Source: an uncultured Eubacteriales bacterium (GTDB taxonomy: Bacteria > Bacillota > Clostridia > Peptostreptococcales > Anaerovoracaceae). Taken from it: a stretch of 64,000 bases of DNA. The stretch spans positions 1-64,000 of the forward strand of contig CADBXM010000001.1 in assembly GCA_902798745.1 (NCBI GenBank). Direction: 5' to 3'. The position numbers and the translations under genes were made by a program. Shown piece by piece: positions 1 to 64,000 of the stretch (position 1 is its first letter; each line of letters opens with the position of its first letter). The notes under the pieces are model-generated. The model was not told the origin of the DNA, made no database searches, and saw only the letters and a list, made by a program, of their open reading frames with translations.

Positions 1-21
1 CCGGCATATGCGCTGAACTAC

Positions 22-71
22 AAAAGCCCAGTCCAGTACAAGACTGAAATGGGCTTTGTATAGCTTTTTTA
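22..71 (+). terminator. Rho-independent terminator-like hairpin
   Basis: An 8-bp stem, AAAGCCCA (23-30) with TGGGCTTT (50-57), encloses an inner CAGT/ACTG pairing (34-37 with 43-46). A run of six T follows at 66-71. It would end transcription entering from the left edge and also lies just past the stop of the minus-strand aminotransferase, so it may serve both directions. Confidence 0.5.
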
Positions 72-157
72 AACTGTCTACTTTCTGTTGACTAGTTCAC
101 TTAGATGGCGGGGACTTTTATTGCTGTCGATGATAACAGATACCTGCTTTATTCGCG

Positions 158-1330
158 TTAAATCAGTCTGCCGAATCTTTCAAGCGACCTTTCAACTATG
201 TCGGTAGGAACGCAATATGCTAAGCGGAAATGATCCGGGCACAGGAACCCGTCTCCCGGCACCAGTATTATGTCGTTTTCAAGTGCTTTCTTAAAGAACG
301 CGTCCTTGTCTCCGCCCGGGATCTTAGGCATCATGTAGAAAGTGCCTCCCGGTTTTACACATTCAAATCCATAGCCTGTGAGAGCGTCATAAAGAAGATT
401 GGCGTTCTTTTCATATACTGAAACATCCGATGTAGCAGGAAGCACTTTAGCCAGCACTCTCTGCCATATTACAGGAGCTCCGTTATGTCCTGAAGTCCTG
501 GATATCTGACCGAACATACTGACTATGAGCTCGGCGTTTTCGGCTTTAGGGTTCACAGCTACATATCCTATCCTCTCGCCCGGAAGCGACAGGGACTTAC
601 TGAAAGAATAGCAGACTATGGTGTTGTCATAATAATTGGAAATAAACGGCGAGTCTGTCCCGCTGAACACGATTTCTCTGTAAGGCTCATCGCTTATGAG
701 ATAGATCGTTTTGCCAAGCTCAGCTGACTTCTGCTTTAGCAGTTCTGCCAGCTTCTTGATCGTTTCGGTGTCATACACTAAACCGCTTGGATTATTTGGC
801 GAATTGATGAGAACGGCGGATATGCTGCTATCCAGCATCCTTTCTGTCACATCGAAATCGATCCCGAGGTTTTCAGTATCAGCAGGAACTACAACGAGCT
901 CGCAGCCGGCGCCCTTTGCGTAGAATTCATATTCGGAAAAAACCGGAGCGAAAGCCAGAATCTTGTCTCCCGGTACAGTGACTGCACGCATGGCGTGGGC
1001 CAGTGAAGCGTTAGCGGCGCATGTCATAAAGATATTGCCCGCGGAGAAAGATGAACCAAAACGATCATTCAGATCTTCAGCGATCTTCGCTCTGGTCTCA
1101 GGCAGTCCGCCTTCAGATGTATAGCGATGCATGGTGAAAGGATCGCCCTCGTCGAGCAGTTCTCGCAAAGCCTGATGCACGGCATCCGGTGGTGGAACGG
1201 ACGGGCTTCCGAGGGTGAAGTCGAAAACATTATCAGGACCGACTTCGGCTCTTCTCTTGTTTGCGAAAGCAGCCAGTTCAAAGATGATGTCTTTGTTCTC
1301 CAGCATTTTTACATATTCGCGGTTTATCAT
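158..1330 (-). CDS. PLP-dependent class I/II aminotransferase
   Basis: A 390-residue fold-type I aminotransferase, the size usual for aspartate aminotransferase-like enzymes. Near the N-terminus it has DFTLGSPSVPPP, the substrate-loop type. The SPNNPSG and SDEPYRE segments (cofactor-binding Asn and Asp) follow, and the PLP lysine is at about residue 245 in SFSKSLSLPGERIGY. A C-terminal Arg for substrate carboxylate binding is plausible in DHFRLAY. The reading frame extends 34 codons upstream, but I chose the ATG at 1330 because GGAGAG lies at good spacing before it and the extra residues do not resemble the family. The amino-acid substrate cannot be told from sequence. It stands alone, next to the lysozyme gene on the same strand. 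Confidence 0.9.
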   Translation of the reverse strand: MINREYVKMLENKDIIFELAAFANKRRAEVGPDNVFDFTLGSPSVPPPDAVHQALRELLDEGDPFTMHRYTSEGGLPETRAKIAEDLNDRFGSSFSAGNIFMTCAANASLAHAMRAVTVPGDKILAFAPVFSEYEFYAKGAGCELVVVPADTENLGIDFDVTERMLDSSISAVLINSPNNPSGLVYDTETIKKLAELLKQKSAELGKTIYLISDEPYREIVFSGTDSPFISNYYDNTIVCYSFSKSLSLPGERIGYVAVNPKAENAELIVSMFGQISRTSGHNGAPVIWQRVLAKVLPATSDVSVYEKNANLLYDALTGYGFECVKPGGTFYMMPKIPGGDKDAFFKKALENDIILVPGDGFLCPDHFRLAYCVPTDIVERSLERFGRLI

Positions 1331-1436
1331 TTTACACTCTCCAATTAATTGAATTGCTTTTGTTTTCCTTTGATTAAATATATTAAACCCTTTGCCTGTA
1401 ACTTGCAACAGAATGCTTGACTCACCTCCCATATGA

Positions 1437-2690
1437 TCATTTAGGCATCATTATGTCCATATCTACATCTGTGTCAATGCCGGCGATACGCCCGACGTCA
1501 CTTGCCTGCCACATCATATACTTGCCTTTGTAGCTCGGTTTGTCAGCGTACTGAGCCAGCCATATCGGTCTGGTGTCGGTATCGGTCCAGATATCTTCGA
1601 GGCGGTAGAGACTTCCGTAAAGCATCGTGTCGTATCCGGCTTTGTTCATTTCCTCTGCGAATACATCATATAGTTTATTCAGTTCATAGAAGCTTATCCC
1701 ATGTGTCTGGAACGCGTCAAAATCTTCCCAGTCAAAAGCGATAGGAAGATCGATTTCTTCGACAGACAGCCTCTGTATTACGGTGTCTGTCGCTGAAATC
1801 AAGGTTTCTGGCGTATCATCATAGCTAAACATATACAGACCGACTTTGAGACCGGCTTCTTTTGCCGCTTTTATGTTGTAATCGAACTTGCTGTCGTAAT
1901 GGAAAATGCCGGCGAGGTTGTAACCGACACGGATGATAACGAATTCGCAGCCGGCTTTTTTAACTGCGTTAAAGTCGATGTCCTTTTGCCACTCGGAAAC
2001 GTCGATGCCGAAGACCTTTCCTTTGCCTTGATAAGTCTTGACGAAGTCATCAAAAGGAGTGCGATCCCTAGTATCTTCGTATGTCGGGAGCGAGTCGGCT
2101 ACCTCGACAGTGAGATCCCAGTCGGTCTCATTGCCGGATGAATCCGTTACCGTTACATGGAGTGGATAACTGCCATTTTTATCCATATCCACTTTGCCAT
2201 CCACTTTGAGAGCCGGCTTCGGATCGGCATTATCGCCATATGATATAACGTTGTTGATATCGAATTCGGTTCCCCGCTCCAGTACAGTGCCGTTTCCGCT
2301 TCGAATCATCATAGGAGGCACTTTGTCGACTACGCTGTAGCGCAGAGTGTATTCACCCGATGGTTTTAACAGGCCGCCGAGTACAGGCTTTGTGACCACA
2401 TAAACTATCTCCTTATCACCCAGACTGACCGTGTCCAAAAACTCCGACGAAGGGCTCACTTCACCCTCCGCGTTTACTACAAATTCAGATGAGGCGTGCT
2501 CTTCTCCGAACCCAACGGAGATGTCGTTGCCACTCAGCGTCAGGCTTATCGAATCCTTTGCAGTCTTGTATAAATATGCGGTCGCTGCGGCTATTGCGAC
2601 AATAAGCAATAGTATTATGATCAGGACTGCTTTCAGCGCCCTGTGCGTCTTTTTTTTCTTAGGTTCTTCCTTATATCGTTCGCTTCTCAT
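1437..2690 (-). CDS. Membrane-anchored GH25 family lysozyme (N-acetylmuramidase)
   Basis: A 417-residue cell-wall hydrolase. A short basic cytoplasmic tail is followed by one transmembrane helix (about residues 19-40) and then an extracytoplasmic part. About residues 120-205 contain Ig/cadherin-like segments (VVDKVPP..., TVTDSSGNETDW), probably a spacer. The C-terminal GH25 barrel starts at FGIDVSEWQ (Asp about 230) and has the paired acidic motif AFDWED and the usual late WQ/WLAQY segments. Family knowledge: GH25 enzymes cut the MurNAc-GlcNAc bond of peptidoglycan. An upstream in-frame ATG exists at 2705, but GGAGGA lies at ideal spacing before the ATG at 2690. The gene is divergent from the following sensor-phosphatase gene. 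Confidence 0.9.
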   Translation of the reverse strand: MRSERYKEEPKKKKTHRALKAVLIIILLLIVAIAAATAYLYKTAKDSISLTLSGNDISVGFGEEHASSEFVVNAEGEVSPSSEFLDTVSLGDKEIVYVVTKPVLGGLLKPSGEYTLRYSVVDKVPPMMIRSGNGTVLERGTEFDINNVISYGDNADPKPALKVDGKVDMDKNGSYPLHVTVTDSSGNETDWDLTVEVADSLPTYEDTRDRTPFDDFVKTYQGKGKVFGIDVSEWQKDIDFNAVKKAGCEFVIIRVGYNLAGIFHYDSKFDYNIKAAKEAGLKVGLYMFSYDDTPETLISATDTVIQRLSVEEIDLPIAFDWEDFDAFQTHGISFYELNKLYDVFAEEMNKAGYDTMLYGSLYRLEDIWTDTDTRPIWLAQYADKPSYKGKYMMWQASDVGRIAGIDTDVDMDIMMPK

Positions 2691-2783
2691 ATCCCGTTCC
2701 TCCATGTACAGAATAGCACAATTCGTGGTAGAATACTCTTTAGTATTGGGCAATTTGAATCAAAATAGATCGAGGAATAATAA

Positions 2784-4847
2784 ATGTTTACGATGATCTT
2801 AAAAATGTCAGGAATAACGCTTTTGTTCATATTGCTGACGTGGTTCATTTGGCATACTCATAAAGACAAAGAAATCAATTGGAAACTGCGGATCATAATT
2901 GGGCTCGTTTACGGATTTACTGCCATTCTTTCCACTCATTTCGGTGTGGACTATGGCGACATGGTGATCAATGTAAGAGACCTCGGGCCGATGATCGCAG
3001 GGCTCTTTTTCGACCCTATCTCGGGCATCATAGCCGGACTTATCGGGGGAATAGAGCGCTATATCGCGGGCACGTTCTTTAACGTTGGTTCGTTTACAAG
3101 GGTGGCCTGCAGCATATCGACATGCTTCGCCGGTGTCTTCGCTGCGTTTATGCATGTATACATATTCAAAAGGAGGAAACCTTCGACTGCTTACGCATTC
3201 TTTATGGGAGCCGTAATAGAGGTATTCCATATGTATGTTTTGTTCATAACACACAGGGATGACATGGAAATGGCATTCTCTGTCGTCAAGACATGCGCAA
3301 TGCCTATGATACTTTTCAGCGCGCTTGGGCTTTCCGCATGCGCGGAGATGGTCCGCTACTATAGCGGGGAGAAAAGGCTGAATTACCTAAGCGCTCCAAG
3401 TGAACAGATCCCTGTATCCCAAAGATTTCAAGCATGGCTGTTCGTGGTCACCATGGGGGTGCTGGGCATAAGCTTTGTATTAAACTACAATCTCCAGTCC
3501 GACTCGGCGACTCAGGAGAGCAGAGCCGATCTTGCTACAGAGGCTGCGGATGTTCAGGCTGACTATGAAAGGTTAAGACAATATAATGTCGATCTTTATT
3601 ATCTGAGCAATCATGTGGGAAGCCATGGAGCCTATGATATTGTCGACCCATCGGGTAAGGTAGTAGCAGGAACTCATTATGGGGGTGGCAAGAACAAGAT
3701 ACTGAACGACATGTACACCGGTCAGAAGCCGGATTCATGCTATTCATATTATTTTGAAGGTGAGAATTGGATGTGCCTCAACACCGATCTGAAAGACGGA
3801 TACGGTCTTGTGACTATGCTTCCGGAAAGCGAAGTTTATCAGTACCGTAATCTCCAGGCGTATGAGACGGTGCTTGCGGACATATTGGTCTTTACAGTCA
3901 TATATGTGCTTATCTCGCTGCTCGTTCAGATGATCGTTGTAGACAATCTGAAACTCGTCAACAAGTCACTTGCTAAGATCACGGACGGTGATTTTGATGA
4001 ACAAGTATCGGTATATTACTCTTCGGAGTTCGCATCGCTTTCCGATGATATCAACGAGATGGTACTCACTCTGAAGAGGTATATAGCCGCAGCCGAGAAA
4101 CGCATGGAGCAGGATCTCCTGCTCGCGCATACTATACAGGTATCGGCACTGCCTGATAATTTCGATTTCCAACACGGAGGATTCGATATATATGCGACGA
4201 TGGATCCGGCAAAGGAAGTCGGAGGCGACTTCTACGATTTCTTCTTCGTGGGCGCAGATAAAGTTGCTATAGTGATCGCGGATGTTTCGGGTAAGGGTAT
4301 CCCTGCCGCACTCTTTATGATGCACAGCAAGACAGCTATACGAGGCCTTGGTGAAACGGGCACGGAAATCGTCGAGCTGTTTAGGAGGGTCAATCTGGAA
4401 CTCTGCGAAGGCAATCAGGCCGAAATGTTCGTTACGGTTTGGATGGCGATAGTCGATCTCAATACAGGAAAAACCGTATGTGTGAACGCGGGCCATGAAT
4501 ACCCTGTGCTGAAGAAAAAGGGAGGCGACTACAAACTGATCAAAGACAGTCACGCTCTTCCTTTAGGTTGCATGTCGGATGTTCTGTACTATTCATATGA
4601 GATCGATTTGAAACCGGGTGACTGCCTCTACGTATATACAGACGGTATACCTGAAGCCATAAATGCCGATGAAGAGCAGTTCGGGACCGATCGCATGCTG
4701 GATGTCCTCAATGAAAACAAAGATGCTTCAATGACAGACCTGCTGGCTGCGGTAAAAGCGGGTGTCGATAAATTCGTCGGAGAAGCAGAGCAGTTCGATG
4801 ATCAGACCATGGTAGGTTTCAGATATAACGGACCGCAGGAAGGGTAA
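2784..4847 (+). CDS. LytS-type 5TM sensor fused to SpoIIE/PP2C serine phosphatase
   Basis: A 687-residue membrane phosphatase. Residues 1-190 are five hydrophobic helices with the RDLGPMIAGLFFDPISG and GLIGGIERY signatures of the 5TM-5TMR_LYT sensor module. A further helix (about 216-235) leads to an extracytoplasmic loop (about 236-358), then another helix (about 363-386) and a HAMP-like linker (LVNKSLAKITDGDFDEQV). The PP2C/SpoIIE catalytic domain covers about 445-685, with GGDFYDF (480-486) and IADVSGKGIPAALFM (498-512) as metal-binding motifs. RsbU/SpoIIE relatives dephosphorylate an anti-anti-sigma factor. No such partner is encoded nearby. It lies 27 bp from the AAA+ gene, so the two are probably co-transcribed. 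Confidence 0.88.
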   Translation: MFTMILKMSGITLLFILLTWFIWHTHKDKEINWKLRIIIGLVYGFTAILSTHFGVDYGDMVINVRDLGPMIAGLFFDPISGIIAGLIGGIERYIAGTFFNVGSFTRVACSISTCFAGVFAAFMHVYIFKRRKPSTAYAFFMGAVIEVFHMYVLFITHRDDMEMAFSVVKTCAMPMILFSALGLSACAEMVRYYSGEKRLNYLSAPSEQIPVSQRFQAWLFVVTMGVLGISFVLNYNLQSDSATQESRADLATEAADVQADYERLRQYNVDLYYLSNHVGSHGAYDIVDPSGKVVAGTHYGGGKNKILNDMYTGQKPDSCYSYYFEGENWMCLNTDLKDGYGLVTMLPESEVYQYRNLQAYETVLADILVFTVIYVLISLLVQMIVVDNLKLVNKSLAKITDGDFDEQVSVYYSSEFASLSDDINEMVLTLKRYIAAAEKRMEQDLLLAHTIQVSALPDNFDFQHGGFDIYATMDPAKEVGGDFYDFFFVGADKVAIVIADVSGKGIPAALFMMHSKTAIRGLGETGTEIVELFRRVNLELCEGNQAEMFVTVWMAIVDLNTGKTVCVNAGHEYPVLKKKGGDYKLIKDSHALPLGCMSDVLYYSYEIDLKPGDCLYVYTDGIPEAINADEEQFGTDRMLDVLNENKDASMTDLLAAVKAGVDKFVGEAEQFDDQTMVGFRYNGPQEG

Positions 4848-4874
4848 TAAAAAAACGGGAAGGTTATTAAGATT

Positions 4875-6026
4875 ATGATAGATGGCCTAAAGACTATGTA
4901 TGATGACTTCTACGGTACAGGCGGGAAAAAGCCTGCCTCCGATGAAGATGAAAAAAAACCTGTTCTGCAAGATGCTGATAATAAGCCGGCTTCGCAGGAG
5001 ATAGAGACAGAGGTGGAGACCGAAATAATGACCGAAGGCGAGTTCAGACAACGGACTGCGACGCAGCCTGTCGAAGAGTCGAAGCCTAAGGAGCCTGAAA
5101 AGTCGGGCATGGAAGAGCTCGAAGAACTTATCGGGCTTGAGTCCGTCAAGCACGATGTGGAAGAACTCATCGGCCTCGCTAAAGTCAGAAAGATGCGTGA
5201 GGAGAAAGACATGAAGGCGGTCCCTGTATCGCTTCACCTGGTGTTCTCGGGAAATCCGGGCACCGGCAAGACAACAGTTGCGCGCATACTCGCCAAGCTC
5301 TATAAAGAGATCGGCATACTTTCGGGCGGGCAGCTGATAGAGACCGACCGATCCGGGCTAGTCGCTGGCTATGTAGGACAGACCGCGATCAAGACCCAGA
5401 AGAAAATAGAAGAGGCGATGGGAGGGGTGCTCTTTATCGATGAGGCATACACTCTCAATCAGGAAGGCGAAAACTACGGCCAGGAATCGATAGACACCAT
5501 ACTTAAGGCCATGGAGGACCACCGGGACAAGTTCATCGTGATCGTCGCCGGTTATACGCAGTTGATGAAGGACTTCATCGAAAGCAATCCGGGACTCAGG
5601 TCAAGATTCAATAAATTCTTCGAGTTTCCCGATTACACGGCAGATGAACTGCAGCAGATCTTCATGATGCAGTGCAACAAGTATCAGTATAAGCTGACCG
5701 AAGAGGCAGAGGCTGTCGCGCGAGAGAAGATCGTGAAGATGGAGGCCGAGAAGGACGAGAACTTCGCTAACGCAAGGGCGGTAAGAAATCTCTTCGAAAA
5801 GATCATCACCAATCAGGCTGCCAGAGTCTCCAATCTCGAGAATGTAGATGAAGAGACCCTGACAACTGTCACGATCGAAGATATGCAAGATCTTGATGAT
5901 CTGGACGCGCCGCCTAAACGCGCGGAAGAGAATAGGGATCCCGTCGAAGAGTTGATCAAGATATTGGAGAAGGATCAAAGCGAAGAGGATCAAAGCGAAG
6001 CTACTCCAGAGGATACGGCTGAATGA
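4875..6026 (+). CDS. CbbX/SpoVK-like AAA+ ATPase
   Basis: A 383-residue AAA+ protein. Residues 1-78 are acidic and low in complexity, probably disordered. The ATPase core has Walker A GNPGTGKT (126-133), Walker B GGVLFIDEAYTL (183-194) and a sensor/arginine-finger region NPGLRSRFNKFFEFPDY. This order is typical of the CbbX/SpoVK/EccA group. A C-terminal lid is followed by another acidic tail (KDQSEEDQSE). Such ATPases remodel protein partners; the partner here is unknown. It follows the SpoIIE-type phosphatase at short distance, suggesting a shared sensory or envelope role, which is inference. An adequate but not strong GGAAGG precedes the ATG. Confidence 0.85.
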   Translation: MIDGLKTMYDDFYGTGGKKPASDEDEKKPVLQDADNKPASQEIETEVETEIMTEGEFRQRTATQPVEESKPKEPEKSGMEELEELIGLESVKHDVEELIGLAKVRKMREEKDMKAVPVSLHLVFSGNPGTGKTTVARILAKLYKEIGILSGGQLIETDRSGLVAGYVGQTAIKTQKKIEEAMGGVLFIDEAYTLNQEGENYGQESIDTILKAMEDHRDKFIVIVAGYTQLMKDFIESNPGLRSRFNKFFEFPDYTADELQQIFMMQCNKYQYKLTEEAEAVAREKIVKMEAEKDENFANARAVRNLFEKIITNQAARVSNLENVDEETLTTVTIEDMQDLDDLDAPPKRAEENRDPVEELIKILEKDQSEEDQSEATPEDTAE

Positions 6027-6099
6027 GATGTGAACGCTGAATTCGTAGCAGCGTGCATAATATATAAAAAAGTTATTGCGAAAAAAGAAAGAGGGAAAA

Positions 6100-7491
6100 A
6101 TGCAAAAGAAACCAATTACAAACAAGCTGCTGTGGATCTTTGCGATCGGACAATTCGGATGGAGTTTGCTGGCGGGCATAGTCTCCAACTGGATGGTGTA
6201 TTACTACACCGGAACACCGAACGCCCAGAACCCAAACACTGGTATTTTCGCTGACTGCATCACACAGGATCATATCTTCCTTAAGCTGACTTTGTTCGGG
6301 CTGGTGCTCGCAGTTGGTCGTATATTCGATGCCATAAGTGACCCGCTGATAGCAGGTTGGTCAGACAGAGCGACATTCAAAGGCGGCCGTCGCATACCAT
6401 TCATGAAGGCTATCGCGATACCGTTCGCGTTGATCACTATAGCACTGTTTGCCATCCCGCAGACATCGAGCATCGGGCTCAACAACACGCTTGTGTTCAT
6501 ACTTATGATCGTGTTCTACCTGTTCATGACCATTTTCTGCACACCTTACAACGCTCTTATAGCAGAGCTTGGTGATACACAGGAACACAGGATCAACGTT
6601 TCCACATACATTTCGTTCACATATATCGCGGGACTTTCTATCTCCTACATGCTTCCAAATGTAGCGGGATTCCTGGAGGGCGCTGTCGGTCAGGCCGGAT
6701 CGATCCGCATGGCTGTTGCCATTATGTCAGCGATCGCCTGCATAGCGATGCTCATCCCTTCATTCTACATCAAAGAACGCGATTATCTCGAGGCAAAGCC
6801 AAGCAATACACCGGCTTTCTCATCGCTGCTCAAGACCTTCCAGAACGGAATGTTCCGCCGCTTCGTTTACAGCGACGTGATCTACTTCTTCGCGCTCACA
6901 CTATTCCAGACGGGACTCGCGTTTTACGAGACCAAGCTGATGAAGATCGAGGACTCGTGGACATTCGTGCTGACTGCCACCATGACATTCCTCAGCGTAT
7001 GCCAGTATCCTATCGTCAACAAACTGGCGCCTAAGATCGGCAAGAAGAGAATGATCATTACCGGATTCTTTGCTTATTCGGTAGTATTCCTCATCACCTT
7101 CCTCTGCGGAGAAGGCCTTATCTGGGGATTCATCGTCGCGGTCTGCGCGTCAGTGCCTATGGCCATCCTCGGTATCCTGCCGCAGGCTTGCGTTGCTGAC
7201 GTTGCCGAGCTCAGCAGACTCGAGACAGGTGAGGATAGAAGCGGAATGTTCTTCGCGGCGCGTACTTTCGCGTTCAAGATGGGACAGGCCATCGCTCTTG
7301 CAGTATTTACATCCATGACTGCTATCGCGAGCCTCAAGGACACTCCACTGGATGTCGCAGAAGCCGCTTACCGCAGGACAGCTCTTGTGGCGTTCGTCAC
7401 ATGCGTGATTGGAGCTTGCCTCTTCTTCCTGTATAAGGAGAAAGATATTCTGGCCAAGATCGAAAAGCTGAAAGGCCCTGAGACAAAGTAA
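6100..7491 (+). CDS. GPH-type (MFS_2) cation:sugar symporter family transporter
   Basis: A 463-residue protein with about twelve transmembrane segments. It has the glycoside-pentoside-hexuronide family signature IFDAISDPLIAGWSDR (cytoplasmic loop 2-3) followed by GGRRIPFM, and a central FCTPYNALIAELGD segment. Family members import glycosides or hexuronides with Na+ or H+, but some transport other solutes, so the substrate is left open. An in-frame TTG exists 24 bp upstream. The ATG at 6100 is preferred because GAGGG sits just before it and the encoded protein then starts like the family (QKKPITNKLLWIFAIGQFG). It is followed by a terminator and no enzyme genes, so context gives no substrate hint. 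Confidence 0.85.
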   Translation: MQKKPITNKLLWIFAIGQFGWSLLAGIVSNWMVYYYTGTPNAQNPNTGIFADCITQDHIFLKLTLFGLVLAVGRIFDAISDPLIAGWSDRATFKGGRRIPFMKAIAIPFALITIALFAIPQTSSIGLNNTLVFILMIVFYLFMTIFCTPYNALIAELGDTQEHRINVSTYISFTYIAGLSISYMLPNVAGFLEGAVGQAGSIRMAVAIMSAIACIAMLIPSFYIKERDYLEAKPSNTPAFSSLLKTFQNGMFRRFVYSDVIYFFALTLFQTGLAFYETKLMKIEDSWTFVLTATMTFLSVCQYPIVNKLAPKIGKKRMIITGFFAYSVVFLITFLCGEGLIWGFIVAVCASVPMAILGILPQACVADVAELSRLETGEDRSGMFFAARTFAFKMGQAIALAVFTSMTAIASLKDTPLDVAEAAYRRTALVAFVTCVIGACLFFLYKEKDILAKIEKLKGPETK

Positions 7492-7544
7492 TCATACGAT
7501 CGTCATTCGGCCTATCTCATTTAAAAACGAATCATCAACAAGTA

Positions 7545-7576
7545 AAAGTCCGGGATCCTGATGGATCCCGGACTTT
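7545..7576 (+). terminator. Terminator hairpin after the GPH transporter
   Basis: A perfect 14-bp stem, AAAGTCCGGGATCC (7545-7558) with GGATCCCGGACTTT (7563-7576), has a TGAT loop. The T tract after it is broken (agcattgcattgtt), so termination could be partial. The remaining 7577-7787 stretch is AT-rich with no gene or structure I can support. Confidence 0.7.
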
Positions 7577-7787
7577 AGCATTGCATTGTTATTGCTTGAG
7601 TATCAGCCTGTGCGGCTTATTTCACTCTGCCGTATAAATATGTGATGTATGCATTGCTGAATGTGCTGTATATATTTTTGCTTTTTAGCATATTTTGTGA
7701 AGTTCATAGTTGGTTTTCTCCACACACATTTTCCGAGAGATCTCGCCAAGTTTCATCTACTCATTTTTGGAAATACCCCCAAAGGGG

Positions 7788-7832
7788 TTGACAAGGACGA
7801 TAGGTTGTACTATTGTACTAAGTAGTTAATAC
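7788..7832 (+). promoter_or_regulatory. Promoter and likely autoregulatory operator of the GntR-ABC operon
   Basis: TTGACA (7788-7793) is followed after 17 bp by TATTGT (7811-7816). An imperfect 18-bp palindrome (7815-7832, GTACTAAGT/AGTTAATAC, 7 of 9 positions symmetric) overlaps the -10 and the expected start point. YtrA-type GntR repressors typically bind such a palindrome and repress their own operon. The 5' leader then has two small hairpins (GGCGC...GCGCC about 7863-7884, and GATCCTTTCGGATC about 7897-7910) before the gene. Confidence 0.6.
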
Positions 7833-7933
7833 AGTAATACAAAATTCAATCAAGCATTAGCCGGCGCGATCGGCCGAAGCGCCGTAACTGTAAAAGATCC
7901 TTTCGGATCAAATAGAAAGAAAAGGAACGAAAA

Positions 7934-8302
7934 ATGGAATGGAATTTTAAGGATGGTATCCCTATCTACACTCAGATAATAGATGAGATGACCATGCGCA
8001 TCGCCAGCAACGCTTATGCGCCGGGAGACAAGCTCCCGTCTGTAAGAGACCTTGCTCTGGATGCAGGAGTCAATCCGAACACCATGCAGAGGGCGCTCGC
8101 GGAGCTTGAACGCAGAGGGCTGGTCTATTCGGAGCGTACGAGTGGGAGATTTGTTACAAAGGAGGAAGCTGTGCTAAGAGATCTGCACGAGGAGCTTGCG
8201 AAGAAATACTTCGAAGAATTCACCGAGAAGCTTCGCAAGATAGGAATGGACGACAACGCTATAAAGGCATCCGTTGACAAATGGATGAAAGGAATAAAGT
8301 AG
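7934..8302 (+). CDS. YtrA-subfamily GntR transcriptional regulator
   Basis: A 122-residue repressor. The winged helix fills residues 1-70 (PIYTQIIDEMTMRIASNAY, then GDKLPSVRDLALDAGVNPNTMQRALAELERRGLVYSERTSGRFV, the classic GntR helix-turn-helix and wing). Only about 45 residues of helical dimerisation tail follow, which marks the short YtrA subfamily rather than FadR or HutC types. It is the first gene of an operon with an ABC ATPase (15-bp gap) and a permease, the usual YtrA arrangement. The inducer is unknown; relatives respond to cell-wall antibiotics or envelope stress. A palindrome over its promoter suggests autoregulation. Confidence 0.92.
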   Translation: MEWNFKDGIPIYTQIIDEMTMRIASNAYAPGDKLPSVRDLALDAGVNPNTMQRALAELERRGLVYSERTSGRFVTKEEAVLRDLHEELAKKYFEEFTEKLRKIGMDDNAIKASVDKWMKGIK

Positions 8303-8317
8303 AAAGGGGGCAGAGAG

Positions 8318-9013
8318 ATGGCAAGAATAGAGATCAATAATCTTACAAAAAAGTTCGGCGATCTTACAGCTCTTGACGATGTCACTGTCTCGCTGGAGCA
8401 GGGGCAGATAGTTGGGCTGCTGGGACCGAACGGAAGCGGCAAGACCACACTGATCAAGATACTGAACGGCTTACTTCAGCCGACATCTGGCAGCGTGAGC
8501 ATCAACGGAAACGCGCCGGGAATTGAAACAAAAAAGGTGGTGGCGTACCTGCCTGACAGGAACGCTCTTCCTGACTATATGACAGCTTCACAGCTCATGG
8601 ACATATACGCGGACTTCTTCGAGGACTTCGACAGACTAAAGGCCGAAGCGATGGTGGACGATCTCGGGATCGATCGCACCCAGACGATGAAGAAGATGTC
8701 GAAGGGCACAAAGGAAAAGCTCCAACTGTGTCTGGTGATGGCCAGACAAGCGGAAGTCTATCTGCTCGATGAACCGATCGGCGGCGTTGACCCGGCGACA
8801 AGAGACTACATCCTCAGAACCATCATCTCGAATTACAACGAGAACGCAGTTGTGCTCATTTCGACACACCTGATCTCGGATGTAGAATCGGTGCTTGACG
8901 ATGTAGTGTTCATTCAGGAAGGCAGGATAGTCCTTCACAAGGCAGCGGACGAGATCCGCGAGGAAAAGGGTGAAAGCGTAGACAAACTCTTCAGGGAGGT
9001 ATTCAAATGTTAG
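8318..9013 (+). CDS. ABC transporter ATP-binding protein (YtrB/ABC-2 type)
   Basis: A 231-residue nucleotide-binding subunit. Walker A is GPNGSGKTT (36-44) and Walker B is AEVYLLDEPIGGVDPATRDY. The signature loop reads SKGTKEKLQL rather than LSGGQ, as is common in this exporter group. The H-loop is in ISTHLISDVES. It probably powers the membrane protein encoded next, with which it overlaps by 7 bp, and is controlled by the GntR gene upstream. The transported compound is unknown. An AGGGGGCAGAGAG ribosome binding region precedes the ATG. Confidence 0.92.
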   Translation: MARIEINNLTKKFGDLTALDDVTVSLEQGQIVGLLGPNGSGKTTLIKILNGLLQPTSGSVSINGNAPGIETKKVVAYLPDRNALPDYMTASQLMDIYADFFEDFDRLKAEAMVDDLGIDRTQTMKKMSKGTKEKLQLCLVMARQAEVYLLDEPIGGVDPATRDYILRTIISNYNENAVVLISTHLISDVESVLDDVVFIQEGRIVLHKAADEIREEKGESVDKLFREVFKC

Positions 9014-9792
9014 GTAAACTTCTTAAATACGAGATCCCTGCAATGGGACGCAAACTTCTGCCGCTGTACGTGGCCTGGGTGGCTACAGCATTGCTCCTCG
9101 GACTGTCGGCACAGATGGCGGACTCAAGGAACGAATTCATGGTGGTCATATTCGGCCTGCTGTATACAGCGGTCGCAACGGCGATCTTCGTCATGACCGT
9201 CATACTGATAGTACAGAGATACAGTAACAGCCTGCTGGGCGATGAGGCATACTTCAACCACGTGCTTCCGGTGAGCGTGGCAGAGCATATAGGAAACAAG
9301 GCGATCTCGGCGACGATCTGGATCTTCGTGACCGTGCTCGTGGCGATACTGACGGGACTTATGATCGCTCTCGGCGCGATAATAACCGGTGCAGGAGATG
9401 GGTTCTCCTTCGGCCAGTTGTTCAGAGATCTCGCACAAATCGACATCGATCTACCGAAGCACTTCGGATTGTATGTGATCGAGGTCCTGATACTCGTTAT
9501 CGCAAGTGTAGTTAAGACCATCATGCAGATCTACACAGCAGTCACGGTAGGGCACCAGGTGCAGAACCACACGACACTCGCATCGATAGGAGCATACATA
9601 CTGGTGCTGATGTTTGAGTCTGCGGTTGGAAGAGCGTTTTTACCACTGTTCCTCAATGTAGAGTACGGATCGGATGGATTCATGGAATTCGGAAGAATTT
9701 TCCTTCCGACGTTGATCGCCTCAATAGGTTTCTCAGTGATCTACTTCTTCGTCTGCAAGTACCTGATGGAAAAGCGACTCAATCTGGCATAG
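9007..9792 (+). CDS. ABC-2 type membrane permease of the GntR-controlled transporter
   Basis: A 261-residue protein with about six hydrophobic helices (for example WVATALLLGLSAQMA, VVIFGLLYTAVATAIFVMTVILIV, TIWIFVTVLVAILTGLMIALGAIITGA, and a final FSVIYFFVCKYLMEKRLNLA). No enzyme motif is visible. Its start overlaps the ATPase gene, indicating translational coupling. Together with the ATPase it forms a heteromeric exporter or sensor module. The assignment rests on topology and position, not on a family motif. Confidence 0.82.
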   Translation: MLGKLLKYEIPAMGRKLLPLYVAWVATALLLGLSAQMADSRNEFMVVIFGLLYTAVATAIFVMTVILIVQRYSNSLLGDEAYFNHVLPVSVAEHIGNKAISATIWIFVTVLVAILTGLMIALGAIITGAGDGFSFGQLFRDLAQIDIDLPKHFGLYVIEVLILVIASVVKTIMQIYTAVTVGHQVQNHTTLASIGAYILVLMFESAVGRAFLPLFLNVEYGSDGFMEFGRIFLPTLIASIGFSVIYFFVCKYLMEKRLNLA

Positions 9793-9820
9793 AATCGCGG
9801 CATAGAGTCGCAAGTAGCAA

Positions 9821-9867
9821 AGCCGGCGGCTAAGCCCTAAAAAAGGCTAGCCCGCCGGCTGTTTTCT
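9821..9867 (+). terminator. Terminator of the GntR-ABC operon
   Basis: AGCCGGCGG (9821-9829) pairs with CCGCCGGCT (9852-9860), with an inner AAGCC/GGCTA-type pairing around a CTAAAAAA loop. GTTTTCTTTG follows. It separates the operon from the convergent minus-strand gene. Confidence 0.75.
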
Positions 9868-9890
9868 TTGCATCAAAATGGGACCGCGCA

Positions 9891-10742
9891 TCACGAAAAA
9901 GCCATGCTGCTTGTCCCAAAGATGTCCGAAATCACCTTCGTTATCTGTGTAGAATCGACATTCCCATCCTTATCATTAAATATGAAGAAGAGGTCAACTC
10001 CCGGTGTGTATCCGCTTGCGATATATCTGCCTACTCTACGCGCGAAATCTTCGCGGTATTCTTGGCGATCCAGTCGCCCAACGAATTCGACTATGATCTC
10101 TGTTTTCATATCGACTGGAGATAATATGGTAAAGTCAGGATACAGTGGCGGCCCGTGATCATCCGCAGGAAACGGGAGTTCATAGATTTGAACCAGTCCT
10201 GCAGCCTTGAATCTTTCATACAAAACCAATTCACTGATCGTTTTTACCAGTATCCCGTCTGATGTCCGATGTTTTTTATACTGCGGATAGTTCTCCGGAA
10301 AACGTTTCTGGAATTCAAGTCGCTCAGACCTCCATTTCATGCCTTCACGCTCATAAAGCTCCGATACAGGTGGCACCTCACACCTGTATATCTTCGGCAG
10401 GTTATCATTGACTGAGTTCAGATCAAAAGGAATATAATTCTCTGTCAGAGACTTCATAAGATCGATATCCTGATCTAGGCGCCGGATTGCCTCTTCGAGA
10501 TACTTTGCCTCGCGAACCTTCTCGATTTCACTTCGATTTGACTGATTGATATAGCTGTACCTATCGGAACCGGCGCGCTTAATATAATAACAACCATTGC
10601 CGTTCTTGCGTTTCGAATGACGAAGAAAAGCGCCCTTATATCCATGAAGAGACTCCAGGCGCGTCGTGTATTCCGACTTCATCCGCTCCATCAACTTTCG
10701 TTCATAATTAATTCTATGGTTCAACTCTGCATTCATATTCAT
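9891..10742 (-). CDS. Uncharacterised protein with PD-(D/E)XK nuclease-like C-terminal domain
   Basis: A 283-residue protein. Residues 1-115 are charged and helical, with coiled-coil character (INYERKLMERMKSEYTTRLE; KVREAKYLEEAIRRLDQDIDLMKSL). The C-terminal half carries an order of motifs seen in many Firmicute hypothetical proteins of restriction-nuclease-like fold: TISELVLYERFKAAGL (helix with Glu), LYPDFTIL (Asp), then EIIVEFVGRLDRQEY (Glu without the usual ExK lysine). The lysine position is not conserved, so nuclease activity is uncertain. It is a single gene flanked by a terminator on one side and 880 bp of repeats on the other, suggesting an accessory locus. A clear Shine-Dalgarno is missing before the ATG at 10742. 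Confidence 0.6.
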   Translation of the reverse strand: MNMNAELNHRINYERKLMERMKSEYTTRLESLHGYKGAFLRHSKRKNGNGCYYIKRAGSDRYSYINQSNRSEIEKVREAKYLEEAIRRLDQDIDLMKSLTENYIPFDLNSVNDNLPKIYRCEVPPVSELYEREGMKWRSERLEFQKRFPENYPQYKKHRTSDGILVKTISELVLYERFKAAGLVQIYELPFPADDHGPPLYPDFTILSPVDMKTEIIVEFVGRLDRQEYREDFARRVGRYIASGYTPGVDLFFIFNDKDGNVDSTQITKVISDIFGTSSMAFS

Positions 10743-10958
10743 TAAATAGCCCTGTTTTCCCTCGCAAGTATAACCTCATTTATCTCCGGGATTTCAGCCT
10801 CATTGTCCATGTGAGTTCCTTGGGCTTCGATTCTACTATCTTCTCAAACGACCGGCAAACGAAATAATCCCTAATTCCTGCAAAAAATTCCCTAATTATG
10901 TGACGGGGATGATTGGGCTCTAATTCGACAAGGATAATTTGCCGGATTGACGTTAGAC

Positions 10959-11291
10959 GTCACGTCTCAATGCCCTAAATTGGTTATGAAGCGTGACAAA
11001 AATCACGCCGCTGTCCATAATGTGATGTTGAGACGTGACACCGATCTCGACAGCAGCTCAATGACCGAATGATTAGTAATCGTATTGTATTTTTATTCGT
11101 TGGTTCTATGCAGTTTCTTGCCTGACCGAGGCAGAATAACCAAAATTCAGTTCGATTCCATGTAGAACCTTTGTTTATGGATTGCCTGAAAGGTCTTTTG
11201 CTCGGAAAAAGTCACGTCTCGCAATTGTTTTTTACATTGAAGCGTGACAATTATCACGTCTCGCGGGCTGAAAATGAGATTGAAGCGTGAC
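10959..11291. repeat. Two units of four alternating 10-bp arms (GARRCGTGAC family)
   Basis: Eight copies of GARRCGTGAC occur in strictly alternating orientation. Unit I has reverse 10959-10968, forward 10988-10997, reverse (degenerate) 11002-11011 and forward 11030-11039. Unit II has reverse 11211-11220, forward 11239-11248, reverse 11253-11262 and forward 11282-11291. Start-to-start offsets are 29/14/28 and 28/14/29 bp. Neighbouring arms can pair as hairpins, so each unit has alternative folds. No gene lies between 10743 and 11621. The segment between the units (11040-11210) shows nothing further that I can support. The same geometry with different arm sequence is found at 34932-35215. Confidence 0.75.
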
Positions 11292-11306
11292 TCAATTTAT
11301 ACATTT

Positions 11307-11451
11307 ATATTCATCAACCCGATTTATTAACTATATTCATATATATATTCATCAACCTTATTTATTAGCTATATTCAAATATAATCATCAACCACATCCA
11401 TCTACTATACTCATAAAGAATCATCCATACTCAGCAATTATATTCATCGAC
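11307..11451. repeat. Degenerate 36-38 bp AT-rich tandem repeat, about four copies
   Basis: TCATCAACC recurs at 11311 and 11349 (38 bp apart) and 11385 (36 bp), with weaker copies TCATCCAT at 11421 and TCATCGAC at 11444. A second marker, CTATATTCA or CTATACTCA, recurs at 11331, 11369 and 11405 with the same period. The tract is very AT-rich and adjoins the alternating-arm repeat on its left and the malic enzyme promoter on its right. Confidence 0.65.
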
Positions 11452-11514
11452 AATATGGCGATAAATCATTGCAGAATCGTGGCATAACAGGGCGGTTGCA
11501 GCACTTCTTTTTGC

Positions 11515-11543
11515 TTGACAAAGAGTAGGCAATCTGTGAGAAT
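11515..11543 (+). promoter_or_regulatory. Promoter of the malic enzyme gene
   Basis: TTGACA (11515-11520) is followed after 17 bp by GAGAAT (11538-11543), with an extended TGT in front of the -10. Downstream, at about 11568-11590, CACAGACTGC/CACAGACTGT is an 11-bp direct repeat that could be a regulatory site. Confidence 0.55.
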
Positions 11544-11621
11544 TTACGGGTGGCAGATGATAGTTAGCACAGACTGCCACAGACTGTCACATACAGATAT
11601 CAAGAAAAGCAATGGTGAATT

Positions 11622-12797
11622 ATGGACTACGCTAAAGAATCGGAAAGACTACATGAAGAGTGGAAGGGCAAGATCGAAGTGATCTCCCGTGTAAATGTTG
11701 ATAACGATACGGATCTGTCTCTCGCGTATACACCGGGAGTAGCAGAGCCGTGCCTTGAGGTCCAGAAGGATATCGAGAAGAGCTATGAGCTTACAAGGCG
11801 TTGGAACATGTGCGCTGTCATTACCGATGGATCGGCTGTCCTCGGGCTTGGCAATATCGGGCCGGAAGCGGGCATGCCTGTTATGGAAGGCAAATGCGTG
11901 CTTTTCAAATCCTTCGGTGATGTGGACGCGTTCCCGCTATGCATCAAGTCTCAGGATGTAGATACCATAGTTGAGACCATCTATCAGATATCCGGATCGT
12001 TCGGGGGGATCAACCTCGAGGATATCTCGGCACCACGTTGCTTTGAGATAGAGCGCAAGCTAAAAGAGAGATGCGATATTCCTATCTTCCATGATGATCA
12101 GCATGGAACGGCAGTCATAGTTCTTGCGGGGCTTATTAATGCGCTCAAGCTTGCCGGAAAGAAAAAAGACGAAGTAAAGATAGTAACTTCCGGAGCCGGA
12201 GCTGCCGCCATATCCGTAACTAGGCTGCTGCTGTCATATGGTTTCAAAAACGTCGTGATGACTGACAGGAACGGTATCATTTATAAAGGTCGCACTGAAG
12301 GAATGAACCCGGTCAAGGAAGAGATGGCAGAAGTGACAAATCTCTCGGGAGAGAAAGGAACACTTGCTGATGCTCTGGTGGGCGCGGATATATTCATTGG
12401 CGTATCGGGACCCGGTCTCGTGACAAAGGAGATGGTCGCTTCAATGAATGAAAAGCCTATCATCTTCGCTTGTGCCAATCCTGTACCTGAGATATTCCCT
12501 GACGAGGCAAAAGAGGCCGGCGCATTTATTGTTTCAACGGGAAGGTCGGATTTTCCTAATCAGATCAATAACGTCCTTGCATTCCCGGCTATTTTCCGAG
12601 GCACATTTGACTGCAGGGCCAGAACGATAAATGAGGAAATGAAGCTTGCCGCAGCGGAGGCCTTGGCGGGCATCATTGTAGATGAAGAGCTGACACCGGA
12701 TCATATAATACCGAAGGCTTTTGACCCGAGAGTGCGCCCGGCGATCGCGGAGGCGGTAGCCGATGCCGCAAGGAAGACAGGCGTCGCTCGCAAGTGA
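11622..12797 (+). CDS. NAD(P)-dependent malic enzyme
   Basis: A 391-residue, short bacterial-type malic enzyme that oxidatively decarboxylates malate to pyruvate and CO2. Visible motifs are SLAYTPGVAEPC (33-44) with the catalytic Tyr, ITDGSAVLGLGNIGP (67-81), the metal-binding region INLEDISAPRCFEIE (130-144), FHDDQHGTA (156-163) and a Rossmann turn SGAGAAA near 190. The enzyme ends without the phosphotransacetylase-like extension of long MaeB forms. It is convergent with the two-subunit fumarase gene pair, so fumarate to malate to pyruvate is a natural local route. The preferred cofactor cannot be read with confidence. Confidence 0.95.
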   Translation: MDYAKESERLHEEWKGKIEVISRVNVDNDTDLSLAYTPGVAEPCLEVQKDIEKSYELTRRWNMCAVITDGSAVLGLGNIGPEAGMPVMEGKCVLFKSFGDVDAFPLCIKSQDVDTIVETIYQISGSFGGINLEDISAPRCFEIERKLKERCDIPIFHDDQHGTAVIVLAGLINALKLAGKKKDEVKIVTSGAGAAAISVTRLLLSYGFKNVVMTDRNGIIYKGRTEGMNPVKEEMAEVTNLSGEKGTLADALVGADIFIGVSGPGLVTKEMVASMNEKPIIFACANPVPEIFPDEAKEAGAFIVSTGRSDFPNQINNVLAFPAIFRGTFDCRARTINEEMKLAAAEALAGIIVDEELTPDHIIPKAFDPRVRPAIAEAVADAARKTGVARK

Positions 12798-12842
12798 CGT
12801 AAAGCAGATGCTATCAGCATAAAAACTCTTTTCCGTATAATA

Positions 12843-12877
12843 AATGGCCCCCAAAAGTTAGACTTTTGGGGGCCATT
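12843..12877. terminator. Bidirectional terminator between malic enzyme and fumarase genes
   Basis: A perfect 16-bp stem, AATGGCCCCCAAAAGT (12843-12858) with ACTTTTGGGGGCCATT (12862-12877), has a 3-nt loop. It lies between two convergent genes and is long enough to stop both strands, although neither side has a strong T run. Confidence 0.7.
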
Positions 12878-12923
12878 CAAATCTCATCTGACAAAGGAAT
12901 CGATTCTGATCGATACTCTTTTC

Positions 12924-13550
12924 TTACATTATATAACCTACTTCGGCGCTGATTTTTGCGACTTCTTCGTCTTTGATCTTCTCGTATTCCACCTTCTTTT
13001 CCTCAAAGAAATTCCTGCCCTCTGTGTCGATGCCCACGATCAGCGGGCCGAATTCTTTGACACGGCAATCGTATACAGCTTCAGGCATGCCTAGATCGAG
13101 CCAATGAGCGCTCTCGATCTCTTCGATACAGACCGCCGCCACGATGGCGTTACCAGCAGGGAACACACAGTGGACCGCGCCGAATTCTTTGCATCCGGCT
13201 GCGGTGTTATCTTTCATACCGCCTTTGCCGACCAGGATACGAACACCGGTCTTCTTGATGAAGTCATACTCGAAGTGTTCCATCCTCATGGATGTGGTAG
13301 GGCCGATAGCGACCATTTCGAAATGCCCGTCTCCGAGGTCTCTCACGATAGGACCGGCGTGAACGTCGACTCCTCCGTGGATATCTACAGGCATATCAAG
13401 GCCTTCCACTACTACTCTGTCGTGCACGGCATCTCTTCCGGTCACGACGTGTCCATCTATATATATAGTATCTCCGATGTGAAGGGCTCTGACATCCTCT
13501 TCGGTTATCGGAGTGATGAGGACTTTCTTTCCGTTTCTGATCTCTGTCAC
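12924..13550 (-). CDS. Class I fumarate hydratase, beta subunit (C-terminal half)
   Basis: A 208-residue partner subunit of an iron-sulfur hydro-lyase (fumarase or L-tartrate dehydratase type, PF05683). Family segments include GDTIYIDGHVVTGRDAVHDR, HAGPIVRDLGDGHFEMVAIGPTTSMRM (substrate-binding) and GKGGMKDNTAAGCKEFGAVH. It interconverts fumarate and malate with the alpha subunit. The genes overlap by four bases (ATGA), indicating coupled translation. Fumarase is favoured over tartrate dehydratase by the neighbouring malic enzyme and argininosuccinate lyase genes, which supply or consume fumarate/malate, but the sequence alone does not exclude tartrate. Confidence 0.9.
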   Translation of the reverse strand: MTEIRNGKKVLITPITEEDVRALHIGDTIYIDGHVVTGRDAVHDRVVVEGLDMPVDIHGGVDVHAGPIVRDLGDGHFEMVAIGPTTSMRMEHFEYDFIKKTGVRILVGKGGMKDNTAAGCKEFGAVHCVFPAGNAIVAAVCIEEIESAHWLDLGMPEAVYDCRVKEFGPLIVGIDTEGRNFFEEKKVEYEKIKDEEVAKISAEVGYIM

Positions 13551-14464
13551 AGTGCACCTCCTTCAAACTCCGAATGTGTGGTAGATCCGTAGTTAAGATC
13601 TTTGTCGAATACGATGCAGCCTCGTCTGTGGCTCCAGCAGGCGACAGTGACCGCTACACCGAGAGTGGCAGGGTGACGCGCCGTGTTGACGACGTGGACT
13701 CCCATAACCGATTTGTCTCCGCCCATGCCTTGAGGCCCAATTCCTATGGCATTGATACCTTCCTCGAGCATCTCTTCAAGACGTGCGGCTCTTTCGTTTT
13801 CATTATGTGAACCTATAGGCCTAAGTAAAGCGTGCTTGGCGTTGAGCGCCGCGGTCTCAGATGTAGCTCCAATGCCGACTCCGACCAAAAGAGGCGGGCA
13901 CGCGTTGAGACCGTAAGTCGTCATGCGGTCCATCACGAACTTTACAGCGGCAGGGTAGCCTTCAGCCGGCATCAGCACTGTCGACTGACCCGGGAGGGAG
14001 CATCCTCCGCCCGCCATATACGTATAGATCTCGCAGTCGGTCCTGCCGGGCAGCATTTCCCACATTATGAAAGGTACGCCGGTACCGGTATTTGTTCCTG
14101 TGTTGTACTCGGAGAAAGTTTCGACGACATTCAGCCGTAGAGGAGTCTCCTTCGTGGACTTAAGGACTGCTTCGTTCAGTACTTCTTCAATAGAGTCAAG
14201 GTATGGGAAACCTGTTCCGCATCTTACGAAGAATTGGAGCACGCCGGTATCCTGACAGGTCGGGCGTTTGAGTTCCTTCGCGAGCCGCATGTTCTCAAAC
14301 ATCAGATCGTAGATCTGAATGGCGCGTTCCTCTGTCTCGGAAGCGCGCATCTCTTCGAGCTTTGCGAATACATCATCAGGAAGTCTGATACTGGTGTGAG
14401 CTATGAACGAAGCGATCACATCCACCAGAGCAGACTCTTTTGCTTTCATATTTATATCTGCCAT
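13547..14464 (-). CDS. Class I fumarate hydratase, alpha subunit (Fe-S N-terminal half)
   Basis: A 305-residue [4Fe-4S] subunit (PF05681). Candidate cluster cysteines lie in RPTCQDTG, GGGCSLPGQS and the later CWSHRRGC region. GVGIGATSETAALNAKHALLRP is a family hallmark. The frame extends far upstream, but the ATG at 14464 has AAGGAG at a 6-nt spacing and yields MADINMKAKES, matching usual lengths; the upstream codons read like non-coding sequence. It is the first gene of the two-gene fumarase operon and divergent from argG. Oxygen-sensitive class I fumarases suit an anaerobe. Confidence 0.92.
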   Translation of the reverse strand: MADINMKAKESALVDVIASFIAHTSIRLPDDVFAKLEEMRASETEERAIQIYDLMFENMRLAKELKRPTCQDTGVLQFFVRCGTGFPYLDSIEEVLNEAVLKSTKETPLRLNVVETFSEYNTGTNTGTGVPFIMWEMLPGRTDCEIYTYMAGGGCSLPGQSTVLMPAEGYPAAVKFVMDRMTTYGLNACPPLLVGVGIGATSETAALNAKHALLRPIGSHNENERAARLEEMLEEGINAIGIGPQGMGGDKSVMGVHVVNTARHPATLGVAVTVACWSHRRGCIVFDKDLNYGSTTHSEFEGGAL

Positions 14465-14704
14465 AAATGTCTCCTTTACTATATAGAAGTGTATTACATC
14501 GGCAAAAAACTTACAAGCATTGCGGGCCTGCAGCCAGCCGGAACACACCTGTAGAGCGCGCATATTCAGTAAAATCGTGGTTTTGACCCGAAATATACAG
14601 CAAATATGCATATTTATACATTTTGCATTCATGAATGTATCGGTAATAATACAATATTTATCGCAAAAAACGCTGAAAAAATACGGATTTTTCTTATATA
14701 CGGC

Positions 14705-14768
14705 TTGACATCGAATACATGAATATTTATAATGACGTCGTTATATTCTTACAGAATAATGAATAATC
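14705..14768 (+). promoter_or_regulatory. argG promoter with ArgR-box-like sequences
   Basis: TTGACA (14705-14710), 17 bp, TATAAT (14728-14733) is a full consensus promoter. CATGAATATTTATAATG (14719-14735) overlaps the -10 and resembles an ARG box; a second AT-rich candidate, AATGAATAATCAATCAC, is near 14757-14773. In many Firmicutes ArgR/AhrC represses argGH through such boxes. The box assignment is by eye. The rest of the 377-bp divergent region (14465-14704) is AT-rich with a short ATTCATGAAT palindrome near 14626 and nothing else clear. Confidence 0.55.
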
Positions 14769-14841
14769 AATCACACAAACCTAGTGATCGATCAAAAAGC
14801 AGAAGACCGATCATAATAATAAGAATCAGAAGGGAACACAA

Positions 14842-16065
14842 ATGGACAAGAAGGATATCAAAAAAGTAGTGCTCGCTTATTCAGGCGGACTTGACACATC
14901 GATCATTATTCCTTGGCTCAAAGAAAACTACAATGATCCTGAGATCATCGCCGTCGCAGGCAATGTCGGACAGGTAGACGAGCTGGAGGGCCTCGAAGAG
15001 AAAGCAATCAAGACCGGAGCAAGCAAGCTGATCGTTGCTGACCTTGTTGACGAGATGGTGGAAGAGGTGATCATCCCTTCAGTAAAGATGGGAGCCAAGT
15101 ACGAGACATACCTGCTCGGCACGGCGTTCGCAAGGCCTGTCATCGGCAAGAAACTCGCTGAGATCGCTCTTGAAGAAAACGCCGACGCTATCTGCCATGG
15201 ATGCACAGGCAAAGGCAATGACCAGGTAAGATTCGAACTCGCGATCAAGAGATGGGCTCCGGGAATGAAGATCATCGCTCCTTGGAGAGAGTGGGACATC
15301 AAGTCAAGAGACGAAGAGATCGACTACGCAGAGGCACACGATGTTCCTCTCAAGATATCCAGAGAGACCAATTACTCCAAGGATAAAAACCTCTGGCACC
15401 TCAGCCACGAGGGGCTCGACCTCGAAGACCCATCCAACGAGCCTCAGTATGAAAAGGAAGGCTTCCTCGAAATGGGAGTTTCTCCGATACAGGCACCGGA
15501 CGAGCCTACATATATCACTGTCGGATTCGAAGCAGGCGCTCCTGTTTCATTCAACGGCGAGGCCATGAAGGCAAGCAAGATCATCGAGAAGCTCAACGAA
15601 GTGGGCGGCGCCAATGGTATCGGCATCATCGACATCGTCGAGAACAGGCTGATCGGGATGAAGGACCGCGGCGTATATGAGACTCCGGGAGGAACGATCC
15701 TCTACTTCGCTCATGACCAGCTCGAGATGCTGACCATGGACAAAGAAGTCCTTCACCTCAAGAAGAAGCTCGCAGTCGACTACGCAGACATGCTGTACAA
15801 CGGTAAGTGGTATTCACCGCTTCAGGAAGCATTGACAGCATTCGCAAACGAAGCCAACAAGAACGTGACAGGCGAAGTCAAGCTCAAACTCTACAAGGGC
15901 AACATCATCCCTGCGGGAACGACTTCACCTTGCTCACTTTACTCAGAAGAGCTTGCATCTTTCGGCGAAACTGATTATGATCAGGCACAGTCTGCCGGAT
16001 TCATCAACATCTGGGGACTGCCTACACTGGTGCAGGCACTGCTCGAAAAGGGCACATTGAAATAG
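14842..16065 (+). CDS. argG: Argininosuccinate synthase
   Basis: A 407-residue type I ArgG that joins citrulline and aspartate using ATP. The PP-loop AYSGGLDTS is at residues 12-20, [15 protein letters not shown] is the citrulline/aspartate-binding segment, and [21 protein letters not shown] follows as in the family. The length is normal. argH follows after 17 bp, so the two form an operon. A consensus promoter with ARG-box-like sequences lies upstream. No other arginine biosynthesis gene (argBCDFJ) is in the window, so here the pair may serve citrulline recycling or salvage rather than complete synthesis. Confidence 0.97.
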
Positions 16066-16082
16066 ATTAAGGAAGATAACTG

Positions 16083-17459
16083 ATGGATAAACTTTGGGCA
16101 GGCAGGACGATAGGAACGACTGCAGACCTGGTAGATGAAATAAATTCTTCAGTAGCTGTCGACAGGAGACTGTACAAAAGGGACATAGCAGGCAGCAAGG
16201 CTCACGCCAAGATGCTCGCCAAACAGGGCATCATCACTCAAGAAGAGGCCGACGCCATAGTCGAGGGATTGACGGGCATCTGCGAGGACATCACGAGCGG
16301 AGCTCTTGAGATAGATCCGACGGCAGAAGACATCCATATGTTCGTCGAACAGGTGCTGACGCAGCGCATAGGAGACACAGGCAAGAAGCTCCACACAGCG
16401 AGAAGCCGTAACGATCAGGTGGCTCTCGACACCAAGATGTACTGCATCGAGGAGATCGACAGCATAGAGCAGCTTCTTTGCAACTTGATGAACGTCCTTT
16501 GCGACAAGGCGAGTGAAAATCTCGAAGTGATCATGCCGGGGTACACCCATATGCAGCACGCTCAGCCGGTCTCGTTCGGACAACATCTTATGGCATACGC
16601 CATGATGTGCGCGAGAGACAAGAGCAGGCTCGAGGATTGCAAGAAGAGAATGGACAGATCGCCGATCGGGGCTTGCGCTCTTGCCGGGACCACATTCAAT
16701 ATAGACAGGCAGTACGAGGCAGAACTGCTGGGATTCAGCGATATAGCCATGAACAGCATGGATGCTGTTTCGGACAGAGACCACTTCCTCGAACTGATGT
16801 CGGATATAGCGATCATCATGATGCATATCTCGAGGCTCTCGGAAGAGATCATCACCTGGGCGACCACGGAATTCGGCTTTATCAAGCTCCCTGATGAGTA
16901 CACGACAGGATCCTCGATCATGCCGCAGAAGAAAAACCCTGACGTCGCGGAGCTCTGCAGAGGAAAGACGGGAAGGGTCTACGGCAATCTGATGTCACTG
17001 CTTACCACGCTGAAGGGCATACCTCTCGCGTATAACAAGGACATGCAGGAGGACAAAGAGCCGCTCTTCGACTCAGTCGAGACCGTCAAGCTCTGCATCG
17101 AGGCTTTCATAGAGATGATAGATGTGCTCATAGTCGATGAGAAGAGCATGTACGAATCGGCAAGGAAGGGATACCTCAACGCCACCGACGTCGCGGATTA
17201 TCTGGTGACAAAGGGTATGCCGTTCAGAGACGCGTACAACGTATCGGGAAAGATCGTATCCTATTGCCTCGGCAGAGGATGCGCACTGGAGGAACTGCCT
17301 ATGGAAGAGTACAAACATTTTTCGGACATGTTTGAAGACGATGTATATCATAGGCTTGCACTCAAGACCTGCGTCGAAAGGAGGAACTCAGCCGGAGGCA
17401 CATCCCCGGCGTCCGTAAGAGCGCAGATCGAATTCATAAGAGAGATCGCAGCGCAGTAG
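16083..17459 (+). CDS. argH: Argininosuccinate lyase
   Basis: A 458-residue member of the fumarase/aspartase superfamily that splits argininosuccinate into arginine and fumarate. Visible motifs are HTARSRNDQV (104-113), MPGYTHMQHAQPVSFGQH (151-168) with the catalytic His, and the mobile loop GSSIMPQKKNPD (276-287) with the catalytic Ser. It follows argG in one operon and is followed by a solute-binding protein gene after 73 bp. The fumarate made could feed the divergent fumarase and the malic enzyme upstream. Confidence 0.97.
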   Translation: MDKLWAGRTIGTTADLVDEINSSVAVDRRLYKRDIAGSKAHAKMLAKQGIITQEEADAIVEGLTGICEDITSGALEIDPTAEDIHMFVEQVLTQRIGDTGKKLHTARSRNDQVALDTKMYCIEEIDSIEQLLCNLMNVLCDKASENLEVIMPGYTHMQHAQPVSFGQHLMAYAMMCARDKSRLEDCKKRMDRSPIGACALAGTTFNIDRQYEAELLGFSDIAMNSMDAVSDRDHFLELMSDIAIIMMHISRLSEEIITWATTEFGFIKLPDEYTTGSSIMPQKKNPDVAELCRGKTGRVYGNLMSLLTTLKGIPLAYNKDMQEDKEPLFDSVETVKLCIEAFIEMIDVLIVDEKSMYESARKGYLNATDVADYLVTKGMPFRDAYNVSGKIVSYCLGRGCALEELPMEEYKHFSDMFEDDVYHRLALKTCVERRNSAGGTSPASVRAQIEFIREIAAQ

Positions 17460-17532
17460 ACAGCGCGTAACAAGAAGTAAATACAGTAATCGATCAACAG
17501 ATAACTTTTAAGAAAGAAAATGGAGGACAATC

Positions 17533-18387
17533 ATGAAGAACTCAATCAAAAAGATCATGGCAATCATGATGGCTATGATGATGGCACTCGCACTCGCAGC
17601 ATGCGGAGGCGGTAGCGGAAGCGAAGGCGAAAGCAGCGATGAAGGCGGAAAGCTCGCGGCTATCCAGGAAGCAGGAAAGATCGTAGTTTGCACAGACGCT
17701 GCATGGGCGCCATTCGAATACATCGGTGAGGGTGGACAGCCTACAGGAATCGACCTTGAGATCGCTCAGGCTATAGCTGATGAACTCGGAGTTGAGCTTG
17801 AGGTTCAGAACATCGCATTCGACACTATCCCGGCAGTTCTCAAGAGCGGCGACGCAGACCTCGGACTCGCCTGCATCACTATCACTGATGAGCGTAAAGA
17901 AGAGATGGCATTCACTGATCCGTACACATCAGTACAGCAGTACATGGTAGTGCCTGCAGACAGCGAGATCAAGGTGATGGAGGATCTTGCCGATAAGGCC
18001 ATCGGAACACACCTCGGAACAACAGGCGACTTCCTTGTAAGCGATGAGATCTCGGGCGGTGTACTTGCCGGAACAAGCACTGAGAACAAGCAGTACAAGG
18101 CTCTCCCTGACGCAGCTCTTGCTATGAAGAGCGATGAGCTTCAGGCCATCGTGTGCGACTCCGTACTCGCGGAAAACCTTGTCAAAGCTAACGGTGACGC
18201 ATTCCAGTGCTTCCCTGTTGCATATAGCGACGGACATGAAGCTGAAACAGAAGAGATCGGCGCTGCAATGGCTCAGGGCGATGAAGAGTTCACAGCTAAG
18301 ATCAATGAAATCATTCAGGGACTCGTTAAAGAAGGAAAGATCGACGAGTGGTTCGTACAGCACAGCGAGGCTGCTTCGAAGCTGTAG
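17533..18387 (+). CDS. Amino-acid ABC transporter substrate-binding lipoprotein
   Basis: A 284-residue family 3 (polar amino acid) binding protein. The signal peptide ends in a lipobox LAAC with the lipidated Cys at 24, followed by a Gly/Ser/Glu-rich linker. The mature part has the usual start VVCTDAAWAPFEYIGEGGQPTGIDLEIAQAIADELG and the late DSVLAENLVKAN hinge region. It would capture an amino acid outside the membrane for the permease and ATPase encoded 300 bp downstream. The context of argGH and a DDAH-type hydrolase suggests arginine, citrulline or a methylated arginine as ligand; that is inference. TGGAGGAC precedes the ATG. Confidence 0.92.
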   Translation: MKNSIKKIMAIMMAMMMALALAACGGGSGSEGESSDEGGKLAAIQEAGKIVVCTDAAWAPFEYIGEGGQPTGIDLEIAQAIADELGVELEVQNIAFDTIPAVLKSGDADLGLACITITDERKEEMAFTDPYTSVQQYMVVPADSEIKVMEDLADKAIGTHLGTTGDFLVSDEISGGVLAGTSTENKQYKALPDAALAMKSDELQAIVCDSVLAENLVKANGDAFQCFPVAYSDGHEAETEEIGAAMAQGDEEFTAKINEIIQGLVKEGKIDEWFVQHSEAASKL

Positions 18388-18421
18388 GTATTAGGGTGTT
18401 GACCGGCGGTGTATCTGGTAT

Positions 18422-18604
18422 ATAATAGACGCCGGATGTCCCCCGCCTCTTAGGCGGCGGGTTCCATTTTCGACCATCAGTGGTGGGTAACAAAATCCCC
18501 ACTGATGCTCTAGGGAGCTGAAGCTCCCGGCGTCTATTGACGGCGTCGCGCGCTCCAATCAAGCGAGCTTGTTGGAGCTTTGCTCCTGGTTGAATAGACG
18601 CCGG
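18422..18604 (+). other. Multibranched structured element between ABC binding-protein and permease genes
   Basis: An outer 12-bp stem AATAGACGCCGG (18424-18435) with CCGGCGTCTATT (18527-18538) encloses three hairpins: CCGCC/GGCGG (18443-18457), CATCAGTGG/CCACTGATG (18475-18507) and GGGAGC/GCTCCC (18513-18528). A third copy of the outer motif, GAATAGACGCCGG, is at 18592-18604. A module at 18561-18594 with hairpin GGAGC-TTT-GCTCC recurs before cdd. It could be an attenuator or processing site that lowers permease expression, or a remnant of an IS200/IS605-type end. No transposase gene is present. Confidence 0.6.
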
Positions 18605-18693
18605 TACGTCTGATACTTGATTCAGAAATAATATTAACCATGCATGGGCTGCGGTTATGACCGTGGCCTATGCGAGTATAGAGGGGTAATGAA

Positions 18694-19416
18694 TTGTTTG
18701 ACAGTTTAAAAGAAGGATTCATAAAGACCTTTATAAGGGACAACCGTTATCAGGTGTTCCTTGAAGGTTTCAAGAATACGATGATCATCACTATCGTAGC
18801 GGCGCTGATAGGTATCGTGCTCGGCGTCATCGTATCGTTCATTCACTCTTTGGCGGATAACGCCAGAGATAAGCATCAGGATACATTTGGCGCGAAATGC
18901 CTGATGGCACTGGACAAGATCTGTTCGGCATATGTAGCAGTCGTAAGAGGCACGCCTTTAGCCATCCAGCTGATGATCATGACATTCATTATCATGAGCG
19001 GATTCCCTAACAAAGTAATGGTCTGCTGCATAGCGTTCGGCGTCAATTCGGGAGCTTACGTTTCCGAAGTAATCAGGGGCGGAATCGGATCGGTAGACTT
19101 CGGACAGACAGAGGCCGGGCGTTCGCTTGGGTTGTCTCAGATCGGAACTCTTCGTCTGATCGTCCTTCCACAGGCCATAAAGAACATCCTGCCGGCGCTC
19201 TGCAACGAGGCGATCGCCGTTCTCAAGGAGACATCGATCGTGGGAATGGTAGCAGTAGTCGACCTGACACGTGCCGGCGACCTTGTCCGCAGCAGGACGA
19301 TGTCACCATACTTCACACTCATTTCCGTTGCGATAGTTTATTTCATTCTCGTATTCGGCCTCTCCAAGGCTGTAGGAAGACTGGAAAGGAGGCTGGCTCA
19401 GAGTGATAGACATTAA
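18694..19416 (+). CDS. Amino-acid ABC transporter permease
   Basis: A 240-residue HisM/GlnP-type permease. The EAA-type coupling loop reads [33 protein letters not shown], diagnostic of polar amino-acid importers, and about five helices surround it. The start is a TTG at 18694, preceded by GAGGGG at seven bases; the nearby ATG at 18689 is out of frame and closes at once. It overlaps the ATPase gene by 14 bp. Together with the binding protein upstream and the ATPase downstream it makes a complete importer. Confidence 0.92.
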
Positions 19417-20125
19417 GGGACTGTACAAAGATTTCGGAGATCTGAAAGTCCTGAAGAACATCGATCTCCATATTGATAAAGGCGAGAGAGTCGTCATAAT
19501 CGGGCCTTCGGGCTCGGGCAAGAGCACTCTGCTGAGATGCATGAACATGCTCGAGGTGCCGACAGCCGGGCAAATCATTTTCGAGGGCACAGACCTCACG
19601 GATAAGAAGACCGACCTCGATACAGTGCGCTGTAAGATGGGAATGGTATTCCAGCAGTTCAACCTGTTTCCTCACAAGACTATACTCGAGAACATGACTC
19701 TCGCTCCGCTGTATCACAAGATGATGAGCGAGGCCGAAGCCAAGGAAAGAGCAATGGAACTTTTGACCAGGATCGGACTTGCGGACAAAGCGGACGTTTA
19801 TCCGGTCACACTTTCGGGCGGACAGAAACAGCGTGTAGCCATAGTTCGAGCTCTCGCGATGGGACCTGATGTGATGCTCTTCGACGAGCCTACATCGGCT
19901 CTTGACCCTGAGATGGTAGGAGAAGTACTTGAGCTCATCAAGGAACTCGCGGACGACGGTATGACTATGGCCATAGTTACACATGAGATGGGCTTTGCCA
20001 AAGAGGTAGGCACACGCGTGATCTTCATGGACGAAGGCGTGATCGCCGAGGAAAACGAACCTAAGGAATTCTTCGAAAACCCTCAGAACCCGAGGCTGCA
20101 GGACTTCCTTTCAAAGGTGCTGTAA
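19403..20125 (+). CDS. Amino-acid ABC transporter ATP-binding protein (GlnQ/ArtP type)
   Basis: A 240-residue ATPase. Motifs are Walker [11 protein letters not shown]-loop [16 protein letters not shown], signature [17 protein letters not shown], Walker [17 protein letters not shown] and switch His in IVTHEMGFA. All match the polar amino-acid uptake class. Translation starts at GTG 19403 inside the end of the permease gene, with AAAGGAGG upstream. A small GGCGCT/AGCGCC hairpin follows the gene near 20170-20192. Substrate as discussed for the binding protein. Confidence 0.95.
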
Positions 20126-20238
20126 TAGTCATTCGAGCAGCACGCGGGATAACGTACGACATATACAAGGCGCTGAAGTCATGTAGCGCCACTCAAAATA
20201 GATGAAATAATAAATGCAAATAAAGGAGATAATCATAA

Positions 20239-21009
20239 ATGTTCAAGCATACGATAGTAAGGACACCATGCTCAAAAGTCTGTGATGGGATCACATCCGC
20301 GCCGGAACTCGGCCAGCCGATCTATGAAAAAGCTCTTGAGCAGCACGCGGCATACATCGAAGCTCTCAAGTCGTGCGGAGTAGACGTAAAAGTTCTTCCG
20401 GCTCTAGAAGAGTATCCGGATTCATGCTTTGTTGAGGACGTAGCTGTCCTGGCGGAGAAGTGCGCCATTATCACAAATCCGGGAGCCGGCACAAGAAACG
20501 GAGAGACGGAGTTCATAATCCCGACTATCAAGGAGTTTTATTCCGATGATCAGATCGGATACATCAAAGCTCCGGGAACTCTGGAAGGCGGAGATGTGAT
20601 GATGGTGGGAGACACCTTCTACGTAGGGGTTTCCGCAAGGACCAATGAAGAGGGAATCAGGCAGTTCGCTGAGTTCTACGGCAAGTTCGGATACGAAGTG
20701 AAGGCCGTTCCTCTGACGGAAGTGCTCCACCTCAAGACGGGTGTCAATTACATCGAGAATGGAAAGATGCTCGTATCGGGCGAGTTCATCGACAAGGAAG
20801 ACTTCGCGCAGTACGAGAAGATCGTGGTGCCTGAGGAAGAGGCATACGGCGCAAACTGCATTTGGATGAATGGAACTGTTATCGTTCCTGAAGGCTATGA
20901 AGCAGTAAAGAAAGCTGTTGAGGACGCCGGGTATCCTGTTATCACAGTAGACACCTCTGAATTCAGAAAGATCGACGGAGGCCTCAGCTGCCTGTCACTC
21001 AGATTCTGA
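20239..21009 (+). CDS. Dimethylarginine dimethylaminohydrolase / arginine-deiminase-like hydrolase
   Basis: A 256-residue member of the guanidino-modifying (pentein) family. DSCFVEDVAV (61-70) and LEGGDV (115-120) are substrate-binding segments, the catalytic His is H164 in LHLKTG, and the nucleophile Cys is C251 in GGLSCLSLRF at the extreme C-terminus. The size and GLSCLSLR ending fit DDAH better than the approximately 400-residue ArcA. DDAH converts mono- or dimethylarginine to citrulline plus an amine; some relatives use arginine itself. It sits directly after an amino-acid importer and shortly after argGH, which would turn the citrulline into arginine. Confidence 0.85.
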   Translation: MFKHTIVRTPCSKVCDGITSAPELGQPIYEKALEQHAAYIEALKSCGVDVKVLPALEEYPDSCFVEDVAVLAEKCAIITNPGAGTRNGETEFIIPTIKEFYSDDQIGYIKAPGTLEGGDVMMVGDTFYVGVSARTNEEGIRQFAEFYGKFGYEVKAVPLTEVLHLKTGVNYIENGKMLVSGEFIDKEDFAQYEKIVVPEEEAYGANCIWMNGTVIVPEGYEAVKKAVEDAGYPVITVDTSEFRKIDGGLSCLSLRF

Positions 21010-21050
21010 TCGGACAATAGATCAGCGAAAACAGCAAAATGCAGAAATAT

Positions 21051-21090
21051 AAAAATGTGCCGTATCCACATGGATGCGGCATTTTTGTTG
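21051..21090 (+). terminator. Terminator after the DDAH-type gene
   Basis: AAAATG...CCGTATCC pairs with GGATGCGGCATTTT around an ACAT loop and is followed by TTTTTGTTG. The 5' strand has a two-base bulge. It closes the arginine-related operon. Confidence 0.75.
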
Positions 21091-21226
21091 TCTGAAAGGT
21101 TTTGCAAAGATTAGTTTGCGGCAGCGACCTGGGAGTCGATGCGCATTCCCATGCCCGGCCGCCGCTTCTGACATAGCGCAAAAAGACTGTTGATTATTCA
21201 TATGAGGCACATTATCCTTAAATCAA

Positions 21227-21724
21227 ATGGATTATCTTATTCGTGAACTGGAAGAGAAAGATAACAAGAAGATAGAGCACATCATCCGGACATGTCTTAT
21301 CGAATACGGAGCCGATCATGAGGGAACCGCGTGGGCAGACCCTATGCTCGGAGAGTTTTCTTCTGTTTATAATACCGAGGGGAGAAAATACTGGGTCGTT
21401 GAGACCGCGGATGGCAGGATAGTAGGCGGGACCGGTATCGGAGAAGTAGAGGGCAGCCCCGGTGTCTGTGAACTTCAGAAAATGTACTGCCTGCAGGAGG
21501 TGCGCGGGACGGGCGTAGCTCATGAACTTATGGAAACGGCGTTATCCTATGCGGAAGAGTATTATGATAAGTGCTACCTCGAGACATTCAGCAACATGGT
21601 CCCTGCCCTGAAGTTCTACAAAAAGCACGGCTTCGAGCTGACCGATCAGAGACTTGGGGCGACAGGTCACTTCGCATGCGATGTGTTGTTTATAAAAGAT
21701 TTGACTAATGATATAAAGGGGTAA
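21227..21724 (+). CDS. GNAT family N-acetyltransferase
   Basis: A 165-residue single GNAT domain. The acetyl-CoA-binding region is VCELQKMYCLQEVRGTGVAHELMETAL, a slight variant of the RxxGxG/A loop, followed by CYLETFSNMVPALKFYKKHGFEL, the typical beta5-alpha4 segment. The substrate is unknown. The next gene begins six bases after its stop, so they are co-transcribed. No strong ribosome binding site is visible before this ATG. Confidence 0.85.
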   Translation: MDYLIRELEEKDNKKIEHIIRTCLIEYGADHEGTAWADPMLGEFSSVYNTEGRKYWVVETADGRIVGGTGIGEVEGSPGVCELQKMYCLQEVRGTGVAHELMETALSYAEEYYDKCYLETFSNMVPALKFYKKHGFELTDQRLGATGHFACDVLFIKDLTNDIKG

Positions 21725-21730
21725 CGGGTA

Positions 21731-22405
21731 ATGGGAGAACATATCGATATTGGCTATATGTGCCTTGATGCAATAAGAAGCAGATACCGTATTGTGCCAT
21801 TCGACATAGGCGATGACGCGCTGATGAAGGCAAAAGGAATGATGTTCACAACAGAGTCATATGAGGTTGAGGGATTTGGACATCTTTGCGTATTGAGAAT
21901 GAAAGCGTTCGCCGGTTTGATGAAAATGGAGACGGTAGTGCTCGCTCCTGAACATAAAGACATGCCGCTTCTCAACATCGACTGGGTATCGGCATTCGGC
22001 AGCGAGACACAGATAGTAGAACTGTATGATATCCAACTGGAAGATTATCCGGCTGAATACCTGGATGCCTTCGCAAAAATCAAAGACAGGGACAGCGACA
22101 TTCCGGAATACCGCTCGGGAGATCATTGGTACGACGATATAAAATACGCGTGCTCTTATTCAAAAAAAGACAGAAAAGCCGGCATGCGTTTCAATACCGC
22201 AGCGGAATCCTATCTTAAAAAGTATCTTGAACAAGCGGGAACGGCAAAGACATGTGAGGCGTCGATGAAAAAAGCTCTGACGAGAAGTTTTGCTGAACAG
22301 CTCATCTCACAGGGCGGTCCGGCGGTAGATCAGGTAACAAAGCTGTTCGGGGAAGATATTGCACGCAGATTGATCATGCGGCATATGTACGGAGCGGACG
22401 AATAG
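21731..22405 (+). CDS. Uncharacterised protein, possible bilin-reductase-like fold
   Basis: A 224-residue soluble protein with no motif I can name firmly. The middle part (YEVEGFGHLCVLRMKAFAGL, then METVVLAPEHKDMPLLNIDWVSAFG) has a pattern of strands like ferredoxin-dependent bilin reductases, in which a PxxxxDxV segment lines the active site. The rest is helical and charged. This resemblance is weak and from memory. It lies between a GNAT gene (6-bp gap) and a membrane DUF1295 protein gene (29-bp gap), all on the plus strand, with a good AAAGGGG site upstream. Confidence 0.4.
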   Translation: MGEHIDIGYMCLDAIRSRYRIVPFDIGDDALMKAKGMMFTTESYEVEGFGHLCVLRMKAFAGLMKMETVVLAPEHKDMPLLNIDWVSAFGSETQIVELYDIQLEDYPAEYLDAFAKIKDRDSDIPEYRSGDHWYDDIKYACSYSKKDRKAGMRFNTAAESYLKKYLEQAGTAKTCEASMKKALTRSFAEQLISQGGPAVDQVTKLFGEDIARRLIMRHMYGADE

Positions 22406-22434
22406 AAATAAAGAAATAGGGGGATTGGTTTAGA

Positions 22435-23229
22435 GTGAGTACTTTTCTAATTGCTTTGATCGTTGCCATGGCGGCCAGCGCCATTGGCTTCAAGAAATAT
22501 GTCTGGTTCATATCCATAGGCTACGGATTTGCGGTATGCGCTTTGGGCATCACTTATCTCATAAAGTTCCACAACATCATGTACGCCGCGGCGGTCATTG
22601 CCTGTGTTCTGTTCATCGTCTATGGCTTAAGGCTGGGCGGATATCTGGCGTACAGAGAACTCAAAATCAGTTCATACAACAACAAAATGAAGACAGAGAT
22701 CAAGGACGGCAAGGGGATGTCGATCGTTGCCAAATGCGCGATCTGGATCTCTGCCGCATTGCTTTATGTATGCGAGACATCTCCTGTGATGTTCAGGCTC
22801 GAGAACGGAGCGGCAAGTGACGGATGGCTAACAGCAGGCATCATTCTGATGATATGCGGACTATGTATTGAGACAGCAGCGGACTTGCAGAAGAATGCAG
22901 CAAAGAAAAAAAGACCGGGGCGTTTTGTTGATACCGGGCTGTATAGGGTAGTAAGATGTCCGAATTACTTTGGAGAGATGACATTCTGGACCGGTGTGTT
23001 TGTATCGGGAATTTCATCAAATGCAGGAGCGGCGCAGTGGGTCTGCGCTTTGCTGGGATACCTTGGTATAATATATGTGATGTTCGGCGGAGCGCGCCGT
23101 CTTGAGATCAGGCAGAACAAGTCATATGGATCAGACCCTGAGTATCAGGCGTACGTGAAAAGCACGCCTATAATGATACCGCTGATACCGTTGTACAGTG
23201 TAGAGAAATACAAATGGCTGGTCGCCTGA
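22435..23229 (+). CDS. DUF1295 / steroid-reductase-like membrane protein
   Basis: A 264-residue integral membrane protein with about six helices. The C-terminal half matches the DUF1295/isoprenylcysteine methyltransferase-like family: GRFVDTGLYRVVRCPNYFGEMTFWTGVF, where the RxPNYFGE segment binds the cofactor in relatives, and a late EYQAYVKSTPIMIP. Whether it is a reductase or methyltransferase is not known. The start is GTG at 22435, with AGGGGG upstream. It is the third gene of a small cluster and is followed by a strong hairpin terminator at 23281-23313. Confidence 0.75.
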   Translation: MSTFLIALIVAMAASAIGFKKYVWFISIGYGFAVCALGITYLIKFHNIMYAAAVIACVLFIVYGLRLGGYLAYRELKISSYNNKMKTEIKDGKGMSIVAKCAIWISAALLYVCETSPVMFRLENGAASDGWLTAGIILMICGLCIETAADLQKNAAKKKRPGRFVDTGLYRVVRCPNYFGEMTFWTGVFVSGISSNAGAAQWVCALLGYLGIIYVMFGGARRLEIRQNKSYGSDPEYQAYVKSTPIMIPLIPLYSVEKYKWLVA

Positions 23230-23250
23230 TACAACTGTTAACCCCTCCAC

Positions 23251-23331
23251 CGGAGGTTCTCACCTCATCCAGATCACAACAAAAACAGCAGGCGTGAAGC
23301 CTGCTGTTTTTATTGGTGTCCCGGAGAGGAT
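23251..23331. repeat. Partial duplicate of the tRNA-Arg 3' end with downstream terminator
   Basis: The copy starts with CGGAGGTTCTCACCTCATCC (23251-23270), has its own terminator hairpin (ACAGCAGGC/GCCTGCTGT, about 23285-23310) and ends with TGGTGTCCCGGAGAGGAT (23314-23331). Those 18 bases equal the last 18 bases of the tRNA gene at 23533-23550. The same order of three blocks is found at 23467-23550. The 135 bp between the copies show no gene I can support. Confidence 0.75.
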
Positions 23332-23498
23332 AGCGTCACCGTCAAGGGCCGTGAAATTCTCTCGGATCAGGAACACTGTGAGAACACCCTCGACAATTTC
23401 ACTTCCTCCCTTGACTGTGCCGCGATGCGGGTGTGAGAGAAGGAGCATACACCCGAATACGAACCACGGAGGTTCTCACCTCATCCACGCCATCAAGC

Positions 23499-23529
23499 AA
23501 AAATGACAGGCCTGTGGCCTGCCATTTTT
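23499..23529 (-). terminator. Terminator of tRNA-Arg
   Basis: CAGGCC-TGT-GGCCTG is flanked by AAAAATG on one side and CCATTTTT on the other, immediately past the tRNA 3' end on the minus strand. It forms a symmetric hairpin followed by a U run in the tRNA transcript. Confidence 0.75.
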
Positions 23530-23532
23530 ACT

Positions 23533-23608
23533 TGGTGTCCCGGAGAGGATTCGAACCTCCGACACCCGCTTTAGGAGAGCGGTGCTCTGTCCCCTGAGCT
23601 ACCGAGAC
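23533..23608 (-). tRNA. tRNA-Arg (anticodon CCT)
   Basis: A 76-nt cloverleaf on the minus strand: acceptor GTCTCGG pairs with CCGGGAC, the D arm contains AGCTCAGGGGACAGAGC, the anticodon loop CTCCTAA gives CCT (reads AGG), the T arm is GGAGG-TTCGAAT-CCTCT, and CCA is encoded. The gene has its own promoter and terminator. Its last 18 bases are duplicated about 219 bp downstream at 23314-23331, a pattern expected where an element integrated into a tRNA 3' end. Confidence 0.97.
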
Positions 23609-23625
23609 ATATGTTGCGCTTAGGT

Positions 23626-23654
23626 ATGATAACACAGAGTCGAAAATATATCAA
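23626..23654 (-). promoter_or_regulatory. Promoter of tRNA-Arg
   Basis: Reading the minus strand, TTGATA (23654-23649) is followed after 17 bp by TATCAT (23631-23626), with the tRNA 5' end 18 bp downstream. Confidence 0.7.
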
Positions 23655-23814
23655 CGGAAAAAGAAGTGTCATAGCGGGTGTGAGACGACAGCGGGTGTAG
23701 CTCAGGCAAGCCACTCAAACGCCAAACATACTGACAAGAAAAGAAAAAAAGAGTAAAATTAAAAAGGAATTATTTGCGGAAAAGCAAATGAAAGAAACGG
23801 GGAGGACACAGGCT

Positions 23815-25692
23815 ATGAGAATAATAAAACCGTTGATCTTAACAGTCTTGATGACAATGCTGGTGCTGGTGATGAGCGCCTGCGGCAGCAAGACTGAGAC
23901 GGGGGAAATGACCGGAAAGCTTACGGAAGCTCTCGGGAACTCCATCGTAGTAGATGCCGGCGGCGAATCGACTGAATTTGTCACAGCTGATTCAACAGTT
24001 TATTATATGGGCTCGACCGATCATATTTGTATAAATGATGAGATAAACGTTAAGTACCATAAAAAGGGAAATAAGTGCTACGCCGATGTCGTAACGCTCA
24101 AGAAACACGTGCAGGAGACATTATCTTTCTCTGGTACAGTCAGCGATGTGCATGATAACCGCGTCACCGTTACCGGCAACAGTCTTACTGTTGAGTTCAT
24201 AATCGGCAGTAAAACTGAGATCGATGGCAAACTGGACGATGGCGATGAGGTCGACGTAGTGTACACGGGTAATCTGAGCGAATACCCTGTTGCAAAGAGC
24301 ATCACTGTAACAAAAGAAAAGGAAGCCCCTAAGCAGCAGAAAGTAAGCGGTATCGTAACTGACTTCACAAGCAACTCCATAGCCATAAGCATCGATTCTG
24401 CGCATTCGTACAGATTCAGCTTTGACGCTAAGACCAAAGTCACCGGTTTGGATAAGTATGTAAAAGTGGGCGATAGTGTGACGATCACGTTCACAGGCGA
24501 TGTCGATGACGCTCCTGTTGCAGTTGAGATCAACATCACAAAGAAAGCAGAGGAGGTCAAGAAGACGCTCAATGGTACCATCGAGGCTGTCGCCAAAGAT
24601 CATATAGTGGTGGATACGGGCAAGACTGCTTATATTATCAAGACTGACAAATACACTGTATTCACAGGCGAAAAGCCTGCCAAAGGATATAAAACTAAGG
24701 TCACATACTACGGACAGCTCGGCGGAAAAGCCACGGCGACCATCGTACACTGCGTAAAGGATGAGTCCGGCAAAGTAACAAAATACAAAGTAGTGTTCAC
24801 TGACGGCATGGGCAATGTTCTCAAGACCCAGAAGGTTGAGAAAGGCAAGTCAGCAACTGCTCCAAGCAAGCCGGTAAGGGATGGTTACACGTTCAAAGGA
24901 TGGGACAAGGATTTCAAGAAGGTCACATCCGACCTGAAAGTCAACGCCAAGTGGAGCAAGAACAAAGAGCCTGAACCTAAGCCGGAGCCAAAACCTGAGC
25001 CTGAGCCTGAACCTGAACCGGAACCTACGCCGGTGCCTGAAGTACCGGTAGTAACAGAGGGAACTATCACCCATTGGACTTCAGACGGAGATGATACATT
25101 CGGACTCCAACCTGAAGACGGCGACGAGATCACACTCGCGGTCGGAGACTTTACCGATATCGCTCCGGGCTATATGGCCGAGGAGGGAGATGTCATAAAG
25201 GCTACATATCTGGAGTCGGATATGAAGGCGACCAAGATAGAACTTGTCAGCAAGGTAGAGAAAGAAGAAGAGGAAGAAGTGGTCCCTGAACCTGAGCCTG
25301 AGGAAGAGGAAGAAGTGACTCCGGAACCTGAACCTGAAGAGGAAGCAGTTCCTGAGCCTGAACCTGAAGAAGAGGAAGAAGTGACACCTGAGCCTGAACC
25401 ACAGGTAGAGGCAGAACCTGAACCGGAGCCTGAAGAGGAAGAGCCTGCTGAAGTCATAATAGAGTCAGGTGCTACTATAATCGAAGGCAATGAAGAAAAG
25501 AGGACCGCTAAACTGGAACTCGATAACGGTGACACAGTCACTCTGGCCCTCGATGGTGATACTACGATAGCCAGCGGTTACTTCCCTGCGAAGGGCGATG
25601 AAGTGAAGATCACTTACGAAAAGAATGGTATGACCCTCAGAGAGATTCAGCTTGTAAACAGGCCGGCTCCGGAAGAGGACAGCGAAGAATAA
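23815..25692 (+). CDS. Repeat-containing surface lipoprotein with InlB-type repeat and Glu-Pro stalk
   Basis: A 625-residue exported lipoprotein. The signal peptide ends MSACGSK with Cys at 23. At least four similar beta-rich modules of about 70 residues follow (GTVSDVHDNRVTV..., GIVTDFTSNSIAI..., GTIEAVAKDHIVV..., with related ones near the C-terminus), each with a DEVDVVYTG-like strand, resembling DUF5666. One Listeria-Bacteroides/InlB-type repeat follows (VVFTDGMGNVLKTQKVEKG to GYTFKGWDKDF). Two long PEPEPE/EEEEE spacers separate the last modules, suggesting an extended stalk at the cell surface. The ATG at 23815 has GGGGAGG upstream and is preferred to one nine codons earlier. Function unknown. 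Confidence 0.75.
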   Translation: MRIIKPLILTVLMTMLVLVMSACGSKTETGEMTGKLTEALGNSIVVDAGGESTEFVTADSTVYYMGSTDHICINDEINVKYHKKGNKCYADVVTLKKHVQETLSFSGTVSDVHDNRVTVTGNSLTVEFIIGSKTEIDGKLDDGDEVDVVYTGNLSEYPVAKSITVTKEKEAPKQQKVSGIVTDFTSNSIAISIDSAHSYRFSFDAKTKVTGLDKYVKVGDSVTITFTGDVDDAPVAVEINITKKAEEVKKTLNGTIEAVAKDHIVVDTGKTAYIIKTDKYTVFTGEKPAKGYKTKVTYYGQLGGKATATIVHCVKDESGKVTKYKVVFTDGMGNVLKTQKVEKGKSATAPSKPVRDGYTFKGWDKDFKKVTSDLKVNAKWSKNKEPEPKPEPKPEPEPEPEPEPTPVPEVPVVTEGTITHWTSDGDDTFGLQPEDGDEITLAVGDFTDIAPGYMAEEGDVIKATYLESDMKATKIELVSKVEKEEEEEVVPEPEPEEEEEVTPEPEPEEEAVPEPEPEEEEEVTPEPEPQVEAEPEPEPEEEEPAEVIIESGATIIEGNEEKRTAKLELDNGDTVTLALDGDTTIASGYFPAKGDEVKITYEKNGMTLREIQLVNRPAPEEDSEE

Positions 25693-25740
25693 AGTTAATA
25701 AACACGTGGGGAGATGCAAGGCAAATATAGGAGGAGCGAT

Positions 25741-26907
25741 ATGTACAAGGAAACTCTTAGACAGGTATGGGCTGAGATAGATATGTCAGCCTTCGACCAC
25801 AATGTAAAAGAAATAAAGAGACAGATGGAATGCCCGAAAATGATCGGCGTTATCAAGGCAAACGGTTACGGGCACGGAGCCACTGAATGCGCGAAGGTAC
25901 TTCAGTTCAACGGAGTAGACAGCTTCGCGGTAGCGACTCTCGAAGAGGCCGTCAATCTCCGCGAGGATGGAATAGAGGGCAATATCGTGGTCCTCGGACT
26001 TACTCCGAGGGAATGCGTAGATACCGTAGTCGAGTACGACTTGATCCCGGGCGTGATGCACTACAGCTATGTGAAAGCGTTGAGTGACGAAGTCGTGGCT
26101 CAAGAAGCTGATTCCGCAAGGATACTCTTCGGTATCGATACCGGCATGGGCAGGATAGGCTACAGAGTGTTCACCGAGGAAGAGCGCGATTATGCGGTAG
26201 AGCAGTACAAGAGGATGTCCGAGCTTCCGGGCATTGAGATCGCGGGAGTGATCACACACTTCTCGACAGCAGACGAGGAGCAGAGAGAGTACACGGCTAT
26301 GCAGATCGAGAACTACAATGCATTTATGGCAAAGCTGAACGCGGCAGGCTTCGAGCCTAAGATGATCTGCGCGAACTCTGCTTCGATCATGATGTATCCT
26401 GAGATCCACTACGACGCATGCCGCCCTGGAATCATCCTCTACGGACTCGCTCCAAGCGGATACCTCAAAGGCAAAGTCCTCGACCTCAAGCCTGTCATGA
26501 CAGTCAAGGCCGAGATCGTGAATCTCAAGACTGTTCCTGCAGGGACATCGGTCAGCTATGGCCGCAAGTTCACTTCGACTGAAGAAACAAAGATCGCAAC
26601 GATAGGGCTCGGCTATGCGGACGGATACAGCAGGCTCAACAGCGGCAAGATCAGCGTGCTGGTGGGTGGCATCAAGTGCCCTGTGGTCGGCAATATCTGC
26701 ATGGACCAGTGCATGGTGGACGTATCCGCGGTGCCTGATGTGAAGCTCGGCGATGAAGTCGTGATCATGGGCAAGCAGGGCGATCAGGAGATAAGCGCTG
26801 ACGATCTGGCGGCGATCAACGGAACGATCAACTACGAGATCACATGCTGCTTCGACCTCAGGATACCTAAGGTGTATATCAACTACCCTGAAGGAATGTG
26901 CAAGTAA
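25741..26907 (+). CDS. alr: Alanine racemase
   Basis: A 388-residue fold-type III PLP enzyme making D-alanine for peptidoglycan. The cofactor lysine is in MIGVIKANGYGHGA, the GIDTGMGRIGY segment is typical, and SYGRKFTSTEETKIATIGLGYADGY and GNICMDQCMVDV are the C-terminal family signatures. The second catalytic Tyr is expected in the GLGYADGYSR region. The ATG at 25741 has AGGAGG six bases upstream; an in-frame ATG nine codons earlier lacks one. It is followed after 17 bp by a PAP2 phosphatase gene. Confidence 0.96.
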   Translation: MYKETLRQVWAEIDMSAFDHNVKEIKRQMECPKMIGVIKANGYGHGATECAKVLQFNGVDSFAVATLEEAVNLREDGIEGNIVVLGLTPRECVDTVVEYDLIPGVMHYSYVKALSDEVVAQEADSARILFGIDTGMGRIGYRVFTEEERDYAVEQYKRMSELPGIEIAGVITHFSTADEEQREYTAMQIENYNAFMAKLNAAGFEPKMICANSASIMMYPEIHYDACRPGIILYGLAPSGYLKGKVLDLKPVMTVKAEIVNLKTVPAGTSVSYGRKFTSTEETKIATIGLGYADGYSRLNSGKISVLVGGIKCPVVGNICMDQCMVDVSAVPDVKLGDEVVIMGKQGDQEISADDLAAINGTINYEITCCFDLRIPKVYINYPEGMCK

Positions 26908-26924
26908 AATAGAAAGCGTGAAAA

Positions 26925-27593
26925 ATGGATTCTTTCACACAACTTGACGGCAATCTGCTTATCGGCATCCAGGATGCTCTGAATGCCGATTGGCTTACGC
27001 CGATCATGAAGGCGATCACATACTTTGGCGAGGGAGGAATCTTCTGGATCACAGTATGCTTTCTCTTGCTTTTCTTCAAAAAGACACGCAGACTCGGAAT
27101 ATTCTGCGCTCTTGCGCTGCTATTCAATTTCATATGTGTGAATGTGATCCTCAAACCGGTAGTAGACAGAACACGTCCGTTTGAGCTGTTCGCAGAAGTA
27201 TATAATTATATTGGAGACCCGGGAGACGCGTCTTTTCCGAGCGGACATACTTCCAACGCAGTCGCGCCGGCTTGGGCTATGTTTCGGGCAACTATGCCAT
27301 CAAGGCTCAGAAAGAGCGACGGAAAGAAGGGAGACAGATGCTACGATACGGTGCCTTGCCTTGGGTGGAAGGGAGTCGGCGCCGACCCAAAGTTGTTCCA
27401 CAAACTTGGCGTGGCCGGCGTGGTGCTGGCATTCTTTATCGGCATCTCGAGGCTTTACCTCGGAGTACATTTCCCCTCGGATGTTATATGCGGATTCCTG
27501 ATCGGTATCATGTGCGCGACCGTCGTTTACCTGGTTCTGATAGGAATAGAAAAAAGACGCGGCCGGCTTATCGGAAGCGCAGAGACCGAATAA
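26925..27593 (+). CDS. PAP2 superfamily membrane phosphatase
   Basis: A 222-residue protein with about five helices and the three phosphatase motifs KPVVDRTRP, FPSGHTS and SRLYLGVHFPSDV. Such enzymes dephosphorylate lipid carriers (for example undecaprenyl pyrophosphate) or phosphatidate. About 30 hydrophilic residues (PSRLRKSDGKKGDRCYDTVP...) sit between motifs 2 and 3, where relatives have a short loop; the frame stays open, so this is an insertion and not a frameshift. It follows alr and may serve cell-wall lipid recycling. Confidence 0.85.
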   Translation: MDSFTQLDGNLLIGIQDALNADWLTPIMKAITYFGEGGIFWITVCFLLLFFKKTRRLGIFCALALLFNFICVNVILKPVVDRTRPFELFAEVYNYIGDPGDASFPSGHTSNAVAPAWAMFRATMPSRLRKSDGKKGDRCYDTVPCLGWKGVGADPKLFHKLGVAGVVLAFFIGISRLYLGVHFPSDVICGFLIGIMCATVVYLVLIGIEKRRGRLIGSAETE

Positions 27594-27650
27594 GAATAGT
27601 TGAATAAGAATAGAGATGTGATCAAGGTGAATCACTGATAACTGAATAGA

Positions 27651-28376
27651 ATGAAGAAGATCACAGGAAACAAATGGGACGAGCTGCTCGCTGAAGAATG
27701 GCAGAAACCGTATTATCAGGAGCTACGCTCGTTTCTTATTAATGAATACGAGAAAGAAACGATATATCCACCGGCAGGGGATATTTACAATGCGCTCAGA
27801 TTGACGGACTATGACGATGTGAAGGCGGTCATACTAGGGCAAGATCCGTATCATGAGCCGGGTCAGGCCCACGGGCTTGCTTTCAGTGTGCCCCGCGGAA
27901 CGACTCTTCCGCCATCGCTGGTGAATATATTAAAGGAACTCGAGTCTGACCTCGGTATCAGCCCTCAAACTGTTCCGGAAAATAATGACGGTTTCAATGA
28001 CTATAATGCGGGTATACTTGAAGCATGGGCAAGGCAGGGAGTGCTATTGCTCAATACGGTACTTACAGTAAGAGCCCATCAGGCCGGGTCTCATCGCGGA
28101 CACGGATGGGAGCAGTTCACCGATCGTGTGATCGAACTGCTCGCCGCCCGTCAGAAGCCAATGGCGTTCATACTGTGGGGAGCAAATGCCGGAGCAAAAA
28201 AAGAACTCATAATGAGAACGCAGGACGAGACGGGCGGGCAGCGCCATCTGATAATAACAGCGCCGCATCCGAGTCCGCTTTCGGCATACCGTGGGTTCTT
28301 CGGAGGCTGCTACTTTTCGAGGTGCAATTATTTCCTCGAAGACAACGGCATTGATCCCGTAGACTGGAGTCTGTGA
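27651..28376 (+). CDS. ung: Uracil-DNA glycosylase
   Basis: A 241-residue family 1 UDG that removes uracil from DNA in base-excision repair. The water-activating loop is GQDPYHEPGQAHGLAFSV, the uracil-binding Asn is in GVLLLNTVLTVR, and the minor-groove Leu loop is HPSPLSAYRGFFG. Length is normal. It stands in a loose run of same-strand genes after PAP2. The ribosome binding site is weak. Confidence 0.96.
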   Translation: MKKITGNKWDELLAEEWQKPYYQELRSFLINEYEKETIYPPAGDIYNALRLTDYDDVKAVILGQDPYHEPGQAHGLAFSVPRGTTLPPSLVNILKELESDLGISPQTVPENNDGFNDYNAGILEAWARQGVLLLNTVLTVRAHQAGSHRGHGWEQFTDRVIELLAARQKPMAFILWGANAGAKKELIMRTQDETGGQRHLIITAPHPSPLSAYRGFFGGCYFSRCNYFLEDNGIDPVDWSL

Positions 28377-28423
28377 AACGCTTTTCCCCGAAAAGCGATC
28401 AGCAAGAAAACTAAAGCTGAAAA

Positions 28424-29596
28424 ATGAATCTGTTATTGATACTCAGATCCGAGTTCGTCTGCCTCATGGCTCTGCTGCTGCTTCTGTGGTACGCGTCCAT
28501 ACATGGGGCATACGACAACATCAAAAGGTACAGGGCGCTCAATCTTCTGGCGATAGGACATGTGGTCTTCGATATCATCACAGTCACTGCCATGAATGAT
28601 CCGAGCACGGTTTCTCCTGCAATAAATCGGATATGTCATGTATTATTCTATGCTTTCGCGATACTCTATTGCTGCGTCCTGTTGGACTTTGTGATCGAGA
28701 TGGTATTCGGCGAAGCACGAAGCAAGCGGGGGAAGATCATTACGGCGGGAATATTAGCACTTTCTTTGATCGCTATGATGATCCTGCCGATGGAATACCT
28801 CGAAGGTGATGGCATCAGTTATGGCACGGGGCCTGCGGTGTTCGCTGGTTTTGCGTTCGCAGCTCTTGCTTTGCTGATGGCGTTGCTGCTGGTAATGACA
28901 TACGGAGACAGATTCTCGGAGCATGATGGAAGAGTTCTGATACTGTCGATGTTGTTTTTGCTTCTGGTCATAGCGATACAGATAGCGGTGCCTGAAGTCC
29001 TCTTCACAGGCGCTGGCCTCACTCTGACGACTGCAGGAATATTTGTCGGGATCATTGACCCTGTGAGCAAGTTCAGACACAAGGCGTATTACGATACGAT
29101 GACCGGACTTCGCAATCAAAACTGCTATGGAGATGATATAGCATATCTTCGTAAAGAACTCGGCGGTAATGCTTATGCTCACGGATTGATATATGTCGCC
29201 TGTGATATCAACGGGCTCAAACAGGTCAACGATGACCTCGGTCACGCGGCAGGCGATGACTATATCAGGGCAGCTGCCAAAGCCCTCAATGATTCCCTTG
29301 AAAGTGCATACGCCATATACAGAACAGGCGGTGATGAGTTCTGCGCTATCTATATTGACGATCCGGCCGAAAAGGTCGGGGAAGAGGTCGCGAAACTCCG
29401 CAGAGCGTTCGGAACGGGACAAGAGCATGATGGAATAAGGTCCGGAACCAAGACAAAGTACAGCTTTTCAATAGGCTGCGTGGCCGCAAAGGAGGGAGAA
29501 AACATCCTGGATACTGCCAAGAGGGCCGATACTGTTATGATGGAAGAGAAGCGCAACTACTATCGCGATAACGGCATAGACAGGCGGCGCCATTAA
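28424..29596 (+). CDS. Membrane-bound diguanylate cyclase (GGDEF)
   Basis: A 390-residue protein. Seven hydrophobic helices (residues 1 to about 205) form an uncharacterised sensor, followed by a GGDEF domain (DTMTGLRNQNCY, DINGLKQVNDDLGHAAGDD, YRTGGDEFCAIY). The active-site GGDEF sequence is intact, so synthesis of cyclic di-GMP is likely. No obvious RxxD inhibitory site is visible before it. No EAL or HD-GYP partner is encoded nearby. Confidence 0.9.
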   Translation: MNLLLILRSEFVCLMALLLLLWYASIHGAYDNIKRYRALNLLAIGHVVFDIITVTAMNDPSTVSPAINRICHVLFYAFAILYCCVLLDFVIEMVFGEARSKRGKIITAGILALSLIAMMILPMEYLEGDGISYGTGPAVFAGFAFAALALLMALLLVMTYGDRFSEHDGRVLILSMLFLLLVIAIQIAVPEVLFTGAGLTLTTAGIFVGIIDPVSKFRHKAYYDTMTGLRNQNCYGDDIAYLRKELGGNAYAHGLIYVACDINGLKQVNDDLGHAAGDDYIRAAAKALNDSLESAYAIYRTGGDEFCAIYIDDPAEKVGEEVAKLRRAFGTGQEHDGIRSGTKTKYSFSIGCVAAKEGENILDTAKRADTVMMEEKRNYYRDNGIDRRRH

Positions 29597-29665
29597 GCGG
29601 CCTAAGTGTACGGCAAAAAGCTTTGCTGCTCTGAGATAGAGAAAAAACATCAAAACTACATGATT

Positions 29666-29704
29666 GAGAACGTCCAAACTGTTGAAAAGGACGTTCTCTT
29701 TTGT
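29666..29704 (+). terminator. Terminator after the GGDEF gene
   Basis: GAGAACGTCC (29666-29675) pairs with GGACGTTCTC (29689-29698) around a 13-nt loop and is followed by TTTTGTT. Confidence 0.85.
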
Positions 29705-29752
29705 TAATATACACGAGTTGGATAATTTACAGAACAGGAGCATCAATCACAA

Positions 29753-30511
29753 ATGGATAAAATCAAAATCTACAGAAGATCAGGCGTTTCAGTTGCATGT
29801 TATGTGTTTGCAGCGATCATTCTGATCTATACATGCTATACCGCAGGCGGCACAGTAAACCAGATCAACGAATATTACGCGCAATATGGAATGAGCGCAC
29901 AAGCCTCGGAGTATATCACATACGTCGCGCAGAGTGTGCTTCCATATCTTTTCTATGCAGTAGCTACTTTCATGCTCGGATACATTCTCGATGCTGTCAG
30001 AAAGACAGATCCTAAAAACTACATGACAGAGGAAGAGTATGCGGATCTAAAGGCTGCAAAGAAGGAAGCCAAAGAAGCAAAGAAGATCGCAAAGGGCGAG
30101 AAAAAGGCTGCAGCAAAAGCAGCGAGCGAGGCAAACAACGAGCAGTCGATGGCAGAAGATTTTGCCAGTGATCTCGACAAGGAGCTCAAGGCTGCAGAGA
30201 AAAAGAACGACTACAAAAAGTACAATGGCTATAAGAAGAGCTATAACCAGAACAGAAACGGAAACAATAATCACAGACAGTCCGGTAATAAATCCGGCGG
30301 TAATGGTAATGGAAACAGAAACGGAAACGGAAACGTAAACCGCAAGTACAATAACCAGAATAACCAGAACGGTCAGAACAACGGCCAGAATAACAACAAT
30401 AACAACCAGAACAATAATCAGAGCAAGCCGGTAGTCGAACAGAAGAAGGCCGCAGAAGCTCAGGAAAAATCGGCTGCAGTATTTGAGGCAAAAATAGTCG
30501 AGGATAAGTAA
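29753..30511 (+). CDS. Uncharacterised two-helix membrane protein with Asn/Gly/Gln-rich tail
   Basis: A 252-residue protein not assigned to a family. Two hydrophobic helices (about 11-32 and 60-80) are followed by a Lys/Ala/Glu-rich helical segment (LKAAKKEAKEAKKIAKGEKK), then about 75 residues almost entirely of N, G, Q, K and R (NNNNNNQNNNQ type), and a short charged C-terminus. The tail is probably disordered and cytoplasmic if both termini face inward. It is transcribed alone, between two terminators. The low-complexity tail could promote assembly or bind nucleic acid, but nothing here shows that. Confidence 0.6.
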   Translation: MDKIKIYRRSGVSVACYVFAAIILIYTCYTAGGTVNQINEYYAQYGMSAQASEYITYVAQSVLPYLFYAVATFMLGYILDAVRKTDPKNYMTEEEYADLKAAKKEAKEAKKIAKGEKKAAAKAASEANNEQSMAEDFASDLDKELKAAEKKNDYKKYNGYKKSYNQNRNGNNNHRQSGNKSGGNGNGNRNGNGNVNRKYNNQNNQNGQNNGQNNNNNNQNNNQSKPVVEQKKAAEAQEKSAAVFEAKIVEDK

Positions 30512-30557
30512 TGGTAACTGAAGAGGCTTTGTAAACAGAGCAGCTTTAACAACAGAA

Positions 30558-30589
30558 GACCGCACTGCGAACCGGGTGCGGTCTTTTTT
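30558..30589 (+). terminator. Terminator before the DUF2156 gene
   Basis: GACCGCAC (30558-30565) pairs with GTGCGGTC (30576-30583) and is followed by six T. The ribosome binding site of the next gene begins right after, so that gene needs read-through or an internal promoter. Confidence 0.85.
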
Positions 30590-30605
30590 AAAAGGAGAGA
30601 CCGGA

Positions 30606-31490
30606 ATGATCGACTGGAAGGAAGTCACGCTTCACGATAAACCTAAGATAGACGAAAAAATATGCGCAAGCGGATGCCACGGCGCGGATTACAGTTTCGC
30701 CAATCTTTATATGTGGAGACACGCATACAGACCACTGATCGCGTACTATGATGACAGACTGCTCGTCAGCATGCCCGATTGGGGCGTATACGCGTATCCG
30801 AAGGGCGGTGGAGATGTCGCAGGTTCGATAGAGCTTCTTCTTGACGAAGCACATGGTCTTGGGAAAAAGCTGATCCTAAGAGGCCTTACCGAAAAGACCC
30901 TTGCGGAGTTCCTGCCTCTCTATGGAGAGCGTTTCGAGGTATCCGAAGACAGGGACAACGCAGACTATGTTTACTCAGCGGAAAAGCTCTGCAACCTTCC
31001 GGGCCGTCACCTCTCATCCAAAAGAAATCATATTAAGCACTTTGAGCGAAACGGCGAGTGGGAGCTTCACAAAATCTGCAGCGGTGAGTGCATCGATGAA
31101 GCGCGGGTGTTCGTGGATGAGTTTTACAAAGAGAAGAATGATCCGGAACTCGCCAACGAGGCGAAGGCGATAGAAGAGATGTTCGACCACTACGAGGAGC
31201 TTGGATTTATCGGAGGGCTTCTCTATCAGAACGGTAAGCCGATCGCATTCACCGCGGGAACAAAACTCGGTGATGAGGTCTTTGACACTCACTTTGAAAA
31301 AGCGCTTCCGGGTGTTGAGGGTGCATATACCATGATCAACCGTGAATTCGCGAAGCTGGTGTGCGAGGAGTTACCTGAAATCAAATACTTCAACCGCGAA
31401 GAGGATATGGGTATCGAGGGACTGAGAAAGGCAAAGGAAAGCTATCACCCTGACATCTTGCTGATGAAATATTTCGCGAAAGAAAAATAG
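30606..31490 (+). CDS. DUF2156 (LPG_synthase_C-like) acyltransferase-fold protein
   Basis: A 294-residue protein of the DUF2156 family, a tandem GNAT-like fold related to the C-terminal catalytic domain of phosphatidylglycerol lysyltransferase. Typical segments are ADYSFANLYMWRHAY near the start, LPGRHLSSKRNHIKHFER in the middle and YFNREEDMGIEGLRKAKESYHPDILLMKY at the end. No MprF membrane domain is attached, so the acceptor is unknown. The frame opens earlier at a GTG inside the terminator, but the ATG at 30606 has AAAGGAGAG ahead of it. The GNAT gene after it starts two bases past its stop. Confidence 0.85.
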   Translation: MIDWKEVTLHDKPKIDEKICASGCHGADYSFANLYMWRHAYRPLIAYYDDRLLVSMPDWGVYAYPKGGGDVAGSIELLLDEAHGLGKKLILRGLTEKTLAEFLPLYGERFEVSEDRDNADYVYSAEKLCNLPGRHLSSKRNHIKHFERNGEWELHKICSGECIDEARVFVDEFYKEKNDPELANEAKAIEEMFDHYEELGFIGGLLYQNGKPIAFTAGTKLGDEVFDTHFEKALPGVEGAYTMINREFAKLVCEELPEIKYFNREEDMGIEGLRKAKESYHPDILLMKYFAKEK

Positions 31491-31491
31491 A

Positions 31492-32382
31492 ATGAAATAC
31501 GTTATTGAGATTGCCGAACGCGGCACGGCATATTACAAAGGGCTCAGGAATCTATGGTGCGAGACTTTCGGAGATGATCCTGAATTCGTCGATGCATTTT
31601 ATGACTGCTTTGGAGAAGATATAAAAGGCTTTGTGATCCTTGATGAGGGCGGCCGAGTATGCTCGGCTCTGACATGTTACCCTGTCGGAGCCTATGAGGG
31701 CAGAATGGTATATGCAAGTTACGCGATATGTACAGCAGCAGACTACCGCGGTCAAGGCCTTGCCGGCGCGCTTACCGAATACGTTAAGGAAGAAGTTATC
31801 CTGAGAGGCGGCATTTCGCTGGTTTCGCCGGCCGAACCATCTCTCGAAGAGTTCTATGCCGGGCTCGGATATATGCCTGATTTCCACGTGGCCCCGCGCG
31901 CAGTGCTTGCGGAATCCTTTGAGGATGAACTGGATGAATTCGAGTTTGATGAAGAAGACGATTTTGATATAGTCAGACCCGAAGCGGATATAAGAAAGAT
32001 CGATGCTTGTCTGTATAATAAATACAGAGAAGCATATCTCGCTGAAATACCGCACATAACAGCTTGCGAGGAGCTGCTCAGCGCGGTAGAGCTTGCAAGC
32101 GAAGGCTTTTATACCATCAACGGTGGGGACGCTGTGTGCTGCGTCTCAGAGAAGAAAAGAGGACAGCTGATCGTCTCCGAGCTGATAATAAGCCCGATGC
32201 TTCTTGAGCTTTCGGGAGAGATAGATACAGAGGTAGCACAGCTTCTGGCGAAGTATTTCGACGCGTTCGAGGTGTCGTATAATATGCCGGGAGCCGGTGT
32301 GATACAGTCCATGGTTGCGGGCTTTTTCGAAAGAACTGAGACCGGAGCGCCACTCCCATACTTCGGATTTCCGATCGATTAA
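31492..32382 (+). CDS. GNAT N-acetyltransferase, Eis-like two-part protein
   Basis: A 296-residue protein. The N-terminal GNAT domain has the acetyl-CoA loop CTAADYRGQGLAGALTEYV and SLVSPAEPSLEEFYAGLGY. An acidic linker (ELDEFEFDEEDDFD) leads to a second, unassigned alpha/beta half, as in Eis-type acetyltransferases. The substrate is unknown. It is coupled to the DUF2156 gene (two-base gap), and the two may act on related aminoacyl or amine substrates. Confidence 0.8.
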   Translation: MKYVIEIAERGTAYYKGLRNLWCETFGDDPEFVDAFYDCFGEDIKGFVILDEGGRVCSALTCYPVGAYEGRMVYASYAICTAADYRGQGLAGALTEYVKEEVILRGGISLVSPAEPSLEEFYAGLGYMPDFHVAPRAVLAESFEDELDEFEFDEEDDFDIVRPEADIRKIDACLYNKYREAYLAEIPHITACEELLSAVELASEGFYTINGGDAVCCVSEKKRGQLIVSELIISPMLLELSGEIDTEVAQLLAKYFDAFEVSYNMPGAGVIQSMVAGFFERTETGAPLPYFGFPID

Positions 32383-32445
32383 GCGGCGCATATGAATCAG
32401 CAAATATAATACAATAATCAAAACTAATAATTCTGGAGGGTCGAT

Positions 32446-33045
32446 ATGAACGTAGTTTGTCTGGACATGGAAGGCGTGCTCTTCCCTGAGATATGGATAG
32501 CTTTCAGCGAGGAGAGCGGTATCCCGGAACTTAGACGCACCACCCGAGACGAGCCTGATTATGACAAGCTCATGCATTGGCGCATGGGAATACTGCGTGA
32601 GCACGGGCTCAAACTCAAGGACGTGCAGAATACAATCGCGAAGATAAAGCCGCTGCCGGGAGCCAAGGAGTTTCTCGACGAACTGCGGACTATCACGCAG
32701 GTCATCATTCTGAGCGACACATTCTCACAATTTGCTGAGCCTTTGATGAGACAGCTCGACTGGCCAACTATTTTCTGCAATGAGCTTGTGATAGACGAAG
32801 AGGGATACATCGCTGACATGAAGATGCGCTGCGATCATTCCAAGCTGACCACTGTCCGCGGACTCCAGTCTATCGGCTTTGATACCATCGCTGCCGGTGA
32901 CAGCTACAATGACCTCGAGATGATCGAGGCCAGCAAGGCCGGATTCCTTTTCCGCACCACGGACAAAATAAGGGCAGACTACCCTCAGTACCCGGCTTTT
33001 GAGGAGTTCGACGAGTTCCTGGATGCGATCAAAGCAGCTCTGTAA
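32446..33045 (+). CDS. thrH: Phosphoserine phosphatase / homoserine phosphotransferase ThrH
   Basis: A 199-residue HAD hydrolase. The nucleophile motif is CLDMEGVLFPE (DxEGV rather than the usual DxDGT, which is characteristic of ThrH), motif II is ILSDTF, and motif III/IV is AAGDSYNDLEMIEASKAG. ThrH removes phosphate from phosphoserine and can pass it to homoserine, so it can serve serine or threonine synthesis. No serine or threonine pathway gene is adjacent. CTGGAGGG precedes the ATG. Confidence 0.9.
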   Translation: MNVVCLDMEGVLFPEIWIAFSEESGIPELRRTTRDEPDYDKLMHWRMGILREHGLKLKDVQNTIAKIKPLPGAKEFLDELRTITQVIILSDTFSQFAEPLMRQLDWPTIFCNELVIDEEGYIADMKMRCDHSKLTTVRGLQSIGFDTIAAGDSYNDLEMIEASKAGFLFRTTDKIRADYPQYPAFEEFDEFLDAIKAAL

Positions 33046-33076
33046 AGAAAATCCTACCAAGCGGATAGGAAAACAC

Positions 33077-33105
33077 TTGACAATGCATACTTCGAGTCTT
33101 AATAT
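33077..33105 (+). promoter_or_regulatory. Promoter of the DUF1858 gene
   Basis: TTGACA (33077-33082) is followed after 17 bp by TAATAT (33100-33105), 78 bp before the start codon. Confidence 0.6.
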
Positions 33106-33182
33106 ATGCAGGAAAGCGATGAAAGATCGCATAGAAAACGGATAATCATAAAAGATCAAAACAATAAATTCGGAGGAAAAAA

Positions 33183-33377
33183 ATGATTACAAAGGATATG
33201 ATCATCGGAGACGTTATCAACGAGCATCCTGAACTGGTTCGCGCATTCTTTGCGAATGGCATGATGTGCATCGGCTGCCCTGCATCCCAGGGTGAGTCCA
33301 TCGAGCAGGCATCCATGGTTCACGGCATCGACACAGACCAGCTCGTAAACGCTCTCAACGAGGCACTCGACGCATAA
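33183..33377 (+). CDS. DUF1858 domain protein
   Basis: A 64-residue stand-alone DUF1858 protein. Family hallmarks are the start MITKDMIIGDVINEHPE and the conserved MMCIGCPASQGESIEQA with a CxxC pair (Cys34 and Cys37 by count), suggesting metal or disulfide/iron-sulfur chemistry. Relatives often neighbour hybrid-cluster or other redox proteins; here it is alone with its own promoter and terminator. The ribosome binding site is strong (CGGAGGAAAAAA). Confidence 0.88.
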   Translation: MITKDMIIGDVINEHPELVRAFFANGMMCIGCPASQGESIEQASMVHGIDTDQLVNALNEALDA

Positions 33378-33414
33378 CTCGTCGCGATAATATCATTTAA
33401 TACGAAGCAATATG

Positions 33415-33450
33415 AAGGACGGTAAGGAACGTGTATCCATGCCGTCCTTT
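33415..33450 (+). terminator. Terminator after the DUF1858 gene
   Basis: AAGGACGG (33415-33422) pairs with CCGTCCTT (33442-33449) around a 19-nt loop and is followed by TTGC. Confidence 0.7.
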
Positions 33451-33510
33451 TGCAAATCTTAGGTCGCGGATGTAAAATCAAACTGACAACAGGCATGAGG
33501 AGGAAACAAG

Positions 33511-34272
33511 ATGTTTTTTGAAGTAGACAAGGAAATATTCGACAAGGTACCTGATCTTGTGATCGGCGTGGTTGCGGTGCAGGGGATAGACAACAGCAAA
33601 GAAGTCCCGGCGATCGAGAAGATGCTCGATAAATACGCTGAAGAGTGCAGACAGTACTTCGAAGCATCAGGCAACAAGGCCAAGGAAGACCCGTGCGTGG
33701 TTCCTTATCGCGAAGCCTTCAGAGCGATCGGCATCAACCCTAACAGATACGCATGTTCTATCGAGGCGCTCATGGACAGGATAGCTAAGGGAAAGGGAAT
33801 GCCGCACATCAACCCTGCGGTCGATCTCGGAAACGCCCTGTCTCTTAAGTATAGGATCCCGATCGGAGCTCACGATATGTATTCGTTCGTAAAGCCGGAC
33901 GGCAAAGGCCGGGGAAGCGAGGAGGCCGGCATCAGCATCAGACCATCTACCGCTGATGACCACTTCAGGCCATTTGGTGCGCCGGAAGGTGAGTACGATG
34001 ATCCGGAGCCGGGTGAAGTCGTATACGTATCGGGTAACGAGATAAGGACACGCCGCTGGACCTGGCGTCAGAGCGAGCAGGGCAAGATGCAGGAAAAAAC
34101 AAGCGCTGTGTTCTATCCAATAGACGGCTTTGCGGATCACAATCTTGAAGACGTCAAAAAGACAATGAAGGACTTCACCGAGCAAGTCGCGAATTACTTC
34201 GCAAGGTCGGGGAGCCGCTGCACGGTCGCGACCGGGCTGGTAACAAAGGACGAGCCACGCTTCGAGTTCTAA
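33511..34272 (+). CDS. B3/B4 (PheT-like) domain protein
   Basis: A 253-residue protein related to the B3/B4 tRNA-recognition/editing domain of the phenylalanyl-tRNA synthetase beta subunit, without the rest of the synthetase. Typical segments are PYREAFRAIGINPNRYACSIEALMDRIAKG, LKYRIPIGAHDMYS and GNEIRTRRWTWRQSEQGKMQEKTSAVFYPIDGF. Free-standing relatives are widespread in Firmicutes and may edit mischarged tRNA; this is not established for this gene. GAGGAGG precedes the ATG. Confidence 0.85.
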   Translation: MFFEVDKEIFDKVPDLVIGVVAVQGIDNSKEVPAIEKMLDKYAEECRQYFEASGNKAKEDPCVVPYREAFRAIGINPNRYACSIEALMDRIAKGKGMPHINPAVDLGNALSLKYRIPIGAHDMYSFVKPDGKGRGSEEAGISIRPSTADDHFRPFGAPEGEYDDPEPGEVVYVSGNEIRTRRWTWRQSEQGKMQEKTSAVFYPIDGFADHNLEDVKKTMKDFTEQVANYFARSGSRCTVATGLVTKDEPRFEF

Positions 34273-34343
34273 AAAAGGAGAATCAAATTGTTCAGAGGGG
34301 GATCATCTTTACACCGGTAGACTAGATCCCGGGAATTCCAGAT

Positions 34344-34377
34344 AAGTGAGTTTGTTGGAGCTTGACTCCTGATTGAA
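34344..34377 (+). repeat. 34-nt module shared with the element at 18561-18594
   Basis: The stretch AAGTGAGTTTGTTGGAGCTT and its continuation to 34377 match 18561-18594 at 29 of 34 positions and keep a small hairpin GGAG-CTTGA-CTCC. Both copies lie on the plus strand just upstream of a gene (cdd here, an ABC permease there). Confidence 0.65.
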
Positions 34378-34394
34378 ATATAGAGGATGCTGAA

Positions 34395-34835
34395 ATGTAT
34401 TCGAAAGATATACGAACAGACGCAGAAACAAAGAGGCTACTTGTAGAGAAAGCGATAGAAGTATTGCTGAATTCGTATGCGCCTTACTCGCACTACAATG
34501 TTGCGGCGGCCGCGCTCTTTGACTCGGGCAAGATCTATACCGGAGTGAACGTGGAAAACGCCTCATACGGAGCCTCGATATGCGCGGAACGAAACGCCAT
34601 ATTCCACGCGGCCGCGGAGGGGGAGCGAAAGCTGCTCGCGCTCGCTGTGGTTGGAGGCCGAAAGGGAAACTATGGGAGCGAGTATTGCACACCATGCGGC
34701 ATATGCAGGCAGGTAATGAGAGAGTTCGCCGATCCTGAAAAAATGATCGTGCTCTGCGCAAAGTCGGCCGACGACTACAAAGAATACACGCTCGCCGAAC
34801 TATTACCTCAAAGCTTCGGCCCGGAATACCTCTAG
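34395..34835 (+). CDS. cdd: Cytidine deaminase
   Basis: A 146-residue homotetrameric-type enzyme that deaminates cytidine and deoxycytidine in pyrimidine salvage. The zinc site is visible: CAE in ASICAERNAIFHAAAEG and CxxC in CTPCGICRQVMREF. The usual start SPYS/APYS is present as NSYAPYSHYNVAAAALF. Length is slightly above the common 130-135 residues because of an N-terminal extension. It stands alone after the B3/B4 gene. Confidence 0.95.
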   Translation: MYSKDIRTDAETKRLLVEKAIEVLLNSYAPYSHYNVAAAALFDSGKIYTGVNVENASYGASICAERNAIFHAAAEGERKLLALAVVGGRKGNYGSEYCTPCGICRQVMREFADPEKMIVLCAKSADDYKEYTLAELLPQSFGPEYL

Positions 34836-34931
34836 AACCATCTAGACTAACCACAGCGCTTCGGTTTGGAAAAGCCGAGCGGCTGTCGGATTATCTTCGA
34901 AATATAGTCCTGGTGACTATCTTTAACAAAG

Positions 34932-35215
34932 ATAGTCTATTAGAGGGCTGTTTGCATAGAAATGGACTAACATTGTTAGTCCATTTCTTATGATGTAGTG
35001 GGGAAATAGACTAACTAGAGGGCAGAACAACGATGGATCAAGTCAGATTATGCGGCGAAAATGGAGTATAACGGCTTAAAACAGCTGAAAATCTTTGTTC
35101 TGTAAGCCATTCCAGCGAATAATTTTGAAGAAGTTAGTCTATCAGAGCGCTCTTTTTATAGTTATGGACTAACACTATTAGTCTGTTTGTTATGATCTTG
35201 CGGGAAACAGACTAA
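34932..35215. repeat. Two units of four alternating 10-bp arms (TTAGTCYATT family)
   Basis: Eight arms of TTAGTCYATT alternate in orientation. Unit I is at 34932, 34961, 34976 and 35005; unit II at 35134, 35163, 35178 and 35206. Offsets are 29/15/29 and 29/15/28 bp. The inner pair of unit I is a perfect hairpin AATGGACTAAC-ATT-GTTAGTCCATT (34961-34985). The two units are about 75% alike over 85 bp. The intervening 35015-35133 holds nothing I recognise. The geometry equals that at 10959-11291 although the arm sequence differs. Confidence 0.75.
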
Positions 35216-35270
35216 TCCCACAGAAGTATATTTGTTGACTCGCTTGTAGCCGATTTAGGATCGATAAGTA

Positions 35271-35316
35271 AAAAGTGTGCACATCGCATAGGTGATTTGC
35301 ACACTTTTCTTTTTTT
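35271..35316 (+). terminator. Terminator hairpin with T run
   Basis: AAAAGTGTGCA (35271-35281) pairs with TGCACACTTTT (35298-35308) and is followed by CTTTTTTT. It faces rightward but no gene lies on its left before cdd, so it may end a transcript crossing the repeat region. Confidence 0.75.
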
Positions 35317-35347
35317 CGTATTTCGCGACTGCGATACTAAATGCTTA

Positions 35348-35416
35348 TTAGCAAATAGCTTCGATCTCTGCGAAGAGCTCGTCTTCGAGAGGAACGAGCT
35401 CATCTACGTAAGCCTG
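35348..35416 (-). pseudogene. Fossil 3' end of a formiminotetrahydrofolate cyclodeaminase gene
   Basis: On the minus strand 22 codons plus stop read QAYVDELVPLEDELFAEIEA followed by IC and TAA. The intact fchA at 38744 ends QAYVDELVPLADKLFAEIEA plus IC, so 20 of 22 residues agree and the DNA is nearly as similar. No upstream part of the gene remains; the Lrp gene ends 12 bp away on the same strand. This indicates that an fchA copy once lay here or that a recombination scar moved its end. Confidence 0.85.
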
Positions 35417-35428
35417 ATATGTGATTCT

Positions 35429-35887
35429 CTATAAGTCTCTCTTAACCGGCAGTACTGTATCTTTATCGGGAGTGCTTTTCACTAGATAAACTGTCATTGA
35501 ATCCATATAGTGACGAATCTTACTCTTGTAAAAATCCATAAGGTGATCCATGTCGCGGCAATAAAACTCTATAAGAACTTCTTTGCCTCCGCTGACGATG
35601 GTTTCTAAGCGCACTATTTCATCCATGTCTTCAGCACTCTTTATCAGACCATCAAGAGATTGCTTAAACACTCCACCTATCATATAGCCATGCACGGCAT
35701 ACCCTAACCTGCCGGGGTCTATGAGCGTTTTGTATCCTTGGATAATACCAAGATCTTCCATCTTGTGGATTCTTTTTTTGACCGCAGTCTGGCTCAAGTG
35801 GACCTGTGAGGCTATATAAGAGAATCTTACACGAGGGTCGGTTCTCAGCATATCAAGGATCTGCATATCGGTATTATCCATTTGCAT
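35429..35887 (-). CDS. Lrp/AsnC family transcriptional regulator
   Basis: A 152-residue regulator. The N-terminal helix-turn-helix is DNTDMQILDMLRTDPRVRFSYIASQVHLSQTAVKKRIHKMEDLGII, followed by the linker strand and a RAM-type ligand domain (GYAVHGYMIGGVF..., IVRLETIVSGGKEVLIEFYCRDMDHLMDFYK). Such proteins sense amino acids. It is divergent from the DUF3830-unknown-transporter operon across a 320-bp intergenic region, the classical position for its regulator. GGAGG is present ahead of the ATG at 35887. Confidence 0.92.
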   Translation of the reverse strand: MQMDNTDMQILDMLRTDPRVRFSYIASQVHLSQTAVKKRIHKMEDLGIIQGYKTLIDPGRLGYAVHGYMIGGVFKQSLDGLIKSAEDMDEIVRLETIVSGGKEVLIEFYCRDMDHLMDFYKSKIRHYMDSMTVYLVKSTPDKDTVLPVKRDL

Positions 35888-36093
35888 AGAAACACCTCCA
35901 CTTCACTCGCGTTCTATCTGCCTGAGCTTGGGTGATATGAGACTGAAAGATATATATTTAATATCATAATTTCGTTGAAAAACCAATGAAAAAAGGTGAA
36001 TCACTCTTGCCAAAACAGCAATTGGATTGTGGCGGTTCATTTTTTTAACTTTTTGTCTGCAAAAAAGTAAATAATTGAACTTTTCACTGATTA

Positions 36094-36123
36094 TTGAGGT
36101 GTTTGCGAAATTGATTGTATACA
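36094..36123 (+). promoter_or_regulatory. Putative promoter of the DUF3830 operon
   Basis: TTGAGG (36094-36099), an 18-bp spacer and TATACA (36118-36123). The region 35888-36093 between the divergent genes is AT-rich with oligo-T stretches; no clear operator palindrome was found. Confidence 0.4.
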
Positions 36124-36209
36124 CTGAAAAAACTATCGTAAAAGTATGGAAAAGAGGCAGCGCGCAGCCTGAAATAGCAATCGATAATATGAAGTTGGAG
36201 GATAAAAAC

Positions 36210-36671
36210 ATGCGAAGAATAAAAATAGAATTTCCAAAGGCAAATATCGTATGCTACGCGAAAGTTTTGGAAGACAAATATCCTGAAGTAGCTGATGAAC
36301 TCTGGGAAGCGATAGCAGAACCAATGGTATGTGAAGCTCATAATACTCTTTCAACAGGAGACTATGTGCAGTGCAGACCTATTCCTCCTTACCATGTGCC
36401 AAAACATGTCGGAGATCAGTCGAATCCACTTGGCGGTGGCGATGTACCTGCGCTGTGTGACTGCAAAAACGGAGATATCGCCTGGTCAGGATGGTACTTT
36501 GCCTGCACATACGGTCCGTGCACGGAACCTCTTCCGAATATGGGGCCTATCATGGCATTGGTAGAGCCTGAATATCTTGAGGACTTCCACCGTGGAGGAA
36601 TGGATTGCTGGAATCATACGTATCTCTATCACGAACTCGCAACCGTTGTATTCAGCAGAGAGGAGGCATAA
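36210..36671 (+). CDS. DUF3830-like (cyclophilin-like fold) protein
   Basis: A 153-residue protein. IKIEFPKANIVCYAKVLEDKYPEVADELWEAI followed by EAHNTLSTGDYVQCRPI and then DCKNGDIAWSGWYFACTYGPC resembles the DUF3830 family, a small cyclophilin-like barrel often encoded next to transporters and amidohydrolases. The frame extends upstream, but the ATG at 36210 has TTGGAGG ahead. Seven cysteines are present, more than expected for its size. It is the first of three genes, two bases from the next. Function unknown. Confidence 0.5.
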   Translation: MRRIKIEFPKANIVCYAKVLEDKYPEVADELWEAIAEPMVCEAHNTLSTGDYVQCRPIPPYHVPKHVGDQSNPLGGGDVPALCDCKNGDIAWSGWYFACTYGPCTEPLPNMGPIMALVEPEYLEDFHRGGMDCWNHTYLYHELATVVFSREEA

Positions 36672-36673
36672 CC

Positions 36674-37237
36674 ATGGCACTTGACTGGAAAGATGTAAAG
36701 AGTGAAATATATGAGGAAGTAAAGAAGATCTGGCTCGAGGAACCTGTTGAGGTAACGATGAGCAAGCTGGGGATATTCCCAAGCGGCGCCGGTACCAATG
36801 ATCAGGTACTCGGTAATCTGTTCTTCCTCAATGCCGACACACAGGCTATGGGTTGGTGGACGATCGAGCCTACAATGTACTGCGTCTTGGGCGATGACAG
36901 TTTCTCACTGGATGTGTGCAAGCAGCTGTTTATCTATCTGAACGGTCCTATCGCGCACCTTTTGGGAGATGTCCTGGAGCCGAACTGCCCGGCGCCATGG
37001 CTCAATATGCCTAAGATGGCGAAGTATCACGACATGATCGTAGAAAGCTATCCTTCGGTCGAAACAAAAGAGGACTTCAGAGACCTGCTCTGGACATGGT
37101 TCAACTATGTAAACAGAATAAACAGCTGGTTCTATACAGTTCTTCCGTGGGAGGTAGGCAAGAACCTTCAGCGCAAGGACGTCGAAGATGTCGAGAAGCT
37201 TGCAGGACTTCTGGGCTATAAGCTAGAAAAAAATTGA
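36674..37237 (+). CDS. Uncharacterised protein of the Lrp-linked transporter operon
   Basis: A 187-residue soluble protein I do not recognise. It is rich in Trp and Tyr (QAMGWWTIEPTMYCVLGDDSF, NYVNRINSWFYTVLPWEVG), has a Gly-containing FPSGAGTNDQVLGNLFFLN segment, and ends in a helical RKDVEDVEKLAGLLGYKLE. No signal peptide or membrane helix is seen. It starts two bases after the DUF3830-like gene, with GGAGG inside that gene's end, and precedes the transporter gene by 110 bp. It may be an enzyme or binding partner for the transported compound; this is inference. Confidence 0.55.
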   Translation: MALDWKDVKSEIYEEVKKIWLEEPVEVTMSKLGIFPSGAGTNDQVLGNLFFLNADTQAMGWWTIEPTMYCVLGDDSFSLDVCKQLFIYLNGPIAHLLGDVLEPNCPAPWLNMPKMAKYHDMIVESYPSVETKEDFRDLLWTWFNYVNRINSWFYTVLPWEVGKNLQRKDVEDVEKLAGLLGYKLEKN

Positions 37238-37347
37238 TCTATCACATCATATAGGGGCAGGTGTTCTCAGCAATTGGGGACACCTGTCTGCTTTTCCTAC
37301 TATACAGATATAGGAAAACACAAATGCTAAAGAAAGGAGATCACAGT

Positions 37348-38652
37348 ATGGATATTATTTTTAACCCGGTCATAGTATCTGTAGTGGTTCTGTGCGTCCT
37401 TTGTCTTTTGAAGCTGGATGTAATGTTTTCGCTCGTACTCGCCTGCTTTATCGGCGGACTATTGGGTGGAATGAACATAGCAGATATTGCTACTACCATG
37501 CTCGACGGATTCAGTTCGAACGCTTCAGCTGCCATGGCATATATATTCCTGGGCACATTTGCTGCCTGCCTCACTAAAACAGGGTTGACGGGTATCTTTG
37601 CAAAGAAGGTCGCTCAGGTGGCGAGGGGCAACAAATTGATGCTCGCGCTTATTATGTGCCTTGTTGCTGTGGCATCCGCAACGATTATTCCGGTACATAT
37701 CGCATTTATACCTATCCTGATCCCACCGCTGCTTGGAGTCATGAATGAGATGAAAATGGACAGAAGGTTGATGTCCAACTTTATCATTTTCGGCGAAATG
37801 ACATATGTAGGCGCACCTCTTGGTTATGGCCTGATATTCATGGCGATAGTAGCCGATAACATGACTGCGAATGGTACTGCGGTCACTACGCAAGATGTGA
37901 TCCATGTAAACTGGCTGCTGTTGGTGTGCTTCATCCCGAGCCTTATTTGGACATGGTTGCGCTATCGTAAGGACCGTGAGTATAAAAACCTTGAAGCAGA
38001 TCTCACAGAATTTGATGCTGTCGAATCCACGCAACTTACATACAGACACTGGGTCGCGATCGGTGCCATTGCAGTTATCACTGCGGTTCAGTGGGTGACA
38101 CAGTCACTTACGATCGCGGGCCTCGCAGGTCTTCTGGTCCTGTTTGTGTTCAGAGCTATCAAGTGGGAAGATATTCAGGGATGCTTCGATGAAGGGCATA
38201 GGATGATGAGCCAAATTGCTTTCATCATACTCGTAGGTGGAGGCTTCGGTCAGGTTATGCGCGCCACCGGTGGCGTAGATGTGCTGGTTGAGCGCGTTGC
38301 AGGCGGTATGGCAGACTCCCATCTGCTCGCGGCGATCGTTATAGTGATCCTCGGACTGTTCATAACTATGGGCATAGGAACTTCTTTCGGAACCGTCCCG
38401 GTAGTTGCCGTGCTGTTCGTGCCTCTTTGCGCAAAGCTCGGTTTCTCTCCGGCTGCTACTATTCTGCTTCTTTCATCTGCAGGAGCTCTCGGAGATGCCG
38501 GATCACCGGCGAGCGATGCTACGCTCGGACCTACATGCGGTTTGAATGCTGATGGTCAGCATGATCACATATATGATACATGTCTCCCGTCGTTCCTTGC
38601 CTTCAATGTCCCACTCGCTATAGGTACGGTGATTTTCGCAATGTTACTCTAG
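37348..38652 (+). CDS. YuiF/NhaC-superfamily amino-acid or Na+/H+ antiporter-like transporter
   Basis: A 434-residue protein with eleven to twelve helices. It resembles the Na+/H+ antiporter family that includes B. subtilis YuiF, predicted to carry histidine: VVLCVLCLLKLDVMFSLVLACFIGGLLGG at the start, ASATIIPVHIAFIPILIPPLLGVMNEMK, and the conserved SSAGALGDAGSPASDATLGPTCGLNADGQHDHIYDTCLPSF near the end. The frame opens upstream, but AAAGGAG precedes the ATG at 37348. A weak hairpin (CAGGTGT/ACACCTG, about 37258-37286) lies before it. A role in histidine uptake is suggested by family and by the nearby histidine-degradation genes. Confidence 0.75.
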   Translation: MDIIFNPVIVSVVVLCVLCLLKLDVMFSLVLACFIGGLLGGMNIADIATTMLDGFSSNASAAMAYIFLGTFAACLTKTGLTGIFAKKVAQVARGNKLMLALIMCLVAVASATIIPVHIAFIPILIPPLLGVMNEMKMDRRLMSNFIIFGEMTYVGAPLGYGLIFMAIVADNMTANGTAVTTQDVIHVNWLLLVCFIPSLIWTWLRYRKDREYKNLEADLTEFDAVESTQLTYRHWVAIGAIAVITAVQWVTQSLTIAGLAGLLVLFVFRAIKWEDIQGCFDEGHRMMSQIAFIILVGGGFGQVMRATGGVDVLVERVAGGMADSHLLAAIVIVILGLFITMGIGTSFGTVPVVAVLFVPLCAKLGFSPAATILLLSSAGALGDAGSPASDATLGPTCGLNADGQHDHIYDTCLPSFLAFNVPLAIGTVIFAMLL

Positions 38653-38677
38653 TAATAGGCGGAAATAAAGCACACAA

Positions 38678-38714
38678 AAAAGCCTGTAAACAGTTTATCT
38701 GTCTACAGGCTTTT
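38678..38714. terminator. Bidirectional terminator between transporter and fchA
   Basis: AAAAGCCTGTA (38678-38688) pairs with TACAGGCTTTT (38704-38714), with A and T runs on both sides. The two flanking genes converge here. Confidence 0.85.
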
Positions 38715-38743
38715 GATGTGTTGGCATTATGCTGGGATCGATA

Positions 38744-39370
38744 TTAGCAAATAGCTTCGATCTCTGCGAAGAGTTTGTCAGCGAGAGGAACGAGCTCATC
38801 TACATAAGCCTGACCCTTTGCCTGATAGCTCTCAGCGAGCTCTTTGTCCTTCATGCTTCCGATGTTGATCTTGACGTTGAGCCATGCTCCGAGGATAGCT
38901 GTACGGAGCTCAAGAACTGCTACGCCGAGGTCGCTTGCGGAATTGGTGTTGAACTTGCCGCTCATGCTTTCAACAAGGTGAAGTGCTTCACTGCTGTACT
39001 CGAGCATTTTGAGTGGCGACTCAACGCAAGCGATGAGACCATTCTGGATGGCTGCGCTTCTTGCTGCCTTTTCTTCGTCAGTTTCCTTAGGCATTCCGAA
39101 AGCGTCACCGATAACGTTGAACGCGTCTGTGTCGAGGTCGACCTGAGCGATCAGCTTTTCCTTAAGAGCCGATGCCTTGTCACGTGTCTCTTTTGCGAAG
39201 TCCTCAAACTCAGCATATTTCTTTCTGCCGATAGTGAGGGTGCAAACCATGGCTGCGAGCGCGGAACCGAGAGCGCCTGCGAGAGAAGCTGCTGATCCGC
39301 CACCAGGAGCCGGTGCGTCTGACTCAAGCACGTCTGTGAAGTGAGTCACTGTCATATCTACTAATTTCAT
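38744..39370 (-). CDS. fchA: Formiminotetrahydrofolate cyclodeaminase
   Basis: A 208-residue FTCD_C family enzyme that turns 5-formimino-THF into methenyl-THF and ammonia. The conserved N-terminal part is ESDAPAPGGGSAASLAGALGSALAAMVCTLTIGRKKY, typical of the family, followed by an all-helical body. It is downstream of ftcD on the same strand, separated by a 247-bp leader that folds strongly. The ribosome binding site is AAGGAAGGAAACG. A 22-codon copy of its 3' end persists at 35348-35416. Methenyl-THF made here would go via FolD (not in window) to Fhs for ATP and formate. Confidence 0.95.
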   Translation of the reverse strand: MKLVDMTVTHFTDVLESDAPAPGGGSAASLAGALGSALAAMVCTLTIGRKKYAEFEDFAKETRDKASALKEKLIAQVDLDTDAFNVIGDAFGMPKETDEEKAARSAAIQNGLIACVESPLKMLEYSSEALHLVESMSGKFNTNSASDLGVAVLELRTAILGAWLNVKINIGSMKDKELAESYQAKGQAYVDELVPLADKLFAEIEAIC

Positions 39371-39403
39371 TTTCGTTTCCTTCCTTATTCTTTACAGATG
39401 CGA

Positions 39404-39611
39404 GAAATAATCAGATCCGGGTTCGCCTGCGGTAATGCTTTCTGTGAACATACAGCGTTGCTGTATTGTAGAAAGCATTGATCTCACTCGACAAGCTCGT
39501 TCGATAGATGCCGGCAAAAACCGCTACAGTTACCGAAGGCGAAGGCAGAGTTTAGTACCGCTGCGTTAAGCCGCAGACAGGCGCGAGCCGTGTGCCCGGG
39601 CTGATTATTTC
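39404..39611 (-). ncRNA. Highly structured leader between ftcD and fchA (candidate RNA or repeat element)
   Basis: On the minus strand the segment begins GAAATAATCAG and ends CTGATTATTTC, a perfect 11-bp closing stem. Inside is a long hairpin, AATGCTTTCT/AGAAAGCATT (39434-39479) with an inner ATACAGC/GCTGTAT, plus CTGCG/CGCAG and several GC-rich short stems. Directly after the 5' strand of the closing stem comes CCCGGGCACACGGCTCGCGC (39600-39581), found identically in the icd leader. I find no match to known THF, glycine, lysine or cobalamin riboswitch cores. A MITE with terminal inverted repeats is the main alternative. Confidence 0.55.
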
Positions 39612-39617
39612 GAGCAA

Positions 39618-40532
39618 TTACATCATATCGATCAGGTGATACTCGAGGATCTGCTCGTGGCAGTTGAAGTTCTCGACCTTGAGATAGTACTCAGCGCAGT
39701 CGATCATTGCCTTAGCAGGTGTGAGTCCTACGATTTCTGTTCCGATGATGTTTACGCCGTAGCCGGCTGCGAGAGCTCTTACCATCTCATATGTGTAGTA
39801 GAGAGGTGTGCCTTCGTAGTTGACCATGTTCATCGATACCTGAGCGATGCCTCTGTCTTCGAGGAAGATGCCGATGCCCTTGCAATATTTGAATCCGCCC
39901 GAGGATCCTCTGATTGCCTTAGCGATCTTGTTGGCGATCTCTACATTGTCTGTGTCGAGGTTGATGTTGAAAGCGACCAGTGGCATACGTGCGCCAATTG
40001 CTGTGATACCTGCTGTAGGGTGGATCTTTCTTTCACCGTAATCAGGTGCCCACTCTTCCTGGAGCAGCTTTTCAGGCATACCTTCGAACTGGCCCTTACG
40101 ACACTTAGCGAGGTTCTTTCTCTCAGGTCTTGTGGCGGAATCCTCATAGAGGAAGGAAGGGATCTGGAGCTCGTTCCAGATGCGCTCAGCAACTCTCTTG
40201 GAGAGTTCGATGCACTCTTCGAGTGTAACGTCTTTTGTCTGAGGAACGAATGGGATAACGTCAGTAGCTCCCATACGTGGGTGCTGTCCCTGGTGCTTGT
40301 TCATGTCGATAAGCTCAGCGGCCTTCTTAGCAAGCTGGAATGCTACCTCTTCGATGCCCTCAGGGCTTCCGATGAGTGTGAATACGCAGCGGTTGTGGCT
40401 TCCGTCAGACTGTACGTCGAAAAGTGTGCAGCCAGGAGCGTTCTTTGCTACTTCTACCAGCTGTTCGAAAACTGCAGGATCCTGCTCTTTGCTTGTGCTG
40501 AAATTAGGAATGCATTCAATAAGTTTTGACAT
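39618..40532 (-). CDS. ftcD: Glutamate formimidoyltransferase
   Basis: A 304-residue FTCD N-terminal/middle-type protein that moves the formimino group from N-formimino-glutamate to THF, releasing glutamate. Typical segments are LIECIPNFS at the start, DVQSDGSHNRCVFTLIGSP, HQGQHPRMGATDVIPFVP with catalytic His residues, and GIFLEDRGIAQVSMNMVNYEGTPLY. The cyclodeaminase activity is on a separate gene here, unlike the fused animal enzyme. The ATG at 40532 has TTGGAGG; longer forms lack a site. It is divergent from the NhaC gene and is the last step joining hutI to the THF pool. Confidence 0.95.
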   Translation of the reverse strand: MSKLIECIPNFSTSKEQDPAVFEQLVEVAKNAPGCTLFDVQSDGSHNRCVFTLIGSPEGIEEVAFQLAKKAAELIDMNKHQGQHPRMGATDVIPFVPQTKDVTLEECIELSKRVAERIWNELQIPSFLYEDSATRPERKNLAKCRKGQFEGMPEKLLQEEWAPDYGERKIHPTAGITAIGARMPLVAFNINLDTDNVEIANKIAKAIRGSSGGFKYCKGIGIFLEDRGIAQVSMNMVNYEGTPLYYTYEMVRALAAGYGVNIIGTEIVGLTPAKAMIDCAEYYLKVENFNCHEQILEYHLIDMM

Positions 40533-40808
40533 TTCATATCCTCCAATTAATGATGTCGTTGAAATAATAATTTTCGGCAAGTCAATTGTATTGATATTTC
40601 GTTCGTTTAGCAATGGCATGTTGAGTTTTTTTTAACAAAACTTGGCATTGTGAAGCGAGGAAAGCTGTTTTCATTTATATATATGTAAAAGATATGCTTA
40701 TATATATGCGGTATATATGCTTCACGTTCGGCTTGCGGCATGAAATAGTGTCTGAACGGGCAGAGAAAGTGTGTCCAATGAGGTTGCGAAAACCGACGAT
40801 TTTGGTTG

Positions 40809-40960
40809 CAAAATCAGCGATTTTGTGAGATTGCACAAAAGTCAATGCGGTGTTTTGTGAAAACTAACGATAGAAGAAAAACTAATACCTTTTTGACACA
40901 TTTTTTTGATGCAGAATTGTGTTTTTTCTGTGAAAATGCGTTATAATAATCACGCATTTT
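40809..40960. promoter_or_regulatory. Palindromes and promoter in the ftcD-nhaC divergent region
   Basis: CAAAATC-AGC-GATTTTG (40809-40825) is a perfect dyad. AAAATGCGT (40933-40941) and ACGCATTTT (40952-40960) are a 9-bp dyad that brackets TATAAT (40942-40947), the likely -10 of the NhaC gene, so a protein bound there would block transcription. No clean -35 is seen. The remaining 40533-40808 stretch has short AT-rich TATATATGC repeats and no gene. Confidence 0.5.
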
Positions 40961-41036
40961 AGCAGGAGGTGTTTTCCTCCTAAAACGTTAATTCTCTAAT
41001 ACACTTTATTAATCAAATTAAGAAAGAGGTATTTAT

Positions 41037-42602
41037 ATGGCTAAAGAAAAAACTGTAAGGGAAGTTAGACCACTTCCTAAGTGGGCGGCGATCCTTCCTA
41101 TTCTGACGATGGTCATCCTTATGGTATATGACCTGGTAATCGAGCAGAATTACGAAGACGCTCACCTCCCACTGGTAGTAGCTATGTGCGTTGCAGTTGC
41201 AGTAGGCGTTGCTTACGGCCGCACATTCAAAGACATCATGGCTGCTATAGTTGCAAGGATCAGCAACACACTCGAAGCTATCCTTATTCTGATGACAGTA
41301 GGATTCCTCGTAGCATCGTTCATGGCAGCCGGTACTATCCCTGCTCTGATCTACTACGGACTCAAACTGCTCTCACCTAAGGTATTCCTTCCTGTTGGCT
41401 GCTTGCTCTGCGGTATCACAGGTCTTGCTTGCGGTTCTTCATGGACCACAACAGCTACCATGGGTGTTGCATTCATGGGAATCGGCCTCGGACTCGGAAT
41501 CAACCCTGCACTCACAGCCGGTATGGTTATCTCGGGCGCATACGTAGGTGATAAGTTCTCACCACTGTCCGATACAACAAACCTCGCTGCAGGCGTATCC
41601 AACACAGGACTGTTCGATCACGTACGCGCCATGGTTTCGACCACAGGTCCTACGATGATCCTCGCACTTGTGCTCTACACCATTTTCGGTCTCAGAGCTA
41701 ACGCTGCAGGCTATGATGATTCGAAGGCAGTCGAGATCATGGGAGCTATCGCGGATAACTTCAATCTGAACGTGCTCGTGTTCCTGCCGCTCATCGTTAT
41801 CATCATCGTATGCGTTGTCAAGATGCCGGCTCTGCCTGGTATCCTGCTCGCAGTAGTAGTTGCCGTGCTCACATCGATGCTCTTCCAGCGCGCCACAGTA
41901 TGGCCTGATGGAGTGACTCTCGGCGGCATCTTTAACCTGCTCCACTACGGCGGACTTGCAGATTACATTGAAACATCCAGTGAGGACGTCAATGCGATCC
42001 TAGGAAAAGCCGGCGGTATGGACGGAACGATGTGGACTATCAATCTCGTTATCCTCGCTGTAGGTTACGGCGGAGCTCTCGAGGGCGCAGGCGTTATCGA
42101 CAGCCTCTTCGCGGGTATCAAGGACAAGCTCCACAAGCCTGGTCAGCTCGTTATCGCTACAATGCTCACAGGTATCTTCTGCGACGCAGCTCTCGGCGAC
42201 CAGTTCCTCGGAATTTCGGTTCCTGCTCCACTCTATGCAGACAAGTTCGATGAGATGGGTCTTGCCCGTAACATGATGTCCAGAACACTTGAGGACGCTG
42301 GTACACTCTGGTCACCAATGTTCCCATGGACAGCATGCGGCGCATGGCAGAGCTCAGTTCTCGGAATGAGCCCGTTCGTATACTTCCCGTTCGCGTTCGT
42401 CAACCTGCTCAACCCATTCTATGCTGCTATCACAGCTAGCCTGGGCCGCAATATCTTCTGGGCTGACGGTTCGTACACCAACCTCTTCGGAAAGACTAAG
42501 GCAGGCGATCCTGCTGAGGCTCCTGAGGCTGAGCACGAAATCGCAGTCAAGAACCTTGAAGCACTGCGCGAAGCTGGTAAGGCTCCAAAGATTGGCGCAT
42601 AA
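41037..42602 (+). CDS. NhaC-family Na+/H+ antiporter-like transporter
   Basis: A 521-residue protein with about twelve helices. NhaC hallmarks are ILILMTVGFLVASFMAAGTIPALIYYGLKLL, GLACGSSWTTTATMGVAFMGIGLGLGI and GAYVGDKFSPLSDTTNLAAGV, plus LEDAGTLWSPMFPWTACGAWQ near the end. Members exchange Na+ or an organic ion for H+; some carry amino-acid pairs such as malate-lactate. As the first gene before the racemase and hutUIH it is a good candidate for histidine uptake or product exchange, or for maintaining pH during ammonia release; the sequence cannot decide. A downstream terminator shows it can be a single-gene transcript. Confidence 0.88.
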   Translation: MAKEKTVREVRPLPKWAAILPILTMVILMVYDLVIEQNYEDAHLPLVVAMCVAVAVGVAYGRTFKDIMAAIVARISNTLEAILILMTVGFLVASFMAAGTIPALIYYGLKLLSPKVFLPVGCLLCGITGLACGSSWTTTATMGVAFMGIGLGLGINPALTAGMVISGAYVGDKFSPLSDTTNLAAGVSNTGLFDHVRAMVSTTGPTMILALVLYTIFGLRANAAGYDDSKAVEIMGAIADNFNLNVLVFLPLIVIIIVCVVKMPALPGILLAVVVAVLTSMLFQRATVWPDGVTLGGIFNLLHYGGLADYIETSSEDVNAILGKAGGMDGTMWTINLVILAVGYGGALEGAGVIDSLFAGIKDKLHKPGQLVIATMLTGIFCDAALGDQFLGISVPAPLYADKFDEMGLARNMMSRTLEDAGTLWSPMFPWTACGAWQSSVLGMSPFVYFPFAFVNLLNPFYAAITASLGRNIFWADGSYTNLFGKTKAGDPAEAPEAEHEIAVKNLEALREAGKAPKIGA

Positions 42603-42688
42603 TTCGATCGCATAGTTTAGTGCATCGGGGAAGCGCGTGATGCACGTTATTTGAACGGCAAGCATCACGTATCCAAAGCAATCATTAT

Positions 42689-42726
42689 CCGCTGCCGTAA
42701 CATTGTTTGCGGCAGCGGGATTTTTT
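42689..42726 (+). terminator. Terminator after the NhaC gene
   Basis: CCGCTGCCG (42689-42697) pairs with CGGCAGCGG (42710-42718), followed by GA and eight T. The next ribosome binding site begins at once, so read-through may control the downstream hut genes. Confidence 0.9.
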
Positions 42727-42746
42727 TCTTAAAGGAGAGAAGACGT

Positions 42747-43265
42747 ATGAGTCAAAAGAAACCGTGGACAGATCTCCATTCAACGGTATATGAGGCAGTG
42801 CAAACGAAACAGCGCAAGGCATGGGTCATTTTTTACGCGTGGTTTTGCGTATGTCTGCTGATAGCCGGAGCCATTGTGACAAAGTTTCACATTATGTGTG
42901 CGGTGTTTGCTGTGCTTGTGGCGCTGGCGATCATTACGGAAAGGACAGAAGCTGTCACAGAACGCGGACTTGAGACCTTTATTGATGTGAAGCTGTTCAA
43001 CAGCGAAGAGCTCTGGGCGTGGGATGAGATCGATGCTCTTACATATGAGACCAATCCCGATGTGCCGGACACGACGCTTCTCTACTTTACAAAAGGGACG
43101 CGGACACGAAAGGGCTTCTACAAAAACGAAGATGTCGTGATGATCAAAGTGCTCGCGAAAAAGAAAAACAAAAATATCAATATCTACGACGGTAATGAAT
43201 ACCGCGCGGAGGCGCGCGCGTTCAACGCGGAGCAGGACAAATATAGGAAGAGAAGGAAGAAATAA
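42747..43265 (+). CDS. Uncharacterised two-helix membrane protein of the hut cluster
   Basis: A 172-residue protein. Two hydrophobic helices (about 26-47 and 50-65) are followed by a soluble domain starting TERGLETFIDVKLFNSEELWAWDEIDALTYE, which resembles a small membrane-linked PH-like domain (an LFNSEELWAWDEI strand-turn-strand pattern). The C-terminus is very basic (QDKYRKRRKK). AAAGGAGAG precedes the ATG. Its stop overlaps the start of the racemase gene (TAATG), so the two are translationally coupled. I do not recognise the family with certainty. Confidence 0.6.
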   Translation: MSQKKPWTDLHSTVYEAVQTKQRKAWVIFYAWFCVCLLIAGAIVTKFHIMCAVFAVLVALAIITERTEAVTERGLETFIDVKLFNSEELWAWDEIDALTYETNPDVPDTTLLYFTKGTRTRKGFYKNEDVVMIKVLAKKKNKNINIYDGNEYRAEARAFNAEQDKYRKRRKK

Positions 43266-44062
43266 TGAAACTCGAAGTCATCAGAGCAAACCCTGCAGGA
43301 AACATTACGCTCTTCGTAAAGACTCCGGTTGAAAAGGCAGACAGGGCACCTTTGGCTGAAAAGCTGCTCGCTATCGAGGAGTTTGCGGCAGAGCAGGTGG
43401 GCTATTACTGCGAAGCCGGGGAAGGCTTTGACGGCCACATGGAAATGGCCGGCGGAGAATTTTGCGGCAACGCTTCAAGAGCGTATGGATTTCTTATAGC
43501 ACAGGAAAAAGGACTTAAGGGCAAAGTGCATCTCACACTCGATGTGAGCGGGTCGGATGTTCCGGTCGAAGTCGATGCAGACATGGATGAAGGAACAGCA
43601 AGAGCAAGCATGCCCCTTCCTCAGTTTGTGAAACCGGCGGTGGCCGGCGGAGAGGAAGGAGTGCTGGTGCACCTTGGCGGCATCGCGCACTTTGTGGTCA
43701 CAGACGTTGAGCCGACTGAAGAATTCTTTGACAAAGCCGAGACAGAGATCTTCAAAGACATGAAGGAACTCGATGCCTATGGAGTCATGTTCTCAGACAG
43801 TGAAACAGGCAGACTCACACCGCTCGTAAAAGTCCCGGCGGCAAATTCACTCTATTGGGAAGGCAGCTGCGGGAGTGGAAGCCTTGCTACGGCTATAGCC
43901 GAGACAGAGGGCATGCCTGACGGAGACTACGCCATAGATCTGGTGCAGCCGGCAGGTACGGTACGCGCGGAAGTAAGTCGCTGTAACGGCGAAGTAAAAA
44001 AGGCATTTATCGGTGGAAATATCAGTATTGACCCATCGACATATATAGATATTGTGATATAA
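43265..44062 (+). CDS. DapF-fold amino-acid racemase, probably histidine racemase
   Basis: A 265-residue cofactor-independent epimerase of the diaminopimelate epimerase fold. The two catalytic cysteines are visible: C67 in GGEFCGNASRA (63-73) and C202 in EGSCGSGSLATA. The DapF signature is altered (CGNAS instead of CGNG; GSCGSGSLA instead of GTGA-type loops), as in histidine-type racemases of this fold (staphylopine CntK; a Fusobacterium enzyme). Its place directly before hutU, hutI and hutH points to converting D-histidine to L-histidine for breakdown. A plain DapF role is less likely because no lysine pathway gene is near. Confidence 0.7.
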   Translation: MKLEVIRANPAGNITLFVKTPVEKADRAPLAEKLLAIEEFAAEQVGYYCEAGEGFDGHMEMAGGEFCGNASRAYGFLIAQEKGLKGKVHLTLDVSGSDVPVEVDADMDEGTARASMPLPQFVKPAVAGGEEGVLVHLGGIAHFVVTDVEPTEEFFDKAETEIFKDMKELDAYGVMFSDSETGRLTPLVKVPAANSLYWEGSCGSGSLATAIAETEGMPDGDYAIDLVQPAGTVRAEVSRCNGEVKKAFIGGNISIDPSTYIDIVI

Positions 44063-44127
44063 TTATTAATGTTCGGAGACTCAAATATCAGCTCCGGGAA
44101 CAAGCTTTAAAACAACGGAGGTAAAAC

Positions 44128-46134
44128 ATGGCTGATTATGAAAAAGCAATGACAATCAAGCTGGATTACGAGCTTCCTGAGTATCCTGAAATGGACCCTC
44201 AGTACAGAAGAGCTCCAAGAAGAGAAGCGCATCTTACAGACGCCGACAAGGCTCTCGCTATCAAGAACGCTCTCAGATATATCCATCCTGATCATCATGA
44301 GCAGATGGCGAAGGAATTCGCACAGGAACTCGAAGAGCATGGACGTATTTACGGATATCGTTTCCGTCCTGAAGGCAAGCTCTATGGTAAGCCAATCGAT
44401 GAGTATAAGGGTGCATGCATCGAGGGTAAGGCTATCCAGGTTATGATCGATAACAACCTCGACTTCGATATCGCTCTCTATCCATATGAGCTGGTCACAT
44501 ACGGCGAAACAGGACAGGTTTGCCAGAACTGGATGCAGTACAGACTCATCAAGAAATATCTCGAAGTACTCACACAGGATCAGACACTCGTAGTTATGTC
44601 GGGACATCCTCTCGGACTCTTCCATTCACATAGTCTGGCACCGAGAGTAATCATCAGTAACGGCCTCATGATCGGTACATTCGATGATCTCCATAACTTC
44701 AACAGAGCTGCTGCTCTTGGCGTAGCTAACTACGGACAGATGACAGCCGGTGGCTGGATGTACATCGGACCTCAGGGTATCGTTCATGGTACATTCAACA
44801 CTCTCCTCAACGCAGGAAGACTTAAACTGGGAATCCCTCAGGACGGCAACCTCGCAGGAAAGATCTTCGTATCCGCAGGACTCGGCGGCATGAGCGGTGC
44901 TCAGGGTAAGGCTGCTGAGATCGCAGGAGCTGCTTCCATCATCGCTGAGGTAGACGACTCCCGTATCGAGACTCGTTACACTCAGGGCTGGGTAACACAC
45001 AGATCCGACAGCCTCGAAGAGGCTACAAAGATGCTTCTTGAGCATAGGGATGCAGGCAAGGCTTGCGCTATCGCTTATCACGGCAACATCGTAGACCTTC
45101 TTGAGTATCTGTATGATCATGACGTACACGTTGACCTCATGAGTGACCAGACATCCTGCCACGTTCCTTACGAAGGCGGATACTGCCCACAGGGACTCAC
45201 ATTCGAAGAGCGTACAGAGATGCTCGACAAGGATCCTGAAGGATTCGCTAAGCTCGTTGACAAGACTCTGCAGCATCACTATGAGATGATCTGCAAGTTC
45301 AGCGACAGAGGAACATACTTCTTCGACTATGGTAACAGCTTCCTCAAGGCTGTTTATGACACAGGCGTTAAGAGCATCTGCAAGAACGGCGAGAACGATC
45401 TTGACGGATTCATCTTCCCATCCTACGTTGAAGATATCCTCGGACCATTCCTCTTCGACTATGGTTATGGACCATTCAGATGGTGCTGCCTGTCGAGAAA
45501 CCCAGAAGATCTTGACAAGACTGACGCTGCTGCTGCTGAGTACATCCTTGCTCACAACAGACGTTATCAGGACTACGACAACTACGTATGGGTTCGTGAC
45601 GCTAAGAAGAACAAACTCGTCGTTGGTACACAGTGCCGTATCCTCTATCAGGATGCTATCGGCCGTATGAACATCGCTCTGAAGTTCAACGAGATGGTAA
45701 GAAATGGCGAGATCGGCCCGGTTATCCTTGGTCGTGACCACCACGATACAGGCGGAACAGACGCTCCATTCAGAGAAACATCCAACATCAAGGACGGTTC
45801 CAACATCATGGCTGAGATGTCCGCACAGTGCTACGCTGGTAACGCTGCTAGAGGCATGAGCTACATCGCACTCCATAACGGCGGTGGTACAGGTATCGGT
45901 AATTCGCAGAACGGCGGATTCGGTATGGTACTCGATGGCTCCGAGAGAGTTGACAACATCCTCAAGATGGCTATGCCATGGGATACAATGGTCGGAGTTG
46001 CTCGTCGTAACTGGGCTCGCAATGAGCACGCTATGGAAGTTTGCGCTGAGTACAACGAGATGATGAAGGGTGCTGACCACATCACAATGCCTTACGTTGC
46101 AGATGACGCTGTAGTAGAGGCTGCACTCAAGTAA
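44128..46134 (+). CDS. hutU: Urocanate hydratase
   Basis: A 668-residue NAD+-dependent urocanase that makes 4-imidazolone-5-propionate. It is the long form, near the size of animal UROC1 (about 676), rather than the roughly 555-residue form common in Bacillus and Pseudomonas. Characteristic stretches are GGWMYIGPQGIVHGTFNTLLNAGR, GRDHHDTGGTDAPFRETSNI and LHNGGGTGIGNSQNGGFGMVLDG. CGGAGG precedes the ATG. Codon use is strongly biased, suggesting high expression. It is the second step of histidine breakdown. Confidence 0.96.
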   Translation: MADYEKAMTIKLDYELPEYPEMDPQYRRAPRREAHLTDADKALAIKNALRYIHPDHHEQMAKEFAQELEEHGRIYGYRFRPEGKLYGKPIDEYKGACIEGKAIQVMIDNNLDFDIALYPYELVTYGETGQVCQNWMQYRLIKKYLEVLTQDQTLVVMSGHPLGLFHSHSLAPRVIISNGLMIGTFDDLHNFNRAAALGVANYGQMTAGGWMYIGPQGIVHGTFNTLLNAGRLKLGIPQDGNLAGKIFVSAGLGGMSGAQGKAAEIAGAASIIAEVDDSRIETRYTQGWVTHRSDSLEEATKMLLEHRDAGKACAIAYHGNIVDLLEYLYDHDVHVDLMSDQTSCHVPYEGGYCPQGLTFEERTEMLDKDPEGFAKLVDKTLQHHYEMICKFSDRGTYFFDYGNSFLKAVYDTGVKSICKNGENDLDGFIFPSYVEDILGPFLFDYGYGPFRWCCLSRNPEDLDKTDAAAAEYILAHNRRYQDYDNYVWVRDAKKNKLVVGTQCRILYQDAIGRMNIALKFNEMVRNGEIGPVILGRDHHDTGGTDAPFRETSNIKDGSNIMAEMSAQCYAGNAARGMSYIALHNGGGTGIGNSQNGGFGMVLDGSERVDNILKMAMPWDTMVGVARRNWARNEHAMEVCAEYNEMMKGADHITMPYVADDAVVEAALK

Positions 46135-46170
46135 TATGAAATAGTAAAGATCCTCTGGCTCGAATCCGCT

Positions 46171-46228
46171 GCAGGCGGCATACGAAAAGTGTGCCGCCTG
46201 CCGGAAGGCGCAGGGGGGATTTTTTCTG
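46171..46228 (+). terminator. Hairpin between hutU and hutI
   Basis: GCAGGCGGCA (46171-46180) pairs with TGCCGCCTGC (46192-46201). Six T occur at about 46221-46226, twenty bases later, so it is a weak terminator or mRNA-stabilising hairpin rather than an operon end. Confidence 0.6.
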
Positions 46229-46246
46229 TTAGCAAAGGAAAGATCT

Positions 46247-47476
46247 ATGAAATTACTTATCAAAAACATAGGTATGCTCGCTACAGCAGCGGGCACATCC
46301 GCCAGATGCGGCAAGGATCAGGGCGAGATCGTTAAGATGAACAACGCCTGGATCGAGGTCGAAGACGATAAGATCAAGGCCTTTGGTGAAGGCGCTGCTC
46401 CTGCAGGCGATTTCGATGAAGTCATCGATGCGGAGGGAAAGCTCGTCACACCGGGACTGGTCGACGCCCACACCCATCTTGTCTTCGGCGGATGGAGACA
46501 GAACGAGCTCGGACTCAAGCTTCACGGAGCCGGCTATCTTGACATCCTCGCAATGGGCGGCGGCATCCACTCCACTGTCAAAGCTACCAGAGAAGCAACT
46601 GAAGATGAGCTTTATGCAAAGGCCGCAAAGGCACTCGACGAAATGATCTCCATCGGAGTCACTACAGTCGAGGCAAAGAGCGGATACGGACTCGATCCTG
46701 AGAACGAGTTCAAACAGCTTCGCGCTATGAAGAGACTCAACGAGGATCACGTGATCGATCTCGTCCCAACATTCCTGGGCGCTCACGCGGTTCCATCTGA
46801 GTATAAAGATAATAGAGAAGAATATATCAGACTTCTCATCGAAGAAATGATACCTAAGGTCGCAGAAGAAGGACTCGCGGAGTTCTGCGATGTATTCTGC
46901 GAAAAGGGCGTTTACACTGCCGAGGAATCGGAGAGGATATTGAAAGCCGGTCAGGAACACGGCCTCAAGTCCAAGATCCACGCAGACGAGATCGAGAACA
47001 TGGGGGGAACTGAGCTTTGCGCTGAGCTCAAGGCTGTTTCTGCTGAGCACCTCATCGTATGCAAGGAGTCCGGTATCAAGGCAATGGCAGAGGGCGGCAC
47101 AGTTGCCTGCACACTTCCTGCCACAAGCTTCTATCTTGGAGCTGTATACGCGCCTGCACGCGAGATGATCGAGGCGGGAGTTCCGGTAGCGGTCGGTTCC
47201 GACTTCAATCCGGGTTCATGCCCATCGCTCAATCTGCAGTTCTGCATGAATCTCGCATGCCTTAAGTATAAATTGACACCTGAAGAGATGCTGACAGCAG
47301 TTACGCTCAACGCGGCCGCTGCTGTATGCCGCGCGGATAAGATCGGAAGCATCGAGGCAGGCAAGCAGGCTGACATCGTTATCTGGGATGCGCCTGATCT
47401 TGACTTCCTTGGATACAGAATGGGATCAAATCTCGCTGCAACAGTCATCAAGAAGGGTAAAGTCGTTATCAATTAA
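46247..47476 (+). CDS. hutI: Imidazolonepropionase
   Basis: A 409-residue amidohydrolase that opens imidazolonepropionate to N-formimino-glutamate. The metal-binding HxH is H75/H77 in GLVDAHTHLVFGGWRQNEL, the SGYGLDPENEFKQLRAMKRL and HADEIENMGGTELCAEL segments (metal His) are typical, and SDFNPGSCPSLNLQFCMNLAC contains the conserved metal Asp. Its product is the substrate of FtcD, encoded on the opposite strand. It follows hutU and precedes hutH by 32 bp. Confidence 0.96.
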   Translation: MKLLIKNIGMLATAAGTSARCGKDQGEIVKMNNAWIEVEDDKIKAFGEGAAPAGDFDEVIDAEGKLVTPGLVDAHTHLVFGGWRQNELGLKLHGAGYLDILAMGGGIHSTVKATREATEDELYAKAAKALDEMISIGVTTVEAKSGYGLDPENEFKQLRAMKRLNEDHVIDLVPTFLGAHAVPSEYKDNREEYIRLLIEEMIPKVAEEGLAEFCDVFCEKGVYTAEESERILKAGQEHGLKSKIHADEIENMGGTELCAELKAVSAEHLIVCKESGIKAMAEGGTVACTLPATSFYLGAVYAPAREMIEAGVPVAVGSDFNPGSCPSLNLQFCMNLACLKYKLTPEEMLTAVTLNAAAAVCRADKIGSIEAGKQADIVIWDAPDLDFLGYRMGSNLAATVIKKGKVVIN

Positions 47477-47508
47477 TTATTTCTATAATTTTTAAGAGGT
47501 GTAAGTAA

Positions 47509-49146
47509 ATGAAGTATAATCCATCACTTATCAAGGAAATTACTCTCGACGGTAAGAGCCTTGTATTTGAAGAGTTTATCGCTGCAGCTCGCTTTGGAGC
47601 TCATATCAATATCGATCCTGCGGCTATCGAAAGGATGAAAGAATCGAGAGCTCTCGCAGAGAAGATCCAGGCAGAAGGAAGAGCGGCATACGGAATCACA
47701 ACAGGTTTCGGTGAATTCCAGAACACAGCTGTTGCTCCTGAAATGTCAAACCAGCTTTCTACAAACCTGATCCTCAGCCACTGCACAGCAACAGGCGAGC
47801 CATATAAGGAAGAAGTAGCAAGAGGTATCATGATCCTCCGTTGCAACAACCTCCTCGTAGGTATTTCCGGTGTAAGACCTCTCCTCGTAGAGATCATGGT
47901 AGAGATGCTCAACAAGGGCGTTACACCTGTGATCCCTCAGAAGGGTTCCCTCGGATCATCCGGCGACCTCGCGCCACTCGCTCACATGACTCTGCCAATC
48001 CTCGGACTCGGCGAAGCCACATACAAGGGCGAAGTTCTTCCTGGCGGCGAAGCCATGAAGAGAGCCGGTATCCAGACTGTTGATACACTCGTATGCAAAG
48101 AAGGTCTCGGCATGACCAACGGTACATGCGCTATGACATCCTGCGGAGCTATCGCGCTTTACGACGCTATCTGCGCAGCTGAGATGGCTGATGTTATCGC
48201 GTCCATGTCCATGGAAGCTCTTACATGCCAGCGCAACGCGTTTGACCCTCGTGTCCATGAGTGCAGAGGACATATCGGCCAGATCAAGGTAGCTCAGAAC
48301 CTGAAGATGCTCACAGAGGATTCCCCGCTGCTCGACAAGGCTCAGGGAGACAGAGTACAGGACGCTTACGCTCTCAGATGTACTCCTCAGATCCTCGGCG
48401 CTGTAAGAGACTCGCTGCAGTTCGTTATGGATAAGGTAGACGTCGAGCTCAACGCCGTTACAGACAACCCGCTTCTCTTTATCGAAGACGAAGCAGTTAT
48501 CTCGGGTGGTAACTTCCACGGTGAGCCTATGGCTCTCCCATTCGACCTCCTCGGCATCGCTGCCGCTGAGATCGCTGATCTCTCCGAGAGACGTCTTGAG
48601 AGACTGGTCAACCCTGCGCTCTCCAACGGACTTACTCCATTCCTCGTAACTGAGGCAGGTCTCAACTCAGGATTCATGATCGTGCAGTACGCTGCCGCTT
48701 CAATGGTATCCGAGTCCAAGATCTATGCTCATCCGGCTTCGGTAGACTCGATCCCATCCTCAGCTAACCAGGAGGATATCGTATCGATGGGTACTACTGC
48801 TGCTCGTACAGCTGCAATGATCGTTGATAACACTCTTGACGTACTTGCTCTCGAGCTTCTGACAGCATGCCAGGGTATCGACATCAGAAGAAGAGTGGGC
48901 ACTCACGGTGAGAAGATCAGCGAGTTCCACCAGATCATTCTTGATAAGGTTCGTGAAGAGGTAGACTTCTATGAGATAGACAGAGAGATCTGGCCTGACA
49001 TCCGCGCTATGGAGAAATTCATTCGCAGAAAAGACCTGCTCGACATCATCGATGCTCATAAGCCTGAACTCCTTGAGAATAACGCTTGGGGTAGATACAG
49101 AGACGATCAGAGATATACTCCGCATATCTATAAAGATGAAAAATAA
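47509..49146 (+). CDS. hutH: Histidine ammonia-lyase with SSG cofactor triad
   Basis: A 545-residue MIO-type lyase that converts histidine to urocanate and ammonia. The conserved AYGITTGFGEFQNT (catalytic Tyr) and the DNPLLF and LQDAY-like RVQDAYALRCTPQ regions are present. The triad that cyclises to the MIO electrophile is Ser150-Ser151-Gly152 (GSLGSSGDLAPLAHM), where most HALs have Ala-Ser-Gly. It is longer than the usual ~510 residues. AAGAGG precedes the ATG. A related second lyase starts at 63720. Confidence 0.94.
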   Translation: MKYNPSLIKEITLDGKSLVFEEFIAAARFGAHINIDPAAIERMKESRALAEKIQAEGRAAYGITTGFGEFQNTAVAPEMSNQLSTNLILSHCTATGEPYKEEVARGIMILRCNNLLVGISGVRPLLVEIMVEMLNKGVTPVIPQKGSLGSSGDLAPLAHMTLPILGLGEATYKGEVLPGGEAMKRAGIQTVDTLVCKEGLGMTNGTCAMTSCGAIALYDAICAAEMADVIASMSMEALTCQRNAFDPRVHECRGHIGQIKVAQNLKMLTEDSPLLDKAQGDRVQDAYALRCTPQILGAVRDSLQFVMDKVDVELNAVTDNPLLFIEDEAVISGGNFHGEPMALPFDLLGIAAAEIADLSERRLERLVNPALSNGLTPFLVTEAGLNSGFMIVQYAAASMVSESKIYAHPASVDSIPSSANQEDIVSMGTTAARTAAMIVDNTLDVLALELLTACQGIDIRRRVGTHGEKISEFHQIILDKVREEVDFYEIDREIWPDIRAMEKFIRRKDLLDIIDAHKPELLENNAWGRYRDDQRYTPHIYKDEK

Positions 49147-49165
49147 TCCCTTAAGGGGCAATCTT

Positions 49166-49193
49166 AAACCGCCGCATTGTTGTGGCGGTTTTT
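49166..49193 (+). terminator. Terminator after hutH
   Basis: AAACCGCC (49166-49173) pairs with GGCGGTTT (49184-49191), followed by more T. It ends the hut operon before the aconitase promoter. Confidence 0.85.
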
Positions 49194-49230
49194 CATAGAA
49201 AGCTTCTATCATTTTTTCGATAAATTATAT

Positions 49231-49259
49231 TTGCTTACACATGTGTAAAAAAATATAAT
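49231..49259 (+). promoter_or_regulatory. Promoter of the aconitase-citrate lyase genes with internal palindrome
   Basis: TTGCTT (49231-49236) is followed after 17 bp by TATAAT (49254-49259). The perfect 14-bp palindrome TTACACATGTGTAA (49235-49248) fills the spacer, a strong operator candidate for a dimeric repressor. No second copy was noticed in the window. Confidence 0.65.
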
Positions 49260-49327
49260 TTCGGTGGGAAAGAACAGTTAATTCTATCATCAAAGTCTTC
49301 AATTTATTTAAGGAGGGATAAGACAAG

Positions 49328-51571
49328 ATGGTTACATATCATGAACAAGGAACACAGTGGGTAAACGGTGCTCCTGTCGCAGCAGGTGAAGGCGTCAACA
49401 AAGAAGAAGGACGTCAGGGAACTATTGCATACCAGATCCTGAATGCGCACAACAACGACAAGGCTGATGGACTTTTCCATGTTAGCTTCGATGCACTCGT
49501 TTCGCACGACATCACTTATGTAGGAATTATCCAGACCGCTAGAGCAAGCGGACTCAAGGAATTCCCGATTCCATACGCTATGACAAACTGCCATAACAGC
49601 CTTTGCGCTGTAGGCGGAACAATCAACGAGGATGACCACGTATTCGGTCTCTCCGCTGCAAAGAAATACGGCGGAATCTATGTACCGGCTAACCAGAGTG
49701 TCATCCACTCATATGCACGTGAAGAGCTGGCCGCTTGCGGCAACATGATCCTCGGATCCGACTCCCACACACGTTACGGCGCTCTCGGAACAATGGGCGT
49801 TGGCGAAGGTGGTCCTGAGCTCGTAAAGCAGCTCCTCAAGAACACATGGGACATCACACCTCCACAGGTTGTACTCTGCTATGTAACAGGCGAACCTAAG
49901 AAGGGAATTGGTCCTCACGACGTAGCTATCGCTCTCGTAAAAGAGACATTCGGCAAGGGACTCGTAAAGAACAAGGTTCTCGAGTTCGCAGGCCCTGGAC
50001 TCAAGCATCTGCCATATGACTTCAGATCCGGTATCGACGTCATGACGACAGAGACAACATGCCTCTCATCCATCTGGGAGACAGACGAAGAGATAGAGAA
50101 ATACTATAAGACTTATAATCGTCCTGAGGCTTATAAGAAACTCGAGCCTGCTGAAGGCGCATACTATGACGCAATCATCAACATCGAGCTCGACAAGATG
50201 GAAGCAATGATCGCACTGCCATTCCATCCATCAAACGCTTACACTATCCACGAGTTCCTCGAGAACGCTGATGAGATCCTCAAGGGTGTTGAGGAAGAAG
50301 CTAAGGTCAAATTCCCTAAGGCTCACCTCGACCTCAGATCAAAGGTTTCCGACAAGGGCGTTTACGCGAACCAGGGAGTTATCGCAGGCTGCTCCGGCGG
50401 TATCTATGACAACATCGTAGAGGCTGCTGACATCCTTAAGGGCGGCAGCACAGGAAACGGATACTTCTCACTTTCCGTATATCCTACAAGCGTTCCTACA
50501 AGCCTCGAACTCACACGTCAGGGCAAGACAGAGGCTCTGCTTGAGGCAGGCGCTATCATCAAGCCTTCGTTCTGCGGACCATGCTTCGGTGCAGGAGACG
50601 TTCCGGCTAACAACGGACTTTCGCTCAGACATACAACACGTAACTTCCCTAACAGAGAAGGATCGAAGCCTGGCGAAGGACAGATCAGTGCAGTAGCTCT
50701 GATGGATGCAAGATCAATCGCTGCAACAGCTAAGAACGGTGGATACATCACAGCTGCTACAGACATCGACTACGAGACAGAGCATCTTGATTATCACTTC
50801 GATGACGAAGTTTACAAGAACCGCTGCTACTATGGATTCGGCAAAGCTGATCCTAGCGTAGAACTCGTTCTTGGACCAAACATTACAGATTGGCCTAAGA
50901 TGTATGAGCTTTCAGAGAACCTCATGGTTGAGCTCGCAGCAGTCATCCACGACCCTGTAACAACTACAGACGAGCTGATCCCATCCGGCGAGACTTCTTC
51001 CTACAGAAGTAACCCTCTGAGACTAGCAGAGTTCGCTCTCTCAAGAAGAGTTCCTGAGTACGTTGGAAGATCCAAGGCTATCGCTGCTGAGGAAGCTGAG
51101 AGAAGAGAAGGCAAGAAGCCTGAGAAGCTGACAAAGGCACTCGCTGCAGTAGGCGACGCTGATGAGCTTCTGAAGAACACTCAGTTCGGATCCTGCGTAT
51201 TCGCTAACAAGCCTGGTGACGGTTCTGCTCGTGAGCAGGCTGCATCCTGCCAGAAGGTGCTCGGCGGATTCGCCAACATCTGCTATGAGTATGCTACAAA
51301 GAGATACAGATCCAACTGCATCAACTGGGGTATCCTGCCATTCACACTCGACGAAGGTACTGAGTTCCCATACGAAGACGGCGAGTTCGTATTCGTACCT
51401 GGAATCAGAAAGGCTATCGAAGAGGGTCAGGAAGAGATCATGGCTAAGGTCGTTAAGAAAGACGGAAGCGTTGATGATCTCAAGCTCAACGTTAAGGGCC
51501 TCACAGCTGATGAAAAGCAGATCATCCTCGACGGCTGCCTCATGAACTACTACGCAGCTCAGAACAAATAA
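49328..51571 (+). CDS. Aconitase-family hydratase (YbhJ-like), probable aconitate hydratase
   Basis: A 747-residue [4Fe-4S] hydro-lyase. The three cluster cysteines are C355 in AGCSGGIYDN and C416/C419 in SFCGPCFGAG. GSDSHTRYGALGTMGVGEGGPE (144-164) and CINWGILPF near the end are aconitase-superfamily segments. It is closest in appearance to the YbhJ-type hydratases rather than to AcnA or AcnB. Being directly before NADP-isocitrate dehydrogenase and citrate lyase genes, it most likely interconverts citrate and isocitrate. AGGAGGG precedes the ATG. Confidence 0.88.
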   Translation: MVTYHEQGTQWVNGAPVAAGEGVNKEEGRQGTIAYQILNAHNNDKADGLFHVSFDALVSHDITYVGIIQTARASGLKEFPIPYAMTNCHNSLCAVGGTINEDDHVFGLSAAKKYGGIYVPANQSVIHSYAREELAACGNMILGSDSHTRYGALGTMGVGEGGPELVKQLLKNTWDITPPQVVLCYVTGEPKKGIGPHDVAIALVKETFGKGLVKNKVLEFAGPGLKHLPYDFRSGIDVMTTETTCLSSIWETDEEIEKYYKTYNRPEAYKKLEPAEGAYYDAIINIELDKMEAMIALPFHPSNAYTIHEFLENADEILKGVEEEAKVKFPKAHLDLRSKVSDKGVYANQGVIAGCSGGIYDNIVEAADILKGGSTGNGYFSLSVYPTSVPTSLELTRQGKTEALLEAGAIIKPSFCGPCFGAGDVPANNGLSLRHTTRNFPNREGSKPGEGQISAVALMDARSIAATAKNGGYITAATDIDYETEHLDYHFDDEVYKNRCYYGFGKADPSVELVLGPNITDWPKMYELSENLMVELAAVIHDPVTTTDELIPSGETSSYRSNPLRLAEFALSRRVPEYVGRSKAIAAEEAERREGKKPEKLTKALAAVGDADELLKNTQFGSCVFANKPGDGSAREQAASCQKVLGGFANICYEYATKRYRSNCINWGILPFTLDEGTEFPYEDGEFVFVPGIRKAIEEGQEEIMAKVVKKDGSVDDLKLNVKGLTADEKQIILDGCLMNYYAAQNK

Positions 51572-51590
51572 TTTAATTCAATAAATTCAG

Positions 51591-51643
51591 GGAGCCTCAT
51601 AATTGCATTCCCGGGCACACGGCTCGCGCAATTATGAGTCTCC
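51591..51643 (+). promoter_or_regulatory. Leader hairpin of icd carrying the 20-nt motif shared with fchA leader
   Basis: GGAG/CTCC and CTCATAATTGC (51596-51606) with GCAATTATGAG (51628-51638) form a stem whose loop contains CCCGGGCACACGGCTCGCGC (51610-51629, its last bases entering the stem). The same 20 bases occur, in the sense orientation, just inside the closing stem of the fchA leader. It may be a cis-acting RNA motif or a remnant of a repeat element. Confidence 0.6.
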
Positions 51644-51696
51644 TCAAAATCATTTACTTTTCACACTTACTTTTATTAAGGAGAGAAACCAAAAAA

Positions 51697-52911
51697 ATGG
51701 AAAAGATCAAAATGACAACTCCGATCGTAGAGATGGACGGAGACGAAATGACAAGGATCCTCTGGCAGATGATCAAGGACGAACTTATTCTTCCTTTCGT
51801 GGACCTCAAGACAGAGTATTATGACCTCGGACTTCCTGTACGTGATGAGACTCGCGACCAGATCACAAAGGATGCTGGCGAAGCTATCAAGAAGTACGGC
51901 GTTGGCGTAAAGTGCGCTACTATCACACCTAACGCTCAGCGTATGGACGAGTATCATCTCCATGAGATGTGGAAGAGCCCTAACGGAACTATCAGAGCTA
52001 TCCTCGACGGAACAGTTTTCCGTGCTCCTATCACGATCGATGGCATCAAGCCTGTAGTCAAGAACTGGACACAGCCTATCACTGTTGCTCGTCACGCATA
52101 CGGCGACCTCTACAAGGGTACAGAGTACAGAGTTCCTGAAGAAGGTACAGGCGAGCTCGTATTCAAGAACAGAAACGGCGAAGAGCTGTTCCACGAGACA
52201 GTTTACGACTTCGAGTGCCCGGGCATCCTCCAGAGCATCTACAACAAGGATTCCTCGATCGAGTCCTTCGCACACAGCTGCTTCAAGTTTGCTATCGAGA
52301 CAAAGCAGGACCTCTGGTTCTCCTGCAAGGACACAATCTCCAAGAAGTATGACATGCACTTCCGCAATGTATTCCAGAAGCTCTATGACGAAGTTTACAA
52401 AGACGAGTTCGAGAAGCTGGGACTGACTTACTTCTACACACTGATCGACGATGCTATCGCAAGAGTTATCAGAAGCAAGGGCGGATTCATCTGGGCTCTT
52501 AAGAACTATGATGGAGACGTAATGAGCGACATGGTATCCACAGCATTCGGATCACTCGCTATGATGACATCCGTACTCTGCAGCCCGGACGGCAAGTTCG
52601 AGTATGAAGCAGCTCACGGAACAGTTACACGCCACTACTACAAGTACCTCGAGGGCGAGGAAACATCCACAAACCCTATGGCTACTATCTTCGCATGGAC
52701 AGGCGCTCTCAAGAAGAGAGGCGAGATGGACGGACTCGAAGACCTGCAGGCATTCGGAGCTAAGCTCGAAGAGGCATGCATCGACACACTCAATGCTGGC
52801 ATCATGACAAAGGACCTCGTAGGACTCGTAGAGGGCATGGAAGCTCACGCAGTTCTTACAAAGGACTTCATCGCAGCAATCAGAGAGAGACTTGAAGCTA
52901 AACTTGCGTAG
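51697..52911 (+). CDS. icd: NADP-dependent isocitrate dehydrogenase, class II
   Basis: A 404-residue enzyme of the eukaryote-like homodimeric class: PIVEMDGDEMTRILWQMIKD at the start, SPNGTIRAILDGTVFRAPI as the isocitrate-binding phosphorylation-type loop, DDAIARVIRSKGGFIWALKNYDGDV with metal-binding Asp residues, and EAAHGTVTRHY for NADP. The reaction is reversible; next to aconitase and citrate lyase it may work as a 2-oxoglutarate carboxylase. The ATG at 51697 was chosen over one 21 codons upstream because AAGGAGAG lies between them. citD follows after 21 bp. Confidence 0.95.
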   Translation: MEKIKMTTPIVEMDGDEMTRILWQMIKDELILPFVDLKTEYYDLGLPVRDETRDQITKDAGEAIKKYGVGVKCATITPNAQRMDEYHLHEMWKSPNGTIRAILDGTVFRAPITIDGIKPVVKNWTQPITVARHAYGDLYKGTEYRVPEEGTGELVFKNRNGEELFHETVYDFECPGILQSIYNKDSSIESFAHSCFKFAIETKQDLWFSCKDTISKKYDMHFRNVFQKLYDEVYKDEFEKLGLTYFYTLIDDAIARVIRSKGGFIWALKNYDGDVMSDMVSTAFGSLAMMTSVLCSPDGKFEYEAAHGTVTRHYYKYLEGEETSTNPMATIFAWTGALKKRGEMDGLEDLQAFGAKLEEACIDTLNAGIMTKDLVGLVEGMEAHAVLTKDFIAAIRERLEAKLA

Positions 52912-52932
52912 TAAGTAAGGAGAGAATGACTT

Positions 52933-53229
52933 ATGAAAATCGTAAAACCTGCATCCGCAGGTACGCTTGAATCAAGCGATATCGAAATCAGGATCGAGCC
53001 TGCTGACGAATCCGGTATCGAAGTACATCTCACTTCGTCCGTTATGCAGCAGTTCGGTAAGAAGATCGAAGCAGTAATCAGAGGTACCCTCGAAGAACTC
53101 GGCGTTGAAAGCGCTTATGTAGATGCTGTAGACAAGGGAGCTCTCGACTGTACAGTTAGAGCACGTACTGCCGCAGCTGCTCACAGAGCTGCTGAGGACA
53201 GCAATTACGAATGGAGGGTCAAGGCATGA
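52933..53229 (+). CDS. citD: Citrate lyase acyl carrier protein (gamma subunit)
   Basis: A 98-residue carrier that holds the 2'-(5''-triphosphoribosyl)-3'-dephospho-CoA group. The attachment Ser is expected in PASAGTLESSDIEIRI, the family N-terminus. The C-terminal DKGALDCTVRARTAAAAHRAAE is typical. Its stop overlaps the citE start (ATGA), so subunits are made in fixed ratio. AAGGAGAG precedes the ATG. Confidence 0.95.
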   Translation: MKIVKPASAGTLESSDIEIRIEPADESGIEVHLTSSVMQQFGKKIEAVIRGTLEELGVESAYVDAVDKGALDCTVRARTAAAAHRAAEDSNYEWRVKA

Positions 53230-54095
53230 AACTGAGAAGAAGTATGATGTTTGTCCCGGGCAACAATCCGGGAATGATCAGAGACGCTGCCATCTATGGC
53301 GCTGACTGTCTCATGTTCGACCTTGAGGACTCTGTAGCTATCACTGAGAAAGACGCTGCAAGATACCTCGTTTACAACGCTCTTACAACGATCGATTACA
53401 GCCCTGCTGAGATCGTAGTAAGAATCAACGACCTCGAAAGCGGACTCGGTATCCAGGACCTCGAAGCTATCGTAAGAGCAAGGCCTGATGTAATCAGACT
53501 GCCAAAGACAGCAACAGCTAAGGACGTTACAGACTGCGAAAGAGAAATCGAGCGCATCGAGAAGGAAGCCGGAATCCCTGTAGGTTCTACTGGAATGATG
53601 GCAGCTATCGAAAGCGCTGAGGGAGTGCTCAATGCTCCTCAGATCGCTCTCGCATCCAAGAGACTCATTGGTATCGCTCTCGGTGCTGAGGACTACGTAA
53701 CAGACCTCAAGACCACAAGAGCTGATGGTACTGAGCTGGCATTCGCTCGCGGCATGATCGTAAACGCTGCAAGAATGGCCGGTATCGACGCTCTCGATAC
53801 GGTTTACTCCGATGTCAACAATGAGGAAGGATTCCTCCACGAAGTCAATATCATCAAGAAGATGGGATTCAGCGGCAAGAGTGTTATCAACCCTCGTCAG
53901 ATCGAGCCTCTGCACAGGACATTCAGACCTAGCCAGAAGGACATCGACAAGGCTCTTGCTATCATGGAAGCTATCAAGGAAGCCAATGCAAAGGGAAGCG
54001 GCGTAGCCTCCCTCAAGGGCAAGATGATCGACAAGCCTGTAGTTGCACGTGCCAGATACCTGCTTGAGCTTGCAGGCATTGAAGTGGACGCTTAG
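53226..54095 (+). CDS. citE: Citrate lyase beta subunit (citryl-ACP lyase)
   Basis: A 289-residue TIM-barrel lyase that splits citryl-ACP into acetyl-ACP and oxaloacetate. Key segments are RRSMMFVPGNNPGM, DCLMFDLEDSVAITEKDAARYLV (metal Glu/Asp), VVRINDLESGLGIQDLEAIV and GFSGKSVINPRQIEPLH. An earlier in-frame ATG at 53211 lies within citD and contains the GGAGG that serves the ATG at 53226. Part of citDEF. Confidence 0.96.
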   Translation: MKLRRSMMFVPGNNPGMIRDAAIYGADCLMFDLEDSVAITEKDAARYLVYNALTTIDYSPAEIVVRINDLESGLGIQDLEAIVRARPDVIRLPKTATAKDVTDCEREIERIEKEAGIPVGSTGMMAAIESAEGVLNAPQIALASKRLIGIALGAEDYVTDLKTTRADGTELAFARGMIVNAARMAGIDALDTVYSDVNNEEGFLHEVNIIKKMGFSGKSVINPRQIEPLHRTFRPSQKDIDKALAIMEAIKEANAKGSGVASLKGKMIDKPVVARARYLLELAGIEVDA

Positions 54096-54107
54096 GAGGA
54101 ATAGGCA

Positions 54108-55634
54108 ATGGATGTTACAAAAATCAAGAACATAGACAAAATCACTTATCGCGGTGTGTTCGATGCGGAAAAGAGTCCGCATAAGAACCAGCCCGCAAAA
54201 GCAAGCAAAATGCTGCCGAGCATTCGCGAGGCTATCATCAAGTCGGGACTCAAAGACGGTATGACGATCTCCTTCCACCATCATTTCAGAAATGGTGACT
54301 ATATCGTCAACATGGTTCTCGATGAGATCGCTAAGCTCGGTATCAAGGATCTGACAGTAGCTGCCAGCTCACTCGCGAGCTGCCACGCTCCAATGATCGA
54401 GCACATCAAGAATGGCGTAGTTACTCATATCGAGACAAGCGGCATGAGAGGCGACCTCGCTGAGGCTGTTTCCCGCGGACTCATGGATACTCCTGTAGTA
54501 TTCAGATCACACGGCGGACGTGCTGACGCTATCGCTAACGGCGACATCCATATCGACGTTGCTTTCCTCGGTGCTCCTACATGCGACATCATGGGTAACG
54601 CTAATGGTTACAACCGTTACGAAGAGAACGCTACAATGTGCGGTTCCCTCGGATATGCAAAGGTTGACGCTGAGTTTGCTGACTGCGTTGTAGTCATCAC
54701 TGACCACATCGTACCTTATCCAAACACACCATGCGGCATCCCTGCAGTAAACGTTAGATACATCGTCGAAGTTGAGAACATCGGCGACCCTAACGGAATC
54801 ATGAGCGGAGCTACACGTTACACAAAGAACCCTAAAGAGCTGATGATCGCTAAGCAGACAGCTGAGGTCATCGAGCACTCTGGTTACTTCAAGGACGGAT
54901 TCTCGATGCAGATGGGTTCCGGCGGAGCTTCCCTCGCTACAGCAAGATTCCTTCGTGAGAAGATGGAAGAGCAGGGAATCCACTGCGACTTCGCTCTCGG
55001 TGGTATCACAGGACAGATCGCAGAGATGCATGAGGCTGGCCTCATCGACAAGATCCTCGATGTACAGTCATTCGACCTCAGAGCTGCTGAGTCTCTCAAG
55101 AACAACAGATTCCACGCTCAGATCGACGGATGCTTCTACGCAGGCTATGACTTCGTAGGCGCTGCTGTAAACGCTCTCGACTTCGTTATCCTTTCGGCTC
55201 TCGAAATCGACGTAGACTACAATGTAAACGTACTCACAGGTTCTGACGGAGTTATCAGAGGAGCTATCGGTGGCCACCCTGATACAGCTGACGGAGCTAA
55301 GATGTCCGTAGTAGTTGGCCCTCTGACAAGAGGTCGTATCCCTACTATCGTTGACCACGTTCAGACAGTCATCACACCTGGCGCTGACGTAGACGTAGTT
55401 GTTACTGACCAGGGTGTTTCGGTCAACCCTAATAGACCTGACATCGCTGAGAAGCTGCAGCAGGCCGGTATCCGTCTGTACACAATGGAAGAGCTCAAGG
55501 AAAGAGCTGAGAAGATCGTAGGCAAGCCAGATCCTATCAAGTATAAGGACAAGGTTGTCGGACTCGCTCTCTACAGAGATAACTCCATCATCGATGTTAT
55601 CCATGAGATCGATGAGTCGGATATGTCCAGATAA
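54108..55634 (+). CDS. citF: Citrate lyase alpha subunit (citrate:acetyl-ACP transferase)
   Basis: A 508-residue CoA-transferase-like subunit exchanging acetate for citrate on the carrier protein. Typical stretches are GLKDGMTISFHHHFRNGDYIVNMVLDEI, FRSHGGRADAIANGDIHIDVAFLGAPTCD and QMGSGGASLATARFLREKM. It completes citDEF after a 12-bp gap with AGGAGG. The hairpin after it has no clear T run, so transcription may continue into fhs. Confidence 0.97.
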   Translation: MDVTKIKNIDKITYRGVFDAEKSPHKNQPAKASKMLPSIREAIIKSGLKDGMTISFHHHFRNGDYIVNMVLDEIAKLGIKDLTVAASSLASCHAPMIEHIKNGVVTHIETSGMRGDLAEAVSRGLMDTPVVFRSHGGRADAIANGDIHIDVAFLGAPTCDIMGNANGYNRYEENATMCGSLGYAKVDAEFADCVVVITDHIVPYPNTPCGIPAVNVRYIVEVENIGDPNGIMSGATRYTKNPKELMIAKQTAEVIEHSGYFKDGFSMQMGSGGASLATARFLREKMEEQGIHCDFALGGITGQIAEMHEAGLIDKILDVQSFDLRAAESLKNNRFHAQIDGCFYAGYDFVGAAVNALDFVILSALEIDVDYNVNVLTGSDGVIRGAIGGHPDTADGAKMSVVVGPLTRGRIPTIVDHVQTVITPGADVDVVVTDQGVSVNPNRPDIAEKLQQAGIRLYTMEELKERAEKIVGKPDPIKYKDKVVGLALYRDNSIIDVIHEIDESDMSR

Positions 55635-55660
55635 CAAAGAGATCATTTGAATGACCCCGA

Positions 55661-55690
55661 ATGGCCGGGAGATCCTGTTCTCCCGGCCAT
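55661..55690 (+). terminator. Intercistronic hairpin between citF and fhs
   Basis: A perfect 11-bp stem, ATGGCCGGGAG (55661-55671) with CTCCCGGCCAT (55680-55690), is followed by ATTCATTAAAAGG and the fhs ribosome binding site. Without a T run it is more likely a processing or stabilising hairpin than a strong terminator. Confidence 0.55.
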
Positions 55691-55713
55691 ATTCATTAAA
55701 AGGAGAGAAATAA

Positions 55714-57396
55714 ATGCAAGTAAAGACAGACATCGAAATCGCTCAGGAACATGAGATGAAGCTGATCAAAGATATCGTTGAAGATATCGGTCTTCCTTGG
55801 GACGCTAACCATATCGAGCCTTACGGAAACTACAAGACAAAGATCAAGGCAAGAGTCGTAAGAGAACTCGCTGACAAGCCGGATGGCAAGCTGATCCTCG
55901 TAACAGCTATCACTCCTACACCTGCCGGCGAAGGTAAAACTACTACTTCGGTAGGCCTTGCTGACGGTCTCAGAAAGATCGGTAAGAAGTCCATGGTAGC
56001 ACTTCGCGAGCCTTCCCTCGGACCTGTATTCGGTATCAAGGGTGGTGCTGCAGGCGGTGGATATGCTCAGGTAGTTCCAATGGAGGACATCAACCTCCAC
56101 TTCACAGGCGACTTCCATGCAATCGGAGCAGCTAACAACCTCCTCTGCGCTATGCTCGACAACCATATCCAGCAGGGTAATGCTCTCGGCATCGATGCAA
56201 AGAGGATCACACTCAAGAGAGCCGTTGACATGAACGACAGACAGCTCCGCCACATCGTAGACGGTATCGGCGGAAGAGCTCAGGGAGTTCCTCGTGAAGA
56301 CGGATTCGAGATCACAGTAGCATCCGAAGTAATGGCTATCCTTTGTCTCAGCAACCACATCTGGGAGCTCAAGGAGAGACTCGGAAAGATGATCGTTGCT
56401 TACACATTCGACGGCACACCTGTTACAGCTCACGACCTCAAGGCTGAGGGAGCTATGGCAGCACTGCTCAAGGATACGATGAAGCCAAATCTGGTCCAGA
56501 CTCTTGAGTACACACCTGCACTCATCCACGGTGGACCTTTCGCTAACATCGCTCACGGCTGCAACTCCATCATCGCTACAAAGACAGCTATGAAGCTTGC
56601 AGACTACGTTGTAACTGAGGCTGGTTTCGCTGCTGACCTCGGAGCTGAGAAGTTCATTGACATCAAGTGCCGCGCTGCAAACATCAAGCCTGACGCTTGT
56701 GTCATCGTTGCTACAGTAAGAGCTCTGAAGTATCACGGCGGAGTTGACAAGAAGAACCTCAACATCGAGAACCTCGAGGCTCTCGAAGCAGGTCTTCCAA
56801 ACCTCCTGAGACACGTAGATAACGTCAAGAACGTATACGGTCTCCCATGCGTAGTTGCTATCAACGCATTCCCTACAGATACAAAGGCAGAGCTTAAGCT
56901 CGTACAGGAAAAGTGCAATGAGCTTGGCGTAAACGCAGTTCTGTCCGAAGTATGGGCAAAGGGCGGCGAAGGCGGTAAGGTACTCGCAGAAGAAGTCGTT
57001 AGACTCTGCGACGAGCCAAACAACTTCAGCTATGTATATGACGATGAGGACAGTGTAGAAGAGAAGATCAAGAAGATCGCTCACAAGGTATACCATGCTA
57101 AGCACGTGTTCTTCTATCTCGAGGCTCAGAAGAAGGCTCAGAGAATCAAAGAACTCGGACTCGACCATCTGCCAATCTGTATGGCGAAGACACAGTACTC
57201 CTTCTCCGACGATCCTAAACTGCTCGGAGCTCCTGATGACTTCGTCCTGAACGTAAGAGACCTCAAGATCTCCGCAGGCGCAGGATTCATCGTTGCTTAC
57301 ACAGGTGACATCATGACTATGCCGGGACTTCCTAAGGTTCCATCCGCAGAGAACATCGATATCGATGACAAGGGCATGATCACAGGTCTGTTCTAA
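55714..57396 (+). CDS. fhs: Formate-tetrahydrofolate ligase
   Basis: A 560-residue ligase (10-formyl-THF synthetase). The ATP-binding loop is [20 protein letters not shown], followed by [39 protein letters not shown], both highly conserved. In histidine fermentation it works backward: 10-formyl-THF plus ADP and phosphate give formate and ATP. This links it to ftcD and fchA encoded 16 kb away on the other strand. It is followed by a strong terminator. Confidence 0.97.
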
Positions 57397-57431
57397 GAAA
57401 GGTTCTAAGAAGGACTCAAATGATTCAAATG

Positions 57432-57469
57432 AAAGTGTGCAAGGGGAATTCCTCTTGTACACTTTTTTA
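57432..57469 (+). terminator. Terminator after fhs
   Basis: AAAGTGTGCAAG (57432-57443) pairs with CTTGTACACTTT (57453-57464), one mismatch, and is followed by TTTTAT. Confidence 0.88.
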
Positions 57470-57475
57470 TTGTCC

Positions 57476-57671
57476 GCAGCCTCGTCGCGCGAATATACGC
57501 CTTCGATTTTGGTATTCCCTCGCCGGGGATCGCTGCTCGCTCGACTTTGCCTCTCGGGGAGCCTAGTCTGACGCTGCGCTTGCGACGGCCGGCTCCTAGC
57601 CGATCGCCTGCAGCCTCGTCGCGCGATCCCTAGCGGCTCCTCCATGCAAAATCGGCACCGTATATTCGCGC
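57476..57671. repeat. GC-rich inverted-repeat element before citC
   Basis: The ends are matched in inverted order: GCGCGAATATACG (57487-57499) with its complement at 57659-57671, CGATTTTG (about 57504-57511) with CAAAATCG (about 57646-57653), and GGGATCGC (57536-57543) with GCGATCCC (57623-57630). GCAGCCTCGTCGCGCGA is also directly repeated at 57476-57492 and 57610-57626. The centre has GGAGCC/GGCTCC. It is clearly more GC-rich than its surroundings and holds no gene. The following 57672-57822 is ordinary AT-rich leader. Confidence 0.65.
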
Positions 57672-57822
57672 ACGCCACAAGCGGAAACAATATGATTTAA
57701 ATCGAAAGTGGCATTGCCATACTATTTCAGCTGCTCTACAAACAATGCGACGATTAATAGTGCTCTTTATGTCTTCGGCATATGTTATACTTTTATAGAA
57801 GCAATTATTTAGGGGAATTGGT

Positions 57823-58839
57823 ATGGATATAAGCATTTATGAAACTCCGTTGAAAGAGGAGCGCAAAATAGAATACGAAAGATTTCTTAACTCTGCCGGG
57901 CTCAGAAATGAGGACGATTCCGACTTTATCGCGTGGATGAAGGACGATGACGGCAGACTTGTCGCGAGCGGATCGCTTGCAGGTCATACAATAAAGCAGC
58001 TTGCGGTGGATCCTTCTATCGAAGGCACCGGCGCGATGGCGCAGATAATGAGCGCGATCGTAAAGGAGGCTTACGAAAAAGGAAAGACGAGGCTGTTCCT
58101 TTGCACCAAGCCAAAGAATCTCAAGATGATGTCTTCACTCGGCTTCAATCAGCTGGTAGCCATTGAGGACGCTGTACTCATGGAAAACAGAAGGAACGGC
58201 CTTGAGAAATTCCTTAACAAGGTGAGACAGGATGCCGAAGAGAACTGCTCCGATCTTGAGAACGTCAGCTGCGGCGCGGTGGTGTGCAACTGCGACCCGT
58301 TCACTCTCGGACACAGACACCTGATCGAATACGCTTCGCAGCACTGTGACTTTCTTTATGTATTTGCGGTCGCCGAGGCGGGCTCGATGTTCACTCCTGA
58401 TGACCGTATCGAGATGATAAAGCAGGGGACGGCAGACATTGAAAACTGCCATGTCTACAGCAGTGAGCTTTATCTGGTGTCGCGCGCGACTTTCCCTGCA
58501 TACTTCATACGTGATGAGGAGCATGCCGATGAGGTGAGGTCAGACCTGGATATCACGTTGTTCGCTGAGAAAATCGCTCCGGCTCTCAACATAACTAAGA
58601 GATTCGTTGGCCAGGAGCCGTTTTCGCCTGTGACCAACGCATATAACACAAGGATGAAAAAGCTACTTCCTGAGTACGGGATCGAGCTAATAGAAATACC
58701 GAGATTTGCTACGGAAGGCGATGAGCTGGCAGTCAGCGCAAGCCGCGTGAGGAAGCTCTTCGAAGAGGGCGATCTCGAGGCGGTCAAGGAGCTTGTGCCT
58801 GAGACGACTTACAACGTGATCAAGAAGTACGCTGAATAA
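57823..58839 (+). CDS. citC: [Citrate (pro-3S)-lyase] ligase
   Basis: A 338-residue enzyme that acetylates the citrate lyase carrier with ATP, activating the complex. An N-terminal GNAT-like part (QLAVDPSIEGTGAMAQIMSAIV) is followed by a nucleotidyltransferase domain beginning CGAVVCNCDPFTLGHRHLIEYA (HxGH-type motif) and ending AVSASRVRKLFEEGDLEAVKELVP. It is separated from citDEF by fhs, a terminator and the inverted-repeat element, so it may be expressed independently. A weak site (TAGGGG) precedes the ATG. Confidence 0.94.
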   Translation: MDISIYETPLKEERKIEYERFLNSAGLRNEDDSDFIAWMKDDDGRLVASGSLAGHTIKQLAVDPSIEGTGAMAQIMSAIVKEAYEKGKTRLFLCTKPKNLKMMSSLGFNQLVAIEDAVLMENRRNGLEKFLNKVRQDAEENCSDLENVSCGAVVCNCDPFTLGHRHLIEYASQHCDFLYVFAVAEAGSMFTPDDRIEMIKQGTADIENCHVYSSELYLVSRATFPAYFIRDEEHADEVRSDLDITLFAEKIAPALNITKRFVGQEPFSPVTNAYNTRMKKLLPEYGIELIEIPRFATEGDELAVSASRVRKLFEEGDLEAVKELVPETTYNVIKKYAE

Positions 58840-58942
58840 TGCCGAATAATAGTGGTACAGGCTGGATTTCCACCCGTAGCGCAGAATTGGGGGCTCAGAG
58901 ACGGAAGACAGTAACCATATTGTATATATATTGAACTAACTA

Positions 58943-60256
58943 ATGAGAAAAGTAGAAGTAGAGGATATGCTTTTTGCGCGCGATAGGCGCGTGGATATAC
59001 AAAACAGTATGCTTGAGAAAGGCGGCAATGAATGTTGCCTTGCTTGCCTTACATTGAATATAGCCGGCGAGATCAAGCGTACGCCTATGACAAAAATGCT
59101 CTTTGACAGGGGCATCTCGGAGTTCGAGCAACAGGGATTCGAAGTGGTGGATCAGCTGTTTATAGACGAATTCACGGGCTGCGAAGCCTTCTGGCTTGTC
59201 AGGGAGGAAGCCGCCAATGTCAAGAAGTGTCTGGAAGAAGTTGAGGATTCGTTCCCTGCGGCGCGGCTCTTTGACTTCGATGTACTGAATTCAGAGGGTG
59301 AGAAGCTTTCGAGAAGGCAAAGCCGCCGATGCCTGATATGCGACAAACCGGCATCGGAGTGCGCCAGAAGCCGCGCCCACGGGCTTGATACCATAAAAGC
59401 GGCGACACAGAGGCTTCTGAAAGATCTTTGTGCTGAGATGCTTTCGGAAGAGGCATACGAAGCGCTTCTTTCGGAGGTGTACGCGACGCCAAAGCCGGGC
59501 CTGGTAGACCTTGCCAACAACGGGGCACATAAAGATATGGACGTTGCACTGTTTGAGAAAAGCGCCGAAGCGCTCAGACCGTATTTCTACGATGCGGCGA
59601 TGCTCGGAATGAGTGCTTGCACCATGGCCGAGCTGAGAGAGCGCGGGCTTGCCGCTGAACAGGAGATGTTCGCGGCTACCGGCGGCGTCAACACACATAA
59701 AGGGATGATATATTCTATGGGCCTCCTGCTCGCGGGCATGGGGAAAGCTCTTACGGATGATGACATAGGCCATGATAAGAGCCCTCGGCAGGATGCGATA
59801 GTCTACGCCGCCGGCCTTGCGGGCGAGGACGCAGAGCGGATGCTCGCCGCGGCCCGCGCCAACCCGGATACCAATGGAGCTGGAGTCCTAAGAGATTACG
59901 GAGCGCTCGGCGCGACAGGCCATGCGGCAGGGGGCTTCCCATGTGCCGTATTCGCAGCGGAGAGGCTTTCATATTATATAAATGAAGAAAAGCTCTCCGG
60001 CGGGGAGGCAGGAGCTCTGGCGCTGTGTGACAGCATGGCAAAGCTGGAAGACACCAATCTGCTTCACCGGGGCGGAGCCGCCGGTCTCGAGTTTGCAAGG
60101 AATAGAGCTTCTGAGATAAGCGCGCTCCCTATAAAGGAAAGGATAGGCGAGCTGGAGAAGCTGGACAAGGAAATGATAGAAAGAAATCTTTCGCCGGGCG
60201 GCAGCGCGGATATGCTTGCGATAGCTTACCTGCTCGGCAATTGGGACGAAAGGTAG
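58943..60256 (+). CDS. citXG: Fused CitX-CitG citrate lyase prosthetic-group enzymes
   Basis: A 437-residue bifunctional protein. Residues 1 to about 165 are CitX, which attaches the prosthetic group to CitD (MLEKGGNECCLACLTLNIAGEIKRTP; RRCLICDKPASECARSRAH). The rest is CitG, which makes the triphosphoribosyl-dephospho-CoA precursor (EVYATPKPGLVDLANNGAHKDMD; GGVNTHKGMIYSMGLLLAGMG; NTNGAG-like NPDTNGAGVLRDYG). Fused CitXG is known from some bacteria. With citC and citDEF this gives a full functional citrate lyase set. No strong ribosome binding site is visible. Confidence 0.94.
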   Translation: MRKVEVEDMLFARDRRVDIQNSMLEKGGNECCLACLTLNIAGEIKRTPMTKMLFDRGISEFEQQGFEVVDQLFIDEFTGCEAFWLVREEAANVKKCLEEVEDSFPAARLFDFDVLNSEGEKLSRRQSRRCLICDKPASECARSRAHGLDTIKAATQRLLKDLCAEMLSEEAYEALLSEVYATPKPGLVDLANNGAHKDMDVALFEKSAEALRPYFYDAAMLGMSACTMAELRERGLAAEQEMFAATGGVNTHKGMIYSMGLLLAGMGKALTDDDIGHDKSPRQDAIVYAAGLAGEDAERMLAAARANPDTNGAGVLRDYGALGATGHAAGGFPCAVFAAERLSYYINEEKLSGGEAGALALCDSMAKLEDTNLLHRGGAAGLEFARNRASEISALPIKERIGELEKLDKEMIERNLSPGGSADMLAIAYLLGNWDER

Positions 60257-60260
60257 AATC

Positions 60261-61157
60261 ATGACACTACAGGAAATCAGATACTTTTGTGTAACAGCCG
60301 AAGTGCTGCACTACACCAAGGCGGCCAATTTGCTTTATATCTCACAGCCGAGCCTCAGCTACGCGCTCGCCAAGCTGGAGAAGGAGCTTGGCATGCCTCT
60401 GTTTGAGAAGCGAGGCAAGCAAGTCTCGCTCACAAAATACGGTGAGGCGTTCCTGCCTTACGCTAAGAGAGCTTTGAGCGAGCTATCTGACGGGATAGAT
60501 CGCATCAATTCCCTCAACAGACCAGAGACGGGCATCGTAAGTCTCGGCTATATCAACAGCATCAGTTCTACAGTGCTACCTGAGTTCGTAAACAAGTTTT
60601 ATGCGGAGCAGGACAGCCAGCAGATCGCTTTCAGATTCCGTCAAGGTATGGCTGGTGAGCTGATAGAACAGCTTCTCAACGGCGATCTTGATCTCCTAAT
60701 AGCCGGCGTCACAGGAAAGCCGGATATCGCATCCATTGACTATCTGCCGATCTACAGCCAGGACCTTTTCCTGGTGGTCCCGGAAAAACACCCTCTGGCA
60801 AAGCGCCTGTCGGTGGATCTTTCCGACCTCGCGGGAGAGAATTTCATCTCCATAAGACATGAGTCTGTGATTTATCATCAGCTGGAGTCACAGTTCAAGA
60901 AAGCCGATGTTGCTCCTCACACTGTATATGAGGCCGACGAATATAGCTCCATAGCAGCATCTGTAGCTACAGGGGCCGGCGTTGCCATAATGCCGCGCCT
61001 GCCGGTGCTGAGCAGCTTTAACATCAGGCTGATTCCTTTCAAGGATGCGTCCATGAAGCAGGTAGTCTGCATAATGCGTAGCAAGACACAGGAAATGACT
61101 GAATCCATCAAGAGTGTATGGAAGTTCGCCGAGAGTCTTTCTTCGTTGATGGAATGA
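60261..61157 (+). CDS. LysR-type transcriptional regulator
   Basis: A 298-residue LTTR. The N-terminal helix-turn-helix is LQEIRYFCVTAEVLHYTKAANLLYISQPSLSYALAKLEKELGMPLFEKRGKQVSLT, followed by a ligand-binding domain (GIVSLGYINSISSTVLPEFV; LDLLIAGVTGKPDIASIDYLPIYSQDLFLVVPEKHPLAKR). It starts four bases after citXG on the same strand, so it is part of that transcript and may control the citrate lyase genes, as LysR regulators do elsewhere. The effector is unknown. Confidence 0.93.
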   Translation: MTLQEIRYFCVTAEVLHYTKAANLLYISQPSLSYALAKLEKELGMPLFEKRGKQVSLTKYGEAFLPYAKRALSELSDGIDRINSLNRPETGIVSLGYINSISSTVLPEFVNKFYAEQDSQQIAFRFRQGMAGELIEQLLNGDLDLLIAGVTGKPDIASIDYLPIYSQDLFLVVPEKHPLAKRLSVDLSDLAGENFISIRHESVIYHQLESQFKKADVAPHTVYEADEYSSIAASVATGAGVAIMPRLPVLSSFNIRLIPFKDASMKQVVCIMRSKTQEMTESIKSVWKFAESLSSLME

Positions 61158-61312
61158 AGTATTTTTAGGACAAATTGCGCTTTTTATTAATGGAAACAAA
61201 AATGTCACAAATGCTATAAATAGTGGCAACATTATTGTGTATTATTTAGCAAATACATGGTATGATGTTATAACTCTGATTATGCAAAGACTGATAGAGG
61301 GGGTGATCTGCT

Positions 61313-61858
61313 ATGAATGTAAAAATCAAAGCCCTTCCTATTAAAATGTCTCAGGAAGAGGCGTACAAGATTGCCTCCGGGCATAAGAACCCCGTTGTTA
61401 AGGCTATGGCAAAGGGGAAGAAGATCAATCTCAGGATCATGTATCTCGAGAACAGATACAATATCTACGAGATGACCTATCACAACAGCCCGTTGGTCAA
61501 ACTCTTCAAAGGCGACTCTGCCGAGGAGACGAAACAGAAGATCCGTATCGTAGTTGAAGCGACGACATGCTCGCCATCATATACGTCGGATCCGATCAGC
61601 TTTGAGGAGATAGAAGTGGATGAGGACAGCATCCAGGCTACGTATTATACCGATCAGAGGCTCGAAGACGCGGGTGCGTTCCTTGCAAAGCGTATGACAC
61701 GCCGCCGTATCGGAAGGCAGATCTCGATCGAGCTGCTGTCCAGCGAGGTATTCTACAGACCGTATTACATCGCCATCTACGGAGAGATGATAGAAGGTAC
61801 TAAAGCCAGATATCTTCCGATCGCCGCTGACGGCAATGAGGTCAATACCACGATTTGA
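61313..61858 (+). CDS. Uncharacterised 181-residue protein
   Basis: A soluble alpha/beta protein I do not recognise. It contains KMSQEEAYKIASGHKNPVVKAMAKGKKINLRIMYLE, a YEMTYHNSPLVKLFKG strand, and a basic RMTRRRIGRQISIELL segment, with several aromatic residues near the end (VFYRPYYIAIYGEM). No signal peptide, membrane helix or metal motif is seen. It has its own likely promoter (TTAGCA and TATAAC near 61246-61274) and a strong GAGGGGG site, and lies between the LysR gene and the symporter gene, 70 bp before the latter. Confidence 0.55.
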   Translation: MNVKIKALPIKMSQEEAYKIASGHKNPVVKAMAKGKKINLRIMYLENRYNIYEMTYHNSPLVKLFKGDSAEETKQKIRIVVEATTCSPSYTSDPISFEEIEVDEDSIQATYYTDQRLEDAGAFLAKRMTRRRIGRQISIELLSSEVFYRPYYIAIYGEMIEGTKARYLPIAADGNEVNTTI

Positions 61859-61928
61859 TTTGTTATCCAAAGAGCGGGGAATTTGGAAGTCCTTTATTTC
61901 TAGGTATTTTTAAAAGGAGAGAGTTTAT

Positions 61929-63644
61929 ATGTTAATGACTGCTATTGACGACATTGTCGTCGTCGTACTTATTGCCGGAATCTTCGGCATTGGTGCATAT
62001 CTGTCAAAGAGCAATGACTCAGAGAGTTTCTTCAACGCTAACCACGCTCTGCCATGGTCACTCATGGTTGGTACACTTATGGCTTCGTGGTACAACGGCG
62101 CAGGAACGATGGGTACTGTCGGATATGTATGCACCATGGGCTTTGCGGCCTTCTTTATCTGGTCGATCGGATCGCACGCGGTAAGATTCCCGCTCGCGCT
62201 CTGGATCGCACCAAGGATCTCAGTAAAGGCTAAGGGAACTATTCCTGAACTTCTGAGATCGCATTACGGTAAGTTCGCATCGGTCCTCGGATCTATCGTA
62301 CTCGTAATCACATGTCTTTCCATCGCTGACGTAGCCGCTATCGGTTATATCGGTGAGGCCGGCTGGAATGCTAACAAGTTCGTTGCAGCGGCTATCGTAG
62401 TAGCTATCGCTATCGGACTTACATGTCTTTCGGGCTTGATGGGCGTTGCCATCACAGACATGATCTTCTTCATGCTGATGATCGTATGCCTCTGCGCTGT
62501 ATATCCTAAGATGTTTGCCGAAGCCGGCGGACTCAACGGATTCCACGCAGCTCTTGATACTACAGCGCCTCATATGATGACAGCGCTTGGTGGTATACCT
62601 GTTGCGCAGGCTATCGTACTCGTAGTGCTCTGTATCAACCTGTATAAGGACCCTGCATTCTATCAGAGATTTGCAGCGGCCAAGACACCTCAGACAGGTA
62701 AGAGAGCTATGCTGACATGCTTCTCGATCTTCATGTCATTCGACCTGGTAATGATGATGACAGGTATCATCATCGGTATGAAGTTCCCTGCAGAGATCGC
62801 AGCCGGAACAGTTCAGCCTGAAGTTGAATACATCAGACTCGTACTTCAGAGCCTGCCTGTAGGACTCCGCGGATTCTTCATCGTAGGCCTCACAGGTGCT
62901 ATCGTTTCGACACTCGACTCTTACTACCTCGTAGGTGGTGAGATCATCTCGAACGATATTATTTACATGCTCAGAGGGGACAAGAGACTGCCTGACAAGA
63001 CAGCTATCCTGATCACTCGTATTTCGGCAATTATCTTCGGAATCATCGGTCTTGCTACCGCTTTCCGTTTTGCTCGTGTATACGATGCATTCCTCTTCCT
63101 GGCCAGCATCTCTATGACGCTGCTCTTCGTACCTATGATCGCAGCTCTTATGTATGACGGAAAGAAGACCAATGCTGCAGGACTCGCATCCATGATCGTT
63201 GGAGCCGTTTCCTGGATCTATTTCTACTTTAAACCGATCGTTGTAGATACAGTTACAGGTCCTTATTCTATCGACCCTGTACTCATCGGACTTCCGCTTT
63301 CGTTCGTCGCATTCCTGATCGGTAACCGCTTCGGTACAGACCTTACTGCAGCAAGAAAGGCAGAAGCACTCGAGAAGGGTATTCCACTTGCTGAACTTGG
63401 TCTTGATGCTACTGAACTCACTGAGGAATACAAGAAGTCCATCAAGGTCGAGTGGATCGGAGCAGACGGTGCTCTCATCCTGCTCTACATCGTACTTGCT
63501 TGCTTCTACGGATATGGTATCCTCCACAATGTTGACTGGATCGTCGGATACGCCGCTCCTATCATCGCTATGGGTATCGTGATCTTCGTATTCGTCAAGT
63601 ACCTCACAGAGGTATTTGCTGTAGCAAAGAAATCCAACAAATAG
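61929..63644 (+). CDS. Sodium:solute symporter (SSS family)
   Basis: A 571-residue protein with about thirteen helices. SSS features are the early YLSKSNDSESFFNANHALPWSLMVGTLMASWYNGAGTMGT, the KDPAFYQRFAAAKTPQTGKRA loop and GLTGAIVSTLDSYYLVGGEIISNDI, the Na+-site region. It takes up an organic solute with Na+; the substrate is not readable. Because a second ammonia-lyase gene follows, its substrate could be histidine, urocanate or an aromatic amino acid (inference). AAAGGAGAGAG precedes the ATG. Confidence 0.9.
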   Translation: MLMTAIDDIVVVVLIAGIFGIGAYLSKSNDSESFFNANHALPWSLMVGTLMASWYNGAGTMGTVGYVCTMGFAAFFIWSIGSHAVRFPLALWIAPRISVKAKGTIPELLRSHYGKFASVLGSIVLVITCLSIADVAAIGYIGEAGWNANKFVAAAIVVAIAIGLTCLSGLMGVAITDMIFFMLMIVCLCAVYPKMFAEAGGLNGFHAALDTTAPHMMTALGGIPVAQAIVLVVLCINLYKDPAFYQRFAAAKTPQTGKRAMLTCFSIFMSFDLVMMMTGIIIGMKFPAEIAAGTVQPEVEYIRLVLQSLPVGLRGFFIVGLTGAIVSTLDSYYLVGGEIISNDIIYMLRGDKRLPDKTAILITRISAIIFGIIGLATAFRFARVYDAFLFLASISMTLLFVPMIAALMYDGKKTNAAGLASMIVGAVSWIYFYFKPIVVDTVTGPYSIDPVLIGLPLSFVAFLIGNRFGTDLTAARKAEALEKGIPLAELGLDATELTEEYKKSIKVEWIGADGALILLYIVLACFYGYGILHNVDWIVGYAAPIIAMGIVIFVFVKYLTEVFAVAKKSNK

Positions 63645-63663
63645 TGGCATAGAACGTTATATG

Positions 63664-63697
63664 AAAACCGCCCGTTGCGCTTAGCCGGGCGGTTTTT
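63664..63697 (+). terminator. Terminator after the SSS symporter gene
   Basis: AAAACCGCCCG (63664-63674) pairs with CGGGCGGTTTT (63685-63695), followed by TACTG. The next gene's ribosome binding site is close behind. Confidence 0.85.
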
Positions 63698-63719
63698 ACT
63701 GAAAAAAGAGGGTAATAGA

Positions 63720-64000
63720 ATGAGTAACAGTAAGAAAAAAGTAGTTCTCGGCGAACCTATGGATATCAAGAAATTCATAGCAGTAGTAAGAGACCATGCT
63801 GAAGTTGAGTTTTCGGAAGAGTATATCGAGCGTGTCAACAGGGCGCGCGCTCTGGTAGACAAGTGGGTCGATGAGGGCCGTGTCATGTACGGTATCACTA
63901 CCGGCTTCGGAGCACTCAGCGAAAGATCCATAAGCAAAGAAGATACTGCGAAGTTGCAGGAGAACATCCTTCTTTCGCACTCAGTATCCGTAGGCGATCC
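63720..64000 (+). CDS. Second histidine/aromatic ammonia-lyase, cut by the window edge
   Basis: The first 93 codons of a MIO-type lyase run off the right edge. YGITTGFGALSERSISKEDTAKLQENILLSHSVSVGD aligns with the N-terminal active-site Tyr region of hutH at 47509 (YGITTGFGEFQNT... LSHCTATGEP). AGAGGG precedes the ATG at 63720. The two lyases differ clearly in sequence, so this is a divergent paralogue and not a recent copy. Substrate specificity depends on residues outside the window. It lies just after an SSS symporter gene. Confidence 0.88.
   Translation, partial: MSNSKKKVVLGEPMDIKKFIAVVRDHAEVEFSEEYIERVNRARALVDKWVDEGRVMYGITTGFGALSERSISKEDTAKLQENILLSHSVSVGD

Follow-up and report, generated by a model that had tools for sequence, protein, structure and literature searches.

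REP and REPIN elements with their TnpA-REP (RAYT) enzymes are the closest described systems to the element analysed here. In the published accounts, a small enzyme gene lies beside its own class of short inverted repeats of alternating orientation, gene-free copies of the repeats occur elsewhere in the genome, and repeats and enzyme differ together (PMC3116915, PMC8266576, PMC2817692), and a further account gives the REP palindromes as 20-40 bp (PMC3733652). The arrays reported here are similar in that cognate repeats were found beside the gene (at 52 of 103 loci in one set and 29 of 40 in another) and that gene-free cognate copies were found in genomes G106, G029, G010, G002, G003 and G006, though not in the source genome. 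They differ in that the enzyme is PD-(D/E)XK-like, whereas RAYT is an HuH (Y1) transposase; that the arms are half-sites of 8-14 bp in phased arrays instead of palindromes of 20-40 bp; that their periodicity follows duplex DNA and not a folded single strand; and that the gene is often present in several copies per genome. Since the gene is not an HuH transposase, the system would work like REPIN/RAYT without being a member of it.

Other known systems share some of these features. The end sites of Tn7 are bound by TnsB; TnsA of Tn7 and Bax1 are fold neighbours of the family proteins, with weak E-values (0.12 and 0.005, respectively), and none of TnsB, TnsC and TnsD was noticed beside the close loci. 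Iterons are direct repeats accompanied by a replication initiator, and the present arrays resemble them, as well as phased operators, in consisting of what appear to be repeated protein sites at whole-turn spacing, but differ from iterons in that the arms alternate and the gene is nuclease-like. In CRISPR and type III toxin-antitoxin systems an array of short repeats also stands beside a gene for a nuclease-like protein, but those arrays are direct repeats with unique spacers, whereas here alternating half-sites are spaced by helical turns, and no cas-like neighbours were noticed in the loci read. No published account of such arrays was found in the open-access literature, covered mostly through titles and the beginnings of abstracts, which is weak evidence of absence. 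That many Clostridia relatives of the gene have alternating inverted-repeat arrays beside them, at whole-turn spacing, points to an undescribed protein-DNA system, resembling REP elements but with a different enzyme.

Four-arm units in the source genome

The window, that is, the whole stretch of 64,000 nucleotides that was analysed, carries two loci of four-arm units, B and A, and besides these the source genome has two further loci with two units each:

9891-10742, minus strand: PD-(D/E)XK-like gene, 283 aa, with B1 and B2 upstream of its start
10959-11039, unstranded: unit B1, four arms at 10959-10970, 10988-10997, 11002-11011 and 11028-11039, from direct reading and scan
11211-11291, unstranded: unit B2, four arms at 11211-11222, 11237-11248, 11253-11264 and 11280-11291, from direct reading and scan
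34932-35013, unstranded: orphan unit A1, four arms of TTAGTCC type, the family gene not detected in the fetched flank
35133-35216, unstranded: orphan unit A2, four arms of TTAGTCC type, ~202 bp after A1
~1471-1554 and ~1661-1744 of the contig 11 locus (L023): four-arm units
~1464-1547 and ~1652-1735 of the contig 21 locus (L027): four-arm units

The first-pass annotation had described locus B as eight alternating GARRCGTGAC arms in two units. Both the alternation and the two units were found again by reading and by scan, but the consensus is exact in only six of the eight arms, the third arm deviating from it at two bases in B1 and at one base in B2. The offsets given there, 29/14/28 bp in B1 and 28/14/29 bp in B2 with the units 252 bp apart, were reproduced in the same two ways when the 8-mer register begins at 10960 and 11212, and the spacing of 21-22 bp between dyad centres is half of the 42-44 bp that separate like-oriented arms. 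Its second locus, with different arms and matching spacing, was also recovered by the scan, which gave offsets of 29/15/29 and 29/15/28 for locus A. According to the lists of open reading frames, locus A and the contig 11 locus sit between convergent genes, and they are thus not promoters of a neighbour gene.

To see how common the layout is, a four-arm scan tolerating up to 4 mismatches among the 24 positions of arms 2-4 was applied to a sample of 464 kb, comprising the window and 20 stretches of 20 kb, or about a quarter of the source genome. The scan returned 12 register rows, 11 of them on the four units of the window and a single one elsewhere at the weakest allowed score, in comparison to two rows, both at that weakest score, in one Markov-shuffled copy.

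Two further repeats were observed next to the units. Immediately after B2, at 11303-11447, there are three to four imperfect tandem repeats of ~33-38 bp. A 10-bp hairpin, GACTATCTTT-AAC-AAAGATAGTC, at 34912-34942 shares bases with the first arm of locus A, and the alternating arms of this locus may therefore continue upstream. Integron attC sites have outer boxes of the form RYYYAAC...GTTRRRY; attC was rejected as a candidate on reading, the outer arms being oppositely oriented and the arms of locus B being GTCACG.

Arrays beside copies of the neighbour gene

A covariance model built from six units gave matches with E <=1 in 9 of the 47 genomes of the genus, the source genome included, where it returned its six units, their reverse strands and one weak match (E 3.4). 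Reading of the matches revealed other arm classes, among them four-arm units of differing arm sequence, and also alternating arrays in tandem; the tandem matches with periods of 63 and 75 had been considered as CRISPR, which was rejected when they proved on reading to be alternating inverted arms. The link to the gene was first found in genome G070 (L047), where a homologue of the gene at 9891-10742 lies beside an array. This nuclease-like gene beside locus B, absent from the first-pass annotation, is the key to the element.

By the strict four-arm scan, 8 of the 15 closest gene loci carry units (the window's own, L082, L087, L088, L089, L090, L092 and L093), of which L089 is doubtful; six of the eight have two units, and every unit is upstream of the gene. 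The remaining 15 of the 30 gene loci gave one further match, and the control gave 1 match per shuffled set of 30. When like arms were required to be 39-46 bp apart, a second scan recovered units at 8 of 18 close loci, gaining L163 and losing L092, and at no shuffled locus. The arms differ by species, being GTCACG, TTCGTSC, TTGGTGC, TTGGTAC, CTGATACC or GGTGCA. The earlier claim that the geometry is selected withstood the refutation test proposed in the first-pass annotation, a lack of the spacing in related genomes, as these hold four-arm units with closely similar offsets and other arms.

Diverged relatives of the gene were found to carry longer alternating-arm arrays than the four-arm units, with up to 20 arms at one gene. 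With an array called as a chain of at least 4 alternations of one 9-mer, 52 of the 103 gene loci of the taxonomic family had an array in comparison to 2 of 80 slices from their own genomes (Fisher 3e-14) and none of 103 shuffled loci, all run at identical settings. For the independent set from other Clostridia families, an array was present at 29 of 40 gene loci in comparison to 0 of 40 shuffled loci and 10 of 60 slices from the same genomes (Fisher 2e-8), the chains in these 10 slices being in part orphan or gene-linked arrays and in part chance-like. At least 6 alternations were found at 33 of 103 gene loci against 0 of 80 slices for the family, and at 20 of 40 against 4 of 60 for the other families. 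At the threshold used, 51 of the 103 family loci and 11 of the 40 other-family loci are without an array. An own-genome control with a shorter gap limit and shorter slices gave a chain in 1 of 100, and among 19 other loci a chain was found in two, one of which coincides with a gene locus (L014 and L095 are the same place).

Helical phase of the arms

The distances between like-oriented arms cluster at 42-44, 52-54, 61-65, 72-76, 83-88, 93-96 and 104 bp. As copies within a locus are tandem duplications, each locus was counted once. For the first set the Rayleigh statistic at 10.5 bp was R=0.69 (n=52 loci), and trial periods from 10.4 to 11 fit about equally, so that these data fix the period at ~10.5-11 and not at exactly 10.5. 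The period of 10.5 bp was fixed before the second set was fetched, for which R was 0.79 (p=1.3e-8, n=29 loci). Among arrays with at least 6 alternations, 50 of 53 depart by no more than 2 bp from a multiple of 10.5 bp, where 20.2 are expected, the three exceptions being 76, 87 and 87.5 bp, and when one of these loci was drawn per genome (34) or per genus (12), p was less than 0.05 in all 2000 draws. Among weaker chains the off-phase distances are 38.5 (three related loci), 49, 67 and 72. Unit-to-unit distances of 189-292 bp, collected by hand at 11 loci, were phased too (R=0.73, p=0.003), with periods of 10.0 and 10.4 fitting slightly better, 9.0 giving p=0.02 and 11 not fitting. Whole-turn spacing would be explained by proteins on one face of the duplex and not by RNA, and the helical phase favours the former; the first-pass suggestion of proteins bound on one face is in agreement with the whole helical turns seen between like-oriented arms across the wider family.

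The neighbour gene and its product

The gene family is present in 42 of the 47 genomes of the genus, often in several diverged copies each, in 125 of 393 genomes of the order (123 of these in the same taxonomic family), and in 36 of 391 genomes sampled from the class (31 of these in other families). In the two members of the order outside the family the domain lies inside open frames of more than 1200 aa. The 22 relatives from named genomes belong to Mogibacterium sp. (goat and sheep gut), uncultured Clostridiales and one Lachnospiraceae.

The 283-aa protein matched no NCBIfam family and no Pfam family at E 0.01, with one Pfam match below the cut-off (E 0.035), and a sequence search of the PDB gave no match for the family protein. 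In an alignment of 27 relatives (3 of 30 were left out), all 27 sequences share E171, D203 and E219, in the order E...PDF...IIxExxG, while the position of the lysine of the ExK motif is occupied by V or another residue such as Q. We read this pattern as a probable PD-(D/E)XK site without the conserved lysine, and nuclease activity is therefore not assured. The AlphaFold2 model of the protein has a mean pLDDT of 85, and its top three Foldseek chains were TnsA of Tn7 (best probability 0.97, E 0.12). For the model of a diverged member (pLDDT 80), a Bax1 complex ranked first (probability 1.00, E 0.005), followed by R2 retrotransposon, Card1 and TnsA chains; neither of the two models gave a fold match with E <0.001. 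A weak Pfam TPD match was found in 1 of the 27 members, and the C-terminal end of PADLOC PDC-S68 was matched by all 27. Assignment to the superfamily is tentative, with three acidic residues constant in 27 of 27, the K variable, the fold E above 0.001, and the C-terminal domain of PDC-S68 matched. Membership in the defence candidate PDC-S68 itself was rejected, since the match covers only profile positions 1097-1219 of 1221 and the protein has 283 aa in comparison to ~1200 aa.

The source genome has a second, very diverged gene copy at ~1214-1420 of L224 (G000:C11), with the motif WEHLG; the four-arm scan found no unit there. Just upstream of this copy lie three hairpins, two of them with similar ATTATACATTT arms.

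In viral contigs no family member was confirmed, and 3 of 50,697 phage records matched. One record labelled as faecal phage, MT839528.1 (4.2 kb), holds a relative whose match to a class-wide family member has 31% identity and spans 87% of that member. The plasmid search gave 10 records, all with partial matches and mostly annotated as AAA ATPase or helicase.

Close orthologues were found at several sites, beside an alcohol-dehydrogenase-like, TusA-like or MATE-like gene, while in the source genome the gene lies between an ABC permease and malic enzyme (all names by reading). The gene is downstream of the GntR operon in the source genome and precedes that operon in four relatives, and genomes G025, G012 and G009 have copies at two sites. 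The varied sites suggest movement or rearrangement; a site-labelled tree did not resolve movement, and the flank of locus A had no DNA match in the 46 other genomes of the genus, which leaves no empty site for comparison.

Orphan arrays and correspondence of arms to protein

To look for arrays away from the gene, 12 gene-linked arrays were joined into one query and searched against 16 genomes at E <=0.01. Four of the 12 segments matched their own genome beyond the source locus, in G106 (many times), G029, G010 and G002, while 2 of 180 pairs of segment and foreign genome matched (G003 and the source genome), both through single hairpins of the G026 type. No gene copy was present in 19 of the 20 fetched match stretches. 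In eleven stretches of G106 the period is 86 bp, as in the gene-linked array of that genome, and the arms, up to 28 in number, are related to those of that array; the orphan periods are 75 in G029, 53 in G010, 64 and 63 in G002, and 63 in G003, with arms and period as in the gene-linked array of the same genome. Gene-free arrays cognate to a gene-linked array of the same genome were thus found in five genomes (G106, G029, G010, G002 and G003). Another stretch of G002 (L259) had no array, and two stretches of G032 have arrays for which no matching gene-linked array is in hand. In G006 an orphan unit pair shares TTCGTSC arms with its gene. The orphan TTAGTCC arms of the source genome resemble those of relatives and differ from its gene-linked GTCACG arms, and the latter may have changed later.

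Single hairpins with nearly identical TTTGGKACGGAAGT arms were seen at different places in the source genome and G003 (L238 ~1500-1546 and L237 ~1503-1548), and they match a gene-linked array of G026. Three alternating arrays of 9, 13 and 12 arms, with a period of mostly 53-55, were seen within 14 kb in L330 (G646:C1:300001-314400), and no gene copy was detected in that stretch.

Across 33 loci, arm similarity and period were each correlated with protein identity (Mantel r=0.20, p=0.0015, and r=0.39, p=0.0005, respectively), a result which is expected for co-evolving pairs and equally for common descent.

Interpretation and alternatives

The explanation that we regard as likely, taken as a whole, is that the small PD-(D/E)XK-like protein encoded next to the element uses it as a docking array of double-stranded DNA, that this protein represents an undescribed multi-copy family in Clostridia, and that such arrays are dispersed in the genome. 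Array-gene linkage, arm diversity, helical phase and the cognate orphans of several genomes were read directly from sequence, while binding of the arms by the protein, its nuclease activity, the copying of arrays and any benefit to the cell are what we infer from them. Each gene copy would be paired with its own arm sequence, and successive alternating arms would form dyads, each able to hold a dimer; with like-oriented arms 4 to 10 whole turns apart, bound dimers would line up along one side of the helix, and the two units might come into contact. Arrays might reach further intergenic sites through cleavage followed by repair or copying, and locus A would be an example of the gene-free orphans so produced. 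More tentatively, and with somewhat less than an even chance in our estimate, this would amount to a self-spreading two-part system of Clostridia, in which a stand-alone PD-(D/E)XK nuclease acts on phased duplex half-site arrays, cleavage-coupled repair copies whole arrays to new intergenic sites, and arm sequence and turn number (4 to 10) co-vary with the protein, which would provide a natural library of nuclease-site pairs.

That the protein binds the array merely to control its own gene, the orphans being control sites or relics and no copying taking place, we judge unlikely. Phased sites are usual for regulators, units lie upstream of the gene in close orthologues, and the array is 5' of the gene in 23 of 29 cases in the second set, a bias which suits autoregulation; but the family arrays are evenly divided, 26 being 5' and 26 being 3' of the gene, as many as 20 arms stand at one gene, no gene copy was detected in fetched stretches holding orphans of up to 28 arms, and locus A and the contig 11 locus have convergent neighbours. 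The alternative offered by the first-pass annotation, an RNA with alternative stems, lost ground and now appears quite improbable, whether the transcribed units simply fold into nested or alternative hairpins or also serve, for instance, as antitoxin or other RNA partner to the protein. Whole-turn spacing, extending even over 189-292 bp, has no obvious meaning for RNA, arrays occur on either side of the gene, and neither the window element nor 17 array loci matched Rfam at the gathering score. An array beside a small nuclease-like gene is found in some RNA-based systems, as it is here, and six of eight source-genome units folded better than almost all of their shuffled versions (z -2.5 to -6.2; the remaining two gave -0.2 and -1.0), but good folding is expected anyway from inverted arms. 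The covariation of arms, which the annotation had proposed as a check, was scored on only six sequences, and the score, above all six slid versions, was reached by 111 of 500 shuffles; an RNA element with nested stems, attractive at first sight, was set aside as the less supported reading.

Paired units, orphan copies without the gene and the several sites of orthologues would also suit the view that the units are transposon ends, of the classical DNA type or of a MITE, which an unrelated transposase moves together with the nuclease-like gene as cargo. We hold this to be very doubtful, as arms flank the gene on both sides in just 4 of 33 long-array loci, which tells against a MITE, arms and period track the gene copy, and no transposase was noticed among the compared close neighbours. 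Least probable of all are centromere-like or chromosome-organising sites, bound by the family protein or another: phased multi-site arrays and the many dispersed arrays of G106 would fit such sites, but the arms differ between gene copies of one genome, and no partner gene was recognised.

If the docking-array reading is true, it would be another instance of the REP/RAYT lifestyle, with unrelated chemistry, in which an enzyme is linked to dispersed cognate repeats but acts on duplex DNA with spacing in whole helical turns. As several genomes have more than one gene-array pair, with differing arms and turn numbers, recognition rules, co-evolution and dispersal would be directly testable. It would also account for a class of intergenic repeats in Clostridia for which no name was found.
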